Positions 1 through 64,000 of a DNA stretch of 64,000 nucleotides are shown piece after piece. The DNA lies in NCBI RefSeq assembly GCF_000237825.1, contig NZ_CM001377.1, positions 930,001 through 994,000 of the forward strand, in the 5' to 3' direction. The first letter of the stretch is position 1. Each line of letters opens with the position of its first letter. Below the pieces are notes generated by a model that was given only the letters and a program-made list of their open reading frames with translations, was not told where the DNA came from and searched no databases. The stretch comes from Thermanaerovibrio velox DSM 12556 (lineage in GTDB: Bacteria > Synergistota > Synergistia > Synergistales > Synergistaceae). Position numbers and translations under genes: made by a program.

Positions 1-357
1 CCTAGTCTGTAAGGTGTACCTGCCATCCATAATGGTGGATAGATCTTCCTCCGCGCTAAGGGGACTGCCTATCGCAAGGAATCCAAGGCGTCCAACGTTT
101 ATGCCATAAAGGGGTATCTCCCGTCCTAACGTATACCTGGCGGCCCGAAGGAACGTGCCATCTCCTCCTATTACAACCACCAGAGTTGATCTTTCAAGGA
201 ATTCTTGGTCAGATGACGCACCAACCCCTAAAAAAACCGCTTCCTCTGGAGGTACCAGCACCTCTATGCCTCGCTTATTACACCAAGCAAGTACCCGCTG
301 AGCTATCCTCAGAGCGGGAGCCTTGCTTGTGTTGAACAACAACCCCACCACGCTCAT
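1..357 (-). CDS. nadK: NAD kinase, N-terminal part (cut by window edge)
   Basis: Reading leftward from the ATG at 357, the 119 visible codons give the N-terminal part of an ATP-NAD kinase, which phosphorylates NAD to NADP in the cytosol. The family's GGDGT nucleotide-binding motif is clear, preceded by a hydrophobic strand (LVVVI) and followed by the conserved INVGRLGFL stretch. The C-terminal half lies outside the window, so catalytic residues there cannot be checked. The ATG overlaps the tlyA stop in an ATGA arrangement, so the two are probably translationally coupled in the xseB-ispA-dxs-tlyA-nadK unit. The frame is open to the edge with no sign of damage. Confidence 0.93.
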   Translation of the reverse strand, partial: MSVVGLLFNTSKAPALRIAQRVLAWCNKRGIEVLVPPEEAVFLGVGASSDQEFLERSTLVVVIGGDGTFLRAARYTLGREIPLYGINVGRLGFLAIGSPLSAEEDLSTIMDGRYTLQTR

Positions 358-1175
358 CGGGCATCACGATGGGCCAAAGAGACCACCTCATCTATATCAA
401 TCAGCTGATAATCTACATCATCCCCATGAGCTGCCACTACATGGAAGAGAAACTCTATGTTCCCCTCCGGGCCTCTTATAGGGGAATGGGTCATACCCGC
501 CACCCTCCACTTAGTGTTATCATTGATGAAAGCCGTCATATCCGACAGGACCTCTTTGTGCAACAAAGGATCTCGCACTACCCCTCTCTTGCCAACTCTC
601 TCTCGTCCCACCTCGAACTGTGGCTTTACCAAGGCTATGACGTGACCAATCGGGTCCATAACGGAAAAGAGGCTTGGAAGTATCAGCTTCAACGATATGA
701 AGGACACGTCGCAAACCCCTAGACCACATGGCTCCGGTATTACCTCCCTAGATAAGGATCTTGCGTTAGTCCTCTCCAAAACAACTACCCTGGGATGATT
801 CCTTAAGGACCATGCCAATTGACCGTACCCCACATCTACTGAGTACACCCTTGAAGCCCCTCGCCTTAGCAAAACCTGCGTAAAACCTCCCGTGGAGGCC
901 CCTACGTCAACGCATACCAGGTTAAACGGGCTAACCTGGAACATATCCAATCCCCGCAAAAGCTTGTAAGCTCCCCGGCTCACCCATTTTTCTTCCTTGG
1001 AAATTTCAACGACGTCCACCGTTGATGTCATAGCAGCCATGCAAGATGGTTTTGAGGCTACAACGCCATCTATCCTTACAACCCCTGCTTCTATCAACCT
1101 CTTTGCTTCCTCCCTGGATGTGGCAACTCCTCGCCTCACCAAAAGGGAGTCTAGCCTAATCCTTTGAGATTTCAT
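354..1175 (-). CDS. tlyA: TlyA family rRNA (cytidine-2'-O)-methyltransferase
   Basis: This 273-residue protein has an N-terminal S4 RNA-binding domain (about residues 4-65, LDSLLVRRG and the EEAKRLIEAG motif) followed by an FtsJ-like Rossmann methyltransferase. The SAM motif is VDVGASTGGFTQ, and KPQFE lies further on. TlyA enzymes 2'-O-methylate rRNA cytidines; many databases call them hemolysin A. The gene overlaps the end of dxs by 20 bases and its stop overlaps the nadK start, so it sits inside a tight operon. A dxs-tlyA-nadK order is common in anaerobic bacteria. The exact rRNA target (16S, 23S or both) cannot be read from the sequence. Confidence 0.93.
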   Translation of the reverse strand: MKSQRIRLDSLLVRRGVATSREEAKRLIEAGVVRIDGVVASKPSCMAAMTSTVDVVEISKEEKWVSRGAYKLLRGLDMFQVSPFNLVCVDVGASTGGFTQVLLRRGASRVYSVDVGYGQLAWSLRNHPRVVVLERTNARSLSREVIPEPCGLGVCDVSFISLKLILPSLFSVMDPIGHVIALVKPQFEVGRERVGKRGVVRDPLLHKEVLSDMTAFINDNTKWRVAGMTHSPIRGPEGNIEFLFHVVAAHGDDVDYQLIDIDEVVSLAHRDAR

Positions 1176-3054
1176 CTAGCATCTGGACCACCCCATGAGG
1201 GGTTAGCCCCTCCTCCTCCAACTGTTCTTGTCTTTTAGCGTGGGGCACAAATCTGTCTGACACGCCCATGGTGATAACCCTGCATCGAAGCCCACGCTCC
1301 GAACTTAGGCGGCATATGGTCTCCCCCATACCACCTAAACGGTAGCCCTCTTCTGCCACAACCACTAAGCGATGCCTAGATAAGACGTCTATCATTCCCT
1401 GATGGTCTAGCGGTTTAAGGAATCTGAGATCTAACACCGTGGGATCCATTCCCCTTGACCCCAGGATATCCGCTGCGGCCTCTATGGTTGATACGGTACT
1501 TCCGTATCCCGCGAGGCATATGTCCCTGCCGTTCCTTATAACCTCCAGTCTTCCCCAGGGGGCAACCATGCGTTTTGCCGTTTTAACTGCTCCCTTAGGA
1601 TACCTTATAAGGGCTGGGCCTGGAGATTTGAGCCACTCGGACATCATGAACCGAAGATCCTCGCCGTCTCTTGGAGACATCAAGGTTAGGTTTGGTATAC
1701 ACTTCCCCCACGAAACATCCAAAAGTCCCTGATGGGTCTCTCCGTCTTCTCCCACTAAGCCTGCCCTATCCACGCAAAGCAACACTGGAAGCCCCGGAAG
1801 GCAAACGTCGTGAACCAACTGGTCCATTGCCCGCTGAAGAAACGTAGAGTATATGAATACCAGGGGAATCATGCCCTCTGCGGCCATTCCGGCGGCAAAG
1901 GTTATCAGATGAGACTCCGCTATTCCAACATCGAAGAAACGATCCGGGAAGGAGTTCGCAAATTTGCCGAGCTTGCTACCCTCCTTCATGGCGGCGGTGG
2001 AACACACCACCCTAGGGTCTTTCGCTGCCATCTCCTCCGCTATGGATGCGGCAAGAGAGCTCCAATCCTGGGTCTTAACGTTCAAGGTCCCATCCTCGGT
2101 CTTATCTTCTCTGCCTACGAAAGAAGGGGATACCCCATGAAAGACCGTGGGGGATACCTCCGCCCTTTGATACCCCTTCCCCTTCTTAGTTATAACGTGA
2201 ATTAAAACCGATTCAGGATATTCCTTTGCCCAGGTAAATACCCGGTCCATCTCGTCTACATCGTGCCCGTCGAAAGGCCCCCAGTAGGTTATATCCATTT
2301 CCTCAAATATGTTGGGGGGTAGTAGCAAGGACTTAATCTTACCCTTCCAGCGACCGATCAGGTCCTCCAGCTTTTGGCCACCTTGGGCCTCCCTTAGGGC
2401 CTTTTTTACCCGCTGTTTGATGTCCTGGTATGTGCTGCTTGCGGACAGCTTAGCTAAGTGCTCCGCCATGCCGCCGACCCTGTGGTTTATGGACATCTTA
2501 TTATCGTTTAAGATTATTATAACCTTAGTACCAAGGGGGGTAACGTTGTTTAACCCCTCGAATGCCAACCCGTTGATCAACGCCCCGTCCCCTATGACTG
2601 CTACCACATGCCCCTTTTCCCCTAACGATTCCCTAGCCTTTGCCATACCCAACGCGGCAGATATTGACGTGCTGCTATGACCTACATCAAAGGCATCGTA
2701 GGGGCTCTCCTTGCGACGAGGAAATCCCGCTATCCCATCCTTCTGCCGTAGAGTTTTAAATACATCTCGACGATCGGTTAATATTTTATACGCATAAGCC
2801 TGATGCCCGACATCAAAAATGATCTTATCCTCCGGGGGGGAGAAGCTCCTCAAGAGAGATACTATCAGCTCCACTGCCCCCAAGGAGGAAGCCAAGTGCC
2901 CCCCGTTGCTAAGGGTAACCTGACATATGAGGTCCCTTACCTCTTTACATAGTATTCCAACCTGTGATTTGCTGAGGTTCTTGATCTCCTGTGGCCCTTT
3001 AAGGTTCCACAAGACTCCCCCTGTATCTTGGCTCATGCTGCCGTGCAAGCTCAT
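1156..3054 (-). CDS. dxs: 1-deoxy-D-xylulose-5-phosphate synthase
   Basis: The product (632 aa) condenses pyruvate and glyceraldehyde 3-phosphate with thiamine diphosphate, the first step of the MEP isoprenoid pathway. Visible signatures are the early DVGHQAYAYKILTDR segment, the thiamine-binding GDGALINGLAFEGLNN motif, the transketolase pyrimidine domain (DVGIAESH) and the C-terminal transketolase domain. The open frame extends upstream into ispA, but I place the start at the ATG at 3054. It has an AGGAGAGG-like ribosome site seven bases upstream, lies 22 bases after the ispA stop, and gives normal family length. Co-transcription with ispA fits the shared pathway. Confidence 0.96.
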   Translation of the reverse strand: MSLHGSMSQDTGGVLWNLKGPQEIKNLSKSQVGILCKEVRDLICQVTLSNGGHLASSLGAVELIVSLLRSFSPPEDKIIFDVGHQAYAYKILTDRRDVFKTLRQKDGIAGFPRRKESPYDAFDVGHSSTSISAALGMAKARESLGEKGHVVAVIGDGALINGLAFEGLNNVTPLGTKVIIILNDNKMSINHRVGGMAEHLAKLSASSTYQDIKQRVKKALREAQGGQKLEDLIGRWKGKIKSLLLPPNIFEEMDITYWGPFDGHDVDEMDRVFTWAKEYPESVLIHVITKKGKGYQRAEVSPTVFHGVSPSFVGREDKTEDGTLNVKTQDWSSLAASIAEEMAAKDPRVVCSTAAMKEGSKLGKFANSFPDRFFDVGIAESHLITFAAGMAAEGMIPLVFIYSTFLQRAMDQLVHDVCLPGLPVLLCVDRAGLVGEDGETHQGLLDVSWGKCIPNLTLMSPRDGEDLRFMMSEWLKSPGPALIRYPKGAVKTAKRMVAPWGRLEVIRNGRDICLAGYGSTVSTIEAAADILGSRGMDPTVLDLRFLKPLDHQGMIDVLSRHRLVVVAEEGYRLGGMGETICRLSSERGLRCRVITMGVSDRFVPHAKRQEQLEEEGLTPHGVVQMLDEISKD

Positions 3055-3076
3055 CGTGTCCTCTCCATTAGTTTTT

Positions 3077-3991
3077 CTAACCAGTAAACAAAAAGACCGC
3101 TGCACAGGGGAGCTCCGCTGCCCATCCCTTGGCCTTGTCGGATAGATCAGCCAAGATCCTCCTTGCCCCATCAATCCCGTGTACTGACACAAAGGTGGTC
3201 TTGCCCTGAGCCTGGTCCTTACCTGCCGTCTTGCCTAAGTCCTCACTCTTGCCTATAACGTCCAAAATGTCATCAGCAACCTGGAACGCTACTCCTAGAG
3301 AAATGCCGTAGTTCTTCAACTTGAGTAGATCTTCCTCATTTGCGTTGGCCAGGATGGCTCCACTTTCCAGGGCAGAGGATATCAAAACCCCCGTTTTGTA
3401 AGTGGCCACCCTTAAAACCCTATCCACTGGATCCAGATTGTTCACTTCGAGCTCAAAGCCCATGTCCATGGACTGCCCACCACATATTCCCTCGGGCCCG
3501 GTTGCCCTAGCCAAGCTTAAAACCGCGGCTAATATCAAATCAGAGGGGAAACGGTTCTCCCTAAGCCCGTCAATCGCATATTGGAAGGCCCATGCCAACA
3601 GAGCATCCCCGGCTAGCAATGCCAATGCTTCTCCGTAAGCTTTGTGATTTGTAGGCCTACCTCTGCGCATGTCGTCGTTGTCCATACATGGAAGGTCATC
3701 ATGGATCAGGGAGGCGGTGTGAACCATTTCATAGGCAAGGGCCATCGGCATGACATCCTTTCTGGACACGCCGAAAGCCTCCGCCGTTGCCATGCAAAGG
3801 ATGGGCCTTAACCTTTTGCCTCCGCCAGAAAGGGAGTAATCCATAGAGGACCAAAGACGATTTGGCATGTCGCTTGGCAACGAAGAATTAATTGCCTTTA
3901 TCTCGCATTCCACCTCATCCCCAACATGACGCATGTAGAGGTTAAGTTCTTCCATAGAGGATACATCTACCAACCTGATAGCGTTCACCAT
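3077..3991 (-). CDS. ispA: Polyprenyl (farnesyl/geranylgeranyl) diphosphate synthase
   Basis: This 304-residue trans-prenyltransferase builds C15/C20 allylic diphosphates from IPP and DMAPP. The first aspartate-rich motif reads HDDLPCMDNDD (D98, D99, D106) and the second is ADDILD near residue 240. The GGGKRLRP substrate-binding segment is at about residues 56-63. The two extra residues (PC) in the first motif are typical of bacterial FPP synthases. The N-terminus is slightly long. It lies between xseB and dxs, a widespread arrangement. Chain length (FPP or GGPP) is inferred only from the family, so the symbol is used in the broad sense. Confidence 0.93.
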   Translation of the reverse strand: MVNAIRLVDVSSMEELNLYMRHVGDEVECEIKAINSSLPSDMPNRLWSSMDYSLSGGGKRLRPILCMATAEAFGVSRKDVMPMALAYEMVHTASLIHDDLPCMDNDDMRRGRPTNHKAYGEALALLAGDALLAWAFQYAIDGLRENRFPSDLILAAVLSLARATGPEGICGGQSMDMGFELEVNNLDPVDRVLRVATYKTGVLISSALESGAILANANEEDLLKLKNYGISLGVAFQVADDILDVIGKSEDLGKTAGKDQAQGKTTFVSVHGIDGARRILADLSDKAKGWAAELPCAAVFLFTG

Positions 3992-4017
3992 CTACTCCCC
4001 CAAGCTACGATTTATGT

Positions 4018-4218
4018 TCACAGGTTTAAAGGCTTTTCCGTCCCATCTTCGCTAAGGATGTCTATCCTGCGGCGGGCGTCTTGAAGGAACTCAAAACACC
4101 TCCTGGCTATTATAACTCCCTCTTCATAGACATTGAGGGCCTCTTCGAGAGGTAGATCGTCCCTTTCCAATCTAGCAACTATTACCTCTAGCTTCGACAG
4201 GTCTTCAGTAAATGACAA
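4018..4218 (-). CDS. xseB: Exodeoxyribonuclease VII small subunit
   Basis: This 66-residue, helix-rich protein has the XseB pattern: LEVIVARLERDDLPLEEALNVYEEGV followed in order by a basic FLQDARRRI segment. With XseA it forms exonuclease VII, which digests single-stranded DNA from both ends. The start is TTG at 4218 with GGAGGTG seven bases upstream. It is the first gene of the leftward unit and precedes ispA by 26 bases. The large subunit gene xseA, often next to xseB, is not here: the upstream neighbour is rpmB, on the other strand. Confidence 0.88.
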   Translation of the reverse strand: MSFTEDLSKLEVIVARLERDDLPLEEALNVYEEGVIIARRCFEFLQDARRRIDILSEDGTEKPLNL

Positions 4219-4251
4219 CTACAGCACCTCCAGCGCCTTTCTTTTACTATG

Positions 4252-4281
4252 TTGCTTCTATCCTACCGTCCATGATACAAT
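4252..4281 (+). promoter_or_regulatory. Sigma-70-type promoter for rpmB
   Basis: A TTGCTT -35 element at 4252-4257 and a TACAAT -10 element at 4276-4281 are separated by 18 bases. Transcription would start near 4288, leaving a leader of about 36 bases before the rpmB ATG. The element lies in the 105-base divergent gap between xseB and rpmB. Confidence 0.6.
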
Positions 4282-4323
4282 GCTCGAGCTCAGTTGTCGC
4301 CACAAGCGGAGGGAGGGAAACGA

Positions 4324-4518
4324 ATGTCCAGGATCTGCGATTGCTGCGGGAGAGGGCCACAGACGGGCAATGCCGTCAGCCACTCTAATCGTCACACCCG
4401 CCGCCGTTGGCTAATCAACTTAAGGACCGTGCGGGTGGACCTGGGTTGCGGTGAGACCCGCCGACTCAAGGTCTGTACCAAGTGTCTCCGTTCCGGTGTA
4501 GTTCGTAGGGCCGTCTAG
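4324..4518 (+). CDS. rpmB: 50S ribosomal protein bL28
   Basis: This 64-residue basic protein is bL28, a late-assembling component of the large ribosomal subunit. The N-terminus [12 protein letters not shown] and the central [10 protein letters not shown] segment are diagnostic. Two CxxC pairs (C5/C8 and C51/C54) indicate the zinc-binding form. An in-frame start 30 bases upstream exists, but the ATG at 4324 follows a GGAGGG ribosome site and gives the conserved N-terminus. It is monocistronic, with a good promoter in front and a terminator whose hairpin includes its final codons. It is the only plus-strand gene in the first 8.7 kb. Confidence 0.97.
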
Positions 4519-4533
4519 GACGGCCCTTTTTCT
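4507..4533 (+). terminator. Rho-independent terminator overlapping the rpmB stop
   Basis: A perfect 9-base-pair stem (AGGGCCGTC / GACGGCCCT) has a three-base loop that is exactly the TAG stop codon of rpmB (4516-4518). A T-rich tail (ttttctct) follows. The hairpin is therefore partly coding sequence. Confidence 0.9.
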
Positions 4534-4645
4534 CTGTGTTGTTACGCCCCATGATCCCATTGGGTTCCCCCTCTTCAGTGGCTTCGGTAGATAATTGACA
4601 GCCTTAAGGGGTGCGGATCAAACTCAACTCGTGCGTGTTTTTTAA

Positions 4646-5384
4646 CTAACGCCATTGAAGGTATGCGATCAAAACGCCAGTTCTAGAGAATACGTAGACC
4701 CTGCGGGATGTTGGCTTATTGCTGATTGCGAAGGGCAGACATTTTCTTAAAAGGGCATCCTGAAGCTCCCATTTAACCCCTCCTATGCTTACCCCCGAGC
4801 AATCTTCCAATGGCAGCAACGATATGTTCTTAGGCATGCCATGAGGATTAAACTCCAAGGAAATCTTCTCTTCCCCTCTCAATATGAAAGCCATTTCCCG
4901 ATGATCTACCATGCCAACTGGCACAACCCCACGGGCATAGCAGAAGCTCATCATAGAGCTCATTAGGTGATCCAGCCTTCCCCCGAACGCAACCAGTTGC
5001 TAACACTGGGACTGCTTCTCCCTGCGATAATGAACTTATCTTAGATGCCCTCTCTAGCGCCAATTGAAAGTCCGTAAGATCCTTATCCACCGGGTGAACA
5101 TCCATGGGAACTCCTAGCCTCTGGGCCCAGTTTAAGGCCTCTGAATGGACGCTATCCATATCACCCAAGACCATAGACGGTCTCCAGCACACCCGTTTGC
5201 AAGACTCTAGCCCCTTGTCCACCGCCCAAAGCTCCCAACCCAAGTTTTTAAGGTCCTCAAGTAAGAAAGGAGATGGCTTCCTGCCTCCAAGAACCATTAC
5301 AACTCCTCGTGTAGATCCATCATCCTCTGAATGGGGCAAGGGTGCATTCAGACGCAACCCTACGGATGGAAAATTGAATATCAT
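4646..5384 (-). pseudogene. thiN: Thiamine pyrophosphokinase, split by a frameshift
   Basis: Two overlapping reading frames together make one thiamine pyrophosphokinase, which makes thiamine diphosphate from thiamine and ATP. The first (from ATG 5384) carries LGDMDS and the DKDLTDFQLAL motif and then runs out of frame after ATGCV. The second frame continues with GRLDHLMSSMM and the C-terminal domain. Frame is lost at a run of five G on the coding strand (C at 4980-4984). With four G the sequence reads V-R-G-R-L-D-H, restoring the substrate-binding motif. The gene begins three bases after the ftsK stop. Possible explanations are a real one-base insertion, slippage-rescued expression or an assembly error in a homopolymer. 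The rest of both frames shows no decay, which favours a recent event or an error. Confidence 0.82.
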
Positions 5385-5387
5385 TAT

Positions 5388-7652
5388 CTAATCCCCTCTG
5401 GCCTCCCTAAGTATTTCCATGGCGCTATCCTCGTCAACCAGTATTTCCCTCGGCCTTGCCCCATCCGGCGGGCCCACGATGCCGAGCTGCTCCATGGTGT
5501 CTATGAGACGAGCTCCTCTGGTAAAGCCCACCCTAAGCCTCCTTTGCAGGCTGCTGGCAGATGCTACCCCGGAAGAGAGGACAATGCGTATCGCCTCCTC
5601 GAGCAACGGATCGTCCAGGCTAGCATCTCCGCTTGAGTTACCGTTTTCTTGATCTTCTATGTCTATAACTTGAGGCTCGCCAAAAGTTGATACCAAGTGG
5701 TCAAGCCATCGGCTTATATAGATCTCGTCTATCCAAGGGGCCTGAAGCCTTATCGGCTTAGGGAATCTTGAGGAAAGGAACAACATGTCCCCTTTCCCAA
5801 GTAGCTTTTCGGCTCCTGCAGAATCCAATATGGTCCTTGAGTCCGCTTGGCTTGGTAACGAGAACGCCACCCTAGCAGGCACGTTAGCCTTTATAAGGCC
5901 TGTTATCACGTTAACAGATGGCCTCTGAGTAGCTAAAATCAGATGTATGCCCGTGGCCCTGGCCATCTGAGCCAAGCGGCATATGTAGTCTTCAACTTCC
6001 CTTGGGGCGGTCATCATAAGATCCGCTAACTCATCCACCACCACTACCACCTGCGGTAACCTCTCCGCGGGAAGTACCTTTTTGTTATATGCCAATAGAT
6101 TCCTTACCTTAAATCGTGAGAAGGTGTCGTAGCGGTTCTCCATCTCTCGAATGCACCAAGCCAGTGCCTGAACCGCCTTTTTTGAATCCACAACCGGTTT
6201 GGTCAATATGTGAGGCAAGCGGTCGTATATGGCCATCTCAACCCGTTTAGGATCTATTAGTATCAGTCTAAGATCCGATGGGGGCTTTGACGAGCAAAGT
6301 CCTACTATACATGAGTTTATGAAAACGCTCTTCCCGGAGCCGGTCGTTCCGGCTACCAAAAGATGGGGAAGGTCCTCAAGGAATGACACCATGGGGGATC
6401 CGTCTATGGAAACCCCTAACGGCAAGGGAAGATCCCCCCTAGGCCTTGAAAACGCCTCGGACTCCATTACCTCTCGGAGTGACACGGACCTTCTCTCTGG
6501 GTTGGGTATTTCAACCCCTACGTACGGTTTGCCAGGGATTGGCGCCTCTATGCGAAGGCTTGGAACGGCCAAAGCCAAAGCAAGATCGTTAGCAAGGGAT
6601 GCCACCTTACTTACCTTGATACCCGGGGCGAGTTGGATCCTGAACTGGATCACCGTGGGCCCTATCTGGGTCTCTCCAAGCTCGGCTTCCACCCCGAAGT
6701 CCCTCAGTGAAGATAATATCCTATCTGCCATGACATCCATCTGCTCCTGATCCAGATCATCGTCCCGGTGATTCGGAGGACCGATTATATCCAGAGGTGG
6801 TGGGAACAGCCCTGGTTTGATCGGTTCTGCCGATAAGGAAGGATCCACTTCATCGTTGCTCAGGTTATCAGCTTGAACATCCTCCAATGTCCCCTCCTCT
6901 AGGAGAAAAGGGTTGTCCGATTCGATGCTCCGACCTCCCATGTAATCTCCCGCAGTCTCATAACCTTCTTCCTCGGAGCAAAGTGGCGCGGCAGAGTTCT
7001 TAAAATCATCAGAGCCTGTGAGTCCTTGCTCTTTGTTGCTTTTGGTGGGGGTGGTAATCCTCAATAGTATGTTTAACGCTCTAAAACGATCCTTGGACCA
7101 AGCTGTTGCATTGGCTAAGATCATGGCTATGAAGTTCATAACCTCTGATGGGGATTCCCCACTGAATGCACCTACGGTTATTAGACAGCACAGCAACCCT
7201 AGTAACGTAGCCCCAAAGGGCCCCAGAAGGTGAAACGCCCTTAGCCCTATGGATCGGCCTAAAAACCCGGAAAGCTCCAGAAGCCTTTTGTGTCCGAAAG
7301 CCTCGGACCACATGGCGAGCATTAGAGCTAGACTTATGGTTAGCGATAAAGCCCCTAGGGCCTGTCCCCGGATGTTGGGGACTTGATATCTAAAGAGCCT
7401 TGCCCATGATGCGTAAGCCATGAAAAGTATGGGTACTATTATCGAGATACCAACGTGATCTATCATCCAATTCCTAACGGCCCTTCCCAGATCTCCGGTC
7501 CAAGCGGTGAAAAGGGAGGCCCCAAGGAAAAGGGATAGTAAAAATGATAGGATTGCTAGCCAATCCCAAACCCAGTCATCAAGCTTTATAAGCGTGATCA
7601 GAGATTTAAGCCACCCTTCCTTTCGGGCGGAATAGGTCCTGCTATTTCTCAT
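5388..7652 (-). CDS. ftsK: DNA translocase FtsK/SpoIIIE
   Basis: This 754-residue septal DNA pump moves chromosome ends through the closing division septum. It has an N-terminal membrane domain with about four hydrophobic spans (residues 25-185) and an acidic linker. A RecA-like motor follows, with Walker A GTTGSGKS near residues 435-442, a Walker B segment (VVVVDELADLM) and the conserved ATQRPSVNVITG. A C-terminal winged-helix gamma domain (last ~65 residues) would read oriented KOPS-like sites. Its length is normal for the short-linker SpoIIIE/FtsK type. It overlaps the mltG frame by 11 bases and is followed closely by the broken thiN. Confidence 0.95.
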   Translation of the reverse strand: MRNSRTYSARKEGWLKSLITLIKLDDWVWDWLAILSFLLSLFLGASLFTAWTGDLGRAVRNWMIDHVGISIIVPILFMAYASWARLFRYQVPNIRGQALGALSLTISLALMLAMWSEAFGHKRLLELSGFLGRSIGLRAFHLLGPFGATLLGLLCCLITVGAFSGESPSEVMNFIAMILANATAWSKDRFRALNILLRITTPTKSNKEQGLTGSDDFKNSAAPLCSEEEGYETAGDYMGGRSIESDNPFLLEEGTLEDVQADNLSNDEVDPSLSAEPIKPGLFPPPLDIIGPPNHRDDDLDQEQMDVMADRILSSLRDFGVEAELGETQIGPTVIQFRIQLAPGIKVSKVASLANDLALALAVPSLRIEAPIPGKPYVGVEIPNPERRSVSLREVMESEAFSRPRGDLPLPLGVSIDGSPMVSFLEDLPHLLVAGTTGSGKSVFINSCIVGLCSSKPPSDLRLILIDPKRVEMAIYDRLPHILTKPVVDSKKAVQALAWCIREMENRYDTFSRFKVRNLLAYNKKVLPAERLPQVVVVVDELADLMMTAPREVEDYICRLAQMARATGIHLILATQRPSVNVITGLIKANVPARVAFSLPSQADSRTILDSAGAEKLLGKGDMLFLSSRFPKPIRLQAPWIDEIYISRWLDHLVSTFGEPQVIDIEDQENGNSSGDASLDDPLLEEAIRIVLSSGVASASSLQRRLRVGFTRGARLIDTMEQLGIVGPPDGARPREILVDEDSAMEILREARGD

Positions 7653-8637
7653 GGCGATTCCTCACATGCTCGTCGAACGTCTCCGAAAATCGGTGACTTC
7701 CACCTTCCCCAAGCCTAAAGAAGAGAAACTTTGAGCTGGCGGGGGCTAACGCAGCGCTCCATGATTGGATCCCCGGTATTCCTATAGGCCCAGGAGGCAA
7801 TCCCCTCTGGATGTATGTATTATAGGGTGATGTTACCTTAAGGTCGTCAAAAGAGAGGTGCGTTTTCTTCTCTCCCCTTAACTTCCAAGCGTAAACCACG
7901 GTTGCACAGGATTGTAGGGGCATGCCCTTGTTAAGCCTATTTACAAAAACCGATGCCATCAGGGGCCTTTCCCTATCAAGCTTGGCCTCCCTCTCCACTA
8001 TTGATGCCAGGGTCGCCGTAGATAGGGCACGGTCCTTTGTTAGCCCCGTGTGATGTGTCCCAACCCGCTCCCACCAAGCCTTTGAAGCCAACCTGATGAG
8101 CCTTCGGACCGTCTCATCCCCGTACCCTACGAAATAAGTATCAGGGGCCAGGAAAGCGATCCTGTCCCAAGGTTCATCTGGAAGAATAGGCCTAACCGGG
8201 GGGAAGAAGGCTTCATCATCCTTAAGGGCTAATTCCCAGGTCCTTAGGTCGAAGAACTTAAGAAGGTCGATGCGATCGTAACCCGGTATTATGGTTATCT
8301 GTCTTCCTTCAGGGAATGCCATCTTTAACCGCATGGCTACCTCCCAAGGTGAGCCGGGTTCAATCCTGTAGGATCCGGGCTTTATGCTCCGGTCAAAACC
8401 AAGCCGCTTCATCCAACCAAGTAGTTCCGTATCGTTGGAGACTATGCCAGCATTAAAGAGGATCCTCGCCACATCTTTTGCAGAACTCCCCTGGGGTATC
8501 TCCACGGTTATAGCAGCGGATCCCCCCGGGGGCATGCGATACCAATTCTCAGATGGCACAACAAAAGATAGCCCCACCAAAAACCCAAGGAACAGGATCA
8601 CTCCTAGGGATAAAAAAAGCCACTCCTTTCCCCTCAA
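7642..8637 (-). CDS. mltG: Endolytic murein transglycosylase MltG
   Basis: The product is a YceG/MltG-like lytic transglycosylase that cleaves nascent peptidoglycan at the membrane. One N-terminal membrane span (LFLSLGVILFLGFLVGLSF) anchors it, a LysM-like region follows, and the catalytic domain carries the IVEREAKLDRERPLMASVFVNRL motif with its conserved glutamate. The frame also allows a TTG at 8658. I prefer the TTG at 8637 because AAAGGGG lies eight bases upstream and a TATAAT -10 box would leave a proper leader. It is probably co-transcribed with ftsK, its frame overlapping by 11 bases. Confidence 0.92.
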   Translation of the reverse strand: MRGKEWLFLSLGVILFLGFLVGLSFVVPSENWYRMPPGGSAAITVEIPQGSSAKDVARILFNAGIVSNDTELLGWMKRLGFDRSIKPGSYRIEPGSPWEVAMRLKMAFPEGRQITIIPGYDRIDLLKFFDLRTWELALKDDEAFFPPVRPILPDEPWDRIAFLAPDTYFVGYGDETVRRLIRLASKAWWERVGTHHTGLTKDRALSTATLASIVEREAKLDRERPLMASVFVNRLNKGMPLQSCATVVYAWKLRGEKKTHLSFDDLKVTSPYNTYIQRGLPPGPIGIPGIQSWSAALAPASSKFLFFRLGEGGSHRFSETFDEHVRNRHEK

Positions 8638-8675
8638 TAAAGAAAGCCCCTTTCGCAAAGTAGAATAGGTTTATC

Positions 8676-8681
8676 ATTATA
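8676..8681 (-). promoter_or_regulatory. Candidate -10 box for mltG-ftsK
   Basis: A perfect TATAAT on the minus strand would start transcription about 32 bases before the TTG start at 8637. No convincing -35 hexamer lies at the right distance, so this is a weak call. It stands about 50 bases from the divergent serine-leader promoter. Confidence 0.4.
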
Positions 8682-8728
8682 CACTAATGTTCCGTATCCA
8701 TATATACATGACTTAACTAGTTTAATGC

Positions 8729-8758
8729 TTGACTTGTCGAGGTCGCCCATGGTATAAG
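8729..8758 (+). promoter_or_regulatory. Sigma-70-type promoter of the serine operon leader
   Basis: TTGACT at 8729-8734 and TATAAG at 8753-8758 are spaced by 18 bases, a near-consensus promoter. Predicted transcription start is about 8765, leaving a 25-base leader before the GTG start of the serine-rich leader peptide. Confidence 0.7.
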
Positions 8759-8789
8759 CAACCAAATTTTACGAAGAGAGGTGAAGCCG

Positions 8790-8966
8790 GTGCATATCAT
8801 GTCATTACTTCGCAATCTAAAGATGTGCTCCACAACCTCTCAGGCACTCAATACGGAGGCTTTAGGTTATCGTTTTTCTTCCCACTCAGGTTCCCTCTCT
8901 TGGTCCTCTTCAAATTCTGGAGAGGATACGGTTGGATCATACATCGTACCTGGGCCCCCGATATAG
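8790..8966 (+). CDS. Serine-rich leader peptide (predicted attenuator)
   Basis: This 58-codon frame begins with GTG at 8790, five bases after an AGAGGTGA ribosome site, and ends with TAG at 8964-8966. Thirteen of 58 residues are serine, and nine of the 14 codons from 30 to 43 (8877-8918) are serine: SSHSGSLSWSSSNS. It has its own strong promoter upstream and a strong terminator 49 bases after its stop. Genes for the phosphorylated serine pathway follow. I recognise no protein family. The composition and placement match a leader peptide of ribosome-mediated attenuation, where uncharged tRNA-Ser would stall the ribosome in the serine cluster. A longer in-frame GTG at 8781 lacks a spaced ribosome site. 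The regulatory role is inference; the codon cluster and its flanking signals are directly visible. Confidence 0.8.
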   Translation: MHIMSLLRNLKMCSTTSQALNTEALGYRFSSHSGSLSWSSSNSGEDTVGSYIVPGPPI

Positions 8967-9015
8967 ATGAAATCCCGTGATAGAGCTAAATTTAGCAGAT
9001 TAGAGGGTTATCTTT

Positions 9016-9053
9016 AGCGGGGGAGGCTGCTACGAACCTCCCCCGCTCTTTTT
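9016..9053 (+). terminator. Attenuator terminator upstream of the serine genes
   Basis: A perfect 11-base-pair GC-rich stem (9016-9026 with 9037-9047) and a 10-base loop are followed by CTTTTT. It lies between the leader peptide stop and the aminotransferase gene. Its left arm (CGGGGG, 9018-9023) can instead pair with CCCCCG at 8955-8960, inside the last leader codons, with CTAAA (8986-8990) adding pairs to TTTAG (9013-9017). That gives a candidate antiterminator. Confidence 0.88.
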
Positions 9054-9075
9054 AAAGATTCGCTTCTTGATATCA

Positions 9076-9117
9076 AACCCCTCTGTAATGGAGCTTTTAT
9101 TTGGCTCTAGAGGGGTT
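9076..9117 (+). other. Hairpin just upstream of the aminotransferase ribosome site
   Basis: AACCCCTCT (9076-9084) pairs perfectly with AGAGGGGTT (9109-9117), with an inner GAGC/GCTC helix. There is no T-run after it, so it is not a terminator. The CCTCT part of the left arm could also pair with AGAGG at 9121-9125 in the ribosome site. A role in mRNA stability or translation control is possible. Confidence 0.6.
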
Positions 9118-9137
9118 AAAAGAGGAGGTAGATAAAA

Positions 9138-10274
9138 TTGAGAATGCTATTAACCCCAGGACCAGTTGAAGTCCCCTTTGACGTATCTATTCGCGGCAGC
9201 ATGCGGATGATATCCCACAGGGGGCCTGAGTTCTCCAGCCTCTATTCTGACCTGCTTCACCAATTATCCCGTCTCTTTGAGGTTGAAGAGCCTCCAATCC
9301 CGATACCTGGATCAGGTACGGGAGCGTTGGACGCTCTTTGCGGGAACTTGATATCCCCGGGTGATAGGGTCATATCAATATCTTGCGGATTCTTCGGCGA
9401 AAGATTCCGTGAGATAGCGTCAAGGTGCGGGGCTTCCCTGGAGATCATAGACGTACCCTGGGGGGAATCGTTGGAGGTCCACCACCTGTTAGAAGCGTTG
9501 GAACGTTTCCCAAACGCGAGGGCAATACTTCTGACCCACAATGAGACGTCCACTGGGGTGCTTAACCCGGTAGAAGATCTGGCGGGATCTGTTCCTAAGG
9601 ATGGGCCATTGATACTTTTGGATGCGGTAAGCTCCGCAGGGGCTATGCCTTGCCTTCCCGAAAGGTGGGGCATTGATGGTGTAGCCGCCTCTTCACAGAA
9701 GGGATTGATGGCCCCCCCGGGGGTCGGATTGGTATGGCTATCCAAGCGGGCTTGGAGTAGAGCCCAAGAGGTACGGTGCCCTTCCTACTCCATGGATTTG
9801 AAGTTATATAAGAAAAACTTAACCGATGCTCCGGAAACTCCATACACTCCCCCGGTATCCCTGTATGCCCAGCTACTAAAGGGGGTTGAGATCATCCTTA
9901 GTTCTGGCAAGGAAGAATGGTGGAAAAGTCGGGCCCGCATTTCTAGGGCCCTATGCGCTGCCGTGGAAGCAATGGGATTGGACCTCTTGGTTAAATCCCC
10001 AAACAGGAGATCCCCTGGCTTAACCGCTATAAAAATGCCCCCTAATCTAGCCAATGGAGTTCGCTCAAGTCTAAAGGGCATGGGGCTTCAAGTGGCGGGA
10101 GGGCAAGGGGGGCTTAAGGACAGCCTCATCAGAATTGCCCATTATACGGATATGGACTGGCCGGAGGTTTGCATGATCATAGGATCCCTATGGAGAGCCT
10201 TAAATGATCTTGGAGTAAGGGCCGATGTCGGCTGTGCCCTTGAAACGGCGAATAAGATTATGAGCGAGAGGTGA
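9138..10274 (+). CDS. Class V aminotransferase, likely phosphoserine/serine-type transaminase
   Basis: This 378-residue PLP enzyme belongs to the alanine-glyoxylate/serine-pyruvate aminotransferase group. It has the N-terminal LTPGPVEVP, the glycine-rich PGSGTGALDA, LLDAVSSAGAMP and the Schiff-base lysine K188 in SSQKG. The start is TTG at 9138, eight bases after AGGAGGT; an ATG two codons later has poorer spacing. It is not the classical SerC subtype. Being first in an operon with serA and a phosphatase, it most likely transaminates 3-phosphohydroxypyruvate in serine synthesis, as related class V enzymes are thought to do where serC is absent. Glycine/serine-pyruvate transamination is the alternative. 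Confidence 0.88.
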   Translation: MRMLLTPGPVEVPFDVSIRGSMRMISHRGPEFSSLYSDLLHQLSRLFEVEEPPIPIPGSGTGALDALCGNLISPGDRVISISCGFFGERFREIASRCGASLEIIDVPWGESLEVHHLLEALERFPNARAILLTHNETSTGVLNPVEDLAGSVPKDGPLILLDAVSSAGAMPCLPERWGIDGVAASSQKGLMAPPGVGLVWLSKRAWSRAQEVRCPSYSMDLKLYKKNLTDAPETPYTPPVSLYAQLLKGVEIILSSGKEEWWKSRARISRALCAAVEAMGLDLLVKSPNRRSPGLTAIKMPPNLANGVRSSLKGMGLQVAGGQGGLKDSLIRIAHYTDMDWPEVCMIIGSLWRALNDLGVRADVGCALETANKIMSER

Positions 10275-10280
10275 GTTGCC

Positions 10281-11930
10281 GTGTGGAAGGTCTTGGTTAC
10301 CGAATCGATCCATGAGGAAGGCCTTAAAATCCTGCGAGACGCCGCAGATGTGACCCTGGTTGAAAGGGTTGGTATATCCAAGGAGGAGTTTTTGGCAGAA
10401 CTTGCAGACGCGGATGCCTTGCTAACTAGGAGCGGCACCGCCATAGATGTCCACGTGCTTGAATCGGCGCCCAAGCTTAAGGTGGTAGCAAGAGCAGGGG
10501 TTGGGGTGGATAACGTAGACCTTATGGAGGCAAGCAAGAGGGGTATTGTAGTGATAAACGCCCCTACGGGTAACACCCTGTCTGCAGCGGATCACACTAT
10601 GGCCCTCATGTTAAGCCTCGTACGAAGGGTGCCACAGGCTCATGCCTCCATCTTGGCGGGCAAATGGGATAGAAAGAGCTTCATGGGGCACCAGCTTCAT
10701 GCTAAAAAGCTCTTCATCATAGGTTTGGGGAAGATCGGTAGCCAAGTGGCTATCAGGGGAAGGGCTTTTGGCATGGAGGTTTACGCATATGATCCCTACG
10801 TGCCGGAGGTTAAGATGGATAACCTTGGGGTAGCACGGGTTGATAGCCTTGAAGATGGGCTTGCTATCGCAGATGTGGTGACAATTCATGTCCCTCTAAC
10901 TGATGAGACCAGGGGAATGTTGGACGAAAATCGCATAAGAACCGTTAAGCGAGGGGCTTACCTGATAAACTGCGCAAGAGGCGGCTTGATGGATGAGGTC
11001 GCTTGCTACAACGCGCTAAAAGATGGAAGGTTATCAGGGGTGGCCATAGATGTATATGGGCATGAGCCGGTTAGCAGTGACCATCCTATTTTAAGCGAGG
11101 ACGTTAGAGACAGGGTGGTATTGACCCCGCATATAGGGGCCAATACTTTCGAGGCCCAATCGGCAGTCGCCAGGATAGCTGCACAAAATCTGCTGGCGGC
11201 GTTAAGAGGTGAACCGTATGAGCATGCGGTCAACCTGCCATTTATGAAGCATCGGCTATCAGACTTGAAAAAAAAGTTCCTGGCCTTATCTAGAAACCTC
11301 GGCATACTGGGCACCCATATGGCGGATCTAACAAAAGGGGCCGTGAAATCCTGCAGCTTGGTGCTCAGAGGGCCTGTATTTCAAGAGGAAGATGAGCCGA
11401 TAAAGTTCGATGCACCATTTAGATTGAAACCCTACACCGTGGCTTTCCTTAAGGGGCTTCTGGAGGTACGGCATGGAGCTGAGGTTAACTATATGATAGC
11501 CCCGCTTATTGCCCGGGATAAGGGCATAGATATCGAGGAGGGCACGGGAGAATCCAACACCTATAGGAACGTCATAGAAGTGGTCATAACCACAGAGAAG
11601 GGTTCCGTCCGGCTTATGGGAACAGTTACAGAGGAAGGCAGACAAAGGGTGGTTAGAATAAACGATTACTGGCTCGATCTGATACCTTCGGGCAAGATTT
11701 TGCTATTCCAGAACCACGATAGGCCTGGTGTAATAGGCAAGGTGGGGACTTTGCTTGGCAGGGCCAACGTCAACATAGCGAACTTCGCTTTAGGTAGAAA
11801 GAATGAGAGCGGCCTTGCCCTAGCAGCGATGCAGATAGATCAAGACCTTAGCGAAGACCTGCTCAAAACCCTCAGAGAGGATGTGGACCTCATCTGGGCC
11901 ACCACGGTCTCGTTGAAGGAGGATCTGTGA
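10281..11930 (+). CDS. serA: D-3-phosphoglycerate dehydrogenase
   Basis: This 549-residue enzyme oxidises 3-phosphoglycerate to 3-phosphohydroxypyruvate, committing carbon to serine. The NAD-binding GLGKIG is at residues 148-153. The catalytic Arg/Glu/His region is visible as NCARGG and LTPHIGANT. An intervening ASB domain and a C-terminal ACT domain follow (about 475-549, NHDRPGVIGKVGTLLGRANVNI), matching the long type common in Gram-positive and deep-branching bacteria. ACT domains usually bind serine for feedback control. The start is GTG at 10281, following GAGAGGTGA and six bases after the aminotransferase stop. Confidence 0.96.
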   Translation: MWKVLVTESIHEEGLKILRDAADVTLVERVGISKEEFLAELADADALLTRSGTAIDVHVLESAPKLKVVARAGVGVDNVDLMEASKRGIVVINAPTGNTLSAADHTMALMLSLVRRVPQAHASILAGKWDRKSFMGHQLHAKKLFIIGLGKIGSQVAIRGRAFGMEVYAYDPYVPEVKMDNLGVARVDSLEDGLAIADVVTIHVPLTDETRGMLDENRIRTVKRGAYLINCARGGLMDEVACYNALKDGRLSGVAIDVYGHEPVSSDHPILSEDVRDRVVLTPHIGANTFEAQSAVARIAAQNLLAALRGEPYEHAVNLPFMKHRLSDLKKKFLALSRNLGILGTHMADLTKGAVKSCSLVLRGPVFQEEDEPIKFDAPFRLKPYTVAFLKGLLEVRHGAEVNYMIAPLIARDKGIDIEEGTGESNTYRNVIEVVITTEKGSVRLMGTVTEEGRQRVVRINDYWLDLIPSGKILLFQNHDRPGVIGKVGTLLGRANVNIANFALGRKNESGLALAAMQIDQDLSEDLLKTLREDVDLIWATTVSLKEDL

Positions 11931-12577
11931 TGAATCTAGTCTTGATTAGGCATGGTCAGACCGATTGGAACAGAGAGGGTCGATTTCAAGGGAGGATTGA
12001 CGTACCCCTTAACGAAGTTGGTTCTCAAGAGGCATTGGCTTTAGCATCTAGGTTGAGAGATGTCAATGTAGATCTGATAGTCTCAAGCCCCTTAAGCAGG
12101 GCATTGAAAACCGCTGAGGCCTTAGCCCAGTTGAATATGGGCATGCCGGATTTGGAGATTTGGGAGGACCTTGCAGAAATAAACCACGGCGATTGGGAGG
12201 GGTTGCTTTTCGAAGAAGTCCTCGCGAAGTGGCCCGACCTCCTGCGCCTTTGGAGGATTCGTCCGTCAGAGGTCACCATGCCAAACGGGGAGAACCTTGA
12301 TCAAGTTGCCCAAAGGGCAAATAGGGCTATCGGGGTTACTAAAGACAGATTATCTACTAAGGATGGAACCGTGTGTCTAGTAACCCATGACGCGGTTATA
12401 AAGGTCATCCTTTGCAACGTCTTACAGGCCCCCTTGGACTCGTTTTGGCGGTTTATAATACCCAACGCAAGCCTTACGGTGATAAGGTTTATCGAAGGTA
12501 TCCCCAAGCTGGCCCTCTTGGGAGATTCAAATCACCTTAACAGGGGATTTGTCTTTTCAGAGCAGAGGGGGTTGTGA
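11930..12577 (+). CDS. Histidine-family phosphatase, likely phosphoserine phosphatase
   Basis: This 215-residue protein of the phosphoglycerate-mutase-like superfamily has the catalytic RHG triad (phospho-histidine H8) in LIRHGQTDWNREGRFQGR, plus SSPLSRALKTAEAL and the second histidine in VTHDAVIK. Superfamily members include cofactor-dependent mutases, CobC and metal-independent phosphoserine phosphatases such as those described from Hydrogenobacter thermophilus. Lying directly behind serA, with its ATG overlapping the serA stop, it is the natural candidate for the last step, phosphoserine to serine. A GTG one codon earlier is possible, but the ATG is better placed behind AAGGAGG. Substrate is inferred from context. 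Confidence 0.85.
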   Translation: MNLVLIRHGQTDWNREGRFQGRIDVPLNEVGSQEALALASRLRDVNVDLIVSSPLSRALKTAEALAQLNMGMPDLEIWEDLAEINHGDWEGLLFEEVLAKWPDLLRLWRIRPSEVTMPNGENLDQVAQRANRAIGVTKDRLSTKDGTVCLVTHDAVIKVILCNVLQAPLDSFWRFIIPNASLTVIRFIEGIPKLALLGDSNHLNRGFVFSEQRGL

Positions 12578-12603
12578 TCCTGCTCTCGGGCTGAGATTTT
12601 TTT
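12557..12603 (+). terminator. Possible terminator of the serine operon
   Basis: AGAGCAG (12559-12565) pairs with CTGCTCT (12580-12586), and TCAG/CTGA can extend the helix with a bulge, followed by a run of seven T ending at 12603. The bulge makes it a weaker terminator than the others here. It lies in the short gap before the convergent NUDIX gene. Confidence 0.4.
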
Positions 12604-12614
12604 AACTCCAAGTA

Positions 12615-13091
12615 TCAAAGCCATCTTCGGACAGGCAGCTTAACGTAGGGGATCTCAAGATCGCTTAGTGGTTTAGGTGTATCAGTAGTGCCGCTAAACC
12701 TAAGCGATGTCTTGATGATCCCCTTAACGTCTGGATATAGGACTAGGCCATCAAGTTCATCTAGGGGTATCCAACATACCTCGTTTGCAGAAGTCTCTTC
12801 AGGATTAAGATGTGGGATCCCGCCTGTTATGGTACAGGAGAAGAGCACGTGGAGGGTAGGCACTTTGTTACCCATGGGTCCTCCCTGGGCCAGCGCTAAA
12901 ATGGGGCCAACGGATACGGAGATGTCCAGTTCCTCTAGTAACTCTCTAATGAGTGCACAGTCCAGCCACTCGCCATCATCTACTCCGCCGCCGGGGATGC
13001 AATAGACATCACCTCCCCCGTGACGATAGCGCATTAACAGCAGCCCCTCGGGGCCTGTTATTATTCCTCCGACCCTTATCTTCAAGTGCAT
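12615..13091 (-). CDS. NUDIX hydrolase
   Basis: The product is a small NUDIX hydrolase of about 158 residues that cleaves a nucleoside diphosphate linked to another group. The NUDIX box is complete: GGGVDDGEWLDCALIRELLEEL, given here only as the family pattern Gx5Ex7REUxEE. The first strand reads RVGGIITGPEGLLLMRYR. The exact substrate is not predictable. Start choice is uncertain: TTG 13118 would begin inside a hairpin, ATG 13100 has no ribosome site, and ATG 13091 sits just after GGGGGTG and matches the usual N-terminus. It is unrelated in function to the hut genes behind which it lies. Confidence 0.85.
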   Translation of the reverse strand: MHLKIRVGGIITGPEGLLLMRYRHGGGDVYCIPGGGVDDGEWLDCALIRELLEELDISVSVGPILALAQGGPMGNKVPTLHVLFSCTITGGIPHLNPEETSANEVCWIPLDELDGLVLYPDVKGIIKTSLRFSGTTDTPKPLSDLEIPYVKLPVRRWL

Positions 13092-13104
13092 CACCCCCAT
13101 AAGG

Positions 13105-13151
13105 AAACTACGACGCAAACCCTATTAACCATCCCGGTTGCGTCGTAGTTT
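13105..13151. repeat. 14-bp perfect inverted repeat between fchA and the NUDIX gene
   Basis: AAACTACGACGCAA (13105-13118) and its exact complement (13138-13151) flank a 19-base spacer. On the minus strand it follows fchA by 39 bases and could end the hut transcript, although only TTT-CCTT follows the stem. An operator for the NUDIX gene is the alternative. Confidence 0.75.
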
Positions 13152-13189
13152 AGCATTACTTTCATAGATGTTTATATAGGGGTTATGCC

Positions 13190-13822
13190 TTATATGCCCA
13201 GCTTTTGGGCTAAGAGCTCCTCCACTTCCGCCCCAATCTTGGCTACCTTATCAAGGCATGTCCTTACGCTATCCTCACAGGTCCTTACGAAGTCCTGGTC
13301 GTCTATGCCTGGCAGGTTGATGAAAACGTTGTAAGCCGCCGCCTTAGCCGCTGCCCGTGCCAAAAGGGCGGCGGTGCCAGCGTCGGTTACCGCGTTGGGA
13401 TTCCCACTCCTCGCAGCTTCGAGGGCTATCTCTGCCAGCGCTTCACAGCTCCTCAGGGTTGCCAGAGGAACCATAGCGGTTCTCTTAGAGGCCTCTGCGA
13501 TCGCCTGTGCCCTTGCGGCCTTTTCTTGATCCGTATCCTTAGGCATTTTCCTAGCCGCCATAAACTGATTGAAGGATTCCGTGTCCTCTTCCATTAGCTC
13601 CAAGAACTTCTTGTTAAGAGCCAACCCGTCGGAAATCACCTTCTCCATCACATCCCAGGACTCTTTGTACTTTTCCTTGCCAACGGTAAGCCGTGCCACC
13701 ATCGTTGCCAACGCTCCACCGAGGGCTCCGCAGAGGGCCGCAACGCTACCTCCGCCAGGGGCAGGGGAATCGGACGCTAATTCTTCAACAAACGATTTAA
13801 CCGTCATATCTTGAAGACTCAT
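13190..13822 (-). CDS. fchA: Formimidoyltetrahydrofolate cyclodeaminase
   Basis: This 210-residue helical protein converts 5-formimino-THF to 5,10-methenyl-THF with release of ammonia. Characteristic segments are the N-terminal SFVEELASDSPAPGGGSVAALCGALGGAL region (not quoted fully here as one motif), MVARLTVGKEKY and the C-terminal NVFINLPGIDD. It is the stand-alone bacterial form of the domain that in animals is fused to glutamate formiminotransferase. Here it closes the hutH-ftcD-hutI-fchA set, so the one-carbon unit from histidine would enter the folate pool for energy or anabolic use. Confidence 0.94.
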   Translation of the reverse strand: MSLQDMTVKSFVEELASDSPAPGGGSVAALCGALGGALATMVARLTVGKEKYKESWDVMEKVISDGLALNKKFLELMEEDTESFNQFMAARKMPKDTDQEKAARAQAIAEASKRTAMVPLATLRSCEALAEIALEAARSGNPNAVTDAGTAALLARAAAKAAAYNVFINLPGIDDQDFVRTCEDSVRTCLDKVAKIGAEVEELLAQKLGI

Positions 13823-13873
13823 TATGGCTAATCCTCCCAGAAGATTTTTTAGTGCTGTAACCCTAATTGGGGG

Positions 13874-15118
13874 CTATACCACTTTCTCTCCCCGCTTGTA
13901 AACTTCAAGCACCGAGTTAGCCCCAACATGGTAGGCCATGGTAGCCGGGGTCTTCCCATCCAACACCACGAAATCCGCCAGTTTCCCCTCCTCTAGGGAT
14001 CCTACCAGGTGTCCCATGCCTATCGCATGAGCAGCGTTTAACGTACAGCCAACCAATGCCTCCTCCACTGACATGCCCATATTCATCACCGCAAGGCCAA
14101 AGACAAACTGCATGGACTCGCAGAAGCATGACCCAGGGTTACAATCGGTGGCTAGAGCCACTGGCACCCCAAGCTCGATCATCCTGCGGGCCCTTGCATA
14201 TGGTTTTTTGAGGCTGTAAGCGGTCGCAGGAAGGAGTACAGCTATGACTCCTGCTTCTGCCATGGCATTCAAACCCTCATCGGAAGCGGCCAAGAGATGC
14301 TCTGCGGATAAAGTACGGAGTTCTGCTGCAAGAGAAGCTCCGCCTAAATCATGCACCTCATCGGCATGGATCTTAAGTTCGAACCCGTTGCTCCTCGCAC
14401 ATGACAATATCCTGCGGGACTGATCAACCGAGAACACACCATCCTCACAGAACACGTCGCAGAAGCGAGCTATGCCCTGCTCTGCAGCGGCGGGTATCAC
14501 CTCGCCGCATAACAGGTCCACGAACTTATCCGGGTTGTTCCTAAAGTCCTCGGGCACCGCATGAGCCCCCATAAAAGTTGCAACCACGTCTAAATGGGTT
14601 TCTTTCCCAACCCGGTTTATGACGCTGAGCATCCTAAGCTCCGATTCAGTATCCAATCCATAGCCGCTTTTTATCTCCACAGTGGTGGTTCCGTGTTTAA
14701 GGGCATTGATGGCGTTCGTCTTGGTTACCTCGTATAGATCTTGATCGCTCGAGGTTCTAACTGCCCTCACGGACGATAATATCCCTCCGCCGGACCTCAA
14801 TATCTCAAGATATGGGACCCCATGCAACCTCTTGGAAAACTCTTCTTCCCTCCTCGAGGCGAAACACATGTGAGTGTGGGGATCGACTAAACCTGGTATC
14901 ACACATTTGCCATGGAGGTTTATCTCTTGATTGACCTCAAGGGAGGAAGCATAGGCAAGCACTTCCTCCTCCGGTCCCACCATTTCAATTATCCCATCTC
15001 TACAGAGGATAGCCCCCAGTTCTATCTCCCGAATCCTTCCCTGTTCCACCCCCCGCAGGGGAGCAGTTCCAGCTTGGGGAGTGTATATCCTAGCGTTACG
15101 AAAGAGCTTTACGGTCAT
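13874..15118 (-). CDS. hutI: Imidazolonepropionase
   Basis: This 414-residue amidohydrolase opens the ring of 4-imidazolone-5-propionate to give N-formimino-L-glutamate. Metal-binding and substrate motifs are visible: DPHTHMCFASRREEEF, the HGTTTVEIKSGYGLD stretch, KIHADEVHD and the late ATDCNPGSCFCESM. Its ATG overlaps the ftcD stop (ATGA). The length is normal. It is the third step of histidine degradation and feeds the FtcD enzyme encoded immediately upstream. Confidence 0.95.
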   Translation of the reverse strand: MTVKLFRNARIYTPQAGTAPLRGVEQGRIREIELGAILCRDGIIEMVGPEEEVLAYASSLEVNQEINLHGKCVIPGLVDPHTHMCFASRREEEFSKRLHGVPYLEILRSGGGILSSVRAVRTSSDQDLYEVTKTNAINALKHGTTTVEIKSGYGLDTESELRMLSVINRVGKETHLDVVATFMGAHAVPEDFRNNPDKFVDLLCGEVIPAAAEQGIARFCDVFCEDGVFSVDQSRRILSCARSNGFELKIHADEVHDLGGASLAAELRTLSAEHLLAASDEGLNAMAEAGVIAVLLPATAYSLKKPYARARRMIELGVPVALATDCNPGSCFCESMQFVFGLAVMNMGMSVEEALVGCTLNAAHAIGMGHLVGSLEEGKLADFVVLDGKTPATMAYHVGANSVLEVYKRGEKVV

Positions 15119-16038
15119 TTCAAACCCTCTCCCATCAGCTTGAGCAACCTAAGCTCTATAACCTGCTGGGGATCAAAATCGGCCACTTGCATATAATAGG
15201 CTGCGCTATCCAAGATGGCTCCAGCGGGTATCATGCCGTATATCTCAGTCTCCACAACTGGCACGCCGTAGCGCTTGGCCTCCATCCTTATGGTCTCAAG
15301 CACCCGGTAAAGGGAGTTCTTCTCGTAATCCACCAGGTTCATGCTAACCTGTACCATGCCCTTATCCTCCAAGGCCACTCCTATGCCCTTCACGTGACAG
15401 AACCCTCCGCTGGATGCCCTCACGTAGGATGCTATCTTCTTGGCCACATCCAAGTTGGTGGTCCCCAAGTTTACATTAAAAGCAACCAAGAACTTCCTAG
15501 CCCCTATGACGGTGGCCCCAGCGGTGGGGTGAAGTGCCGGTCCCCCTACATCAGGTTGCCTCTCGGGATTACTGACTGCCTCGTCCTTTAACGCTTCATA
15601 TTGTCCCTTCCTTATGACCTCCAGTTTCTTGCGATCCGGTTTCAATGCGGCATCCTCGTAATAGTAGACGGGGATACCGGTAGCCTCATGGTATCGTCTG
15701 CCAAACCCCCTGGCCAACTCCACACATTCCTCCATGGTTATGCCTGAGATCGGGGTAAACGGGATAACATCCACCGCACCAATCCTCGGATGTGCCCCTT
15801 TATGGTTGTTCATATCTATGTGAGATTGAGCGATCTTAGCGGACTCTATGATGGCTTCCTGAAGAGAATCGGGATCCCCTACCAGGCTGACGACTAAGCG
15901 GTTATGGTCCTCATCAGCTCTATAATCGAAGAGATAAACCCCTTGCCTGTTCTTGAAAGGCTCCACTATGGCCTCTATAACTTCTTTCCTGCGACCTTCG
16001 CTGTAGTTGGGTACACATTCCACAAAGGCTTTTTCCAA
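15115..16038 (-). CDS. ftcD: Glutamate formimidoyltransferase
   Basis: This 307-residue protein transfers the formimino group of N-formiminoglutamate to tetrahydrofolate, leaving glutamate. Diagnostic stretches are VECVPNYSEGRRKEVIEAI, DADHNR-like DEDHNRLVVSLVGDP, and MNNHKGAHPRIGAVDVIPFTP. It corresponds to the N-terminal transferase half of animal FTCD, with the cyclodeaminase supplied separately by fchA. The start is TTG at 16038 with GGGAGGT upstream. It lies 44 bases after hutH and overlaps hutI, consistent with one operon. Confidence 0.95.
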   Translation of the reverse strand: MEKAFVECVPNYSEGRRKEVIEAIVEPFKNRQGVYLFDYRADEDHNRLVVSLVGDPDSLQEAIIESAKIAQSHIDMNNHKGAHPRIGAVDVIPFTPISGITMEECVELARGFGRRYHEATGIPVYYYEDAALKPDRKKLEVIRKGQYEALKDEAVSNPERQPDVGGPALHPTAGATVIGARKFLVAFNVNLGTTNLDVAKKIASYVRASSGGFCHVKGIGVALEDKGMVQVSMNLVDYEKNSLYRVLETIRMEAKRYGVPVVETEIYGMIPAGAILDSAAYYMQVADFDPQQVIELRLLKLMGEGLK

Positions 16039-16082
16039 CTTTGATACCTCCCAACGATTTGGTTTCTTCAGTGCCTAATGCA

Positions 16083-17615
16083 CTAGTCCAGCGGGCCTAT
16101 GACGGACTCAACCGCCTCTAAGATAGCTCCTTCATTCACCAATGACAAGGCTTCACATATCATGGGATGTATGTAGGCGTCCTTCTCCATGAATGGTATC
16201 CTCCTCCTGATGCAGCTGTAGGCTGCCTTTGTTCCTCTTCCCGGGTTGAGGGGCATGGAGAAGTCAAGTCCCTGGGCTGCGGTAAGGAGCTCTATAGCCA
16301 CCACCTTTCTTGTGTTCTCCAATATATTGCGTCCTTTCCTGGCCGCATAGGTACCCATGGAGACATGATCCTCCTGGTTTGCTGAGGTGGGTATGGAATC
16401 CACCGATGAGGGGTGAGCAAGGACCTTGTTCTCCGATACGATCGACGCGGCGGTGTATTGGGGTATCATGAATCCGCTGTTGACGCCGCTATCCTTGACT
16501 AAGAAGGGCGGTAGCCCAGACAGCTTATGATCTACAAGGCGGGCTATCCTGCGCTCCGATATGTTGGCTATCTCAGCCACAGCTATCCCGAAGAAGTCCA
16601 TAGCTATAGCCATGGGCTGGCCATGGAAGTTGCCGCCGCTTATGGCCTCGTCATCGGATGGGAATATGAGGGGGTTGTCCGTTACGGAATTTATCTCGAT
16701 CTCCACCTTCTGCCTAACGTACTCCACAGCATCCCTGCTTGCTCCATGCACCTGGGGAATACAGCGTAGTGAATAGGCGTCCTGCACCCGGTTACCCTTG
16801 TATTTCTCCACGATCTCGCTTCCTTCAATGAGACGCCTCATGTTAGACGCCACGATCCTTTGTCCCAAATGAGGACGCAGATCGTGGGTACGCTTATCAA
16901 AGGCATAGGGAACCCCATGGAGGGCCTCCAAGGATACCGCGGCGGTGATGTCCGCAGTCTTTAAGAGGGCCTGGGCATCAACAACACATAGTGCCGCAAT
17001 GGCAGTCATCACCGTAGTGCCGTTGTTCAAAGCCAACCCCTCTTTAGGGCCAAGCTCTATGGGGCTAAGAGACACTTCGTTAAGAGCCTCCATGGTAGGC
17101 ATCCTGCGGCCCTTGAAGAAGACCTCCCCTTCCCCTAGTAGGGTAATTGCCAGGTGAGATAGCGGGCATAGATCTCCGCTGGCTCCAACCGAGCCCTGCG
17201 AGGGTATCACCGGGTGTATTCCAAGGTTAAGGTAATTAACCAGCTGCATTAGGGTTGGAAGGCTTATTCCAGAAAACCCCCTGGTTAGGGTATTGATCCT
17301 AAGTAGCATTATGGCCCTCACCAGGTCCTCCGGGAAGGGGTCCCCCGTACCGCAGGCATGGCTCAGTAACAGATTGCGCTGCAGCAGTTGGCTCTTGTCT
17401 GATGGTATAGAAACGTTGGCTAAATCACCAAACCCAGTGGTTATGCCATATACCACCCTTCCTTGATCGACCCACTTGCTTACCGCTTTAGAACCTCTTT
17501 CAACAAACGCCACGGCGGAAGGGTCAAGCGCAACCTGCCAACCGTACCTCGCAACCCCAACCACATCCTCCAGAGTCAAGCCATGACCATTGAGCTCCAC
17601 TACCCTATTAGCCAT
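16083..17615 (-). CDS. hutH: Histidine ammonia-lyase
   Basis: This 510-residue enzyme removes ammonia from histidine to give urocanate. The Ala-Ser-Gly that cyclises to the MIO prosthetic group is at about residues 143-145 in GSVGASGDLCPLSH. Other lyase signatures are the YGITTGFGDLA segment with the catalytic tyrosine and ALNNGTTVMTA. The start ATG follows AAGGGGG. It begins the hut gene set, 61 bases downstream of the AmrS gene. The next enzyme of the pathway, urocanase (HutU), is not encoded anywhere in the window. Confidence 0.96.
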   Translation of the reverse strand: MANRVVELNGHGLTLEDVVGVARYGWQVALDPSAVAFVERGSKAVSKWVDQGRVVYGITTGFGDLANVSIPSDKSQLLQRNLLLSHACGTGDPFPEDLVRAIMLLRINTLTRGFSGISLPTLMQLVNYLNLGIHPVIPSQGSVGASGDLCPLSHLAITLLGEGEVFFKGRRMPTMEALNEVSLSPIELGPKEGLALNNGTTVMTAIAALCVVDAQALLKTADITAAVSLEALHGVPYAFDKRTHDLRPHLGQRIVASNMRRLIEGSEIVEKYKGNRVQDAYSLRCIPQVHGASRDAVEYVRQKVEIEINSVTDNPLIFPSDDEAISGGNFHGQPMAIAMDFFGIAVAEIANISERRIARLVDHKLSGLPPFLVKDSGVNSGFMIPQYTAASIVSENKVLAHPSSVDSIPTSANQEDHVSMGTYAARKGRNILENTRKVVAIELLTAAQGLDFSMPLNPGRGTKAAYSCIRRRIPFMEKDAYIHPMICEALSLVNEGAILEAVESVIGPLD

Positions 17616-17676
17616 CTCTAAAACCCCCTTGGAAGACCTTTGACCACATTGGGAGCAGGGTATAAATTCTAAGCGT

Positions 17677-18732
17677 TCAGGGAAGCGCTATCCCCACCTT
17701 AGATCCGCATAAGCCGCAATTTCCCAATGTGTCTAAATAATTAGCTACCACATTATAGCCCATCCTGACAATTATGTCTTCGCCACAATTGGGACATTTG
17801 GTAACGTTCAGGGCCCTTTCAGGAATGTTGCCTACGTATACATTAAATAGGTGTTCCCTTGCAATCTCCACAAAGCGGTCTATTTCAGTTACTGGGATAG
17901 GCCTTGTCTTCATCAAGTAGGCAGGATGGTATGCAGATATGTGTAGAGGGATCAATCTGGAGAGACCGGTAATCCAACGAACCATTTTCTCAAATTCAAC
18001 ATGGTTTGAAAGGCCTGGAACCAAGAGATGGGTTATCTCCACATGAACCCCCATGGAGATCAATGCCTCCACGGATTTGACCACGCTGCTAATGTCTCCG
18101 CCGACATGATCATATCCTTCCTTGGAGAACGCTTTGACGTCCACGTTTGCACCGTCAATCAACCCCTTAAGCTCATAAAGGGGGGGCAAATTAACGGTGC
18201 CGTTGGTCACCAACACTGTGGCCAAACCCCTTGCCTTCAAATAACCACAGGCTTTAATAAGATACTCCATGTGGACAAGAGGTTCGTTGTAAGTAAAGGC
18301 CACTGCGGATACCCCAGCCTCGATGGCTAGACTCTCAATATCTGGAGGGGATAGCGCTAATAACTTGCCATCGTAGCGACCGTCACTTATTTGCGATATT
18401 TGGTGATTCTGACAGAAAGGACACTTCAGATTACACCCTATGCTCCCGAGGGATAGGATTAAGCTTCCAGGACGCCAGTGATACAGGGGCTTCTTCTCCA
18501 CCGGATCCACTGCAACACCGGAGAAAAAGCCGGAAAAGGGGGAACGCAGGGCACCCCCTTTAAAGCACCGGACGCCACAATAACCCCACCTGCCCTCGGT
18601 TAGAAAGCAACGATGGAAACACAGGTTGCACCGGCAACCATCTCGCTCTGGTGACCAAAAGGAGGCCTCCTGTAGATCATCAAGGCTCTTTGTATCTACG
18701 TACGGTAAATCGCTGGATTTTGACCTCCTCAT
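17677..18732 (-). CDS. amrS: AmmeMemoRadiSam system radical SAM enzyme
   Basis: This 351-residue radical SAM protein belongs to the PflA-like COG1180 group. The [4Fe-4S] CxxxCxxC motif reads GCNLKCPFCQ at about residues 98-107. Extra cysteine pairs occur before it (CRCNLCFHRC) and at the C-terminus (CPNCGEDI, CGLCGSK), which could bind metal or an auxiliary cluster. It overlaps the upstream MEMO-AMMECR1 fusion gene by 53 bases, the standard AmmeMemoRadiSam pairing. The biochemical function of the system is not established to my knowledge. Activity would require anaerobic conditions. Confidence 0.92.
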   Translation of the reverse strand: MRRSKSSDLPYVDTKSLDDLQEASFWSPERDGCRCNLCFHRCFLTEGRWGYCGVRCFKGGALRSPFSGFFSGVAVDPVEKKPLYHWRPGSLILSLGSIGCNLKCPFCQNHQISQISDGRYDGKLLALSPPDIESLAIEAGVSAVAFTYNEPLVHMEYLIKACGYLKARGLATVLVTNGTVNLPPLYELKGLIDGANVDVKAFSKEGYDHVGGDISSVVKSVEALISMGVHVEITHLLVPGLSNHVEFEKMVRWITGLSRLIPLHISAYHPAYLMKTRPIPVTEIDRFVEIAREHLFNVYVGNIPERALNVTKCPNCGEDIIVRMGYNVVANYLDTLGNCGLCGSKVGIALP

Positions 18733-19996
18733 GGTCCCCGATCCCAGCCTTTCTTTTGGCTATGCTAAGCTGATCTTGAACCGTGTCAACTCCATTGATG
18801 TCCGGCAAAAGGACACCGCGCCTTCTGCCCGCCCGCACTACCACACCATAAACCTTTGGATTTAGATCTTCTATAGAAGCATCTTCCAAAGGGGACAAGA
18901 CGTCAACGGATATTTTCAAGTTAGGAAGTTCTTCCGGTTTGACCGGGGAAAACCTTGGATCCTCAAAAGCAGCGGCAGCAGCGTTGTTGGCTATCTCAAG
19001 GGCAATGGAAGGTCTTGTCGGCTCAATGGTTCCGATACACCCCCTAAGCTGGCCATTTAGAGTATAAAGGGACACGAAACAGCCACTTCTTTGGTCCCAT
19101 ACCTCCTTGCCACCGCCTGCGGACCTCACCAGAATGGGTATATCGGGCAGCCTGTTGTCCAAGAGGTCCATAAGGACAAGTCTGGCAAAATCCACATAGT
19201 GATGAATGTCCTTAGGTCTCAGGACCGCCACCGCATACCCTACTCCAAAGGGCCCCTCATAAGACAACACCCTCAGCGGTTGCTGGGCCATCCCAATGAA
19301 TGCCAACACGCTATTAAGTCCACATTGTCCTGCTTCATATAGCTGCTCTTCACCCAAACGGAGAAGAGCTGATGGATCCCCACTGGAGAGTGCTTCTATA
19401 ACCATATTGTCAAAGACGTTCCCAAAGGGGCTAAAACCACATGGGGCATCTGGGCTTAAACGATGGGATAGGTCCCCGCTGAAAAGAATTCCAAAGTCAG
19501 CTTTATTTGAATCAAGTTCATCCCTGAGACGCCTACCAAGATCATATGATTGGGCTGGAGAAAGCCCCACGGGGTTTAAGGGGACGATTTTGGCCGGTCG
19601 TCTGCCATATCCCTCCAATAGCGCTAGAGGCACGAAGGTGCCGTGATCCAAAAGCCTGGTCTTGCTGTCAATTTTCGCTGGAATATCCGCCCCAGCCATA
19701 AACCCCAAGAGATCCTGGGCGAAAAGCGAATTCCCTACGTATTGATTGGAGACTTCGGGGGCAGAGAACTTGGAAAGATCACCGCTATACATGTCCAAAC
19801 TGCCCACGATCAGGTGACCTGGAAGGTAGGTGAAGTGCGGAGACATGATAATGGCGGTTTCATCCTTAAAGTAAGGAAGGAGCATCCCAAGCCTTTTGAT
19901 TCCCCAAAGGGTTTTCTCCGCCTCCAACTCCCTTCCCCGCCCAACCTGAGGCACCAAGATGGGCGGATGCGGCATAAGACAAGCCCATTTAATCAA
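18680..19996 (-). CDS. AmmeMemoRadiSam B-A fusion (MEMO-like + AMMECR1)
   Basis: This 438-residue protein joins two domains. Residues 1 to about 265 are a MEMO/LigB-like domain with metal-ligand-type histidines in MPHPPILVP, SPHF and GDLSHR, resembling the extradiol dioxygenase fold. Residues from about 270 onward are an AMMECR1 domain with its signature LRGCIG followed by an EDPRFSPV segment. In many genomes these are separate ORFs. The start is TTG at 19996 with a perfect AGGAGGTGA, which lies inside a small inverted repeat. The partner radical SAM gene follows with overlap. The reaction is unknown. Confidence 0.9.
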   Translation of the reverse strand: MIKWACLMPHPPILVPQVGRGRELEAEKTLWGIKRLGMLLPYFKDETAIIMSPHFTYLPGHLIVGSLDMYSGDLSKFSAPEVSNQYVGNSLFAQDLLGFMAGADIPAKIDSKTRLLDHGTFVPLALLEGYGRRPAKIVPLNPVGLSPAQSYDLGRRLRDELDSNKADFGILFSGDLSHRLSPDAPCGFSPFGNVFDNMVIEALSSGDPSALLRLGEEQLYEAGQCGLNSVLAFIGMAQQPLRVLSYEGPFGVGYAVAVLRPKDIHHYVDFARLVLMDLLDNRLPDIPILVRSAGGGKEVWDQRSGCFVSLYTLNGQLRGCIGTIEPTRPSIALEIANNAAAAAFEDPRFSPVKPEELPNLKISVDVLSPLEDASIEDLNPKVYGVVVRAGRRRGVLLPDINGVDTVQDQLSIAKRKAGIGDHEEVKIQRFTVRRYKEP

Positions 19997-20092
19997 AGCG
20001 AATCACCTCCTAGGGTGATGGGATCTTCCTTTTTTCCCCGCCTAAGCAACAAGAGTCATCGGACCATTTGCAATTCTTGCTCCCCGCTCACC

Positions 20093-21133
20093 TTACAAGA
20101 TTAACATGGCATCACCAAACGAGAAAAACCTATACCTTTTGCTAACCGCTTCCTTGTAAGCATTCATAACGTTGTGATACCCAGCAAATGCAACCACCAA
20201 CATTAAAAGGGTGCTCCTAGGTAGGTGAAAGTTAGTCACAAGGCCATCTACTACTTTAAACTGAAAACCCGGCCTTATGAAAAGGTTTGTCGAGAAACTC
20301 CTTCCCTTTATCCCGTTCAATCCAAATGATTCGAGCGTTCTAACCACGGTGGTCCCCACTGCAATAACCCGGCCCCCCTTTGACTTGGTGGCTGCTATCA
20401 ACTCTGCGGTGGACTCGGGAACCGAACATACCTCTTGATGCATGATGTGGGCTGATGCCCTCTCCGTTTTTACTGGTCTAAAGGTCCCTATCCCAACGTC
20501 AAGCGTTACGAAAGATGTTCTAACCCCTTTATCATTGAGGCTCCTAATAAGCTCCTCTGTGAAGTGAAGGCCTGCGGTTGGTGCTGCTACGGATCTTTCT
20601 TTGCAGGGGTCACAGTAGATGGTTTGGTACCTGTTTTCATCAACCGCATCGTTCTCAATGTAGGGAGGGAGAGGGACATCCCCGAGCCTGTTAGCTATAT
20701 CCCTTCCGTTACAGTTAGGGAACCTGACCAGCCTTAGCCCATCCCCTATCCTATCCTCCACTATCGCCATATCCGCTTCGGAGTCGGAGAATAGCACGCA
20801 AGTCCCATGAGGCACCTTCCTGCCAGGCTTTACCAGCGCCTGCCACAGGGTACCTTCCTCATCCAATGGGGACAGCAAGAAAACCTCTACCTTTCCTGAG
20901 GACGGCTTACGCCCCAAGAGCCGGGACTTCATCACCCTGGTATCGTTTAGAACCAGCAGGTCTCCGGGTAGAAGGTAATCCTTAACATCTCGGAAGATCC
21001 TATGATCAATGGATCCCCCTGTCCTGGGTAGCACCATTAGCCGAGAAGAGTCCCTGGGCTCAACCGGGCTCTGGGCTATCAACTCCTCCGGCAGTTGGTA
21101 ATCATAAGAATCCATCAGATCTAGATCCAACAA
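20093..21133 (-). CDS. queA: tRNA preQ1(34) S-adenosylmethionine ribosyltransferase-isomerase
   Basis: QueA adds the ribosyl group of SAM to preQ1 in tRNA to form epoxyqueuosine. The N-terminus YDYQLPEELIAQSPVEPRD, the central APTAGLHFTEEL and FVTLDVGIGTFRPV are textbook family motifs. The open frame starts at a TTG at 21151 inside spoIID. I place the start at TTG 21133, ten bases after GGGAGG, though the ATG at 21115 also gives a usual N-terminus. It is the last gene of the yebC-ruvCAB-spoIID unit, a common neighbour of ruvB. Confidence 0.94.
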   Translation of the reverse strand: MLDLDLMDSYDYQLPEELIAQSPVEPRDSSRLMVLPRTGGSIDHRIFRDVKDYLLPGDLLVLNDTRVMKSRLLGRKPSSGKVEVFLLSPLDEEGTLWQALVKPGRKVPHGTCVLFSDSEADMAIVEDRIGDGLRLVRFPNCNGRDIANRLGDVPLPPYIENDAVDENRYQTIYCDPCKERSVAAPTAGLHFTEELIRSLNDKGVRTSFVTLDVGIGTFRPVKTERASAHIMHQEVCSVPESTAELIAATKSKGGRVIAVGTTVVRTLESFGLNGIKGRSFSTNLFIRPGFQFKVVDGLVTNFHLPRSTLLMLVVAFAGYHNVMNAYKEAVSKRYRFFSFGDAMLIL

Positions 21134-21137
21134 AGTT

Positions 21138-22535
21138 CTAACGCCTCCCAAGATGTGTACCGGGGAAGTAGTACATCAATATTTGTTCAAAGTTCCAACC
21201 GTACTCCGCCATGGTCTTTGCACCCCATTGAGACATGCCCACCCCATGTCCCCAGCCCTGGCCCTCAAGGACCCAAGAGTTGCTGCCGGATGCACGTCTT
21301 ATCGTGGGCGAGGATGTCGCGACGGCGGTACGATTATCATCGTCGTTCCCCTTCCTGGATGTTCCACCCTGTGTCCTGGCCTCCCCCATCTTCTTATACA
21401 TCTCCCTCTTGGAGGGGTTCATTATCATGTCAAATACCTCATCCTTTGAGAACAGCCCATCCTCAACCATCTCCACTAGAGGATCTGTTTCGTATGATAC
21501 GTCCGTCTTCCCCTTCACATCCGCTTCAATTGGCCTGTCCACCGTAGAATTGTCTGGGGTGTCCATTTTTCCGTTTATGGTAAAGTTCGTGCTCCTTACG
21601 ACCGATGTCCCCAAGGCCATCCTAAAGGCATGTCCGGAAAGCCTAACCGTACCGGCGGAGCCCTTTATGTCCATGGCGGTTATTCGACCGCCTTTGTCCC
21701 TGGTTACAACCCTTATTCCGATGATGTTACCTACCCAGCGGTTTATGCGTTTAAGTGCGCTTTCGATCTGGCTGGAGGACAAAACCGTCTTCCAGCTGGA
21801 ATAAGGACTTCTGTACTGGAAGGGCTCCGGCCTTGATAAAAGGTATGGAACACGTCCTCCCCATACGTCTGACGCAGCAGCGGTAATGCCGCCACTGTCC
21901 GAGTGAAAAGGGGTTATCGCAAGGGATGATCCGTACATCAGGACAACGCCGGAGGTATTGAATACTGCCTGATCAGATCTTGGGCTCTCTCCGTTTCGTC
22001 CTCTGTAAACCTGGCAATGGAGCGATGAACAGATGTCAAAGCCATCACTCATGTGTCTTCCCAGATTCCTAAGGGCATAAGTACGGGCCACTACCGCTTG
22101 AGCCTTCAAGAACTCCATAGGCCACTCAGGATTCGCCTCAACTTTCATGATGCCCCTTACATAGTCCTCTAGTTCTACCACGTTAACGACGTTAAACCCC
22201 CTGCCTACTCTTGAGGGGATTAGCTCAATGCTTCCTCTATAGCCAATGGGACCAAATGAGAGGTTATCTCCATATATCTTTACGGGAAAACTCAAGAACC
22301 TTCCTTGAACCCAAACACCGCCATCCCCCACAGAAACCGAGGTTCTACCAGATAAGGGCACAGAGATACCAGATGAATCGGTCATACTACCCACTCCACC
22401 TAAAGTACCATTGACAACGTTTAAGGCAACACCCACCCTAAGTAGGGTCTGGGCCTCTAGTCTAGAACCCAAAGAACAAATTAAGACAGCAATCGCCCAT
22501 ACCCGAAACACTTTTAAGCGGCTTGTTTTACCCAA
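21138..22535 (-). CDS. SpoIID/LytB-domain secreted protein
   Basis: This 465-residue protein has an N-terminal signal (VWAIAVLICSLGSRLEA) and a SpoIID/LytB domain, seen in VVNVVELEDYVRGIMKVEA-type sequence, YALRNLGRH, the HSDSGGITA segment and the C-terminal GQGWGHGVGMSQWGA motif. Family members are peptidoglycan lytic transglycosylases or amidase enhancers. An insert of about 100 polar residues (roughly 315-420, including DNSTVDRPIEADVKG and a KDEVFDMIMNPSK helix) separates the last motif from the rest. No other sporulation gene is in the window, so a role in wall remodelling rather than sporulation is likely. The start is TTG after AGGGAGG. Confidence 0.88.
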   Translation of the reverse strand: MGKTSRLKVFRVWAIAVLICSLGSRLEAQTLLRVGVALNVVNGTLGGVGSMTDSSGISVPLSGRTSVSVGDGGVWVQGRFLSFPVKIYGDNLSFGPIGYRGSIELIPSRVGRGFNVVNVVELEDYVRGIMKVEANPEWPMEFLKAQAVVARTYALRNLGRHMSDGFDICSSLHCQVYRGRNGESPRSDQAVFNTSGVVLMYGSSLAITPFHSDSGGITAAASDVWGGRVPYLLSRPEPFQYRSPYSSWKTVLSSSQIESALKRINRWVGNIIGIRVVTRDKGGRITAMDIKGSAGTVRLSGHAFRMALGTSVVRSTNFTINGKMDTPDNSTVDRPIEADVKGKTDVSYETDPLVEMVEDGLFSKDEVFDMIMNPSKREMYKKMGEARTQGGTSRKGNDDDNRTAVATSSPTIRRASGSNSWVLEGQGWGHGVGMSQWGAKTMAEYGWNFEQILMYYFPGTHLGRR

Positions 22536-22618
22536 TATTTACGTCCTCCCTTGCAATTATTCCGCAAAAGGTAGCTTTCTCTAGTTCTACGATTGCATAG
22601 AAAAATAAACTTAATATA

Positions 22619-22846
22619 TCATCGGCCAATAATTCGATAGATCACATTAAGCAAAATTGACAGCACAAGACTAAATACAAGCATGCTTCCCAATGGTGCA
22701 AAGAAAGTAAAGTTCTTTCTGGTAATAACTATATCCCCTGGAAGTTTCCCAATGGGTAGGTTGAATTTTGAAAGCCCTAAGACGATAAGACCCACAAAGA
22801 GGAACACCACACCTATCAAGACAAACGCCTTGCCTAAATTCCACAT
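22619..22846 (-). CDS. DUF2905 family membrane protein
   Basis: This 75-residue protein has two hydrophobic spans (FVLIGVVFLFVGLIVLGL and the C-terminal MLVFSLVLSILLNVIY) around the conserved IGKLPGDIVI segment that defines DUF2905. Function is unknown. The open frame starts at a TTG overlapping the ruvB stop, but ATG 22846 is ten bases after GAGGAGG and is the better start. Its place directly behind ruvB is a frequent arrangement and suggests co-expression, not a shared mechanism. Confidence 0.85.
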   Translation of the reverse strand: MWNLGKAFVLIGVVFLFVGLIVLGLSKFNLPIGKLPGDIVITRKNFTFFAPLGSMLVFSLVLSILLNVIYRIIGR

Positions 22847-22851
22847 GATGG

Positions 22852-23895
22852 TCAATCCTCCTCAACAAGCATGAGTTGCTGAAACTTGGGAGAAGGTTGA
22901 AGTCCAAGATAGCTATACGTTCCCCTGGTAGCCCTCCTACCCCTAGGGGTCCTTTCCAATAGCCCCTTTTGGATGAGAAACGGCTCATATATATCCTCTA
23001 TGGTCTGAGGATCTTCATTGAGGGCCGCTGCCAAGGTTGATAGGCCCACGGGACCCCCGTCAAAGAGCTCCACCAAAGCTCTTAAAAACTTCCTATCCCC
23101 ATCATCAAGGCCTTCCTTGTCAACTCCAAGCATGTCTAAGGCCTCTCTAGCTACATTGACATCTACAACCCCAACTCCTCGTACCGCAGCCACATCCCTG
23201 ACCCGTCTTAACAACCTTAACGCAACCCTCGGGGTGCCACGGGACCTCATCCCTATTTCCATCGATGCCTCTTCATCTATCTGAACTCCAAGTACAGAAG
23301 CCCCACGACGTACTATGGCAGTAAGCTCCTTAGGGGTATATAACTCCATCTGCTCTACTATCCCAAAACGTGCCCTAAGGGGGGAAGTCAACAAACCAAG
23401 TCTGGTAGTTGCCCCCACCAGCGTAAAGGGGGGAAGTTGAAGCTTTATGCTCCTTGCCATGGGACCTTTACCTACGACTATATTCAAAAAGAAGTCCTCC
23501 ATAGCAGAATAGAGCACCTCTTCCACCACCGATGGGAGCCTGTGTATTTCGTCTATGAAAAGCACGTCGTTGGGTCTTAGGTTTGATAGTATGGAGGCCA
23601 GATCTCCGGCACGCTCTATGGCTGGACCAGTGGTGACACGAAGATCACCACCCATTTCCTTTGCTATTATGTTCGCCATCGTGGTCTTCCCAAGACCAGG
23701 CGGGCCGTAGAATAGACAATGATCCAAGGGCTCCCCCCTACCCTTGGATGCAGATATGAATATCCTTAGCTTTTCTTTAATCGCCTCTTGCCCCACGAAT
23801 GAATCAAGGCTTTCGGGCCTTATGGATCTAACAACCGTGGCGTCCGTATCGTCCCCGTTCTTTAAACGATGCATAAGCTTATCTTCAGCGCTCAT
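22852..23895 (-). CDS. ruvB: Holliday junction branch migration helicase RuvB
   Basis: This 347-residue AAA+ motor drives branch migration with RuvA. It shows the N-terminal [18 protein letters not shown], Walker [10 protein letters not shown], Walker B FIDEIHRL, sensor [11 protein letters not shown] and the C-terminal winged helix with [13 protein letters not shown]. Its length is standard. It follows ruvA by nine bases. No SOS-box search could be run, and no LexA-like palindrome stands out in the short gap. Confidence 0.97.
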
Positions 23896-23904
23896 AGGAA
23901 CTCA

Positions 23905-24492
23905 TCACCCCTTTCCAAGCAACCTCAGGGATGCCATCAATAACTCTTCCTCAGAAGCCCCCTTAAGCCTACCCATCACGGTGGAAAGGGCGGAATACGC
24001 TTCCCCTCTTGAAAAGCCCAGTTCAACCAGGGCCTCCACTAAAGACGATACTTCTGATGCCGATTCTGAGGCTTGCATAACGCCGAAGGAGAATTGATCT
24101 ATTTTCCCCTTTAGCTCAAAACATATGCGTTCCGCCCTTTTAGCCCCTACGCCGGGAGCTTTGGCTATTCTAGAAGGATCTCCAGCTCCTATGGCCTGTA
24201 CTAGCTCATCTTTACGAAGGGTTCTTAGAATGGACATGGCCATCTTGCCGCCCACGTTGGACACCTGCAGCAAAAGAATGAACAACTTCCGTTCGTCTTC
24301 ATCGTGAAATCCGTAAAGCGATATGCCATTCTCAGTGACAGACAGGTAAACGTAAACCTTAATCCTTTCTCCAGGAAGGGCCCTTTCTAAGACAGCCCTG
24401 GTGGCGTTTATCTCAATCCCTACGCCGCTAACCTCCAATATCAGAATATCCCCCAAAACTTCACAAACGAACCCCTCAACGTACCTTATCAA
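23905..24492 (-). CDS. ruvA: Holliday junction-binding protein RuvA
   Basis: This 195-residue protein binds the four-way junction and recruits RuvB. It has the OB-fold N-terminus (MIRYVEGFVCEVLGDILIL), the FHDEDERKLFILLLQVSNVGGKMA segment with helix-hairpin-helix motifs (GVGAKRAERI), and the C-terminal three-helix domain that contacts RuvB (VEALVELGFSRGEAYSALS). The start is TTG at 24492, overlapping the end of ruvC by 17 bases. Confidence 0.96.
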   Translation of the reverse strand: MIRYVEGFVCEVLGDILILEVSGVGIEINATRAVLERALPGERIKVYVYLSVTENGISLYGFHDEDERKLFILLLQVSNVGGKMAMSILRTLRKDELVQAIGAGDPSRIAKAPGVGAKRAERICFELKGKIDQFSFGVMQASESASEVSSLVEALVELGFSRGEAYSALSTVMGRLKGASEEELLMASLRLLGKG

Positions 24493-25000
24493 TTCTTAAT
24501 CCTCCGACGCAGGTCAATCTTCCCATGGCCAATCCCGCTATGGCAACCGCAAGCGCATCGGCCACATCATCAGGAGTCGGACATGCTTCCAGTCCCAGAA
24601 GACAACGTACCATGAGCTGGACTTGTCTCTTTTGTGCTCCACCATAGCCACAAACCGCCATCTTAACCTCCGAAGGCCCCGGTTCAATCACCGGGACCCC
24701 CATCATGGATGCGTAAAGCAATACCACCCCTCGAGCTTGCCAAACCATCTCCGCGGTAGTCGTATTCCTTCCGAAGTATAGCCTCTCTACAGCCACAAGA
24801 TGAGGGGCAAACATGCTAAGCCTCTCATCCATAAGACGATAGAGCATTTTAAGCCTTTCTGGCAAGGAAAGACCGGGAGGGGTATGGATAGCCCCATACC
24901 CCTCCGCACGAAGTTCACTACCCCGCTGAACCACTATCCCATACCCAAGGGTACCTATCCCAGGATCTATCCCAAGACAACGAATTTCGTCGCTAGGCAT
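24476..25000 (-). CDS. ruvC: Holliday junction resolvase RuvC
   Basis: RuvC cuts the Holliday junction symmetrically. The catalytic acidic residues appear in CLGIDPGIGTLGYG (first Asp), AVERLYFGRN (Glu), and DDVADALAVAI (the late Asp pair). The open frame runs back 24 codons into yebC. The ATG at 25000 gives the canonical start and a 174-residue protein, overlapping the yebC stop by eight bases. Gene order yebC-ruvC-ruvA-ruvB is widely conserved. Confidence 0.96.
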   Translation of the reverse strand: MPSDEIRCLGIDPGIGTLGYGIVVQRGSELRAEGYGAIHTPPGLSLPERLKMLYRLMDERLSMFAPHLVAVERLYFGRNTTTAEMVWQARGVVLLYASMMGVPVIEPGPSEVKMAVCGYGGAQKRQVQLMVRCLLGLEACPTPDDVADALAVAIAGLAMGRLTCVGGLRIDKVR

Positions 25001-25745
25001 CGAGCTGCTCAAGGATCTCGTCTGGGATCTCCATGTTAGAGTAGACGCTCTGCACATCGTCATGGTCCTCAAATTTGTCTATGAGAGCCAAGACCTTGGC
25101 AGCCTCCTCTTTGGTCGATATGGTCACGGTGTTCTTGGGAATCATGGCTATCTCCATATTGCTCACCGTGTAGCCCGCGTTCTTTATGGCCTCTCCTACC
25201 TCACTCATCACAGAGGGATCACAATAGATCTCAAAGACATCACCTTCCAGCTGCATATCCTCTGCCCCTGCTTCGGCAGCCACGTCCAAAAGGGATGCCT
25301 CGTCAACCCCGGAAGCATCTACCTTCACAAGCCCCTTCCGGTCAAAGTTCCAAGCCACACACCCAGCCTCTCCGATGGCACCTCCGCCCTTGGTGAATAT
25401 GGAGCGAATCTCTGCCGCCGTCCGGTTCCTGTTGTCTGTCATGGCCTCAACCATGATAGCCACACCAGCAGGGCCATAACCTTCATACGTTACCTCTTCG
25501 TACACCGCTCCTTCTATCTCACCGGTACCCCTCTTTATGGCTCTCTCTATGTTGTCCATGGGCACGTTGCCTGCCCTGGCTCTCTCAATAGCTACCTTCA
25601 AACGGAAATTGGCGTTTGGATCACCACCACCAGCCTTCGCAGCAGCTATTATGGCCTTGGTAAGCCTCTGATAAGCGGCCCCTTTCTTTGCATCCTGAGC
25701 CGCCTTCCGGTGCTTTATGTTCGCCCACTTTGAATGTCCAGCCAC
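24993..25745 (-). CDS. yebC: YebC/PmpR-family protein
   Basis: This 250-residue protein has the diagnostic N-terminus AGHSKWANIKHRKAAQDAKKG, the middle VTYEGYGPAGVAIMVE and the C-terminal DDVQSVYSNMEIP. The family was long annotated as a transcriptional regulator. More recent work ties YebC-type proteins to relief of ribosome stalling at proline-rich stretches. The start is GTG at 25745. It heads the ruvC-ruvA-ruvB unit and is set off from nadE by 49 bases. Confidence 0.95.
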   Translation of the reverse strand: MAGHSKWANIKHRKAAQDAKKGAAYQRLTKAIIAAAKAGGGDPNANFRLKVAIERARAGNVPMDNIERAIKRGTGEIEGAVYEEVTYEGYGPAGVAIMVEAMTDNRNRTAAEIRSIFTKGGGAIGEAGCVAWNFDRKGLVKVDASGVDEASLLDVAAEAGAEDMQLEGDVFEIYCDPSVMSEVGEAIKNAGYTVSNMEIAMIPKNTVTISTKEEAAKVLALIDKFEDHDDVQSVYSNMEIPDEILEQLDA

Positions 25746-25794
25746 TAAATATCACCCCATGGATATGATTTAAGAAGGTTCGACCAAAGATTCA

Positions 25795-26547
25795 TTATAA
25801 CATCTCCGGCACGGGCGGAACCATTCGCTTGTGCCGGGATCTCTCAAAAGCCCTATCGATCCTATCCCTTGCCTCCAAGGAAACTGGCAATCCCATTATG
25901 TGGCGATCCAGGTCAACATAAGATACCCCCATCTCCCCCTCATCGGTCTGCCCTTCCCAAAGACCTGCGGTAGGTGGCTTGTTGACCACCCTAGCCGGTA
26001 TACCTAGGTGTTCTGCCAAGGCCCAAACCTCATGTTTTATGAGCCTTCCTAGGGGTAAAAGATCTACCCCTGAGTCACCATGTTTTGTAAAATAGCCGAA
26101 CGTAAGTTCCGCCCTATTGCCGGTTCCCAAGACTAATAGGTTTCTTGTTTGGGCAATGGCATACAAAGTGGCCATCCGCAGCCTCGGTTTAACGTTGGAG
26201 GCTCCAATGTGGGACAAGGCTATGCCAGCACCATTGATAGAGCCTATTAACACGTCAAAAGCCGATGAAAGATCCACCTTGATCACGGGAATCCCAATGG
26301 ATGAGGCGACGAGACGGGCATCCTCTTCATCTACCGGCTGACTATGACAAGGCATTATTACCCCCAGGGAGCCGCTGCTTCCAAACGCCCGCATCGATAG
26401 GGCCGCAACAACCGCAGAGTCAACCCCACCACTTAACCCCACCAAGCCACCTAAAGCCCCAGCTTCACTTACTTTATCTTTAAGCCAAGCAACTATGACG
26501 TCCGCTAGATACTCAGGATCCCTAACCGGAACGCTCAAACTGATCAC
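25795..26547 (-). CDS. nadE: NH3-dependent NAD+ synthetase
   Basis: This 250-residue enzyme amidates deamido-NAD with ammonia and ATP. The PP-loop SGGVDSA lies at about residues 39-45, followed by MPCHSQP, GTGNRAELTFGYFTKHGD and the C-terminal KRMVPP. It lacks a glutaminase domain and so should use free ammonia, which suits an amino-acid fermenter. The frame starts at GTG 26547. A TTG three codons later is better spaced from AAAGGGTGA, so the start may be 26538. It is divergent from the radical SAM gene at 26631. Confidence 0.94.
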   Translation of the reverse strand: MISLSVPVRDPEYLADVIVAWLKDKVSEAGALGGLVGLSGGVDSAVVAALSMRAFGSSGSLGVIMPCHSQPVDEEDARLVASSIGIPVIKVDLSSAFDVLIGSINGAGIALSHIGASNVKPRLRMATLYAIAQTRNLLVLGTGNRAELTFGYFTKHGDSGVDLLPLGRLIKHEVWALAEHLGIPARVVNKPPTAGLWEGQTDEGEMGVSYVDLDRHIMGLPVSLEARDRIDRAFERSRHKRMVPPVPEML

Positions 26548-26630
26548 CCTTTCAACCTACGGTGTTGGTATGGCCCTTTTTAGCCTTTTATTTTAACATA
26601 TACGGTATCCCCAGCTATGAGGTGATCTAG

Positions 26631-28328
26631 TTGCCGCTTGGTCTGATAATAGATGGATATGTGGATGAGCCAGCCTGTTTTGGTGTGCCGCCCTATATAT
26701 CCCCATATGTAAGGTACTGTGCCGGAGTGTTTATGTCCCACGGCTTTGAGGTTATATATCTCACAGTTGATCAGATTAGACAGGAGAAAGCAGACCATCT
26801 GATAAGATCCGCGGAGGTCACGGTGGTGATAGCAGGACTTACCGTCCCAGGACGATATCGTGGCGGATCTCCAATGACCCTTAAGGAGCTCAAGGGCTTA
26901 TCTGAGATACCTAGACGGGGTGCAATGATAGTTGGAGGACCTATCGGAAGCGGCTATGCCCTCAAGGGAGGGGATGCGGCCTTAGATGTGTCTAAAATTC
27001 TGGATGTGGATTGCATTGCCACCGGGGATCCAGAGGCGGTTTTAGACCTATGGATTCGCACTAAGGAGATGACCCATGACGCCAAAAGAGACTACGGGAC
27101 GCTAGCGAAGTGGGCAGAGGCAGGCGCCCAGGTGGTTAAGATGCATCCAATGTACCCTTTAATCATTGCTGAGTTGGAACTGTCCAGAGGATGCGACAGA
27201 ACCGATGGGAGATGCAGCTTCTGTGTAGAAGGGCTTAAGGCGAGGGAGGAGAGATCTCCGGATTCCGTCGCCGCCGAAGTCCGATGTTTGGCAATAGCTG
27301 GGGTTAAGGCCTTTCGCTTCGGACGGTGTGCCAACGTCTTAACCTATGGAGGTACGTTAACTCCTAAGGGATGGATGCCCTCTCCCGATGGCTTGCGGAG
27401 CCTCTATTCCTCTGTTAGATCCGCCGCTCCAGATATCAAGGTTCTCCACATGGATAACGGTAACCCAAAGACCATAGCAACGTTCCCAGATAAGAGCTTT
27501 GAAGCACTAAAGGTCATAGCGTCTTACAACACACCAGGGGACACTATATCGTTAGGCCTTGAATCCCTGCACCCCCAGGTGGTACTGCAGAATAACCTAA
27601 AAGTGTTTTTCGACCAAGCCCTTGAAGCGGTAAGAATAGTTAACTTAGCAGGGGGAACAAGACCCTTTCAGAATTCAATGCCATCACTCCTGCCAGGGCT
27701 TAATTTTTTGATAGGGCTGCCCGGTGAAAACAAGGAGACCATCAACGAAAATCGAAGGTTCTTGGAGAAACTTCTCTCAGAAGGGCTTTCCGTAAGGAGG
27801 ATCAACATAAGACGCCCTATGACCTTTAAATCTACTCCTCTGGGGGCTGTAGATTCCAGCGCCATGAAGGGCATACGGGATCGTGACTATAAGGCCTTTA
27901 AAGATTGGGTAAGAAGCGAAGTGGATCCTGTGATGTTCTCAAGGGTGGCTCCAGAGGGAACGATCATCAGGGATGTGATATGCGAAGAAAGGCTCGGCAA
28001 CCTCATCTTCGGTCGCCCCTTGGGGAGCTATCCCCCTCTTTTAGGCATAACATCATCAACGCTTAAAGAAGGTGATACCACAGACGTAACGGTGACCGGA
28101 GCAGGCCCTAGATCTCTGTCTGGGATACCATGGCCACTTGATATTAACAACTGCAGCCAACAGGAGCTGCAGGGGATACCAGGCATAGGTAAGGCCCGGG
28201 CCATGCGGCTTATCTTGAACCGACCAATAGCGGGGTTGGAGCAGTTCAAAGCTGTACTTGATGATCCGGGCCTTGCCGATAAGGTGGCTAAGTTCTTTAG
28301 TTTTCCCAGTGACGAGGGGGCAATTTGA
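26631..28328 (+). CDS. Radical SAM protein with C-terminal helix-hairpin-helix (COG1031-like)
   Basis: This 565-residue protein has an N-terminal cobalamin-binding-like alpha/beta region (residues 1-145, LIIDGYVDEPACFGVPPY). A radical SAM domain follows whose cluster cysteines are spaced unusually as C188-x6-C195-x2-C198, and then a C-terminal helix-hairpin-helix (about 505-560, INNCSQQELQGIPGIGKARA). This matches the COG1031 group, best known from archaea. Function is unknown; the HhH suggests nucleic-acid binding. The start is TTG at 26631 after GAGGTGA. It is the only gene on its strand for several kilobases and convergent with the nitrilase gene. Confidence 0.85.
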   Translation: MPLGLIIDGYVDEPACFGVPPYISPYVRYCAGVFMSHGFEVIYLTVDQIRQEKADHLIRSAEVTVVIAGLTVPGRYRGGSPMTLKELKGLSEIPRRGAMIVGGPIGSGYALKGGDAALDVSKILDVDCIATGDPEAVLDLWIRTKEMTHDAKRDYGTLAKWAEAGAQVVKMHPMYPLIIAELELSRGCDRTDGRCSFCVEGLKAREERSPDSVAAEVRCLAIAGVKAFRFGRCANVLTYGGTLTPKGWMPSPDGLRSLYSSVRSAAPDIKVLHMDNGNPKTIATFPDKSFEALKVIASYNTPGDTISLGLESLHPQVVLQNNLKVFFDQALEAVRIVNLAGGTRPFQNSMPSLLPGLNFLIGLPGENKETINENRRFLEKLLSEGLSVRRINIRRPMTFKSTPLGAVDSSAMKGIRDRDYKAFKDWVRSEVDPVMFSRVAPEGTIIRDVICEERLGNLIFGRPLGSYPPLLGITSSTLKEGDTTDVTVTGAGPRSLSGIPWPLDINNCSQQELQGIPGIGKARAMRLILNRPIAGLEQFKAVLDDPGLADKVAKFFSFPSDEGAI

Positions 28329-28348
28329 TATATTTTTAATTTAGCATG

Positions 28349-29146
28349 TTAGATCTCTCCAGGAAACCCGTAAAGATCCTTACGACGACAATCAAAAACT
28401 CTCATGACCTTCCTGGTGCGATGAAGGATCGCCATGTCAAGCTCCACCGTCACAACCCCCTCATCAAGCTCCATCTCCATCAGTACCTGACCATCAGGAG
28501 CTACCACGGTAGAATGGCCGCCGTATATGTCCCCTCCCCCCTTGCCGCAGCGATTAACCGCAACCACAAACATCTGGTTCTCAATTGCCCTTGCCCGCAC
28601 AAGCGTTTTCCATGCATCTATCCTTGACAAAGGCCACTGGGCGCAAACAAATAAAACCCAAACATCTTCAAGGGCAATCCTTCTTATGTACTCTGGGAAG
28701 CGTATGTCATAACATATAGCGGTCCCCGATGGGACACCACAGACAGAGGTGATTAGTGGGGAATTACCCGCCACGAAGTTGCTCGGCTCTTCTAAAAGGG
28801 GGAACAGGTGAACCTTATCATAATAAGCCACGAGAGTGCCCGTTGGATCTATCCAGAAGGCACGATTATATAAAGCTCCACCCTCTGAAAACGGCAGGGA
28901 TCCTGCCAATGACCAAGAGGCCCTGTCTACACACCAATTTGCCACAACATCAAGGCATTTATGGGTAAACTGCGCATGTTCGCTAAGGCGCTCATTTTGG
29001 TACGAACAGCTCCAAAGCTCCGGCAGGACCGCCACATCACAATCTTCAATTGAATTAAGCATCTCCTTGGCCTTCTCAATGTTTCCCAATGGGTCTCCCC
29101 ATAGGACGTCCATTTGAATGAGCCCAACACTTATCTTGTTTGCCAT
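28349..29146 (-). CDS. Nitrilase-superfamily amidase (omega-amidase-like)
   Basis: This 265-residue carbon-nitrogen hydrolase carries the Glu-Lys-Cys triad: E43 in VLPELWSCSY, K111 in YYDKVHLFPLLEE and C145 in TAICYDIRFPEY. The sequence around the cysteine and the FPLLEEP segment resemble omega-amidases, which hydrolyse alpha-keto-glutaramate or succinamate. Other amidases of the superfamily cannot be excluded. ATG 29146 is preferred over a GTG one codon upstream because of spacing to AAGGGGGG. It lies 40 bases after the RocB-like peptidase, so the two are probably co-transcribed. Confidence 0.88.
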   Translation of the reverse strand: MANKISVGLIQMDVLWGDPLGNIEKAKEMLNSIEDCDVAVLPELWSCSYQNERLSEHAQFTHKCLDVVANWCVDRASWSLAGSLPFSEGGALYNRAFWIDPTGTLVAYYDKVHLFPLLEEPSNFVAGNSPLITSVCGVPSGTAICYDIRFPEYIRRIALEDVWVLFVCAQWPLSRIDAWKTLVRARAIENQMFVVAVNRCGKGGGDIYGGHSTVVAPDGQVLMEMELDEGVVTVELDMAILHRTRKVMRVFDCRRKDLYGFPGEI

Positions 29147-29186
29147 CACAAGCCCCCCTTGTGCAGCTTATTGCTTGACTAAACAC

Positions 29187-30857
29187 CTAGCGCACAAAAT
29201 CAGCACTCAAAATTTCGCGAACGAACTCCATGAGCATATCCGGTACCACACGGAACGAGAACTCCATATCCAGCCTCTCGGTCCATTTGTGGGCATCTTT
29301 ACCCCCAACCCCTATGTTGATAACAGGAACATCAAGCATTCTCATGGCGTCCAAATCTAAGGGATATAACGTGCTGGCCCCAGGCATGTTATCAAGAACA
29401 GCCCTAAGGTCCTCCACTGATGTTCCGCCACCTAGGAAACTGAGATCAGTTATCCCACCAAAGGCCTCTTTTAACACGAAGGGTTCACCAAACCGGTTAC
29501 TCCATTTAACGCACAAATCCTCGGCCAGCTTACGAAGCATTTTTTCTTTTACAGATTTGTTTCTATTAACCTTTGACGGATAGTAGGGGGGCAAAAAACC
29601 CACCACTGCGGCAGGAGGTTCTATTGGAATTGTCTTAATTGCCTCCAGGAGGATCATCAATGACATCTTCCTGGTGTCCATCTCTTCCTTATTTGAGGCC
29701 TGGGCAGATATCACAGAGTCCTCTCTAAATCCATTCCTCCTGGCCTCATCAATGACATCCCGGACCTCAACGATCCGTATCCCCTTCTCCAATGTAGGGG
29801 ATGGTAATCCGCAAAGCGAAAGTCTTTCTTCCCAGTCGCTAATGGCCCGCCTTAATGATTCCTCACATGCCTTCTTAAAGGAAGATAGGAATACGCCATG
29901 ATCATCTTCGACGGCCAGCTTATTGAAGTACAGTAAAGCCATGTCTGGAATGGTAACCGAGTAACTTTCCCTTACAACCGATATTTCCATGCAAGCCATC
30001 GGGGGAAACCTATCATCGCCAATCTCATCGGAGCTCCATGGCACCCCCTCAAGATCCAAAACTATCCGGCTTGCTAAATGAGCTGCATTTATACCGAGCC
30101 AAGGCTCCCCCACATGAGAGGGCTTTCCTAGCACGAGAACAAAGGGCATCAACTTGCCGACCGAGCCTATGAAAATGGGTCTTTTGTCATCAGCCCCCCC
30201 CAGCTCACAGGGTTCCGTGTTAACACAGGCCACATAATCCAGTCCTTCCGATTCCATAACTTCCTTCAGGAATGGAAGGGCTCCCCTCATTCCAACTGAA
30301 TCTCTCTCTTCATCTACCACAGGGCAAAAAAGCACGTTGCCGGTCTCAATCCTTGCCTTTACAAGCTCTCTGAGCAGGTTCATCTCAAGGACCAGACCGG
30401 CCTTCATGTCCAAGACACCTCTCCCGAAGAGGAATCTACGGCTCTTCAGGTCATCCTCAACCTCAGGAGGGAGCTCCTTGATGCCCCTCATGGCCTCTTT
30501 TAGAAGCTCTGGGTTGAATGCCAGATCCCGCAAGCTTCCATAGGGAGAAGTGTCCACCACGTCCACATGCCCTATTAATATTACCGTTCGCGGCCCCTTA
30601 CCCTTGAGCAACGCCGCCACATGGTTTCTGTCGAAAGGGTCATTGGGGACCTTGTACTTAAATATTTTTAAAGCCCCTCCGCTGATCGCCCTGATCTCTT
30701 CAAGCTGCTTTTCTATTAGGGCCATTACCCGATTCTCCCCGTCAGACTGTCCAGATGTACTAGGGATCCTACAAAGCCTTATCAGTTCACTTTTGAGCCT
30801 TTCGCAACCTAAATCCAGCCCCTCACAAAATATCCGATCCACACCTCCAGTTTCCAT
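29187..30857 (-). CDS. M20-family peptidase, RocB-like
   Basis: This ~556-residue zinc hydrolase of the M20 family has the dinuclear metal-site motifs GHVDVVDTSPYG, GRGVLDMKAGL and VVDEERDSVG. The sequence is long for M20 and resembles the RocB group linked to arginine use in Bacillus. The frame extends to 30896 through a hydrophobic stretch, but ATG 30857 follows AGGGGGCG at eight bases and gives the family-like N-terminus METGGVDRIF. It lies downstream of argF but behind a terminator. Its exact substrate is unknown; a role in peptide or arginine-derived amino-acid catabolism is inference. Confidence 0.82.
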   Translation of the reverse strand: METGGVDRIFCEGLDLGCERLKSELIRLCRIPSTSGQSDGENRVMALIEKQLEEIRAISGGALKIFKYKVPNDPFDRNHVAALLKGKGPRTVILIGHVDVVDTSPYGSLRDLAFNPELLKEAMRGIKELPPEVEDDLKSRRFLFGRGVLDMKAGLVLEMNLLRELVKARIETGNVLFCPVVDEERDSVGMRGALPFLKEVMESEGLDYVACVNTEPCELGGADDKRPIFIGSVGKLMPFVLVLGKPSHVGEPWLGINAAHLASRIVLDLEGVPWSSDEIGDDRFPPMACMEISVVRESYSVTIPDMALLYFNKLAVEDDHGVFLSSFKKACEESLRRAISDWEERLSLCGLPSPTLEKGIRIVEVRDVIDEARRNGFREDSVISAQASNKEEMDTRKMSLMILLEAIKTIPIEPPAAVVGFLPPYYPSKVNRNKSVKEKMLRKLAEDLCVKWSNRFGEPFVLKEAFGGITDLSFLGGGTSVEDLRAVLDNMPGASTLYPLDLDAMRMLDVPVINIGVGGKDAHKWTERLDMEFSFRVVPDMLMEFVREILSADFVR

Positions 30858-30914
30858 ATACAGCACGCCCCCTAACATCCCTACGATAAGGACCAAAATC
30901 TTCGTGCAGAATAT

Positions 30915-30954
30915 TATATTAAAGCGGCCCCAATCCCAAGGATCGAGGCCGCCT
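30915..30954 (-). terminator. Terminator downstream of argF
   Basis: On the minus strand GCGGCC (30952-30947) pairs with GGCCGC (30929-30924), with an inner ATCC/GGAT helix, followed by TTTAATAT. It lies about 46 bases after the argF stop and should separate argF from the peptidase gene. Confidence 0.7.
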
Positions 30955-30999
30955 GATGAGTTAGATCGTCGCTTCGAGTTACGATGCGATTCTTAAGGT

Positions 31000-31953
31000 T
31001 TAGAGATTCCCTATGCTCGAAACCATCACCGCTTTGATGGTGTGCATGCGGTTCTCCGCCTCATCAAAGACCCTGGACTGGCGGGACTCAAAGACATCCT
31101 CGGTGACCTCATAACCCTTGACGGCGGGTAGACAGTGCATGAAGATAGTATCCTCCCGACCGGTAGCCGCCATGAGATCCTTGTTAACCTGGTAGGGCTG
31201 CAGGATAGCCTTCCGCTCTGCAAGCTTATCCTCCTCACCCATGGAAGCCCACACGTCAGTGTAGATAACGTGAGCCCCATTAACAGCCTCCTTCGGGTCC
31301 TCCGTTATCTCTATCACCGCACCGGATCCACACTCCTCCGCGATCTTCTTGCACTCCGCCACAAGAGAAGCCTCGGGGAAGAGGGACTTGGGGGAACCTA
31401 TAACAAAGTGCATACCCATCTTAGCAGCGCCGATCATGAGGGAATTAGCCATGTTGTTACGCCCGTCGCCAACGTACACAAGCTTTATACCCTTAAGGCA
31501 GCCAAACTCCTCCTGAATGGTGAGGAAATCCGCAAGAACCTGGGTGGGATGGAACTCGTCGGTGAGTCCGTTCCAAACGGGAACGCCAGCGTACTTGGCA
31601 AGCTCCTCAACCACGGACTGCTTAAAGCCACGGAACTCGATGCCATCAAACATCCTGCCCAAAACCCTAGCGGTATCGGCCACATCCTCCTTGTGCCCGA
31701 GCTGGATGTCGTTCTTACCCAGGTACTCAGGATGCCCGCCCTCGTCGATGCACGCGACAGTAAAAGCACAACGGGTCCTGGTAGAGGGCTTCTCAAAAAT
31801 AAGGGCCACGTTCTTACCCGCCAGGAGGTTACCCCTTATCCCAGCCCTCTTCTTGTTCTTGAGATCCCGAGAGAGATCCAAGAGGAACTTTATCTCCTCC
31901 GGAGTATGGTGCCTCAGGCTCAAAAGATGACGTCCCCTAAGGTTCACTGCCAT
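31000..31953 (-). CDS. argF: Ornithine carbamoyltransferase
   Basis: This 317-residue enzyme interconverts ornithine plus carbamoyl phosphate with citrulline. The carbamoyl-phosphate-binding motif STRTR, the HPTQVLADF segment, the ornithine-loop [10 protein letters not shown] and [16 protein letters not shown] are all present. It may act in arginine synthesis (ArgF) or in the catabolic arginine deiminase route (ArcB); motif reading cannot separate these. It is monocistronic, with a promoter at 32081-32108 and a terminator at 30915-30954. Codon usage is visibly more G/C-ending than its neighbours', as for highly expressed genes. Confidence 0.95.
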
Positions 31954-32039
31954 GATCTATTCCTCCCTGTTTTGTTAAGTATCGGAAACTCCCAAGCTTC
32001 AACTGCACAAGCAGGTCCAGAGGGAATCGAACTTTCGGG

Positions 32040-32077
32040 ACAGTAAAATAAACCTGGGAGATCCGATGGTTTACTGT
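32040..32077. promoter_or_regulatory. Inverted repeat at the argF transcription start
   Basis: ACAGTAAA (32040-32047) and TTTACTGT (32070-32077) form an 8-base-pair inverted repeat with a 22-base spacer. Its right arm coincides with the predicted argF transcription start (about 32074). It could be an operator or a 5' leader hairpin. It does not match the E. coli ARG box closely. Confidence 0.5.
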
Positions 32078-32080
32078 TCA

Positions 32081-32108
32081 ATATTACCACAAAGGATTAG
32101 ATTTTCAA
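32081..32108 (-). promoter_or_regulatory. Promoter for argF
   Basis: On the minus strand TTGAAA (32108-32103) and TAATAT (32086-32081) are spaced by 16 bases. This leaves a leader of about 120 bases before the argF ATG. The element starts just downstream of the ispG stop. Confidence 0.6.
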
Positions 32109-32117
32109 TAGCCCTTC

Positions 32118-33203
32118 TCAGGGGAGATGAGTGTCCCCTGCGCGGGACAGGACCTCCCTCAATATTTCCGGTATTACAGATTCCATCATCTCCAGCGGCC
32201 AAGATCCAAGCGATTTCCCCCGTGCAAAAACTATAAAGCCCGATGGAGCGCCAGCTATCCCTAAATCAGCCCCAGCGGCTTCCCTCGGCCCATTAACTTC
32301 ACATCCCATGACAGCGACCTTGAATCCATCAGGAACATCGTCAATCCCATCAAAGATCTTGCGGACTTTGTCAACATACACCTTGGAGTCCATCCTACAC
32401 CTGCCACAGGTAGGACAACTTATCCACTCCACTCCTTTTGAACGGATGCCCAGCGACCTGAGGATTTGATAAGCCGCCTTGACCTCAAGCACTCCATCCC
32501 CCGAAAGGCTCACCCTTATGGTATCCCCTATTCCGCTCATCAAGAGACCACCTATACCAACAGCGCTTTTTATCGCCCCCTCGAAAGGAGGCCCCGCCTC
32601 GGTTATACCTATGTGGAAGGGAAGATCATATATGGATGCGAGCATGTGATTAGCCCTCATGGTCTCCTTAACATCCGAGGACTTGGCCGAAACTATTACA
32701 TCCTCAAAGCCATTTTGAAGGCACAAATCAACTTGCTCCCTAACTGCTAATACCAATGCCTTCGCCCTATCCCCATCAGCCCTAGCTATCTGATCATTGC
32801 TGAGGGATCCTCCATTTGCCCCAACCCTTATTACCACATTAGCATCCCTTGCAGCGGCCAGGACTTTCATCATCCTGTCCTCTCCACCAAGGTTCCCAGG
32901 GTTCACCCTCACGGATAGACACCCGGCTATCATGGCAGACAGGGCCAACCGATGGTCGAAGTGGATATCTGCCATTATTGGGATAGGAGAGGAGTTGACC
33001 ACCTCTTTAAGAGATGTCTCCTGCTTAAGATCACGATAAGAGGTACGAACCAGCTCACAACCCGCTACCTTGAGCCCATGGAGCTCGTTGATGCATCCAT
33101 CAATGTCCTCTAGGGGGGTTTTAAGCATGCTCTCAACCCTCACCGGCGATCCACCGCCTATAGACAAACCTCCAATTGATACGCTTCTGATGCTGCCCAA
33201 CAA
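32118..33203 (-). CDS. ispG: 4-hydroxy-3-methylbut-2-en-1-yl diphosphate synthase (GcpE)
   Basis: This 361-residue [4Fe-4S] enzyme performs the penultimate MEP-pathway step. The N-terminal TIM-barrel carries MADIHFDHRLA and VRVNPGNLG. The C-terminal iron-sulfur part shows CPTCGRC and GCEVNGPREAAGADLGIAG, supplying the three cluster cysteines and the conserved Glu. The start is TTG at 33203 after a GAGGGAG site. It follows rseP by 23 bases at the end of the uppS-cdsA-dxr-rseP series, so two MEP enzymes (Dxr and IspG) are in one transcription unit. Confidence 0.96.
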   Translation of the reverse strand: MLGSIRSVSIGGLSIGGGSPVRVESMLKTPLEDIDGCINELHGLKVAGCELVRTSYRDLKQETSLKEVVNSSPIPIMADIHFDHRLALSAMIAGCLSVRVNPGNLGGEDRMMKVLAAARDANVVIRVGANGGSLSNDQIARADGDRAKALVLAVREQVDLCLQNGFEDVIVSAKSSDVKETMRANHMLASIYDLPFHIGITEAGPPFEGAIKSAVGIGGLLMSGIGDTIRVSLSGDGVLEVKAAYQILRSLGIRSKGVEWISCPTCGRCRMDSKVYVDKVRKIFDGIDDVPDGFKVAVMGCEVNGPREAAGADLGIAGAPSGFIVFARGKSLGSWPLEMMESVIPEILREVLSRAGDTHLP

Positions 33204-33226
33204 ACCATCTCCCTCAAGGTTGTTGT

Positions 33227-34255
33227 CTATCTATCATGAAAGATCAACCTCTGTATATCCTTCCATGTAACCCACAGCATCAACATCATCAAGAGGGCAA
33301 AACCCAGGTAGTGAACCATCCCCTCGTACTTGTCCGGTATCTTTCGGCGGAATAGGACTTCCAGAATTACGAAGATAAGCCTTCCCCCATCCAGCGCCGG
33401 GAACGGAAGGAGGTTCACCAGGCCTAGCTGCAGGTTGATAGCGGCTATGAAAGCCACTAATTCCCAAACTCCACGTCTTGCCACATCACCCGCCGCCGCC
33501 GCAATGCCCACCGGCCCGGATACATCAACCGGTTTAAACCGGAACCACCAGTTCCATATCCCCTCAAGCATACCTACTGCTAGGTCTATGGAATATCTAT
33601 ACGCCCCCCTTATGGACTCCAACCAAGAAAGCCTCTTCATGGCCGGCCTTACTCCAAGAAGGAACTGACCGTCCCTGTCCTTGGGTATCTTCACATACAA
33701 ATATCTATTAACTCCATTGGACATGACGCCTAGTATCAGTTCTCCTTTTGGCGCTTCCCGCCTTATCCTGGTGGCCATCTGGGACCAATCCAAAACCCTT
33801 ACCCCGTTGACTTCTAATATCCTGTCCCCTGCTTTTAAGCCAATAGACTCCGCAGGGTAACCAGGCATAACCTGACCTATCTCGGTGGATTTCATGTCAA
33901 ATACACCGTGAAAGTGTAAAACCGCCGTGGCCAGCATGAAGGCTAGTACGACATTGAATATGGCACCGCAGGAAAGGATAAAAGCCCTCGCCAAGGGTCC
34001 CTTAGAATTGAATCCTCCCGGCCCCTCTTCATCATCTCCTTCCATGCCAGCTAATTTAACAAAGCCCCCTATAGGTACTATGCGGATGGACCACTTGGTA
34101 CCCCATTTATCCCAAGAAAAAACAGGGGCACCCATCCCCATTGAAAACTCTCTAACTGAAACTCCGCAAACCCTCGCGGATATAAAGTGCCCAAACTCAT
34201 GAACCAAAACGCTTATCGATATTACAAAAAGGAATGCCACTACGCTTACAGCCAA
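33227..34255 (-). CDS. rseP: Site-2 intramembrane metalloprotease RseP
   Basis: This ~342-residue membrane zinc protease has the HEFGH active site in the first span, a PDZ domain (about 115-190, PAESIGLKAGDRILEVNG) and the late NLLPFPALDGGR motif that provides the third zinc ligand. RseP homologues cleave anti-sigma factors and remnant signal peptides. The frame runs to a GTG at 34279. However, GGGAGG lies seven bases before TTG 34255, and this start comes one base after the dxr stop, so I use 34255. Coupling with dxr and cdsA is the widely conserved order. Confidence 0.94.
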   Translation of the reverse strand: MAVSVVAFLFVISISVLVHEFGHFISARVCGVSVREFSMGMGAPVFSWDKWGTKWSIRIVPIGGFVKLAGMEGDDEEGPGGFNSKGPLARAFILSCGAIFNVVLAFMLATAVLHFHGVFDMKSTEIGQVMPGYPAESIGLKAGDRILEVNGVRVLDWSQMATRIRREAPKGELILGVMSNGVNRYLYVKIPKDRDGQFLLGVRPAMKRLSWLESIRGAYRYSIDLAVGMLEGIWNWWFRFKPVDVSGPVGIAAAAGDVARRGVWELVAFIAAINLQLGLVNLLPFPALDGGRLIFVILEVLFRRKIPDKYEGMVHYLGFALLMMLMLWVTWKDIQRLIFHDR

Positions 34256-34256
34256 A

Positions 34257-35408
34257 TCAAAGCCTCCCAAGTGATTCACATACTTTTAATGCCATTTCCC
34301 GACCATGCTCTACCAGTGCTAATGCTTCATCCACTGACCCTGGGGCTGGACCAGAGTAAGAGGACATAACATCCTCCAGGACTCGAGGAATCTGGTCAAA
34401 CGCTATACGCCCGGTGAGGAAGGATTCTACTGCCACCTCATCAGCCCCCACGTAAAGAGCAGGATACGGACCATCCTTTTTACCCGCTTCCTTGGCCAAA
34501 AAGAAAGCTTGGAAGCGGTCTTTCTCAACCTCTCGAAAACACAGATCCCAATCCGAAATGGCAACCGGTGCTAGGTGATCTGCCAAGGGCAACCTCTCAG
34601 GATATGAAAGGGCCATTGCAGCAGGCAATCGCATGTCAGCACGGGATAACACCATCTTGTATGTTCCATCCTTGAACATCACCATCCCATGGACCTGCGA
34701 CCTGGGATGTATCAATGCATCGACCCGATCCATAGGGATATCGAATAACCGCATGGCCTCTATGCATTCAATGCCCTTGTTGGCCATGGTAGCACTATCC
34801 ACGGTTATCTTGGCCCCCATTGACCATACAGGATGTGCCAACGCTTCCGACGGGGTGACATGCTTAAGACGATCCAACGGGACATCCCGGAAAGGCCCCC
34901 CAGAGGCAGTTAAGATAACCCTCTCAACTTCGGATGGTTCTCCCATAATACATTGCCATATTGCACTGTGTTCGCTATCCACAGGCCTTACCTGCCCTGG
35001 CCTCGCCTTGCCAAGTATCCAAGGCCCGGCCACCACGATGCTCTCTTTATTGGCTATCGAGACGTCAATCCCCATCGATACCGCCAGGTCAAAGTGAGGG
35101 ACACACTGAGTACCGGAGGCCAAAAAGGCCCAATGTTGAACGTTCTCCCTCTGGATCATCTCCATAAGGCCAAGGGATCCTCCGTAAACCCGTCCTTCAA
35201 AAGAAACGACAGATGGATCTCCACTAAAAGAACATATGGCCTCACAACCAAACTTCTTAGCCAGCGACACAAGACCGGAAACGTTTCTCCCGGAGGCCAT
35301 CGCCACTACTTTGAACCTGTCAGGATAAAGGGCGCATACATCACAAAACGCCTTACCCACGCTGCCAGTAGCCCCCACGATGCCCACCCTGACTGGAGTC
35401 AACAACAC
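34257..35408 (-). CDS. dxr: 1-deoxy-D-xylulose-5-phosphate reductoisomerase
   Basis: This 383-residue NADPH enzyme converts DXP to MEP. Family motifs are the dinucleotide-binding GIVGATGSVGKA, ANKESIVVAGP, the VDSEHSAIWQ metal-binding segment, LTASGGPFRD and GAKITVDSATMANKGIE. The frame begins with GTG at 35408, overlapping the cdsA stop. TTG codons at 35405 and 35402 are as well spaced from GGGAGG, so the start is uncertain by two codons. It lies between cdsA and rseP. Confidence 0.96.
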   Translation of the reverse strand: MLLTPVRVGIVGATGSVGKAFCDVCALYPDRFKVVAMASGRNVSGLVSLAKKFGCEAICSFSGDPSVVSFEGRVYGGSLGLMEMIQRENVQHWAFLASGTQCVPHFDLAVSMGIDVSIANKESIVVAGPWILGKARPGQVRPVDSEHSAIWQCIMGEPSEVERVILTASGGPFRDVPLDRLKHVTPSEALAHPVWSMGAKITVDSATMANKGIECIEAMRLFDIPMDRVDALIHPRSQVHGMVMFKDGTYKMVLSRADMRLPAAMALSYPERLPLADHLAPVAISDWDLCFREVEKDRFQAFFLAKEAGKKDGPYPALYVGADEVAVESFLTGRIAFDQIPRVLEDVMSSYSGPAPGSVDEALALVEHGREMALKVCESLGRL

Positions 35409-36241
35409 TACCTCCCTATCACCTCAAAGATAATGAACGCAAGCGAGGAGTTAACTAATATGCTGTCAAACCTGTCCAAGAGCCCCCCATGGCCAGGGAT
35501 GAGGCTTCCGCTGTCCTTCACCCCCGCCTCTCTCTTTAACACCGACTCACCGAGATCCCCCAGCTGCCCCATAAATCCACAAAGCAGTCCCAAGAGGAGC
35601 AGTGGGAGAGGGGGAAACTCAAAAACCAAGGCAAGAAGCGATGAGCCAAAAAGGCTGCCAAGCACTCCACCGGCAAACCCCTCCCAAGTCTTCTTCCCGC
35701 TTACCTTGTCACACAGCGGATATTTGCCCCAAATGCTACCCACAAAATAAGCGGTGACATCACAGAACCAAGTACACATAAATATGGTAAGGACAAAAAG
35801 CCTCCCCCAGGTTTGTTCTCTTAGGATTATAAGGAAACACCACGGCAATATTACGTATGCAACCCCCGCTAAGGTACCTCCGATATTTGCTAGAGCATCG
35901 CTTTGTCCAGTCCCCTGTCGTCTAAGTACCTCCACGAACAGAACCAAAAAAGCTAGAAGCGATATAACCGCTAGTATCGACGATAGGCTTAGCCCCATGG
36001 ATGCTACCCACAACATCATAAGCCCCGCCGCCAAACCCATCGCTTTGGACATGGTATAACGGGATGAGAGTAGCGAGTAAAACTCCCATAAGGACCCCAT
36101 AGCTATGACGGATACCACCAGCTTCCAATACCATCCTCCCACATAGAGGGAGGACAGGACAAGCGCTCCCAGCAAGGTGCCACTCACGGTTCTCAACACC
36201 AGGTTGCTCTTGAAAGCCTCACTGAGCCTTGACCCCTCCAT
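35408..36241 (-). CDS. cdsA: Phosphatidate cytidylyltransferase (CDP-diacylglycerol synthase)
   Basis: This 277-residue integral membrane enzyme with about eight spans makes CDP-diacylglycerol from phosphatidate and CTP for phospholipid synthesis. The C-terminal CdsA signature is present: KREAGVKDSGSLIPGHGGLLDRFDS contains the conserved SLIPGHGG-LLDRxDS core. The ATG at 36241 overlaps the uppS end by 23 bases. The order uppS-cdsA-dxr-rseP is one of the most conserved gene strings in bacteria. Confidence 0.95.
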   Translation of the reverse strand: MEGSRLSEAFKSNLVLRTVSGTLLGALVLSSLYVGGWYWKLVVSVIAMGSLWEFYSLLSSRYTMSKAMGLAAGLMMLWVASMGLSLSSILAVISLLAFLVLFVEVLRRQGTGQSDALANIGGTLAGVAYVILPWCFLIILREQTWGRLFVLTIFMCTWFCDVTAYFVGSIWGKYPLCDKVSGKKTWEGFAGGVLGSLFGSSLLALVFEFPPLPLLLLGLLCGFMGQLGDLGESVLKREAGVKDSGSLIPGHGGLLDRFDSILVNSSLAFIIFEVIGR

Positions 36242-36941
36242 ACCGCCTATCCCTCCTAGCGTAGTCTAATACGGCTTCCCGAAGATCCTGAGCTCCAAAA
36301 TCCGGCCAGTACTTAGGGGAGAACACAAACTCGCTGTATGCACACTGAAAAAGCCAGAAATTGCTTATCCTAAGCTCACCACTGGTCCTTATCACTAGAT
36401 CAGGGTCCGGTAGGTCTGGCAGGTACAGGAAGTTCCTAAACACATGCTCATCAACCGCCTCAACCCGAGCAGATAAAAGCCGGTTTATCGCGTCCAGTAT
36501 CTCTTGCCTACCTCCATAGTTAAGGCAAACCACAACCGTTATCGCACTGCAATCCTGGGTCTCCCGCTCCCCGTATTCCACTATCCGCTGTAGATCTTCC
36601 GGTAAATCTTGGATTCGTCCCGCAAACCGAAGACGCCCTCCTTCGGCCTTAAGCTTCTTAACCTTCAGTTTAACGTAATAGCGAAATAACCCCATCAGCC
36701 CGGAAACCTCTCCGGAGTCCCGTTTCCAGTTCTCAGTGGAAAAAGCGTACAAGGATATGTACCTTACACCCATATCCTTAGCTGCCCTTACCACCTCCTC
36801 TACCCTTTTTACCCCCGCGTGATGTCCCATAACCCTGGGTAACCCCCGCTCCCTGGCCCACCTTCCGTTGCCATCCATCACTATCCCAACGTGGAGGGGG
36901 ATCCTATGACTAAGTTCCCCTGGTATTAAAAGGTCCGACAT
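36219..36941 (-). CDS. uppS: Isoprenyl (undecaprenyl) diphosphate synthase
   Basis: This 240-residue cis-prenyltransferase elongates FPP to the C55 carrier diphosphate used for wall and surface polymers. Motifs are VMDGNGRWARERGLPR with the catalytic Asp, the GHHAGVKRVEEV segment, YAFSTENW, and the C-terminal RTSGELRISNFWLFQCAYSEF region (RxSGExRxSNF). It could draw on the prenyl synthase encoded at 3077-3991 and feeds MurA-dependent wall synthesis and WecA nearby. Confidence 0.96.
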   Translation of the reverse strand: MSDLLIPGELSHRIPLHVGIVMDGNGRWARERGLPRVMGHHAGVKRVEEVVRAAKDMGVRYISLYAFSTENWKRDSGEVSGLMGLFRYYVKLKVKKLKAEGGRLRFAGRIQDLPEDLQRIVEYGERETQDCSAITVVVCLNYGGRQEILDAINRLLSARVEAVDEHVFRNFLYLPDLPDPDLVIRTSGELRISNFWLFQCAYSEFVFSPKYWPDFGAQDLREAVLDYARRDRRYGGVKAQ

Positions 36942-36942
36942 C

Positions 36943-37569
36943 CTAACGATCCCTTCCCATTAGATGATCCCACCTGGCTTTTACCTCTTGTATGTCCTGC
37001 CATGTCAAATGTTTAGGCCCCCCGGCTTTATTGGAAGGGTTCCTGAGTAAATAACTTGGGTGAAACATCGGCATGACCGGGATGCCTCTCCACTCATACC
37101 ATCTCCCCCTAAGCTTTGATATCCCCTCCTGGGTCTTAAGTATCCATTTGGTAGGAGTACTACCTAGCAGGACCAAAAGCTTTGGACGAACCAACATAAT
37201 CTGGGAGTTAAGGTATGTATCACAGGCCATCATCTCTTCATATGTGGGTACCCGGTTACCAGGGGGACGACATTTGACCACGTTGGTTATATATACCCCA
37301 CCCCGATCTATTCCCGCAGCAGCAAGTATCTGGGTAAGCAGCTGGCCAGCACGACCTACAAAGGGCCTGCCCTGTTCATCCTCATCTGCGCCAGGACCCT
37401 CCCCAATGAACATAAGCCCTCCATCTAAGCTGCCCTCACCAAAAACTACCTTTGTCCTTGTAGGGCAAAGACCACAACGATCGCACACCTCCGCCTTTTT
37501 GCGGACCTCTTCCAACATGAACCTTCTAGCGTCAGCGCTAAGAGGTTCATCAAAAGACGGAAATGCCAT
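36943..37569 (-). CDS. Family 4 uracil-DNA glycosylase
   Basis: This 208-residue Fe-S glycosylase removes uracil from DNA. It has the N-terminal CDRCGLC cluster ligands, the GEGPGADEDEQGRPFVGRAGQLL active-site region, TNVVKCRPPGNR and the late HPSYLLR motif with the catalytic histidine. Type 4 enzymes are common in thermophiles and anaerobes. It is placed two bases after the P-loop gene and two before uppS, so it is co-transcribed. Confidence 0.93.
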   Translation of the reverse strand: MAFPSFDEPLSADARRFMLEEVRKKAEVCDRCGLCPTRTKVVFGEGSLDGGLMFIGEGPGADEDEQGRPFVGRAGQLLTQILAAAGIDRGGVYITNVVKCRPPGNRVPTYEEMMACDTYLNSQIMLVRPKLLVLLGSTPTKWILKTQEGISKLRGRWYEWRGIPVMPMFHPSYLLRNPSNKAGGPKHLTWQDIQEVKARWDHLMGRDR

Positions 37570-37570
37570 A

Positions 37571-38407
37571 TTAAAAACACACCTCGCTAACGATTACGTC
37601 AAAATGCGATATCTCTATCCCAGTAAAATAGCGCACTCCCAATATGACCCTCCTCCTAACTTGGCGCATAACCTCAAGGAAGGTTTTCTCTCCTGGCCTC
37701 ATGCCCAAATCAAGCTGAACGGATACACCTTCATCCTCTGGTTTGACCTTCACCTGAATAACTTTTTCCACCTGATGTGTTAGAAGGGCTATGTGAGTTA
37801 TCATCTCTCCCACCGCTTGTGGTTCTATATGAAGGGCACCTATGAAATTGAATGGGGGACGCACGATCGTCTTCTCCCCGTCATACGAACCTTCCTTGGG
37901 ACGCCACAACACCTTAAGCCTTCCCACCAGCTTTCCTGCAAAATTTCTTCTTACCTGAACATGTGACACCGGAATGACATGCTGCCCCTTCCCCCTGCGC
38001 TCTCTCCTAGCCTTAGCAATCTCCTCAGGGGTAGAGACTTCCTCGATCCTTATCACCCTCTCGGGTCTTCTCAAACCAAGACGGGAGGCCACCTTGAAGG
38101 CCATGCCCTCAGAAGTGGCTATTATCATTACAGAACTGGGTGCCGCCTTTGCGAAGAAATCAGATACCGCCTGCCGATGGTCTTCGAACTCGAACATGGC
38201 ACGCCTTATAGCCCTGACCTGATTCCGCTCCGCCTTGGCACTCTTACCACAAACTATCTGCCCCCGCCTTATTACCAACCCATCGTCTATTATGTACTCC
38301 GCACCGATGCTTGCAGCCACCATCTGAGCCCGCTGGCTCTTACCGGTACCGGCGGGCCCGACAAAAGCAAAAACGCTATGGAACGATCTGTTATCGATGC
38401 CCTCCAA
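37571..38407 (-). CDS. P-loop protein with Asp23-like C-terminal domain
   Basis: I cannot name this 278-residue protein. The N-terminus has a Walker A motif at about residues 17-24 (GPAGTGKS) inside a FAFVGPAGTGKSQRAQ segment, and then a strongly basic middle (KARRERRGKG). The last ~85 residues (from about 195) alternate hydrophobic residues in the pattern of the Asp23/alkaline-shock domain, ending FTGIEISHFDVIVSEV. No clear Walker B DExx is seen. The start is TTG at 38407 after AGGAGGATA. It lies between hisC and a uracil-DNA glycosylase in the envelope/isoprenoid run. A nucleotide-dependent envelope or stress role is only a guess. Confidence 0.7.
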   Translation of the reverse strand: MEGIDNRSFHSVFAFVGPAGTGKSQRAQMVAASIGAEYIIDDGLVIRRGQIVCGKSAKAERNQVRAIRRAMFEFEDHRQAVSDFFAKAAPSSVMIIATSEGMAFKVASRLGLRRPERVIRIEEVSTPEEIAKARRERRGKGQHVIPVSHVQVRRNFAGKLVGRLKVLWRPKEGSYDGEKTIVRPPFNFIGALHIEPQAVGEMITHIALLTHQVEKVIQVKVKPEDEGVSVQLDLGMRPGEKTFLEVMRQVRRRVILGVRYFTGIEISHFDVIVSEVCF

Positions 38408-38410
38408 GGC

Positions 38411-39514
38411 CTATCCTCCTAAGCGCCTCAGAACCCGGTCAAACTCCTTAAGGAACCTATCGTTCTCCTCCGGCAACCCAACGGTAACCCTTATGGTACC
38501 CTCAAGCCCAAGATCCTCACCGTTTCTCACTATCACTCCCTTGGCTAGAAGGGCCTCGTAAACATCATTTGCACGAGTTAGGCTAATCAACAAAAAGTTA
38601 GCATGTGTATTATGAACTCTCACTCCCATATTACACAGTACTCGATGCATTCGATCCCTTTCCAAGATGGTCCTATCCCGGATGGAGGATATATGGTCCT
38701 GGCATCCTAGGGCCGCTATGGCCGCCGCCTGTCCTATCGCATTGACAGAGAAAACCCTTCTGACCTTTCCGAAAGCTTCAGCTATGGGCTTTGGAGCTAT
38801 GGCATAGCCGATTCTAAGACCCGCAAGACCATAAATCTTGGAGAAAGTTCTAAGTATCACCACGTTGCTGAGCTGCCTAAAAAGCTCAACTCCACAAAGG
38901 TAGCGGGGGTCGCTTACGTACTCCGCGTAAGCCTCATCCACTACCAATAAAGTCTTACGTTCTTCCAGCCTTACCGCCAAGTTCAAAAGGTCTTGGCGCT
39001 CTACTATATTCCCCGTCGGATTATTGGGGTTGCAGATCACCACTGCCTTTGTCCTCTCGCCACAATTCGATACGATCCGGTCAATCGGCAGGGAGAAGTC
39101 CTCCAGGAGGGGGACAAAATCACACTCCCCTCCAGCAGCCGCAACGCTAAGGGCATATACAGGGTATGTGGGCTGGGGAATCACCACCCTATCCCCCACC
39201 TCTACCAGGGCCTGGAAAAGCGTGCATAAAACCCCTTCGGTACCTCCTCCTACCACTACTTCTGCTGGAGATACCCCTAAATGCTTAGAGAGGGCTCTTT
39301 TAAGCAGATAGGCCTCTGGATCAGGGTAGCGCTGAACTTCCCCGCTGGCCTTTAGGATCGCTTGTATTACCTCTTCTGGGAGTGGCCATGGGTTCTCGTT
39401 GGAGCATAGCCTCACTGCATCGCTGAGCCCATAAATCCGCTTGATCTCATCAACCGGCTTGCCAGGCCTGTATTGGTTAACCCACCGCAGGTAGCTCCTA
39501 GGAAGCTCATCCAT
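38411..39514 (-). CDS. hisC: Histidinol-phosphate aminotransferase-like PLP enzyme
   Basis: This ~367-residue fold-type I aminotransferase has SNENPWPLPEEV, the VVGGGTEGVLCTL cofactor region, NPNNPTGNIV, VVDEAYAEY and the lysine motif RTFSKIYGLAGLRIGYA. These fit HisC, which transaminates imidazole-acetol phosphate. No other histidine-biosynthesis gene is nearby, so broader activity on aromatic or other amino acids is possible. ATG 39514 sits seven bases after GAGGTG and is preferred over GTG 39523. Confidence 0.88.
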   Translation of the reverse strand: MDELPRSYLRWVNQYRPGKPVDEIKRIYGLSDAVRLCSNENPWPLPEEVIQAILKASGEVQRYPDPEAYLLKRALSKHLGVSPAEVVVGGGTEGVLCTLFQALVEVGDRVVIPQPTYPVYALSVAAAGGECDFVPLLEDFSLPIDRIVSNCGERTKAVVICNPNNPTGNIVERQDLLNLAVRLEERKTLLVVDEAYAEYVSDPRYLCGVELFRQLSNVVILRTFSKIYGLAGLRIGYAIAPKPIAEAFGKVRRVFSVNAIGQAAAIAALGCQDHISSIRDRTILERDRMHRVLCNMGVRVHNTHANFLLISLTRANDVYEALLAKGVIVRNGEDLGLEGTIRVTVGLPEENDRFLKEFDRVLRRLGG

Positions 39515-39581
39515 CCAGGACACCTCGACACCCCCATATACAGCGTGATTTTAACGTCCCAACCTTAGCAGTTGTGGAAGA

Positions 39582-40871
39582 TTAGTCCTCCTTGGTAACT
39601 ATTACCTTGCCACCAAGGGCTCTTAGCTTCTCGACTATCCCCTCATAACCTCTCCATATGTGCTCAAGGTCGCAGACCACAGTCTCATCCTCCGCCGCAA
39701 GGCCCATCAGCACCAACGCGGCACCAGCCCTAAGATCCGTAGCGTGAACCTCTGCCCCAAAGAGCTTGTTAACCCCTGCCACAATTGCAGTGTTCCCCTG
39801 CAAGTCTATCCTAGCGCCCATCCTTTTAAACTCACTGACGTGCAAAAATCGGGACTCAAAAACACTCTCATGTATCACGCTGGTGCCGTTGGCCAAGCAC
39901 ATGGTAGCCATCATCTGAGGCTGAAGATCTGTGGGGAAACCAGGGTATGGGAGCGTCTTAAGAGAAACCGATCGATATTGGCTGGGATAAACAGTAACGG
40001 CGTCATCTCGAACCTCTATCTCCACTCCAGCCTCCTCTAGTTTAGAACAGAGGGAATCTATATGTTCAGGTACAACATCCCTTACAGTGACCTTCCCCTT
40101 TGTTATGACCCCAGCCAACAGATAGGTGCTTGCCTCTATCCTATCGGGTATTACGCTAACCCTAGCATCTCCTAGCTCCCTAGCACCTTTTATCCTTATG
40201 GTGCCAGATCCTTCCCCCTCGATGAACACCCCCATGGCTCTAAGGGCATGGGCCAGGTTGACTACCTCTGGTTCTCGAGCAGCGTTCTCTAATATGGTCT
40301 CCCCTTCAACCAGGGATGCGGCCATCATAAGGTTCTCCGTGGCTCCAACGGAAGGAAAATCAAAATATATCCTGGCCGGCTTAAGCCCCGATGACCTCCC
40401 ATGAAAAGCCCCCTGGACCAACTCAAAATTGGTCCCCATCTTGGATAGACCCCTTATATGAAAGTCTATCGGCCGACTCCCTATGGCACATCCACCCGGT
40501 AAGGGCAAAACTGCTCTCCCACACCTAGCTATGAGTGGGCCCAAAACCAGGGAAGAAGCCCTCATCTTGCGAACAAGAGACGGGGGAGTCTCCCATCCTA
40601 TCTCCTCTGGAACGTCCAGTGTCATCCTATGGTCCCTGAACTCCACCTTGACCCCCAAATGACTTAGAAGGTCCGCCATTGTATGTATATCGTGTAAATC
40701 AGGTACCCTATCTATAGTGAGCCTTTTCCCCTTGAGCAGCAACGAAGCCGCCATGATGGGAAGCGCGGCGTTCTTTGCACCCTGAGCAGTAAGCACCCCG
40801 TTCAACGGTGCTCCACCCCTTATTACCAGCTTTTCCCTCTCTGTCCCATAGGGTAGATCCTTATCCTTCAT
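39582..40871 (-). CDS. murA: UDP-N-acetylglucosamine 1-carboxyvinyltransferase
   Basis: This 429-residue EPSP-synthase-fold enzyme adds enolpyruvate to UDP-GlcNAc, the first committed step of peptidoglycan synthesis. The N-terminal GGAPLNGVLTAQGAKNAALP contains the conserved Lys-Asn. The catalytic cysteine is C128 in LPGGCAIGSRPID, the residue attacked by fosfomycin, so a sensitive-type enzyme is predicted. PGFPTDLQPQMMA and SRFLHVSEF are further hallmarks. It lies between hisC and wecB. Confidence 0.96.
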   Translation of the reverse strand: MKDKDLPYGTEREKLVIRGGAPLNGVLTAQGAKNAALPIMAASLLLKGKRLTIDRVPDLHDIHTMADLLSHLGVKVEFRDHRMTLDVPEEIGWETPPSLVRKMRASSLVLGPLIARCGRAVLPLPGGCAIGSRPIDFHIRGLSKMGTNFELVQGAFHGRSSGLKPARIYFDFPSVGATENLMMAASLVEGETILENAAREPEVVNLAHALRAMGVFIEGEGSGTIRIKGARELGDARVSVIPDRIEASTYLLAGVITKGKVTVRDVVPEHIDSLCSKLEEAGVEIEVRDDAVTVYPSQYRSVSLKTLPYPGFPTDLQPQMMATMCLANGTSVIHESVFESRFLHVSEFKRMGARIDLQGNTAIVAGVNKLFGAEVHATDLRAGAALVLMGLAAEDETVVCDLEHIWRGYEGIVEKLRALGGKVIVTKED

Positions 40872-40943
40872 GATCCTGCGTTAACCCCCAAAAGATTTTC
40901 TTATGTCTTCAAAGAACCAGATCACGTTCAATTTCTTAATATA

Positions 40944-42095
40944 TTAAATAAAGATTGGATTGTTGACGAACTTGCATATAACCTCGGCTATCAGCCTGGA
41001 GGCCCTTCCATCACCGAAGGGGGACCCCATCGAAGCGGGCAAGGCCTTCCTACCCTCCAATATTTCTAAAGCGTTAGAGACGATCCGCTCCCTAGACGTT
41101 CCAACCAAAAAACCTACCCCAGCTTCAAGGACCTCCGGACGCTCCGTAACATCCCTAAGGATCAGGACCGGCTTTTTAAGTCCCGAAGCTTCCTCTTGAA
41201 CTCCTCCACTATCGCTTAACATAAACAGGCACTTATCCATGGCCCAAACGAAATCCGGGTAATCAAGGGGATCACATAGTAACACCCTGTCATGATCGCC
41301 CAGAACTTCACGCCAAACGGCTCTAACGTCCGGATTCCTGTGCATTGGAACTAGCAACATCAAGTCCTCATCCATTGATAGAATGTCCCTAAGGGCCAAC
41401 GCTATCTCCCTCATAGGTTCACCCCAGGACTCTCTTCTATGGGCCGTAACAAGGAGAAATCGTTTGCCCTCAAAGGCCATGAGGTCTTCCCGAGAGGGCC
41501 TGGCCATCTTATCCCTCATCCATATCAAGGCATCTATAACTGTGTTACCCGTGACCCAAATTCGCTCCTCCCCAATGCCCTCCCTTAACAGATTATCCTT
41601 CGACTTTCCTGTAGGGGCAAAATAAAGGGAAGAGATCCTATCGGTAACCACCCGGTTCATCTCCTCCGGGAAGGGACGGCTCATGTCACCGCTTCTAAGC
41701 CCCGCCTCTACATGAGCCACCGGGATATGGCGATAGAAGGCCGCCAAGGCGGAGGCCATTGTAGTGGTGGTATCTCCATGAACCAAGACCACATTGGGCC
41801 TTATCTCATCAAAAAACTCCCCCACCCCACATAGCACAGAAGAGGTAACGTAATCCAAAGACTGGCGCTCCTTCATTACCTTAAGATCATGGTCAGGGCT
41901 GAGCCCAAAGGGCTCCAAAGCCTGGTACAGCATCTGGGAATGCTGCCCTGTAGCCAGCAAAACCACATTAAGAGAATTTTCTTCCCTGAGAGCCATAACC
42001 ACTGGCGCCATCTTTATGGCCTCTGGCCTTGTACCCACCACGCAAACTACCGTCTTCCTTCCATCATCAACGGCCAACTCTATACCCCCATACAT
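40944..42095 (-). CDS. wecB: UDP-N-acetylglucosamine 2-epimerase (non-hydrolysing)
   Basis: This 383-residue enzyme interconverts UDP-GlcNAc and UDP-ManNAc. It shows VVGTRPEAIKMAPVV, VVLLATGQHSQM, VHGDTTTTMASALAA, HVEAGLRSGDMSRPFPEEMNR in ordered pieces and the C-terminal SDSGGVQEEA and RDVTERPE. UDP-ManNAc would serve surface polysaccharide synthesis. It is one base away from wecA, which initiates such polymers on undecaprenyl phosphate, so the pair probably works together. Confidence 0.95.
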   Translation of the reverse strand: MYGGIELAVDDGRKTVVCVVGTRPEAIKMAPVVMALREENSLNVVLLATGQHSQMLYQALEPFGLSPDHDLKVMKERQSLDYVTSSVLCGVGEFFDEIRPNVVLVHGDTTTTMASALAAFYRHIPVAHVEAGLRSGDMSRPFPEEMNRVVTDRISSLYFAPTGKSKDNLLREGIGEERIWVTGNTVIDALIWMRDKMARPSREDLMAFEGKRFLLVTAHRRESWGEPMREIALALRDILSMDEDLMLLVPMHRNPDVRAVWREVLGDHDRVLLCDPLDYPDFVWAMDKCLFMLSDSGGVQEEASGLKKPVLILRDVTERPEVLEAGVGFLVGTSRERIVSNALEILEGRKALPASMGSPFGDGRASRLIAEVICKFVNNPIFI

Positions 42096-42096
42096 G

Positions 42097-42996
42097 CTAA
42101 CATCTAGCCCCGCCTACAAGGAGGAGCATACCCGCAACAACCAGGGATAGATGAACACACACTAAAACAGCCAATACCTTAATCTTACCAAGTCCCATGT
42201 CCAAAAGCCGGTGATGTCCATGGGTCCTATCTGGTAGAAACGGTGACGCACCCCGCAGGATCCTCCCAAACATGACCGACAAGGTATCCACCACGGGTAG
42301 TCCGCCGAGCAGGAACAGGGTTATACATAACCTAACCACCCCGAACTTGGCTAGGATTTCTCCCGCATCCCACAACATCAAGCTGCCACACAGAAACCCC
42401 AAAAGCGTACTACCCCCATCCCCCAAAAAGGTCTTAGCCTTAGGGAAGTTCCAAAGCATAACCCCCAATACGAGCCCCATGGTCACCACCCAAGGGAAGG
42501 GGGATAGGAAATACATGGCACAACCCATGGTCACAAGGGTCATGGACAGGCACAGCCCATCCATCCCATCTATCAAGTTGAAAGCGTTGGTCAATCCGGT
42601 AATCCATATGACCGCCACAACCCTATGGAGTAATGGAATATCCAGTGGATACAGCACACCCATGGCAGCAACCAGATGCACCATAAACCGTATTGACGGC
42701 GGAAGGGGACTCATATCATCCAGATACCCCACCACAAACACCCCCGTGGCTCCACTTGCCACATAGGGAGCGAAAGGAACGTGGTCTCCCATAAGGAGCG
42801 ATACCAGCAGGAAGCCTACCCACAAGACGATTCCGGCCCCTCGAGGGGTAACAGAGGCATGAAGCTTCCGCCCCCCCGGCACGTCGAGGAGGCGGAAACG
42901 TTTGGCCAGGGCCATGGATAGGGGAACCGCAAGAAATGCCCAAAGAAAGGCCCCTATGGCCTGCAGTATCTGGGAATCCGTAATGCTTTTATCCAC
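42097..42996 (-). CDS. wecA: Undecaprenyl-phosphate GlcNAc-1-phosphate transferase, WecA/TagO type
   Basis: This ~299-residue polytopic membrane enzyme of the MraY/WecA family transfers a sugar-1-phosphate to undecaprenyl phosphate. Conserved cytosolic motifs are DVPGGRKLH, the DDMSPL aspartate pair, NAFNLIDGMDGL and FLGDGGSTLLG, ending with the histidine-rich DRTHGHHRLLD. The frame extends to 43047 inside the upstream gene. GTG 42996, ten bases after AAGGG, is preferred because it lies beyond the rpiB-upp stop. Pairing with wecB suggests an exopolysaccharide or secondary wall polymer. Confidence 0.92.
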   Translation of the reverse strand: MDKSITDSQILQAIGAFLWAFLAVPLSMALAKRFRLLDVPGGRKLHASVTPRGAGIVLWVGFLLVSLLMGDHVPFAPYVASGATGVFVVGYLDDMSPLPPSIRFMVHLVAAMGVLYPLDIPLLHRVVAVIWITGLTNAFNLIDGMDGLCLSMTLVTMGCAMYFLSPFPWVVTMGLVLGVMLWNFPKAKTFLGDGGSTLLGFLCGSLMLWDAGEILAKFGVVRLCITLFLLGGLPVVDTLSVMFGRILRGASPFLPDRTHGHHRLLDMGLGKIKVLAVLVCVHLSLVVAGMLLLVGGARC

Positions 42997-43015
42997 GATA
43001 AAACAGCCCTTGTCA

Positions 43016-44140
<1,125 letters not shown>

Positions 44141-44194
44141 TCAACCAAGAAGGGTCTGAAAGCCCCTACAAACACACCTAAGGCATTATGCCAC

Positions 44195-44220
44195 AAAAAA
44201 TGGGCAGCCAAAAGCCGCCC
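44195..44220 (-). terminator. Terminator downstream of meaB
   Basis: On the minus strand GGGCGGC pairs with GCTGCCC (one G-T wobble) around a TTTTG loop, followed by ATTTTTTG. It lies 35 bases after the meaB stop and separates meaB from the rpiB-upp gene. Confidence 0.85.
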
Positions 44221-44254
44221 TTCAAATCAAAGCAGGGTCCACGGTTGTGAGAGT

Positions 44255-45262
44255 TTACTTAGAGCATAACACCTCGTCAAGGATGGATTCAGCTATTGAA
44301 TATGGGTCTACCTTCCTAAGCAACAGATCTTCCAGAAGCCCTTCGCTCCTTCGTTTACCCCACTCTCGCTGAATCAGAGATGACACCTCCTTGCGAAGCA
44401 CCGCCTCCACCATGGCCTCTATCCTGGAGAGCCTCCTCAATCTACCCTCCTGGCTGTTCAATACATGCTCCCTATGGGACATCACAGAGCTGACAGCATC
44501 CTCCACCCCATCGCCACGCTCCGCGCAAGTTTTAACGACAGGAGGCCTCCAATCCCCCCTAAACGATATGTCCAGCATCATCCTTATGTCCGCAACCACT
44601 TTGTCTGCCCCGTCCCTATCGGCCTTGTTCACCACGAAGACATCAGCTATCTCCATTATCCCGGCCTTCATGATCTGAACATCATCACCCATCCCCGGCA
44701 CCAGGACGAGGCAAACCGTATCCGCTAACTTTACTATGTCCACCTCTGACTGCCCAACTCCTACGGTCTCTATTATCACCACATCTTTGCCGCAGGCGTC
44801 TAAAATCAAAGCAGCTTCTCCGGTTGTTCCGCTAACCCCCCCAAGAGACCCACGACTTCCCATGCTCCTGATAAAAACCCGGCTGTCCACCGCATGATTC
44901 TGCATCCTAAGCCTGTCTCCCAATATGGCCCCTCCGGAAAAAGGGCTTGATGGATCAACCGCTATGACACCAACGCTCCTACCCATATCAAGGAAACGAT
45001 GGATCATCTTGTCCACCAAGGTGCTCTTACCCGCCCCAGGGCTTCCCGTTACCCCTATGATATGAGCACGTCCAGTCCTGGGATATATGCTCCTCATTAT
45101 CCCATCCGCAAGAGGAGATTCGCTCTCCACCAAACTTATAAGCCTGGCTATAGCCCTGTGATCCCCGGAAAGTGCTCTATTTACCAGCCTATCCAATTGC
45201 AACGCCCCTCTTCCCCTACCAGGGTTACGATTCTGTCCCCATGATATAACATCTTCGACCAC
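44255..45262 (-). CDS. meaB: MeaB/ArgK-type G3E GTPase
   Basis: This 335-residue GTPase has Walker A GSPGAGKST (residues 73-81), the switch segments GTTGEAALILDACG and IIETVGVGQSEVDIV, and the base-specificity NKADRDGAD. MeaB proteins chaperone cofactor loading of B12-dependent acyl-CoA mutases such as methylmalonyl-CoA mutase. No mutase gene is in the window, so its client is unknown. The start is GTG at 45262. It ends the operon that begins with the two small membrane proteins at 47.5 kb. Confidence 0.93.
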   Translation of the reverse strand: MVEDVISWGQNRNPGRGRGALQLDRLVNRALSGDHRAIARLISLVESESPLADGIMRSIYPRTGRAHIIGVTGSPGAGKSTLVDKMIHRFLDMGRSVGVIAVDPSSPFSGGAILGDRLRMQNHAVDSRVFIRSMGSRGSLGGVSGTTGEAALILDACGKDVVIIETVGVGQSEVDIVKLADTVCLVLVPGMGDDVQIMKAGIMEIADVFVVNKADRDGADKVVADIRMMLDISFRGDWRPPVVKTCAERGDGVEDAVSSVMSHREHVLNSQEGRLRRLSRIEAMVEAVLRKEVSSLIQREWGKRRSEGLLEDLLLRKVDPYSIAESILDEVLCSK

Positions 45263-45299
45263 ATGGCCGCATTAGCGCCGAAAACAATTTTTTCAAGAA

Positions 45300-47120
45300 T
45301 TATCTAAAAACCCCTGGCCAAAACGGCAACCAATCTCTGAAGCTATATGCCTCTGCATCAACGAAGATGGAGACTAGGGCATCGGATACATTGCCAAGCG
45401 GTACATCCACCTTAGACAAAGGCATGCGGAAGGTCCACTGAACACCTTTGATTGGTACTATGGATAGAGCTCCTCCGTTGTAGAGGTATCCCCCAGTGAG
45501 GCGCCTTGCCATATCCAGCTTCACCGAAGGAGAGGCCCCGTCGGAAATTAAATCTAATCTTATGCCGTTTATAAGACAAAATGCCAACAACCGCTCTAAC
45601 GCGGTATCGTCCAGCTTAACACCAGAGCTTACAACTAAAACCTCGGGCAAACCGGACCCTTTCTCTGCGAACAATTTAATCTTTTCCCATACGGACTTCG
45701 CTCCCCCAGTGCTACTAGTCAAAACCAGGCTCTCGGGCGTGTCATCAAAGTAGCCTTCGGATGAAACAGATATCATGGCCAACTTGTTCTGCCAAACCCC
45801 TCTAGAAACGGGGCTAATTCGTCCCAAGTAAGAGCTAAGAAAGGGTGGTAGTTTAGCGACCATAGTAAGCTGATATAAATCTATCTCCTCTATTTTCATG
45901 CTCCGAACGCCCAGTAAACCAATCATGGGGACCCCAGGACGTAAGACTCCCCACATGGGAAGCCTTCCCCCCTGATCAATAAGGATTAACCCACTCTCGT
46001 ATAGACATATTGACCAAGGATCTCTTAACCCGCGTTGCATCGCCTCAAGGGTTACCGAGGAGTAAGTGACAGGGCCAGTTTTGAAAAGGGTCCCCCCCTC
46101 TGCAACGATAAAAAGCCCCCCCTCATGATTCCAAATAACATCCCTGACCGATGGAACCCTTATGGAAGCAACCTCTTTAAATGAGCTGCCATACTCCCAA
46201 TCCAGTACGTACACCAACCCCCTGCCCCTGTCGGCAACTGCAAACCTTTTACCCATTACATCTACCGCTACAATCTCTGGAAGCTTATTCTCCTTCAGCG
46301 GCGGATGCCAAGTGCTTAGGATCCTGCCGTCTATAGAAACTATTGCCAGCCTTCCGTTCATCTGATCCCCAATCAAAAACACTCCATCTTGAATGACTGC
46401 CGCATCGGATATTCGTCCGGAATATTTTAAAAAAGGTCTCACGGAAATTTCCTTGCTGTATTGGCCCTCTTCCACTCGGAATGACTCACCGTTCGAACAG
46501 AATACTACCCAATGTAGGTAATCCAGAGGTACCACAACTGAAGGGGATTTAAACCTAAGGCTGGCAACGTTCCTACCGTTAGCATACACATGTACTCGGT
46601 CCCCAAGCGAATCCACAAAGAACACTTTATCCCCCATGGAACTTACCTTGCCAGCTCCCCCCATGCCACGGAGAAAAAGGGGATCTAAACGTCCAAAAAG
46701 CCCCTGCCCTCTTGCGTCCAAAAGCCCCACTTGAACACTGGAGGCAGACGGGTTCAAAGAATTCCTTAAAGCCTCTTCCTCCTGCCACATTCCCTTCAGC
46801 AGTGCCCTTCCCCTGTAATCGGTACGCCTAACCTCCAGGTAGTACCGCATGGACCTCTCAGCTTCTTTAAGATCCCCCATTCTCCTCTGAATAATTGACC
46901 GAAGGAAGTAGGCATCCACCATGTAAGTGTCCTTCTTTAGAGCCCCTTGAATGTTGGAAAGGGCGCTCCAGTACCTGCCGCTTAAAAGATCCCTATAAGC
47001 CATGACGAACAGAGCCTCCGCCGCCCGCCTATCTGCCTTCGGCATCTCCTGACCCATGGATGGATATTTAGAAAACAGCATCAAGAGAGAAACGCAAAGA
47101 AGAATTTTAAAAACTCTCAT
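45300..47120 (-). CDS. Secreted TPR and beta-propeller-like protein
   Basis: I do not recognise a named family for this 606-residue protein. It starts with a signal peptide (FKILLCVSLLMLFSKYPSMG). A TPR-like helical region at about 30-105 (AMAYRDLLSGRYWSAL-type repeats) follows. From about 150 to 420 a series of short repeats resembles an NHL/WD-type propeller (VFFVDSLGDRVHVY, GVFLIGDQMNGRLAIVS, RFAVADRGRGLVYVLD). The C-terminal ~150 residues have a different, alpha/beta character (LPEVLVVSSGVKLDDTALERLL). The ATG overlaps the stop of the small membrane gene upstream. A periplasmic scaffold or sensor is possible. Confidence 0.75.
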   Translation of the reverse strand: MRVFKILLCVSLLMLFSKYPSMGQEMPKADRRAAEALFVMAYRDLLSGRYWSALSNIQGALKKDTYMVDAYFLRSIIQRRMGDLKEAERSMRYYLEVRRTDYRGRALLKGMWQEEEALRNSLNPSASSVQVGLLDARGQGLFGRLDPLFLRGMGGAGKVSSMGDKVFFVDSLGDRVHVYANGRNVASLRFKSPSVVVPLDYLHWVVFCSNGESFRVEEGQYSKEISVRPFLKYSGRISDAAVIQDGVFLIGDQMNGRLAIVSIDGRILSTWHPPLKENKLPEIVAVDVMGKRFAVADRGRGLVYVLDWEYGSSFKEVASIRVPSVRDVIWNHEGGLFIVAEGGTLFKTGPVTYSSVTLEAMQRGLRDPWSICLYESGLILIDQGGRLPMWGVLRPGVPMIGLLGVRSMKIEEIDLYQLTMVAKLPPFLSSYLGRISPVSRGVWQNKLAMISVSSEGYFDDTPESLVLTSSTGGAKSVWEKIKLFAEKGSGLPEVLVVSSGVKLDDTALERLLAFCLINGIRLDLISDGASPSVKLDMARRLTGGYLYNGGALSIVPIKGVQWTFRMPLSKVDVPLGNVSDALVSIFVDAEAYSFRDWLPFWPGVFR

Positions 47121-47344
47121 CGCAATATCTCCTTCCCTAGGAAGGAATAAAATGTAAGGGTTACAGCCCCCGCAAGCAGAAATCCCAATAGCATCCTAAG
47201 GTAAAACAGCATACCAGGGCCACCGGGCCAACGCCCTCTGTATATGTTCATAACAGCCCTGGCAACCAAAAGCGCAGCGATAAAAAAAAGCAACCCTAAA
47301 AGAGCCTGGAGGTTGATAATGCTAATTCCAAGCACAGAGGACAT
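47117..47344 (-). CDS. Small two-span membrane protein
   Basis: This 75-residue protein has two hydrophobic helices (LQALLGLLFFIAALLVA and FYLRMLLGFLLAGAVTLTFYSFL) joined by a basic loop (RGRWPGGPG), and no family I recognise. The frame reaches TTG 47374 inside the previous gene, but ATG 47344 follows AAGGGGTG by eight bases and is preferred. It overlaps the start of the secreted TPR protein by four bases, so the three genes from 47559 to 45300 appear to be translated as a set. Confidence 0.65.
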   Translation of the reverse strand: MSSVLGISIINLQALLGLLFFIAALLVARAVMNIYRGRWPGGPGMLFYLRMLLGFLLAGAVTLTFYSFLGKEILR

Positions 47345-47358
47345 CTCTACAGCACCCC

Positions 47359-47559
47359 TTACTCTTTGAACCAATGAACCGCCTTAGTATGTTTCTCGTA
47401 AATGAGCCTTAGTATTACGTTGTCCCTGAATATCTTAGGGGGCACGGTGGCAACCGCAGCCCACATCACTAATATGGCAGCTCCAAGTGAAATTATAAAA
47501 ACCAGCAGCACCTGTTTTAATAACGACTCCTTCTTTTTCCTTATCATCCGCAAGGGCAT
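47359..47559 (-). CDS. Small single-span membrane protein
   Basis: This 66-residue protein has a basic N-terminus (MPLRMIRKKKESLLK), one membrane span (VLLVFIISLGAAILVMWAAVA) and a charged C-terminal tail. The charge pattern predicts the N-terminus inside and the tail outside the membrane. No family is recognised. ATG 47559 lies seven bases after AGGGGGGA, and an extended -10 promoter is about 30 bases upstream. It opens the operon of the secreted TPR/propeller gene and meaB. Confidence 0.62.
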   Translation of the reverse strand: MPLRMIRKKKESLLKQVLLVFIISLGAAILVMWAAVATVPPKIFRDNVILRLIYEKHTKAVHWFKE

Positions 47560-47585
47560 GGTAACAATCCCCCCCTATATGGTCC

Positions 47586-47594
47586 ATAATACCA
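47586..47594 (-). promoter_or_regulatory. Extended -10 promoter for the small membrane protein operon
   Basis: On the minus strand TGGTATTAT matches TGN plus a -10 box. Transcription would start near 47579, about 20 bases before the ATG at 47559. No good -35 is seen; the preceding sequence is the T-run of the upstream terminator. Confidence 0.45.
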
Positions 47595-47603
47595 GTTCGA
47601 CCT

Positions 47604-47643
47604 AAAATAAAAAAACTGGAGGGCCCCACCACTAGCCCCCCAG
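47604..47643 (-). terminator. Terminator downstream of the Gfo/Idh gene
   Basis: On the minus strand CTGGGGGGC pairs with GCCCTCCAG (nine pairs, one wobble) around a ten-base loop, followed by TTTTTTTATTTT. It lies about 88 bases after the oxidoreductase stop. The gap 47644-47730 holds nothing else I can recognise. Confidence 0.9.
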
Positions 47644-47730
47644 CTCTAGCATGTATCCCCCTGCAAGTAACTTAACCCCTATACGTTTCTTGCCAGGCCC
47701 CCCGAACCAAACGCTCCGCCAAGGGGTTGT

Positions 47731-48705
47731 TTAGACGGCCACAGAAGACCCGATGGAACTATCACCCCATATCTGCCTTAAAACCCTCACGCAGACCTCA
47801 AGGGCCCTCTTTCCATCCCTTATCCCAACTAAGGGCTGACGGCCCTCACGAATACAATCAAGGAAGTGCTGAAGCTCCATCTTCAGGGGTTCCTTCTTGG
47901 GATAAACCGGGTGCTCCACCACCTCCACAAGGCCGGATCCGCTTTTTAGACAACGGTTAATGGAAACGTCCTGAGACTCAAAGTCAACCACAATGTACCT
48001 CTCTCTCTCCATTATGTCCATCTGCCTTATCCTCTTCTCAGAAACCCTGCTAACCAAAACATGGGCAATAGTACCATTTTTGAAAGTTATCTGGGCACAC
48101 GCGATGTCCTCATGATCGGACTTTACCTTAGCGCCAGTTGCAGATATTTTTTCTATCTCTGAATTAACCATGGATAGGATTATATCTATATCATGGATCA
48201 TCAGATCTAGCACAACTCCCACGTCACTTATCCTAGGAGAAAAAGGCCCCATCCGACGTGTTTGTATGAACAACGGCTCTTCGACCATGCTGCGAACGTA
48301 CTGAACCGCGCTATTAAACCTTTCAACGTGCCCAACCTGAAGCACCAGATCCATATCAGCAGCCAACCGGAGAAGCCCTTCCGCTTCCTCTAACTTGGTG
48401 GTGACGGGTTTTTCCACCAAAACATGGATGCCTCGCTTAAGGGCCTCCGAAGCCACCTGATAATGCAAGCTCGTGGGAACTGCCACGCTAATAGCATCCG
48501 GTTTGACCTGGTCCAGGAACATACGAAAATCGGTGAAAGACGGAACCCCCATGGTATCACCCACATAGTGAGCCCTATCCTCGTTGGAGTCTACAACCCC
48601 AACCAGATCAGCCCCCAGTATCTCAGAGTAGAGCCTGGCGTGATGATAGCCCAAGTGTCCAACCCCTATAACTCCAACCCTTAAAGAAGAAGCCAACCTA
48701 ATCAC
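47731..48705 (-). CDS. Gfo/Idh/MocA-family oxidoreductase
   Basis: This 324-residue NAD(P)-dependent dehydrogenase has the Rossmann motif VGVIGVGHLGYHHARLY in its first 25 residues, the conserved LVEKPVTT (Lys for catalysis) and a C-terminal alpha/beta domain with DLMIHDIDIILS. Family members oxidise sugars, inositols or UDP-sugars; the substrate here is unknown. The frame starts with GTG 48705, but TTG 48696 is better spaced from AAGGGAG. It is followed by a strong terminator and lies 146 bases from pgeF. Confidence 0.85.
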   Translation of the reverse strand: MIRLASSLRVGVIGVGHLGYHHARLYSEILGADLVGVVDSNEDRAHYVGDTMGVPSFTDFRMFLDQVKPDAISVAVPTSLHYQVASEALKRGIHVLVEKPVTTKLEEAEGLLRLAADMDLVLQVGHVERFNSAVQYVRSMVEEPLFIQTRRMGPFSPRISDVGVVLDLMIHDIDIILSMVNSEIEKISATGAKVKSDHEDIACAQITFKNGTIAHVLVSRVSEKRIRQMDIMERERYIVVDFESQDVSINRCLKSGSGLVEVVEHPVYPKKEPLKMELQHFLDCIREGRQPLVGIRDGKRALEVCVRVLRQIWGDSSIGSSVAV

Positions 48706-48851
48706 TCCCTTAGCGAAAAGAGACCTATCACCAGTAGAATCAATTTAGCTTGCCATGCCTCGACAAGCCAGCATCTATAGATATTCTCACCACAACCACA
48801 CTCCAAGTGGCCTTTAAGAGGAAGTGGATAGAGGCAAAAATCCTCATTAAA

Positions 48852-49604
48852 CTAAAAAATGTTTGGCGGATCCCCCAGGCCAAACAAAAGGATCATCCTT
48901 TCCGGAGCAGCATCCCTCCTGTAGGACTTAAGAGCTGGATCCTCCAACGTACAGCTGGGGTCTATCAGGATGTTCGATATATCCATCTTGGAAGACAGCT
49001 GGTGTGCCACTATCTTCTTAAGATCAAAGAAAACCGCATCACCCTCAATACGTCGATACTCTGGGGGGATAGAAACCATGCCTGCCCTAGTGATAGGGTC
49101 ATCCAAACGTCTGCAATAGCACTTACCACATGCAGATGGTCCTATCCAACCCACAACATCTTCCCAAACGGGGGCAAATACCTCATCCACATTGATCAGT
49201 GCCTCGTAACATATGTTAGCCACAGTGCCCGCATATCCAGAATGTAAGCCTGCTACCCAATCTGCCTCAGGATGGCCAAAGATGACCGGGACGCAATCCG
49301 CAAACCTCAACATACCTACCACTCCGGATTCCCTGATTACTAGGCCATCCGCCTCTGGTCTGCAGGGGAAAAATGGCAGCTCTTTCATAATCACCCTAGA
49401 ACCATGTACCTGAACCGGTACCACCATATTCGAAGGAGAAATACCTATAAGCCGCGCAGCTTCCATAACTGCCTTGACCTGATCAGCCCCCGCTTGCACC
49501 GAAGGACCATCAATCACGAACAAACCCCACCATTTGGAGCTACCTCTCGGAGTTATTACAAGAAGGGTGTGTTCCTTAGATGCTATCCTTTCGCAGTTAA
49601 TCAT
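48852..49604 (-). CDS. pgeF: Laccase-domain protein, peptidoglycan editing factor PgeF-like
   Basis: This 250-residue YlmD/YfiH-family protein has the zinc/copper-site motifs VPVQVHG, FADCVPV, LHSGYAGT (usually HAGWRG) and a C-terminal DPSCT plus SYRRDAAPER segment. E. coli PgeF corrects amino-acid misincorporation in muropeptides; purine nucleoside phosphorylase activity is reported for relatives. The altered HSGYAGT motif is a difference from the usual consensus, but the metal-type His is kept. Its ATG overlaps the folC stop. Confidence 0.86.
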   Translation of the reverse strand: MINCERIASKEHTLLVITPRGSSKWWGLFVIDGPSVQAGADQVKAVMEAARLIGISPSNMVVPVQVHGSRVIMKELPFFPCRPEADGLVIRESGVVGMLRFADCVPVIFGHPEADWVAGLHSGYAGTVANICYEALINVDEVFAPVWEDVVGWIGPSACGKCYCRRLDDPITRAGMVSIPPEYRRIEGDAVFFDLKKIVAHQLSSKMDISNILIDPSCTLEDPALKSYRRDAAPERMILLFGLGDPPNIF

Positions 49605-50914
49605 GGTTTCCTCTTGAGCCTATTTCTAACATATCCGACCAAGAATAGGCTTCCACATACCACCGTCATCGGCGAATCTTCAGTTGCCATTTCAAGTGCC
49701 ACCACGGGATCATCGCTAAAACCACCTAACGGCAAACCCATATGGACAGCTTCGTTGAAAAGCCTTTCCGCCTTAGCGGACCTCTCGGAACCTGGTACTT
49801 GGGTAAAGAAAAACCTGCGGGCTACGCCCCTTAGGCCCTCTAAGATGCCAGATATATCCTTATCCCCCATGGCAGCGAATACCAAGGAGCATTTGCCCGC
49901 AAAGCCAAGGGCCTCCAGGCTGTCCGCCAAGGCTTTAGCACCATGAGGATTGTGAGCCCCATCAAGGACTATCCCCCGGCCATCCTCAAGGGAGATCCAT
50001 TCCATCCTACCGGGCCAGCGGACATCCCTCAGGCCCGACCTAATATGATCCTCAGACAGCGGGAATTGATCATCGATAGACTCAAGGGCCATCAAGGCCA
50101 AAGATGCATTAGCAGGCTGGTGAACCCCGGTCAGCGAAAAGGAGAAACTCCTAGTCTCCCCATTTCTAACCCTTAAAAATTCCACCCCACTAAGGGATAT
50201 ATCGGTCATCTCAACCCTGCATTCTTTAGAGTGAACCAATGGGACCGCAGAAACATCCGTGCAGCGACGGATAAACAACGTCTCCAACTCTTCATCGCCA
50301 CCGGCAAATACAGTAGGCCTATGTGGTCTTATCACGGCCATTTTCTCCCTGGCTATGCTGTACAAACTATGGCCAAGGAACTCCGCGTGATCCATTCCTA
50401 TCGGAGTACAAACCACACATCTGACATCCCCCAGCATGTTGGTGGCATCCAACCTGCCCCCCATCCCAGCCTCCACAACCGCAACATCCACACGGGCATC
50501 CGCAAAATCCATAAAAGCTAACGCGGTAACCAGCTCAAAATAAGAAGGCCTGTCCGCTAATAACCTCGAATCAGAAGTGATCAGCTCCTCAATTCTCTCA
50601 AGCATCCCCAGCCACCTTAACGGATCCGCTAGCTCATCTCCAATCCGCGACCTCTCTGCGGGGCTCTCCAGATGAGGGCTGGTATACAATCCCACCTTGT
50701 ACCCCCCGGCCTTTAGACAAGAGAACATCGACGAGCACGTAGATCCCTTGCCGTTGGTTCCCACCACAAGAACCGATGGGAACTTGCGCTGGGGGTTATC
50801 CAAAAGGGCTAGGAGCCTAGCTAACCGGGCTAGCCCAGGCCTTATACCCGGGCTAGCCAGCTCCATGATCTTAGATTCAACTTGTGTCCAGAGGTCATCC
50901 ATTATTTTTAGCAA
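49601..50914 (-). CDS. folC: Folylpolyglutamate synthase / dihydrofolate synthase
   Basis: This 437-residue Mur-ligase-type enzyme adds glutamates to folates and may join glutamate to dihydropteroate. It has the ATP-binding VVGTNGKGST, YTSPHLESPAERSRIGDE, the VEAGMGGRLDATNM region, and VLDGAHNPHGAKALADSLE. It would retain the folates used by FtcD and FchA. The start is uncertain: TTG 50914 overlaps valS, and ATG 50902 is also possible. It is tightly packed between valS and pgeF. Confidence 0.94.
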   Translation of the reverse strand: MLKIMDDLWTQVESKIMELASPGIRPGLARLARLLALLDNPQRKFPSVLVVGTNGKGSTCSSMFSCLKAGGYKVGLYTSPHLESPAERSRIGDELADPLRWLGMLERIEELITSDSRLLADRPSYFELVTALAFMDFADARVDVAVVEAGMGGRLDATNMLGDVRCVVCTPIGMDHAEFLGHSLYSIAREKMAVIRPHRPTVFAGGDEELETLFIRRCTDVSAVPLVHSKECRVEMTDISLSGVEFLRVRNGETRSFSFSLTGVHQPANASLALMALESIDDQFPLSEDHIRSGLRDVRWPGRMEWISLEDGRGIVLDGAHNPHGAKALADSLEALGFAGKCSLVFAAMGDKDISGILEGLRGVARRFFFTQVPGSERSAKAERLFNEAVHMGLPLGGFSDDPVVALEMATEDSPMTVVCGSLFLVGYVRNRLKRKP

Positions 50915-53577
50915 CTTAAACTTCTTATGTTCTCCCGGATCCTCTCAAGCCTCGCCGTTCTTTCCGCCAAGGCACCGCGCTCCTTCTCCACCACTTCAGA
51001 GGGTGCTCTTTCAACAAACGACTTGTTGGACAACTTGGCAGAGATCCTCTCTATATCCGCCAGGACCTTCTTCTCCTCCTCCGAAAGGCGCTTTATCTCC
51101 CCCTCTATATCCCATAACCCCTCCACTGGCAGGAAAACATCCACCTGGGGCAGCACACAAGCTAAGGATTTAGACGGAGATGGAGCGTCCATCCCATGGA
51201 ACTCCAGCCTCTCGCACTTCGCCATCAGGCATATCAGATCTTGGTTCTCCATGATGAGATCCTTTATCCCCTGTTCCCTGGGGCGGATAACGAAGTGCTC
51301 AAGCAACCTCTGGGGCGGCACGGAGGCCTCGGCCCTCAAGTTCCTCATCCCTCTTATGAGCTCCTGCATACTCCCCATGGAGACATCAAGGTTTTCAGCT
51401 TCAAACGCTTCACCAAAATCACCAGAAGGCCATCCGGCGGACATTATAAGCGATTTGCCAAATGGGAAGTGATGCCATATCTCCTCTGTAACGAATGGGA
51501 TGAAAGGATGCATCATCCTTAGAAGATCCCTGAATAGGATCAACAGCACCCTTTGTGTTGACACCTTCCTGTCCTCTCCCTCATCCCCACGAAGAGCTGG
51601 CTTTGCCAGTTCCAGATACCAGTCACAGACTTCAGACCAGGTAAAATCATAAAGAAGCCTTGCGGACTCACCAAAGTAGTACCCGTCAAGGAGCCTTCCC
51701 ATCTCCGATGCTACCGTCTTTAGACGATGCATAATCCACCTGTCGTGAAGCCTGAGATACTTAGGATCTGGAAGCTGCACATCACCATCACCAAAGGCGT
51801 CTTCTCCTAGGTTCATAAGGGCAAAACGGCTGGCATTCCAAATCTTATTCAAGAAGAACCGATAAGTTTCTATCCTGTTCGAGGAAAGGCATATATCCCT
51901 CCCTTGAACCGTCAGGGCAGCTAAAGTCATCCTAAGCGCATCCGCCCCGTACTTTTCTATTATGTCCAAGGGATCTATCACGTTGCCCTTGGATTTGCTC
52001 ATCTTCTGCCCCTTCTCATCCCTAACCAGGGCATGAATGTAAACATCTCGGAACGGCACCTGGTCCATAAACTCCAGGCCCATCATTATCATCCTAGCCA
52101 CCCAGAAGAAGATTATGTCAAAACCGGTAACGAGAAGACTGGTGGGATAGAACGATTCAAGCTCCTTGGTCCTCTCCGGCCATCCCATAGTGGAAAATGG
52201 CCAAAGGGCACTGGAAAACCACGTATCCAAGACGTCCTCATCCTGCCTTATATCCGAGGACCCACACTTCGGGCAGGAGGATGGATCGGTCTCGTCCACT
52301 ATTACCTCACCGCACGAGCAGTACCACGCGGGGATGCGATGCCCCCACCATAGCTGGCGAGAGATGCACCAATCTCTTATGTTCTCCATCCACTGGTAAT
52401 ATATGTTCAGCCAATTTTCTGGAACCCACTTTATCTGCCCCTCTTTTACCGCTTTAACCCCCGCTTCGGCTAAGGGCTTAGCCCTCACAAACCACTGCTC
52501 GGAGAGATAAGGCTCCACCACCGTCTGACATCTGTAACAGTGCCCTATGGAATGACGGTGATCCACAACAGCCACAAGCTCTCCGGATTCCTCAAGGGCC
52601 TTGACTATTCGCTCCCTTGCCTCAAAACGATCCATGCCAGCGAAGGAAAGGGCTTCATCCGTCATCACCCCTTCATCATCTATGACCTGAATTGCCTCAA
52701 GGCCGTGTCTTTGCCCCACCAAGAAGTCGTTGTGGTCATGGGCAGGGGTTATCTTGACGCATCCGGTTCCGAACTCGGGATCCACCATGTTATCCTCTAT
52801 GACCGGTATTACCCTACCAACAATCGGGACTATTACCTTGCGTCCGATAAAAGGCCTGTTCCTCTCATCCCTTGGGTGTACCGCGATGGCCACATCACCA
52901 AGGATGGTCTCGGGCCTGGTGGTCATAACGTGTAACGCTCCGTCTCCATCAGCAAAGCGGTAGGCCACTTTGTAAAGCTTACCATCCTTTTCCTCGTGTT
53001 CCACCTCAAGATCCGAAAGAGCGGTCCTGCAACGGGGACACCAATTTATAAGGTATTTGCCACGATAAATAAGGTCTTTGCGATAAAGCTCCACAAACAC
53101 CTTTCTAACTGCTCGAGAGAGCCCCTCGTCCATGGTAAACCTCTCTCTAGACCAATCACAGGATGCCCCCAGCTTCTTAAGCTGGCTTATTATCCTGCTA
53201 CCATACTGCTCCTTCCATTCCCAAACCTTCTCAACAAATCTTTCCCTGCCCAGGTCCTTACGAGATATCCCTTTAGAAGACAAATGCCTTTCCACCACGT
53301 TCTGGGTGGCTATACCAGCATGGTCAGTACCAGGCAACCACAACACTTCATATCCCTTCATCCTCTTGTAACGGCAAACGATGTCCTGAAGGGTGTTGTT
53401 AAGGGCATGACCCATGTGCAGCGAACCAGTCACGTTGGGAGGGGGAATAACTATGCTGAACTTGGGTTTCTTGGAGTCTGGGTCCGCCTTAAAAACATCG
53501 TTCTCAAGCCAAATCCCATACCACTTGTCCTCTATAGGAACCGGATCGTAGCTTTTCCCCAACGCAACTTCTCGCAT
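50908..53577 (-). CDS. valS: Valyl-tRNA synthetase
   Basis: This 889-residue class I synthetase charges tRNA-Val. The HIGH-type motif is LHMGHALNNTLQD near residue 50 and KMSKSKGNVIDPLD is near residue 530. An editing domain (MTTRPETILGDVA), a zinc ribbon (CSCGE and CPKCGSSD), and a C-terminal coiled coil typical of ValS are present. No T-box or other long leader fits in the 47 bases upstream. A tRNA-Val gene lies elsewhere in the window at 60169-60243, not adjacent. Confidence 0.97.
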   Translation of the reverse strand: MREVALGKSYDPVPIEDKWYGIWLENDVFKADPDSKKPKFSIVIPPPNVTGSLHMGHALNNTLQDIVCRYKRMKGYEVLWLPGTDHAGIATQNVVERHLSSKGISRKDLGRERFVEKVWEWKEQYGSRIISQLKKLGASCDWSRERFTMDEGLSRAVRKVFVELYRKDLIYRGKYLINWCPRCRTALSDLEVEHEEKDGKLYKVAYRFADGDGALHVMTTRPETILGDVAIAVHPRDERNRPFIGRKVIVPIVGRVIPVIEDNMVDPEFGTGCVKITPAHDHNDFLVGQRHGLEAIQVIDDEGVMTDEALSFAGMDRFEARERIVKALEESGELVAVVDHRHSIGHCYRCQTVVEPYLSEQWFVRAKPLAEAGVKAVKEGQIKWVPENWLNIYYQWMENIRDWCISRQLWWGHRIPAWYCSCGEVIVDETDPSSCPKCGSSDIRQDEDVLDTWFSSALWPFSTMGWPERTKELESFYPTSLLVTGFDIIFFWVARMIMMGLEFMDQVPFRDVYIHALVRDEKGQKMSKSKGNVIDPLDIIEKYGADALRMTLAALTVQGRDICLSSNRIETYRFFLNKIWNASRFALMNLGEDAFGDGDVQLPDPKYLRLHDRWIMHRLKTVASEMGRLLDGYYFGESARLLYDFTWSEVCDWYLELAKPALRGDEGEDRKVSTQRVLLILFRDLLRMMHPFIPFVTEEIWHHFPFGKSLIMSAGWPSGDFGEAFEAENLDVSMGSMQELIRGMRNLRAEASVPPQRLLEHFVIRPREQGIKDLIMENQDLICLMAKCERLEFHGMDAPSPSKSLACVLPQVDVFLPVEGLWDIEGEIKRLSEEEKKVLADIERISAKLSNKSFVERAPSEVVEKERGALAERTARLERIRENIRSLSC

Positions 53578-53624
53578 CAGAACGCCTCCCCCTTACGCAT
53601 TAAGAGCTATGTTCCTCTTAGGCT

Positions 53625-54239
53625 TCAATCCATCTTATCAGTGACGCATGTATCAATCAGCCATTGAGCAAGCCGTGACTTAAGCTCCGAAAGGCCAAAA
53701 CCAGTTGAGGCCGAAACCAAAAAGGGCCCAACCTGACACCTGAAACCCTCCTTAACGTATCTGTCTAGGGTGGCCTTCCTCTTAGAGCCGCTTATCTTGT
53801 CTGCCTTAGTGAAAACAACCCCCACAGGCAGACCTATACCCTCTAAATACCCTTCCATCTGACGATCATTCTCTAGAAAACCATGCCTAAAGTCCACCAG
53901 ATGTAGCACCAAAGACATCCTAGCGGATGAGAAATAACGCTCTATGGTCTTCTTCCACAGATCTCTCTCCTCGCCGCTCCGAGAGGCAAAGCCGTATCCT
54001 GGAAGATCCACCAAGACAAACGGGGGTTCTCCGTGAACCTTAAAGAAATTTATGCTCCTCGTCTTCCCCGGGGTCTTGCTAACCTTGGCAAGCTTTGCGC
54101 CTATCATGGCGTTTATAAGACTTGACTTCCCAACGTTCGACCGCCCTACCATCACCACCTCGGGCAAAGAATAACGAGGTATCTGATCATACCGATAGGC
54201 GCATCCAATTAAATTAGCCCGCCATAACATTACACTCAT
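53625..54239 (-). CDS. engB: Ribosome biogenesis GTPase EngB/YsxC
   Basis: This 204-residue GTPase takes part in 50S subunit assembly. G1 is GRSNVGKSSL, G3 is DLPGYGFA, G4 is TKADK and the C-terminal LVSASTGFGL supplies G5. The ATG overlaps the lon stop (ATGA). The order lon-engB is common in Firmicutes and Synergistota-like genomes. A second ATG three codons in is also a possible start. Confidence 0.95.
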   Translation of the reverse strand: MSVMLWRANLIGCAYRYDQIPRYSLPEVVMVGRSNVGKSSLINAMIGAKLAKVSKTPGKTRSINFFKVHGEPPFVLVDLPGYGFASRSGEERDLWKKTIERYFSSARMSLVLHLVDFRHGFLENDRQMEGYLEGIGLPVGVVFTKADKISGSKRKATLDRYVKEGFRCQVGPFLVSASTGFGLSELKSRLAQWLIDTCVTDKMD

Positions 54240-56611
54240 TCCCCCATGAGGATAGGGAAAACCTCATCCATGGATGATACGAAGTGAAACGTCAATCCCC
54301 GTTTAGCCCACTCCGGCATCTCCTCAACATCTGGTCTGTTTGCGGCTGGAAGTACGACCTCTTTTATCCCATGGCGCTTTGCGGCCAAGCACTTCTCTCG
54401 GATACCTCCAACCGCCAGTACAGCTCCCCTCAGGGTTATCTCTCCGGTCACAGCCACATCGGTCCTGACCGCTGTTCCCCTCACGGCAGAACATATAGCC
54501 AAAGCCAAAGCCACCCCCGCAGATGGGCCGTCCTTAGGGATTGCCCCTTCCGGTACGTGAACGTGCAAATCCACCTGATCCCACTTAACGTCCCCCATTT
54601 TTAAAGAAAGGGCGTTAGACCTAAGGAACCCAACCGCAGCCTGTGCGGATTCCCGCATTATATCCCCAAGATTCCCAGTGAAGGAGACGCTCCCCTTGCC
54701 CATCATAGAAGCCGCCTCTATGAGCAACACGTCCCCCCCCGACTCAGTCCAAGCGAGCCCCACCACGGTGCCAACAGATCCTTCCTTAGGTATCGACGCA
54801 TCGTATCCCCTAGGTGCACCAAGGAACTTAACCAAAGAACCGGGGACGATCTTGGGAGGTTTTACGACCTTACCCTCTTCAGACGCGGACACCATGTAAT
54901 ACGCTATCTTCCTGGCTATCTTGGACAACTGGCGATCCAGGTTCCTAACCCCTGCTTCCCTGGTATAATCGGAGATCACCTTGGAGATGGCCCCCCTGGT
55001 TATCGATACCCCATAGCCGCTAAGACCATTCTCCTTGAGTATCCTTGGCCATAGGTGTTTCTCCGCTATGTTTACCTTTTCCTCAAGCACATAACCCGGG
55101 ATGCTTATGACCTCCATCCTGTCCAATAGCGGCTTAGGAATCGAATGATGGTCATTGGCGGTGGTTATGAACATGACCCGGCTGAGATCAAAGGGCACCT
55201 CCAAAAAATGATCAGAAAACCCTTGATTTTGCTCCGGGTCCAAAACCTCCAAAAGAGCCGCCGATGGATCCCCTCGAAAGTCAGTCCCAAGCTTATCGAT
55301 CTCGTCCATAAGCATAACCGGGTTCTTAACCCCAGCCTGTCTTATCTTCTGGATTATCCTGCCTGGGAGAGCCCCCACGTAAGTCCGCCGATGTCCTCGA
55401 ATCTCTGCCTCATCCCTAACACCACCCAAGGACATGCTGACGAACTTGCGGTTGAGTGCCCTTGCTATAGACCTAGCCAAAGATGTCTTGCCAACACCTG
55501 GGGGGCCAACAAAGCAAAGCACCTGAGCCCTCGTGTCACCACCCGCCAACTTCCTAACCGCCAAGAACTCTATTATCCTGTCCTTTACCTCTTTAAGACC
55601 GTAATGATCTTCATCTAATACGCTCTTTGAAACCCCTATCTCCAACCTGTCCTTGGTCTGGTTGCTCCAAGGAAGCGCAAGCAGCCAATCGAGATATGTC
55701 CTTGATACCGTAGCCTCTGCAGATGTGGGCGGCATCTTCGAAAGCCTGTCAAGCTCATAGCGGGCCTTCTCCTTGGCCTCCTTGGGCATCCTCGCCCGAT
55801 CTATCTTGGCCCTGTACTCCTCTACCTCCGCAACCCCATCAGAACTGCCAAGTTCCTCCTGTATCGCTTTAAGCTGTTCCCGGAGGTAATACTCCCGGTG
55901 TCCACGCTCCATCTCCCGGCGAACCCTCTCATGGATACTGTGCTCCATTTCAAGAAGCTCGTTCTCCTTGATGAGCAGTTTCAGCTCACCCCTGAGTCTT
56001 TCATTAACAGATGTTGCCTCTAGGAGCAGCTGCTTCTCCGCCACAGCCACCAAAAGGTGTGACGCCACAAGGTCTGCCACCCGTTCTGCCGATTCCTCCG
56101 AAAGAGGGGCAAAGACCTCCGCGGGCACCTTAGGATGAAGTCCCACGTAACGCTCAAACTGTTCAAGCACGGATCGCCTTAAAGGCTCGGTCTCTTCATC
56201 CTCCTCTACCTGGTAATCTACTGGTGAAACCTGGGCTGTTATCATATCCTCCCCAACCGCGAAGGACTCAACCCTGGCCACATGATCTCCCTGTACCAAT
56301 ACCTTAAGGGTTCCATCTGGAACCTTAAGCATCTGGAGTATGGTACATACCGTCCCTACTCCAAACAGATCATCCGCCTTGGGGTCCTCCAGCTTAAGAT
56401 CCTTCTGAGCAACCACCAATATGGTCCTGTCTTTTCCCACCGCGCTCTCAATGGCCTTCAAGGACTTAGGACGGCCTACGAAAAGGGGAGTTACTATACC
56501 GGGAAATATCACCATATCCCTTACCGGGAGCACCGGCAAGGTAAGGGCTTCCGGCGCCTCAACGGCGTCCCCACCCAAATCAAGCTCTAAACCCAAAGAA
56601 GTATCCTCCAT
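54236..56611 (-). CDS. lon: ATP-dependent protease Lon
   Basis: This 791-residue Lon has the N-terminal substrate-recognition domain (LPVLPVRDMVIFPGIVTPLFVGR region), an AAA+ domain with Walker A GPPGVGKTS near residue 370, and the C-terminal peptidase domain. The catalytic Ser is in KDGPSAGVALA near residue 695 and the Lys is about 43 residues later. It degrades misfolded and short-lived proteins. The ATG overlaps the clpX stop by one base, coupling the two. Confidence 0.97.
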   Translation of the reverse strand: MEDTSLGLELDLGGDAVEAPEALTLPVLPVRDMVIFPGIVTPLFVGRPKSLKAIESAVGKDRTILVVAQKDLKLEDPKADDLFGVGTVCTILQMLKVPDGTLKVLVQGDHVARVESFAVGEDMITAQVSPVDYQVEEDEETEPLRRSVLEQFERYVGLHPKVPAEVFAPLSEESAERVADLVASHLLVAVAEKQLLLEATSVNERLRGELKLLIKENELLEMEHSIHERVRREMERGHREYYLREQLKAIQEELGSSDGVAEVEEYRAKIDRARMPKEAKEKARYELDRLSKMPPTSAEATVSRTYLDWLLALPWSNQTKDRLEIGVSKSVLDEDHYGLKEVKDRIIEFLAVRKLAGGDTRAQVLCFVGPPGVGKTSLARSIARALNRKFVSMSLGGVRDEAEIRGHRRTYVGALPGRIIQKIRQAGVKNPVMLMDEIDKLGTDFRGDPSAALLEVLDPEQNQGFSDHFLEVPFDLSRVMFITTANDHHSIPKPLLDRMEVISIPGYVLEEKVNIAEKHLWPRILKENGLSGYGVSITRGAISKVISDYTREAGVRNLDRQLSKIARKIAYYMVSASEEGKVVKPPKIVPGSLVKFLGAPRGYDASIPKEGSVGTVVGLAWTESGGDVLLIEAASMMGKGSVSFTGNLGDIMRESAQAAVGFLRSNALSLKMGDVKWDQVDLHVHVPEGAIPKDGPSAGVALALAICSAVRGTAVRTDVAVTGEITLRGAVLAVGGIREKCLAAKRHGIKEVVLPAANRPDVEEMPEWAKRGLTFHFVSSMDEVFPILMGE

Positions 56612-57900
56612 TAAGCTACCTCCTGATCATCCCTGGGATAAAATTCAGGAGATCCTTCTCCTAAAACAACCTTATCGTTTATAAGCACCTTGCCAACCCT
56701 AGACGCCCTGGAAGGCATTTCATACATGAGATCCAACATTATGGACTCCATTATCGACCTAAGAGCCCTGGCACCAGTCTTCCTCTCAAGGGCCTTGCGG
56801 GCGATAGCTCTAATCGCGTCCTGGGTGAACTCCAAAGACACCTTGTCCATCTCAAATATCCGCTGATACTGCTTTATAAGCGCGTTGCGAGGTTCCTGGA
56901 GTATTCTGATCAATGCCTCCTCATCCAGTGATTCCAAGGGCACTATAACGGGCAAACGTCCGACAAACTCGGGTATGAACCCATAGGTTATAAGGTCATC
57001 CGCTATCAGGTCCTTGTAGAGAGAGTTCCTCTTGTCCAGATCCTTAGCGGACGCCACATCCCCACCAAAACCTATGACCTTTTTGTTGGTCCGACGGGCA
57101 ATGATAGGCTCTAAACCATCAAACGCTCCACCACATATGAACAGTATGTTCTTCGTGTCCACCTGAATGAAATCTTGGTTGGGATGTTTCCTTCCACCCT
57201 TCGGAGGAACATTGGCCACCGTACCCTCCAATATCCTTAGAAGGGCCTGCTGAACCCCTTCACCGGAAACATCCCTGGTTATCGATGGGGATTCAGATTT
57301 TCTGGATATCTTATCTATCTCATCTATGTAGATTATGCCCCTTTCTGCGGCCTTTACGTCATAGTCCGCCGCCTGCAGAAGACGCACCAAGATGTTTTCC
57401 ACGTCCTCCCCCACATACCCAGCCTCCGTAAGGGTTGTGGCATCAGCTATGGCGAAAGGCACCTTCAGGAGCCTTGCCAGCGTCTGGGCCAACAAGGTCT
57501 TTCCAGAGCCTGTGGGGCCAACCAGCAAGACGTTGCTCTTTGGAAGCTCCACGTCCTCCTCATCTGGGGCGGAGGTTATTCGGCGGTAGTGGTTGTAAAC
57601 CGCCACGGAAAGAACCTTCTTAGCCTGATCCTGACCTATTACATATTGGTCAAGAAATGACTTTATCTCGTCAGGTCTTGGTATCTTGTCCAATCCCAAG
57701 GGCTCTTTCCCATCTCTTAGGCTTGGAGCTCCAGATACATGCTCATCGTTAAGTATTGTATTGCACAGGTTGATACACTCATTGCATATATAAACTCCCG
57801 GGCCGGCTATGAGCTTAGCTACCTCGTCCTGCCCCTTCCCACAGAACGAACAGCGCACCCTTCTCCTCTTGCCCCCAAGGTCATCACTCTCGTTGAACAT
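56611..57900 (-). CDS. clpX: ClpXP unfoldase subunit ClpX
   Basis: This 429-residue AAA+ unfoldase delivers substrates to ClpP. The N-terminal zinc finger uses [11 protein letters not shown] and CNECINLC, Walker A is GPTGSGKT, Walker B is [10 protein letters not shown], and the IGF-type ClpP-binding loop reads VIGFGGD. The ATG at 57900 follows AGAGGTGA. It is followed directly by lon, and a terminator-like hairpin separates it from clpP, so it may have its own promoter in the 57901-57975 gap. Confidence 0.97.
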
Positions 57901-57936
57901 ATCTTCACCTCTGTTTATGCGTATTTTTATCCCCCG

Positions 57937-57951
57937 TAGTAGGTCCTACTA
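57937..57951. promoter_or_regulatory. 15-bp palindrome upstream of clpX
   Basis: TAGTAGG-T-CCTACTA is a perfect palindrome with a single central base, 37 bases before the clpX ATG. It is not a CIRCE element. An operator for a repressor of clpX-lon-engB is possible. No clear -35/-10 pair could be assigned beside it. Confidence 0.5.
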
Positions 57952-57975
57952 GGTTCGCACGGATAATCACATATT

Positions 57976-58010
57976 ACAACAAATGGAGAGGGTCCAAAGA
58001 CCCCCTCCAT
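57976..58010 (-). terminator. Probable terminator between clpP and clpX
   Basis: On the minus strand ATGGAG pairs with CTCCAT and, after a single mismatch, GGGTC with GACCC, around a short loop. TTTGTTGTAAT follows. The tail is not a clean T-run, so termination may be partial. Confidence 0.6.
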
Positions 58011-58036
58011 CATAGCAGGCCTCAGCGGACAACAGA

Positions 58037-58621
58037 CTAGCGCTTCTCTATCACCTTGTCCACTATGCCATAGGCACAAGCTTCATCGGCGGACATGAAG
58101 AAATCACGATCGGTATCCCTGGCAATCCTCTCCAGGGGTTGCCCGGTATGATTGGATAGAATCGAGTTGAGGATCTCCTTAACCCGCAGTATCTCCCTGG
58201 CCTGAATCTCGATATCCGATGCCTGCCCCTGAGCTCCGCCCAACGGCTGATGAATCATTATCCTCGAATGGGGCAAGGAGATCCTCTTACCCCTCTCCCC
58301 TGCAGCGAGCAACACCGCCGCCATGCTGGCTGCTTGCCCGGTGCAGATGGTGGAAACAGGACATTTAATATATTGCATGGTATCGTAAATGGCCAAACCA
58401 GCAGTAACAACCCCCCCGGGGCTGTTTATGTAAAGGTATACATCCTTATCGGGATCCTCGCTCTCGAGGAACAACAACTGAGCCACCACGAGGTTGGCCA
58501 GGTGGTCATCTATCTCCTGACCAATAAATATTATCCTATCCTTAAGCAGGCGGCTATATATATCGTAGGATCTTTCTCCCCTGCCCGTCTGTTCTATAAC
58601 ATAAGGGATCAGATAAGACAA
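58037..58621 (-). CDS. clpP: ATP-dependent Clp protease proteolytic subunit
   Basis: ClpP (194 residues from my chosen start) is the self-compartmentalised serine protease partner of ClpX. The catalytic Ser99 lies in [11 protein letters not shown], His124 in [11 protein letters not shown], and the Asp in RDTDRDFFM. The frame starts at GTG 58639. AGAGGAGGAA lies between that codon and TTG 58621, so TTG 58621 is the start and gives the classic [20 protein letters not shown]-type N-terminus. It follows tig by 52 bases. Confidence 0.95.
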
Positions 58622-58673
58622 CGGGATTCCTCCTCTCACCCCTAAACCAAGACTCCCAATCCACTAAAAGGTC

Positions 58674-60002
58674 TTAGGCTTGGGGCACCTCTTCTATCTT
58701 TATATTAGACATCAGCCAATCCAAAGTCTTCCTCTTCCTTATGGAGCTGGCCATCTCATCGAGCCTGGAGCGATTTGAGGCTAGGAATGAACGGAACTTA
58801 GCCTCTTCAATCCCAACGCTGGCAGAGACCCTTCGTATCTCTTCCTCCAGATCCTCAGGGGCAACTTCTATACCCTCCCTATCCGCCAACGCCCAGAGAA
58901 CGAGCTCCTTCTTTATGAGATCCCTGGCCCGCGCCAACATCTCCTCCCCAAGCTTCTCCTCATCAGTGCCAGACTCCTTGAGGAAATCCTCCCACTCCTT
59001 GCCAGTCTGCCTCTTTACTCGGTCCTTTTCCTGAGACAGCAGATGATCCCTTTCCCTCAGGGCCATTTCCTCAGGGACCTCCACTTCACAGGCATCGCAG
59101 AGCGCCTGAAGCGCCGCGGTCCTAGCCGCATCCTCGGAACGGGCGGCTAAACTCCTTTCAATACCCTCCCGAATCGCCTTCCGCAGCTCCTCCGCGGTCT
59201 TGCACTCCCCACGAGATACTCGCTCCGCAAGTTCATCGGTCAACTCCGGGATAACTACCTTCATTAAGCCCCGTATGGACATGGCGTACCGCACGACCTT
59301 CCCAGCCACCTTCGGGTTGTTATAGCCCTCGTCAACCCGTATGTCCACAGAGACCTCATCTCCAACGGATTTACCCACCAGGGCATCAACGATGTCAGGC
59401 CTTATAGAAGGATTGGACAGCTCCACTTTGGTAATCTGAGAGTCCTCCAGCTTCTCTCCCAGCTCATCCCCATCCAAAACCCATGAGCTGTAAAGCACCT
59501 CCACGACGTCTTCGGAGGTTATGGGCCTTTCTTCCACTACCGGCTCATGGGTAGCGTTGGCCTCTAAAATACGGCCTATCTCCTCCTGAACCATCTCATC
59601 GGTCACGGAGAATACCGGCTTCTCCACGGAAAGGGAGGCTATGTCAGGGAAATGCACCTCGGGCCGCAGGGAGAAAGTAAACTCCATCTCCAACGGCTCC
59701 CCTTCTTCCACCTTGCCAAGCTTAACCTTAGGATCCTCCATAAGGGTGAGATCATACTCCTGGATGATATCTCCCATCACCCGGGGAAGGATCTGGTCCA
59801 CCGCCTCTTCATATATGGCCCCCTTCCCCAGGAACAGCTCCAAGGTCTTGCGGGGGACATGGCCCTTACGAAATCCCTTAAGGTTGACCTTCTTGGAGAG
59901 ATCTCTCACCGCAGCAGATACGGTCTTGGAGAAAGAATCAGCATCCACCACAGCCTTGATCACCAGCTTGTTCTTATCCTGCGAGATTATCTCGGATTTC
60001 AA
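58674..60002 (-). CDS. tig: Trigger factor
   Basis: This 442-residue ribosome-bound chaperone and prolyl isomerase meets nascent chains at the exit tunnel. The signature ribosome-docking loop GFRKGHVPRKTLE is at about residues 43-55. A PPIase-like middle (about 145-240, ITSEDVVEVLYSSW) and a long helical C-terminal domain follow. TTG 60002 is preferred over TTG 60011 because AAAGGGG lies nine bases before it and it gives the usual MKSEIISQ start. It heads the tig-clpP group, as in most bacteria. Confidence 0.94.
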   Translation of the reverse strand: MKSEIISQDKNKLVIKAVVDADSFSKTVSAAVRDLSKKVNLKGFRKGHVPRKTLELFLGKGAIYEEAVDQILPRVMGDIIQEYDLTLMEDPKVKLGKVEEGEPLEMEFTFSLRPEVHFPDIASLSVEKPVFSVTDEMVQEEIGRILEANATHEPVVEERPITSEDVVEVLYSSWVLDGDELGEKLEDSQITKVELSNPSIRPDIVDALVGKSVGDEVSVDIRVDEGYNNPKVAGKVVRYAMSIRGLMKVVIPELTDELAERVSRGECKTAEELRKAIREGIERSLAARSEDAARTAALQALCDACEVEVPEEMALRERDHLLSQEKDRVKRQTGKEWEDFLKESGTDEEKLGEEMLARARDLIKKELVLWALADREGIEVAPEDLEEEIRRVSASVGIEEAKFRSFLASNRSRLDEMASSIRKRKTLDWLMSNIKIEEVPQA

Positions 60003-60056
60003 CCAACACAACCCCTTTCAGCCCTATACCCGCATGGTATTTGAAGGACAACGGTC

Positions 60057-60065
60057 AGTATAACA
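60057..60065 (-). promoter_or_regulatory. Extended -10 promoter for tig
   Basis: On the minus strand TGTTATACT fits TGN plus a TATACT -10 box. Transcription would start near 60050, about 48 bases before the tig start. No convincing -35 is visible. Confidence 0.5.
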
Positions 60066-60133
60066 CAGCAAACCCCAAAAGGGCACGGCATACCTTAACC
60101 CAGATTGGGCGGACACCGGGCCAGCATAGCAAT

Positions 60134-60156
60134 AATGCCGCCCCAAGGGCGGCATT
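60134..60156 (-). terminator. Hairpin terminator after tRNA-Val
   Basis: A perfect ten-base-pair stem (AATGCCGCCC / GGGCGGCATT) with a three-base loop lies 12 bases past the tRNA 3' end. Only a weak ATTATTG tail follows on the minus strand, so it could also act as an RNA-processing hairpin. Confidence 0.65.
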
Positions 60157-60168
60157 ACTCTCTAAAGA

Positions 60169-60243
60169 TGGTGGGTGGTAGAGGATTCGAACCTCTGACC
60201 TCCTCCGCGTCAAGGAGGCGTTCTACCCCTGAACTAACCACCC
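60169..60243 (-). tRNA. tRNA-Val(GAC)
   Basis: The minus strand folds into a complete cloverleaf of 75 bases including an encoded CCA. It has a GGGTGGT/ACCACCC acceptor, a GTTC/GAAC D-stem, an anticodon stem CCTCC/GGAGG with loop TTGACGC (anticodon GAC, valine), a five-base variable loop, and an AGAGG/CCTCT T-arm with TTCGAAT. It has its own consensus promoter and a hairpin behind it. Confidence 0.96.
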
Positions 60244-60253
60244 AACGAGCGGC

Positions 60254-60282
60254 ATTCTACAGATTTTAGCTGGATCTGTCAA
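60254..60282 (-). promoter_or_regulatory. Consensus promoter for tRNA-Val
   Basis: On the minus strand a perfect TTGACA (60282-60277) and a TAGAAT (60259-60254) are spaced by 17 bases, placing the start about seven bases before the mature tRNA 5' end. Confidence 0.85.
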
Positions 60283-60292
60283 CACATGAGAG

Positions 60293-61081
60293 CTAGGAAG
60301 TAAAATTCCCCCTAAACCACTCGTACATCGCCAACGCAGCGGCAACGCTCACGTTGAGCGATCCCGTCTCCCCAATCATGGGAATTCTAAGCACTTCGTC
60401 ACAAGAAGTCGCCACTACCCTTCCAAGCCCCTTGCCCTCGGACCCCACCACCAAGGCCATCCTCCTCGGCATGGGCGATTCGAAGATGGACCTCTCACCA
60501 TTCGCCTCTATCCCAATAACCCAAAGCCCAAGTCGATCCTTTATATCTCTTATCGCCTGGGATACATTACCGATCATAACTATTGGCATTCTAAGGGCCG
60601 CTCCGGCACTGCATTTTACCACCGTACCAGTAGGGAGTGCCCCCCTCCTTGAGGGGGTGAGCACCGCAAACATCCCCACAGCCTCAGCAGTCCTTATCAT
60701 GGCCCCCAGGTTATGAGGATCTTCCACATGGTCTAAAATCAGGATGTTCAAGGGCTTTGAAGGATCCGATGACATAACCATGGAGATCAGGTCTTCCATG
60801 CTCAGCATCTTAACCGGCGATACTCGAGCCACAAAGCCCTGATGAGCAGAAGACCCTGCTATGCGGTCCAAGGCCTCAGGATCAAGTTCTTGGAACGGGA
60901 TCCCCTTCTTTTGACAAAGTCCAACTATCTTATCCCTAAATGGATCACTCCTGCCCTTGGACTTCGACATGTATAATTTAAGACATCCTCCATCCCCCTC
61001 CAATAGGGATAGCACTGGATTTTTCCCATATATCACATCAGCCACGTCTTCTTCGAAGGAACCAGGGACCCTTCGCTTCAA
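60293..61081 (-). CDS. rlmB: SpoU-family 23S rRNA 2'-O-methyltransferase (RlmB/TrmH type)
   Basis: This 262-residue knotted methyltransferase has an N-terminal L30e-like substrate domain (VIYGKNPVLSLLEGD) and the SpoU domain. The latter shows LDHVEDPHNLGAMIRTAEA, ALVVGSEGKGLGR and IPMIGETGSLNVSVAAALAMYE, the trefoil-knot SAM-binding motifs. RlmB methylates G2251 of 23S rRNA; a related TrmH-type target cannot be excluded. The start is TTG at 61081 after GGGAGTGG. It follows uvrA by 77 bases. Confidence 0.92.
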   Translation of the reverse strand: MKRRVPGSFEEDVADVIYGKNPVLSLLEGDGGCLKLYMSKSKGRSDPFRDKIVGLCQKKGIPFQELDPEALDRIAGSSAHQGFVARVSPVKMLSMEDLISMVMSSDPSKPLNILILDHVEDPHNLGAMIRTAEAVGMFAVLTPSRRGALPTGTVVKCSAGAALRMPIVMIGNVSQAIRDIKDRLGLWVIGIEANGERSIFESPMPRRMALVVGSEGKGLGRVVATSCDEVLRIPMIGETGSLNVSVAAALAMYEWFRGNFTS

Positions 61082-61158
61082 TTAAACACCACTCCCATCG
61101 TCTTCCATCCTCACAGGCAGGGATTGCATCTCCTCCACACCATCACCAGCTAACCCCC

Positions 61159-63966
61159 TCAAGATGGCTTACTCATAAGTGCTTCACTGATAAAAACCGC
61201 CGTATGCCCAACACCTGAAGCCGCCAACTCCTCAGGAGTACCGGTAGCCACTACCCTTCCCCCACCATCCCCACCTTCAGGGCCAAGGTCTATTATGTAA
61301 TCAACGGACGCAAGGACATCTAAGTTATGTTCTATTATCCAAACTGTATTGCCCTGATCCACAAGCCGGTGGAGCAACACCAGAAGCTTCTTAACGTCCT
61401 TGTAGTACAAGCCCGTTGTGGGTTCATCGAGGAGGTAGAGGGTATGCCCTCTAAAACGCTTACCCAACTCCTCCGCAAGCTTGACCCGTTGAGCCTCTCC
61501 ACCGCTTAACGTAGTGGCAGGCTGTCCAAGTTTGATATAACCCAACCCTGCCTCCTCGAGGCTTCTAAGCCTGCCGATTATCTTTGGTATATCCCGAAAC
61601 ACCTCCATTGCCTCCTCAACGGAGAGTTCCAAAACATCGGCTATGCTGAGCCCCTTATAACGAACCTCCAGGGTCTCTCGGTTGTACCTCTTGCCCTTGC
61701 AAACCTCGCATACCACATAAGCATCCGGCAGGAACAGCATCGGAACTTTTATCACGCCCTCCCCCCTACAAGCCTCACAACGCCCACCTTTCACGTTGAA
61801 GCTGAACCTGCCCATCTCATACCCTCGTACTCTAGCCTCGGGAAGCTGGGCGAAGAACTCCCTTATTGCTGTAAAAACCCCAGTATACGTGGCAGGGTTG
61901 GAGCGGGGGGTCCTTCCAATTGGACTTTGATCCACCAAGACCACGTTTCTTATTCCCTCATACCCCTCCATTTCACGGAAGTGACCGGGACGTATGCGAA
62001 ACCTCTCATCGAGTCTGGCTCTCAAGCCCTTGTATAATATCTCGTACAGCAAGGTGCTCTTCCCGGATCCAGAAACCCCGCTAAGGGCCCCCAACACCCC
62101 CAATGGGAAGCTAACATCCACATCCTTCAAGTTGTTTTCACGACAACCTTTAATGGATAGGTGCCCTTTCGGGGTCCTCCGCCCACCAGGAAGTGTAACC
62201 CTGCCGTCATCTTCTCCCCTTAGGTAAACAGCTGTAGCACTGTCACCCTTCTCAAAACTAGGCATTGGACCGCTAGCGACGAGCTTTCCTCCACGTTCCC
62301 CTGCTCCAGGCCCAAGTTCAATCAGGTAATCTCCTGCCTTCATGGTTTCCCTATCATGCTCGACCAATACAACCGTATTCCCAAGGTCTTTGATGGCCTT
62401 CAGCGTATCAAGAAGGCGTCCGGTGTCCCTGGGGTGTAAACCTATGGTGGGCTCATCTAACACGTAAAGGACACCTGTCAGCTTCGATCCTATCTGTGTA
62501 GCCAGCCTTATCCTCTGAGTTTCCCCTCCGCTTAGGCTGTCCGCCCTTCGCGACAGGGACAGATATCCAGCCCCTACGTTACACATGAAGGACAGCCGCC
62601 TTACCACCTCATCAAGAGCCACCTGAACAACCAACAACCTGGCTTCATCCAATTTAACATCCATTAGAAGCTGGAGAAGCCTCTCCACTGGCATATCGCT
62701 AAGCTGATCTATGGTATGACCAGCAAACTTAACTGCTAAGGCTTCCGGCCTAAGCCTACGGCCCCCACAAGCCGAGCACGGGGATTCATCCCTATAACGT
62801 GCCAATTCCTCCCGCACCGAATCGGAGTCAGTTCTATCCCAACGTCTTTCCAACCAAGGGATGAGCCCCTCGTATCTACCAACATATTCATCACCTGTCT
62901 CCTTAAAAGGCAGGGATAACCTAATGTCCGATCCGCTGATTATCGCCTTTTTTACAGATTCATCCAACTCACCGTAAGGAACGCTTAAATCCCACCCCAT
63001 GACCGAAGCAAGCCTTTGTAGCTTGCCAAGCATGTAGTGCCCTGGCTTCCAAGGCAATATCCCCCCATCCATCACCGACATCCCCGGGATTATCGCTAGG
63101 TGCTCGGAGAAAAATTCACGACTTCCCAACCCTGAACACTTGGGACAAGCCCCTTTGGGGCTGTTAAAGGAGAACAAAGCAGGGTCAAGCTCTGGGATGC
63201 TCACCCCGCAGGATGGGCAAATGTACTGCTCCGTAAGGTCCATCCAGTCATCCCCGAACTCAAACCGCACAAAGCCACCAGACAACCTGACAGATGCCTC
63301 TATGGCCTCCACCAAACGACCCCTTCTATCCTCGTCCAGGGTAAAACGATCCACCAGGACGGAGATATCATGCCTCGTGTTCTTGTTAAGAGCTATCTCC
63401 TCATCAAGCCAAAGCAGCGAGCCATCCACCTTAACCCGCATGAAGCCCTGTTTTCGCAAAGAATCCAACAGGTTCTTAAATTCGCCCTTTTTACCACGCA
63501 CCATGGGGGCATAGACTTCAAGTTTAGAATGGTTAAACCTGGAGAAAACCAGATCCACCATCTCATCCACCGAGTGTTTCACCACCGGCTCGCCACACGA
63601 AGGACAGTATGGCTGTCCCGCCCTGCTGAAGAGCAGCCTTAGATAATCGTATATCTCAGTGACAGTGCCTACCGTAGATCTTGGATTGTGTCCCGTACCC
63701 TTTTGCTCTATTGATATGGCCGGTGATAGCCCGGTGATTTCGTCCACATCGGGTTTATCCTGCATGCCAAGAAACTGCCTTGCGTAAGCCGAAAGGGACT
63801 CAACGTAACGCCTCTGCCCCTCTGCATAAAGGGTATCAAACGCAAGAGATGACTTCCCTGACCCAGAGGGACCTGTTATAACCGTAATGGTATTTTTAGG
63901 AATGTCTACGTCTATCCCTTGAAGATTGTGTTGTCTTGCTCCCCTTATTCTTATTATGTCCTCCAA
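61159..63966 (-). CDS. uvrA: Excinuclease ABC subunit A
   Basis: This 935-residue damage-recognition ATPase of nucleotide excision repair has two ABC modules: Walker A GPSGSGKS (about residues 33-40) with LSGGETQRIRLA, and GVSGSGKS with LSGGEAQRVKLAEELGK. Zinc-binding CxxC groups appear as CPSCGEPV, CPSCGVSI/CPKCSG, CSACGG and CEACRGEG/CEVCKGKRY. The start is TTG at 63966 with GAGGGAA upstream. Length is normal. The 34 bases to the window edge contain no start of another gene. Confidence 0.97.
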   Translation of the reverse strand: MEDIIRIRGARQHNLQGIDVDIPKNTITVITGPSGSGKSSLAFDTLYAEGQRRYVESLSAYARQFLGMQDKPDVDEITGLSPAISIEQKGTGHNPRSTVGTVTEIYDYLRLLFSRAGQPYCPSCGEPVVKHSVDEMVDLVFSRFNHSKLEVYAPMVRGKKGEFKNLLDSLRKQGFMRVKVDGSLLWLDEEIALNKNTRHDISVLVDRFTLDEDRRGRLVEAIEASVRLSGGFVRFEFGDDWMDLTEQYICPSCGVSIPELDPALFSFNSPKGACPKCSGLGSREFFSEHLAIIPGMSVMDGGILPWKPGHYMLGKLQRLASVMGWDLSVPYGELDESVKKAIISGSDIRLSLPFKETGDEYVGRYEGLIPWLERRWDRTDSDSVREELARYRDESPCSACGGRRLRPEALAVKFAGHTIDQLSDMPVERLLQLLMDVKLDEARLLVVQVALDEVVRRLSFMCNVGAGYLSLSRRADSLSGGETQRIRLATQIGSKLTGVLYVLDEPTIGLHPRDTGRLLDTLKAIKDLGNTVVLVEHDRETMKAGDYLIELGPGAGERGGKLVASGPMPSFEKGDSATAVYLRGEDDGRVTLPGGRRTPKGHLSIKGCRENNLKDVDVSFPLGVLGALSGVSGSGKSTLLYEILYKGLRARLDERFRIRPGHFREMEGYEGIRNVVLVDQSPIGRTPRSNPATYTGVFTAIREFFAQLPEARVRGYEMGRFSFNVKGGRCEACRGEGVIKVPMLFLPDAYVVCEVCKGKRYNRETLEVRYKGLSIADVLELSVEEAMEVFRDIPKIIGRLRSLEEAGLGYIKLGQPATTLSGGEAQRVKLAEELGKRFRGHTLYLLDEPTTGLYYKDVKKLLVLLHRLVDQGNTVWIIEHNLDVLASVDYIIDLGPEGGDGGGRVVATGTPEELAASGVGHTAVFISEALMSKPS

Positions 63967-64000
63967 CGTTTTTCCCTCTTTCCAACCGCATGGCAGCTAT

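Follow-up and report, generated by a model that had tools for sequence, protein, structure and literature searches.

In the trp, his, leu and thr attenuators of Proteobacteria, a leader open reading frame (ORF) rich in codons for the pathway product is followed by a shared RNA arm and a terminator ahead of the first gene. Some attenuators are multivalent, as in ilvGMEDA (isoleucine, valine and leucine) and thrABC (threonine and isoleucine), where a single leader carries codons for two or more of the pathway's products. Actinobacteria have cysteine leader peptides (PMC1262725) and Rhodobacterales a cysS uORF (PMC8632094); in these, an ORF with a codon run precedes its own metabolic or synthetase gene, and the actinobacterial leaders lack an obvious terminator.

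Serine biosynthesis has described regulators of its own. The serine T-boxes of Firmicutes serve this pathway and respond to the charging of tRNA-Ser, but bind the tRNA directly and without translation (PMC8002221). The serC RNA motif of Alphaproteobacteria (RF00517) sits upstream of a serC-serA operon; in the available part of its description, two short stems are proposed to sequester the ribosome-binding site, and neither a leader ORF nor a terminator is described (PMC1273637).

The locus considered here occupies positions 8729–9053 of the window, that is, the whole stretch of 64,000 nucleotides that was analysed. We interpret it, with a probability of about 0.9, as a ribosome-mediated transcription attenuator of serine biosynthesis, of the classical type and widespread in its order. 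It shares the product-codon leader, common arm and terminator of the proteobacterial systems and differs in that serine would be the regulatory amino acid, in its occurrence in Synergistota, and in an unrelated leader sequence. The regulatory amino acid also sets it apart from the cysteine leaders. Like the multivalent attenuators, these leaders carry codons for more than one pathway product, in this case serine with an enrichment of glycine and cysteine, although a response to the latter two is conjectural.

A serine leader-peptide attenuator was not reported in the open-access full texts that were searched. The available part of the main text of a study of intergenic regions in the synergistete Thermovirga lienii likewise reports no such element (PMC6429828). 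Serine would thereby join the amino acids whose synthesis is attenuated through leader peptides, in nine families of one order. The Synergistota ferment amino acids, and the literature found reports no such attenuator for this phylum; serine is fermented to acetate by Thermanaerovibrio acidaminovorans (PMC3035242). The approximately 70 natural leaders also form a comparative set for asking which serine codons are sensitive to starvation, and whether a branched pathway can have several of its products reported by a single leader.

Parts of the leader and the operon behind it

The genome behind the window is a single contig of 1.88 Mb from the phylum Synergistota. The locus contains an ORF with a start signal, clustered serine codons, and a terminator before the first gene (Table 1). 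The first-pass annotation had described a near-consensus promoter, a ribosome site, a 58-codon frame with nine serines in codons 30–43, a hairpin of 11 perfect base pairs with a T-run 49 bases past the stop codon, and a serine-pathway operon beyond it. The leader elements are present as described at the level of individual bases, with serine at codons 30, 31, 33, 35, 37, 39, 40, 41 and 43, and the three operon genes were identified by Pfam and NCBIfam models. The same annotation had placed a hairpin of eight pairs in the serine cluster (8904–8911 with 8919–8926). These pairs exist, one of them being G-U, but the predicted stem is longer, at 10 bp (8903–8912/8918–8927; −14 kcal/mol, z −3.3, fold of 8898–8932). 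CCTCTTC...GAGAGG pairs resembling this hairpin occur at loci L004, L005 and L009.

Table 1. Features of the serine leader and the downstream operon, in window coordinates
Feature	Position	Strand	Description and basis
Sigma-70-type promoter	8729–8758	+	TTGACT 8729–8734, 18-nt spacer, extended -10 TGG-TATAAG 8753–8758; sequence and orthologous leaders
Shine-Dalgarno-like GAGAGGTG serving the leader ORF	8776–8783	+	Sequence
Leader peptide ORF	8790–8966	+	GTG start 8790, 58 codons, TAG stop 8964–8966; homologous leaders in relatives
Regulatory cluster	8877–8918	+	9 Ser codons in 14, all TCN; kept synonymously in relatives
Hairpin in Ser cluster	8903–8927	+	5' arm formed by Ser codons, 3' arm after the cluster; fold of 8898–8932
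Antiterminator 5' arm	8955–8979	+	Covers leader stop codon; predicted partner 9005–9023; partner-swap test, 26 genera
Antiterminator 3' arm	9005–9023	+	Overlaps terminator 5' arm; predicted pairing
Intrinsic terminator	9016–9053	+	11 perfect pairs 9016–9026/9037–9047, T-run 9049–9053; sequence, scan and fold
Class V aminotransferase	9138–10274	+	Pfam Aminotran_5; adjoins serA throughout the order
serA, phosphoglycerate dehydrogenase with ACT domain	10281–11930	+	TIGR01327; PGDH_inter and ACT
Histidine-phosphatase-superfamily protein (PspA-like)	11927–12577	+	His_Phos_1; overlaps serA by 4 nt

The promoter arrangement recurs in most orthologous leaders as TTGACA-17/18-TGnTATAA[AG]. A consensus scanner overlooked the promoter because it requires T at position 6 of the -10 element.

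No canonical serC was found in the genome behind the window, which suggests that the aminotransferase probably fills the SerC step and is the phosphoserine aminotransferase of the pathway. SerA scores above the model cut-off (579.7 bits against TIGR01327, with a cut-off of 454). The product of the third gene is closest to the models for alpha-ribazole phosphatase and the phosphoserine phosphatase PspA, and falls under both cut-offs (148.6 bits against the NCBIfam PspA model, with a cut-off of 350). It is a candidate for the phosphoserine phosphatase that would round off the pathway.

Occurrence of the leader and selection on its codons

A density of nine serine codons in 14 was attained in none of 5000 dinucleotide shuffles of the region, where the maximum was eight. 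Yet nine is also attained by one of the window's 850 other mechanical ORFs. Because background ORFs can match it in this way, serine density by itself is weak evidence, and it was rejected as sole proof of an attenuator. The case for the cluster is instead one of conservation.

Conservation was assessed across 65 orthologous aminotransferase-serA operons of Synergistota with sufficient upstream sequence. Homologous serine-rich leader ORFs precede 60 of these operons, in 26 genera, with a median length of 38 amino acids and 4–11 serines per 14 codons (median 7). A strict scan detected a terminator between leader and first gene at 55 of the 65 loci; a scan score of 25 is attained by 75% of real loci and by no shuffle. 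Hairpins were located in all 60 leaders, those missed by the strict scan being placed with relaxed scan settings or by visual inspection. The terminator starts 74–108 nt past the cluster window (5th–95th percentile), at a median distance of 43 nt from the leader stop codon. The alignment of upstream regions proposed in the first-pass annotation thus finds the cluster and terminator retained while the peptide drifts. The device is present in nine of 12 families. Where serA has no adjoining aminotransferase, the same leader and terminator lie directly upstream of serA at 11 of 15 loci, so the device tracks the serine pathway.

A terminator and an antiterminator are also parts of T-boxes and riboswitches, and serine T-boxes regulate serine biosynthesis in Firmicutes (Paenibacillus, PMC8002221). 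The locus could therefore be imagined as an RNA that senses tRNA-Ser or binds serine, with an incidental ORF. This is extremely improbable, given that the in-frame serine codons and the arms are kept between genera while the remainder drifts. A search of Rfam with the window leader (E <= 10) returned nothing beyond chance-level scores for snoRNA and RAGATH models, and at the gathering threshold there was no match to 20 related loci. A T-box, a riboswitch or another known RNA family was consequently rejected, the T-box and RF00517 models being among those without a match.

Selection on the serine codons in frame is seen among close relatives. Serine codons with one base change still encode serine in 56 of 83 cases, compared with 25 expected (about p = 8e-7 with each pair counted once), and 13 of 15 internal indels in the leaders have a length divisible by three (p = 3e-5). 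Third codon positions show no significant excess of substitutions within the cluster. TCN accounts for 89% of the serine codons in the cluster, and its share in the aminotransferase genes is 77% (p = 8e-9). During serine starvation of B. subtilis, ribosome density rises at UCN and cysteine codons and not at AGC/AGU (PMC3862929).

The cluster could alternatively be the by-product of a pyrimidine-rich RNA element, such as a hairpin arm or Rho site, with RNA structure alone exerting control. It is indeed CU-rich, makes the 5' arm of a hairpin, and favours TCC and TCT. However, AGY and TCA/TCG codons are found as well, serine survives through synonymous changes and in-frame indels, and glycine and cysteine are enriched in frame while proline, alanine and tyrosine are not. 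This explanation is accordingly judged very unlikely.

A further possibility is that the nascent peptide itself arrests the ribosome, as in TnaC, in place of codon starvation. The first-pass annotation had named a conserved peptide outside the cluster as a point against attenuation, and certain C-terminal motifs are kept within clades (CRSRN, LPVPAG, RSQSE and ASED). These motifs coincide or overlap with the antiterminator arm, and can be explained as a constraint on the RNA. Between genera, the peptides diverge widely in all but their richness in serine, glycine and cysteine, and arrest by the peptide has very little probability left to it.

Antiterminator pairing and ribosome position

For the window, folding predicts that 8955–8970 (CCCCCGAUAUAGAUGA) pairs with 9008–9023, with a CCC/GGG extension. 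An antiterminator had been proposed in the first-pass annotation as two short pairings, CCCCCG with CGGGGG and CTAAA with TTTAG; the prediction retains the antiterminator but as one longer helix. In other genera, comparable arms fall where the leader ORF ends: CCGGUCCCGAAACG is matched with CGUUUCAGGGACCGG in genus g6, and UCUCAAAGCG with CGUUUUGAGA in genera g5, g7, g18 and g21.

Between genera, changes in the antiterminator arm go together with changes in the terminator arm, a result of the covariance and folding analysis suggested in the first-pass annotation. Across 26 genera, each leader's own antiterminator pairing averages −20.2 kcal/mol, against −17.0 kcal/mol when partners are swapped between genera (p = 5e-5). 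An antiterminator that excludes the terminator is thus accompanied by covariation, although the signal is weak in some clades, and at L021, L023 and L053–L055 the leader's own pairing is no better than swapped ones. RNAalifold yielded little or no consensus structure on the divergent alignments of clades C and E, because alignment of the spacer fails.

The two structures can be separated by the RNA available to fold. The segment 8932–9036, which a ribosome at codon 43 would leave exposed on its 3' side before the terminator 3' arm is synthesised, is predicted to fold as the antiterminator, and 8979–9053 as the terminator. For the entire segment 8932–9053, the terminator is preferred at equilibrium (−38.6 kcal/mol), so the switch must be kinetic.

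The position of the ribosome was modelled in two ways. In a first masking model, where RNA upstream and downstream of the ribosome may pair, a stall in the cluster did not differ from a ribosome at the stop codon. In a later model, only RNA 3' of the ribosome was allowed to pair. Sequestration of the terminator arm was then 0.66 with the ribosome on the last serine codon of the cluster. The value fell to 0.50 when the spacer was shuffled and to 0.26 when the ribosome was placed at the stop codon (both p = 7e-8, 26 genera), the latter drop being due in part to the smaller amount of RNA left. In the window, the 5' antiterminator arm lies over the stop codon, a geometry that fits masking by a terminating ribosome. 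Support for the switch thus comes from covariation and geometry and not from thermodynamics alone, the masking geometry being a modelled one.

This arrangement leads us to infer where transcription starts, that the leader is translated, that ribosomes stall in it and that read-through depends on serine. Transcription would begin at about 8765, with a ribosome following RNA polymerase and translating the leader ORF. If Ser-tRNA is charged, this ribosome would reach the stop codon and cover 8955–8979, making the antiterminator 5' arm unavailable. The terminator hairpin could then form, and transcription would end ahead of the aminotransferase gene. When Ser-tRNA is scarce, and perhaps Gly- or Cys-tRNA too, the ribosome would stall in codons 30–43 and leave 8955–8979 free to pair with 9005–9023. 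This would occupy the terminator 5' arm and allow polymerase into the operon. The serine genes would probably be transcribed in full only under serine shortage. The attenuator interpretation of the first-pass annotation is supported by conservation in orthologues and by covariation of the arms.

Glycine, cysteine and variation among the leaders

Glycine and cysteine are the two amino acids derived from serine. Among the non-serine residues around the cluster, glycine accounts for 26% versus 10% in the aminotransferase gene, and cysteine for 9% versus 2%. This gene is the fairer reference, since an off-frame comparison is itself influenced by the serine codons. Only these two residues are strongly and frame-specifically enriched, with glycine present in 26 of 26 genera and cysteine in 23 of 26; other one-step neighbours of serine codons, such as those for proline, alanine and tyrosine, are not enriched in the cluster region. 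It is conceivable, at somewhat below even odds, that the leaders act as multivalent sensors for the serine family as a whole, such that shortage of serine, glycine or cysteine would relieve termination. The window leader has glycine in its cluster region and lacks cysteine, and sensing of the whole family therefore stays a proposal.

Serine leaders were not found before serS, upstream of aminotransferase relatives outside the phylum (L072–L075), or at the serA operons examined in family f11, which belongs to another class (L069–L071 and L094). At these four f11 loci, the gene for the aminotransferase overlaps serA or almost abuts it, and the same longer reading frame lies immediately upstream in 4/4.

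Five of the 65 operons have no serine leader (L017, L018, L022, L052 and L068). Neither a leader nor a convincing terminator was seen at L017, L022, L052 and L068, whereas L018 retains a strong terminator before the operon. At L052, the leader region upstream of the aminotransferase is filled with short CCTCTTATTTAACTTTAGG-like repeat units.

Spacing between promoter and leader also varies. The leader start lies 24–41 nt past the -10 hexamer in most other genera, versus 7–9 nt in genus g11, where the leader begins with ATG (L020, L025, L030, L033, L036, L038, L039, L042 and L044). With so short a distance, the leader-peptide mRNAs of this genus appear to be leaderless.

Follow-up and report, generated by a model that had tools for sequence, protein, structure and literature searches.

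The window analyzed here comprises 64,000 nucleotides of the genome of Thermanaerovibrio velox DSM 12556, a thermophilic anaerobic bacterium (contig NZ_CM001377.1, positions 930,001 to 994,000; all positions given below refer to this stretch). It contains three intact, closely packed genes of the same orientation that encode an aminotransferase (AT), a 3-phosphoglycerate dehydrogenase (SerA) and a histidine phosphatase, the start of the phosphatase gene overlapping the stop of serA; the genes form a single operon, which is preceded by a serine-rich open reading frame and an intrinsic terminator (Table 1). The SerA protein scored above the equivalog cut-off of the PGDH model (579.7 versus 454), and gene intactness, gene order and family matches agree with the sequence-only reading, in which SerA was described as flanked by a class V aminotransferase and a histidine phosphatase.

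Table 1. Features of the serine operon and its upstream region in the T. velox window.
Feature	Position	Strand	Basis or remark
Promoter-like TTGACT-N18-TATAAG	8729..8758	+	read by eye, tentative
Serine-rich leader peptide ORF	8790..8966	+	start uncertain: GTG 8781, GTG 8790 or ATG 8799
10-bp hairpin within serine codons, candidate 1:2 pairing	8903..8927	+	predicted fold
CCCCCG, candidate antiterminator segment, complementary to terminator 5' arm	8955..8960	+	duplex prediction
Intrinsic terminator: 11-bp stem 9016-9047, then TTTTT 9049-9053	9016..9053	+	dG -23.3
Ribosome-binding site of AT, GAGGAGGT	9123..9130	+	read from sequence
AT, AGT/SPT-type class V aminotransferase, proposed phosphoserine aminotransferase	9138..10274	+	profile and structure matches
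SerA, 3-phosphoglycerate dehydrogenase with intervening and ACT domains	10281..11930	+	profile matches
PspA-like histidine phosphatase, proposed phosphoserine phosphatase	11927..12577	+	profile, structure match, tree

The genome search for classical serC and serB proposed in the sequence-only reading yielded a match neither to TIGR01364 (SerC) nor to TIGR00338 (SerB) in the T. velox genome (99.96% complete). A HAD search pointed to a phosphoglycolate-phosphatase-like protein (best model TIGR01449, 78.5 bits, below cut-off) and to a second weak place within a 734-aa frame; a class V search listed nine places including the AT, the others being, as we presume from their sequences, cysteine-desulfurase-, HisC-, DegT-, SelA- and KBL-like proteins, with one further AGT-type paralogue (L005; L001 and L005 were scored). 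On the basis of the two models and of the HAD and class V searches, the possibility that a classical SerB or SerC lies hidden in another part of the genome was rejected. At its cut-off, TIGR00338 was matched in none of the 185 genomes of the phylum; ten matches of 96-116 bits lay below it, eight of them with a serC_1 match on the same contig, and sub-threshold SerB-type proteins thus do occur in relatives.

The AT is a member of Pfam Aminotran_5 (89.3 bits, cut-off 21.5) with a motif, S186 Q187 K188, that was invariant in all 20 aligned sequences and whose lysine we take to be the PLP lysine. The model serC_3 gave it just 31.2 bits versus a cut-off of 401.65, which bears out its earlier description as an aminotransferase other than classical SerC. 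Glyoxylate and pyridoxamine aminotransferases were its best NCBIfam matches (BhcA at 190.3 bits), each of them far under cut-off, and AGT enzymes were among its closest solved relatives; both results would be expected if the protein were a glyoxylate aminotransferase of the serine/alanine or the aspartate type, connecting serine with glycine, and phosphoserine were provided by another enzyme. Such a function is unlikely, however, in a genome without SerC and in view of the distribution of the gene: AT was present in 72 and serC_1 in 63 of the 185 genomes, and both were present in a single one (Fisher 1.8e-16, kinship ignored), i.e. AT and classical serC are mutually exclusive across genomes. 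The swap is seen even within one genus, g28, in which G026 and G028 carry AT, and G025 and G029 carry serC_1 together with a leader-SerA-phosphatase operon without AT. Furthermore, SerA lay near the AT at 55 of 80 AT loci of other phyla, which likewise argues against such a function.

Within the phylum, SerA was adjacent to AT at 69 of the 72 related loci and the phosphatase was linked at 52 (phosphatase matches covering no more than 150 query residues were left out of the counts). At 11 loci the sequence extends past SerA and holds no phosphatase; eight of these have the leader, and one (L114) is also without SerA. In the distant family f11 (L110-L113) the three genes are present and the leader is absent. 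Among the 80 AT loci outside the phylum, a histidine phosphatase was found near five, all without His85, and together with SerA near one; an ORF with at least six serines occurred at eight, approximately the chance rate.

The leader ORF of T. velox, read in frame from 8781 to 8966, contains 13 serine codons, every one of them TCN. At least six serines in 20 codons were found upstream of 56 of 69 related loci (three of the 72, with fewer than 230 bases upstream, were dropped), versus 10/69 on the antisense strand and 122/1380 shuffles (8.8%); at least eight were found at 34/69 loci versus 2/69 and 2/1380, respectively. The serine-coding leader that had been pointed out in the window alone thereby recurs in most relatives, and it deserves more weight than it had been given. 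Terminators were present in 51 of the 56 leader-bearing loci versus 51 of 1120 shuffles (4.6%). The leader accompanies SerA and the phosphatase even where classical SerC replaces the AT: it precedes SerA-phosphatase pairs without AT at four of nine loci (L138, L139, L140, L147), with no leader at L137, L118 and L120, and with L148 and L150 devoid of upstream sequence. Upstream of 20 classical serC loci, one of them with just 104 bases of upstream sequence and several with coding upstream regions, no ORF had eight or more serines in 20 codons and four had six or seven.

The leader resembles a ribosome-mediated serine attenuator. Alternatively, the serine-rich frame might be the by-product of a pyrimidine-rich RNA element, such as a riboswitch or protein-binding site, the translation of which would be irrelevant; the strong sequence divergence of the leaders between families is in accord with this, as is the partial antiterminator signal, since in the window the candidate pairing between CCCCCG and the terminator did no better than shuffled sequence (p 0.29), and p<=0.05 was reached in just 27 of 51 loci. 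We regard this explanation as improbable, because serine counts were far over those of dinucleotide shuffles and because the encoded peptides differ from serine-rich shuffled ORFs in cysteine (6.9% versus 1.5%), in glycine (15.4% versus 6.5%) and in the TCN:AGY ratio of the serine codons (406:52 versus 1568:606). In addition, the Rfam search of the window returned at gathering score only a tRNA (60172-60243) and neither a T-box nor the serC RNA (RF00517). With no covariance match, these two were rejected as the leader element.

The phosphatase belongs to branch 1 of the histidine phosphatases (His_Phos_1, 204.2 bits, cut-off 21.7), and the proposal that such an enzyme stands in place of the HAD-type SerB is in keeping with this match and with the lack of any TIGR00338 match in the genome. 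On the PspA equivalog model (NCBIfam NF045917) it reached 148.6 of the required 350 bits and is therefore termed PspA-like rather than filed as PspA itself. The suggested parallel to the histidine-superfamily phosphoserine phosphatase of Hydrogenobacter also held, PDB 4ij5 being the best solved match (115.5 bits; next enzyme 93.6). In a tree of 42 selected sequences, the protein and the solved Hydrogenobacter PspA fell into one clade (support 0.917), apart from PhoE and from L011 and L012 of the same genome. An equivalent of His85 of PspA, a residue presumably involved in substrate binding, is present in the window phosphatase (His87, motif EINHG) and in 47 of 48 cluster phosphatases; L113 lacks it. 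That the enzyme is instead CobC, the alpha-ribazole phosphatase, or else a sugar-phosphate phosphatase of general type with incidental operon membership is improbable: the CobC model TIGR03162 is its top NCBIfam model by one bit (149.6), but this score is below the cut-off of 162.9, and the tree position, the retained His85 and the persistence of the phosphatase beside SerA and the serine leader at the four leader-bearing loci that lost the AT all speak against it.

Taken at the level of the sequences, the gene order, the absence of the classical enzymes, the family placement and the conserved leader and terminator are consistent with the three genes acting as one serine-making transcription unit from 3-phosphoglycerate, the transcription of which is probably controlled by ribosome-mediated attenuation; we put the probability of this reading at roughly 0.8. 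SerA would oxidize 3-phosphoglycerate to 3-phosphohydroxypyruvate, the AGT-type aminotransferase would convert the latter to O-phosphoserine and the PspA-like phosphatase would release serine. The complete three-step pathway put forward in the sequence-only reading is thereby upheld, with both enzyme activities putative, by the linkage of the genes, the absence of classical SerC and SerB and the PspA clade. The serine-packed leader and the transcription stop signal before the operon suggest that the pathway is switched on at low serine: if charged UCN serine tRNA (perhaps also glycyl- and cysteinyl-tRNA) ran short, a ribosome would stall in the leader ORF, the terminator would not form and the operon would be transcribed; with plentiful serine, the leader would be translated to its end and the terminator would halt transcription. 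The codon choice of the leader may be tuned to the serine isoacceptor that is exhausted first. Glycine and cysteine are made from serine. A leader that reads glycine and cysteine tRNAs besides the UCN serine isoacceptors would thus allow the operon to sense the whole serine family, an extension for the Synergistota to which we give slightly less than even odds.

The enzymes are ordinary in kind, since the types SerC3, SerB2 and PspA have been described or predicted before. The metal-independent phosphoserine phosphatase 1 of Hydrogenobacter thermophilus (PspA, PDB 4ij5) shares branch 1, the EIxHG motif, His85 and the clade with the window phosphatase, which differs in its sub-cut-off PspA score and is encoded here in an operon with SerA. 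SerC3 (PF00266) and SerB2 (PF00300, 32% identical to the Hydrogenobacter enzyme) were predicted as an aminotransferase and a phosphatase adjoining serA, as are the two proteins here; the pertinent passages of PMC9026213 concern gut genomes with separate combinations and make no mention of the trio with a serine leader. The light-independent phosphoserine pathway of Synechocystis (Klemke 2015, as cited in PMC9026213 and PMC11257934) comprises enzymes of the same kind as those of the window, an AGT-like PF00266 transaminase likened to SerC3 (P74281) and a phosphatase annotated as phosphoglycerate mutase (Slr1124); unlike in the window, the citing passages mention no operon arrangement or leader. 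In their pertinent parts, PMC2965389 and PMC1262725 describe leader-peptide attenuators with the same layout, in which a terminator separates the biosynthetic genes from a short upstream ORF that contains codons of the end product; in the window, the control amino acid would be serine (with glycine and cysteine) and the phylum is Synergistota. According to the relevant section of PMC8002221, a terminator ahead of serA in Paenibacillus polymyxa is relieved when the cells are starved of serine, similar to our proposal, but through a T-box, which reads the tRNA itself by means of an AGC specifier, whereas the window has no T-box match. The serC element of alpha-proteobacteria is a translational hairpin, as stated in the part of PMC1273637 that deals with it. 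In sinR of Bacillus subtilis, UCN and not AGC/AGU codons slow ribosomes in serine starvation, comparable to the UCN codons of the leader; the passages concerned (PMC3862929) place this sensing inside a coding gene with no attenuator, unlike in the window. In the papers searched we found no description of such a serine leader attenuator, nor a report of one from the Synergistota.

The assignment fills the serine pathway for much of the phylum, in which two steps would stay empty if annotation relied on the classical models of SerC and SerB, and on genomic grounds it strongly supports a role in serine synthesis for AGT-type aminotransferases as well as for PspA-like phosphatases. Should the leader act in the proposed way, serine would be added to the set of amino acids that leader peptides sense, and the operon would offer a natural test both of starvation sensing specific to the UCN isoacceptors and of a joint response to Ser, Gly and Cys.

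A separate terminator scan with a loop limit of 8 lists none at 9016-9053, where the loop has 10 bases. Likewise, the consensus promoter scan, the rule of which requires T at the last position, lists none at 8729-8758; an upstream counterpart of this tentative promoter, TTGACG-N17-TATAAG, is present in the relative L046.

The gap between the AGT-type class V aminotransferase gene (AT) and serA comprises 6 bases, and serA overlaps the histidine phosphatase gene by 4 bases. Beyond the operon, at 13190-16038 of the minus strand, follow genes which we take, from their sequences, to be FtcD-like, imidazolonepropionase-like and glutamate formimidoyltransferase-like (histidine breakdown).

Features of the serine operon and its upstream region (window positions)
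Feature	Position	Remarks
Leader ORF	8781-8966	13 serine codons of 61, all TCN
Terminator	9016-9053	-23.3 kcal/mol, predicted
Second strong hairpin	9076-9117	between terminator and AT ribosome-binding site
AT	9138-10274	co-oriented with SerA and phosphatase
SerA	10281-11930	co-oriented with AT and phosphatase
Histidine phosphatase	11927-12577	co-oriented with AT and SerA

The sequence-only reading had placed beside SerA a class V aminotransferase other than classical SerC and a histidine-family phosphatase instead of the HAD-type SerB; both assignments held, and the whole-genome search it proposed (one contig, 1,880,838 bases; 1,848,474 in the congener G171) revealed no match to the SerC model TIGR01364 or the SerB model TIGR00338. 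The HAD model PF12710 had two weak places in the genome, one being a phosphoglycolate-phosphatase-like HAD protein. Aminotran_5 matched nine places, among them L005, a further AGT-type protein that may compete with AT as the enzyme of the transamination; separately, a second cysteine-desulfurase-like gene is broken across two reading frames (G000:C1:1588701-1589808; L002, L004). The profile search put AT among the class V aminotransferases, at a wide distance from the serC models; its closest PDB entries were 2dr1 (191 bits) and 1vjo (151 bits), and its SQK lysine motif was invariant among 20 aligned relatives. SerA exceeded the PGDH equivalog cut-off (579.7 versus 454 bits) and contains the intervening and ACT domains.

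The closest PDB match of the phosphatase was 4ij5, phosphoserine phosphatase 1 of Hydrogenobacter thermophilus (115.5 bits; next enzyme 93.6). Both share an EIxHG motif, whose histidine is residue 85 of 4ij5 and which was absent from the three other histidine phosphatases of the genome (one a phosphoglycerate mutase above cut-off). In a FastTree phylogeny of 42 sequences, in which deeper nodes were weak, the window phosphatase, the Synergistota cluster phosphatases and 4ij5 formed a clade of 31 (support 0.917), with PhoE and the T. velox paralogues outside. The protein is termed PspA-like because it missed the PspA equivalog cut-off (148.6 versus 350 bits) and scored one bit higher against CobC (149.6; cut-off 162.9).

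Among 185 Synergistota genomes, loci were fetched for AT matches above 200 bits. SerA followed AT in 69 of 72 loci, window included (two cut by contig ends; L114 without SerA), and the phosphatase in 52 (nine cut; 11 without it though the sequence goes on). AT occurred in 72 genomes and classical serC above cut-off in 63 (Fisher 1.8e-16, kinship ignored), both together in G151 only; the 51 genomes with neither are possibly serine auxotrophs, incomplete or equipped with another transaminase. Within genus g28, G026 and G028 possess AT-SerA-phosphatase, G025 and G029 classical serC plus a SerA-phosphatase pair and no AT. No adjoining phosphatase accompanied AT-SerA in ten loci (L047, L048, L051-L054, L059, L061, L071, L085); in G126, G129 and G150, which are among the genomes with such phosphatase-free pairs, the best histidine phosphatase lacked His85. 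Beyond the phylum, AT-SerA adjacency was common (55/80) and the trio rare (1/80); in L188, L224, L226 and L230 (Chloroflexi, Rokubacteria and Rokuibacteriota records) AT is directly followed by a histidine phosphatase without the His85 motif, and SerA is missing.

The serine-coding leader of the sequence-only reading was likewise recovered. Within 350 bases upstream of AT, ORFs with at least 6 serines in 20 codons were present in 56/69 loci (antisense strand 10/69, shuffles 122/1380), and with at least 8 in 34/69 (2/69 and 2/1380). The 56 cores (54 distinct) contained 40.9% Ser, a value inflated by selection on serine content, which does not as such affect Gly (15.4%) and Cys (6.9%; 6.5% and 1.5% in serine-rich ORFs from shuffles) or the codon ratio of 406 TCN to 52 AGY (AT genes 1128 to 331, p 4.7e-8). 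In the operon of the window, the serine codons of the three genes number 49 TCN and 24 AGY (versus the leader, Fisher 0.016). The leader was absent in the distant family f11, though the genes are present; where AT is absent, it directly preceded SerA in four of nine loci examined (L138, L139, L140, L147), which links it with the making of serine and not with AT as such.

Downstream of the leader, a terminator of -13 kcal/mol or lower was predicted in 51/56 loci (shuffles 51/1120). A separate scan of the window listed no terminator; the predicted one escaped it because the scan's loop limit is 8. In 27/51 loci, a segment past the serine codons was predicted to pair with the 5' terminator arm more strongly than shuffled sequences did (p<=0.05); in the window this antiterminator pairing was not better (p 0.29). 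In the proposed classical attenuation, scarce seryl-tRNA would stall the ribosome at UCN codons, which PMC3862929 describes as the starvation-sensitive serine codons of B. subtilis and E. coli, and the terminator would be prevented. We infer this stalling, a response to serine and both enzyme activities.

Alternative serine enzymes (SerC3, SerB2) are already predicted in PMC9026213, and a similar Synechocystis pair is cited in PMC9026213 and PMC11257934. Serine controls already described include a T-box upstream of serA in Paenibacillus polymyxa (PMC8002221) and a serC RNA hairpin (PMC1273637); in the open-access papers searched, no serine-specific leader peptide was found described. Both replacement enzymes are thus ordinary in kind, and the leader would be a variation on a known attenuator type. 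In L044, a close relative, the second hairpin upstream of AT is not conserved.
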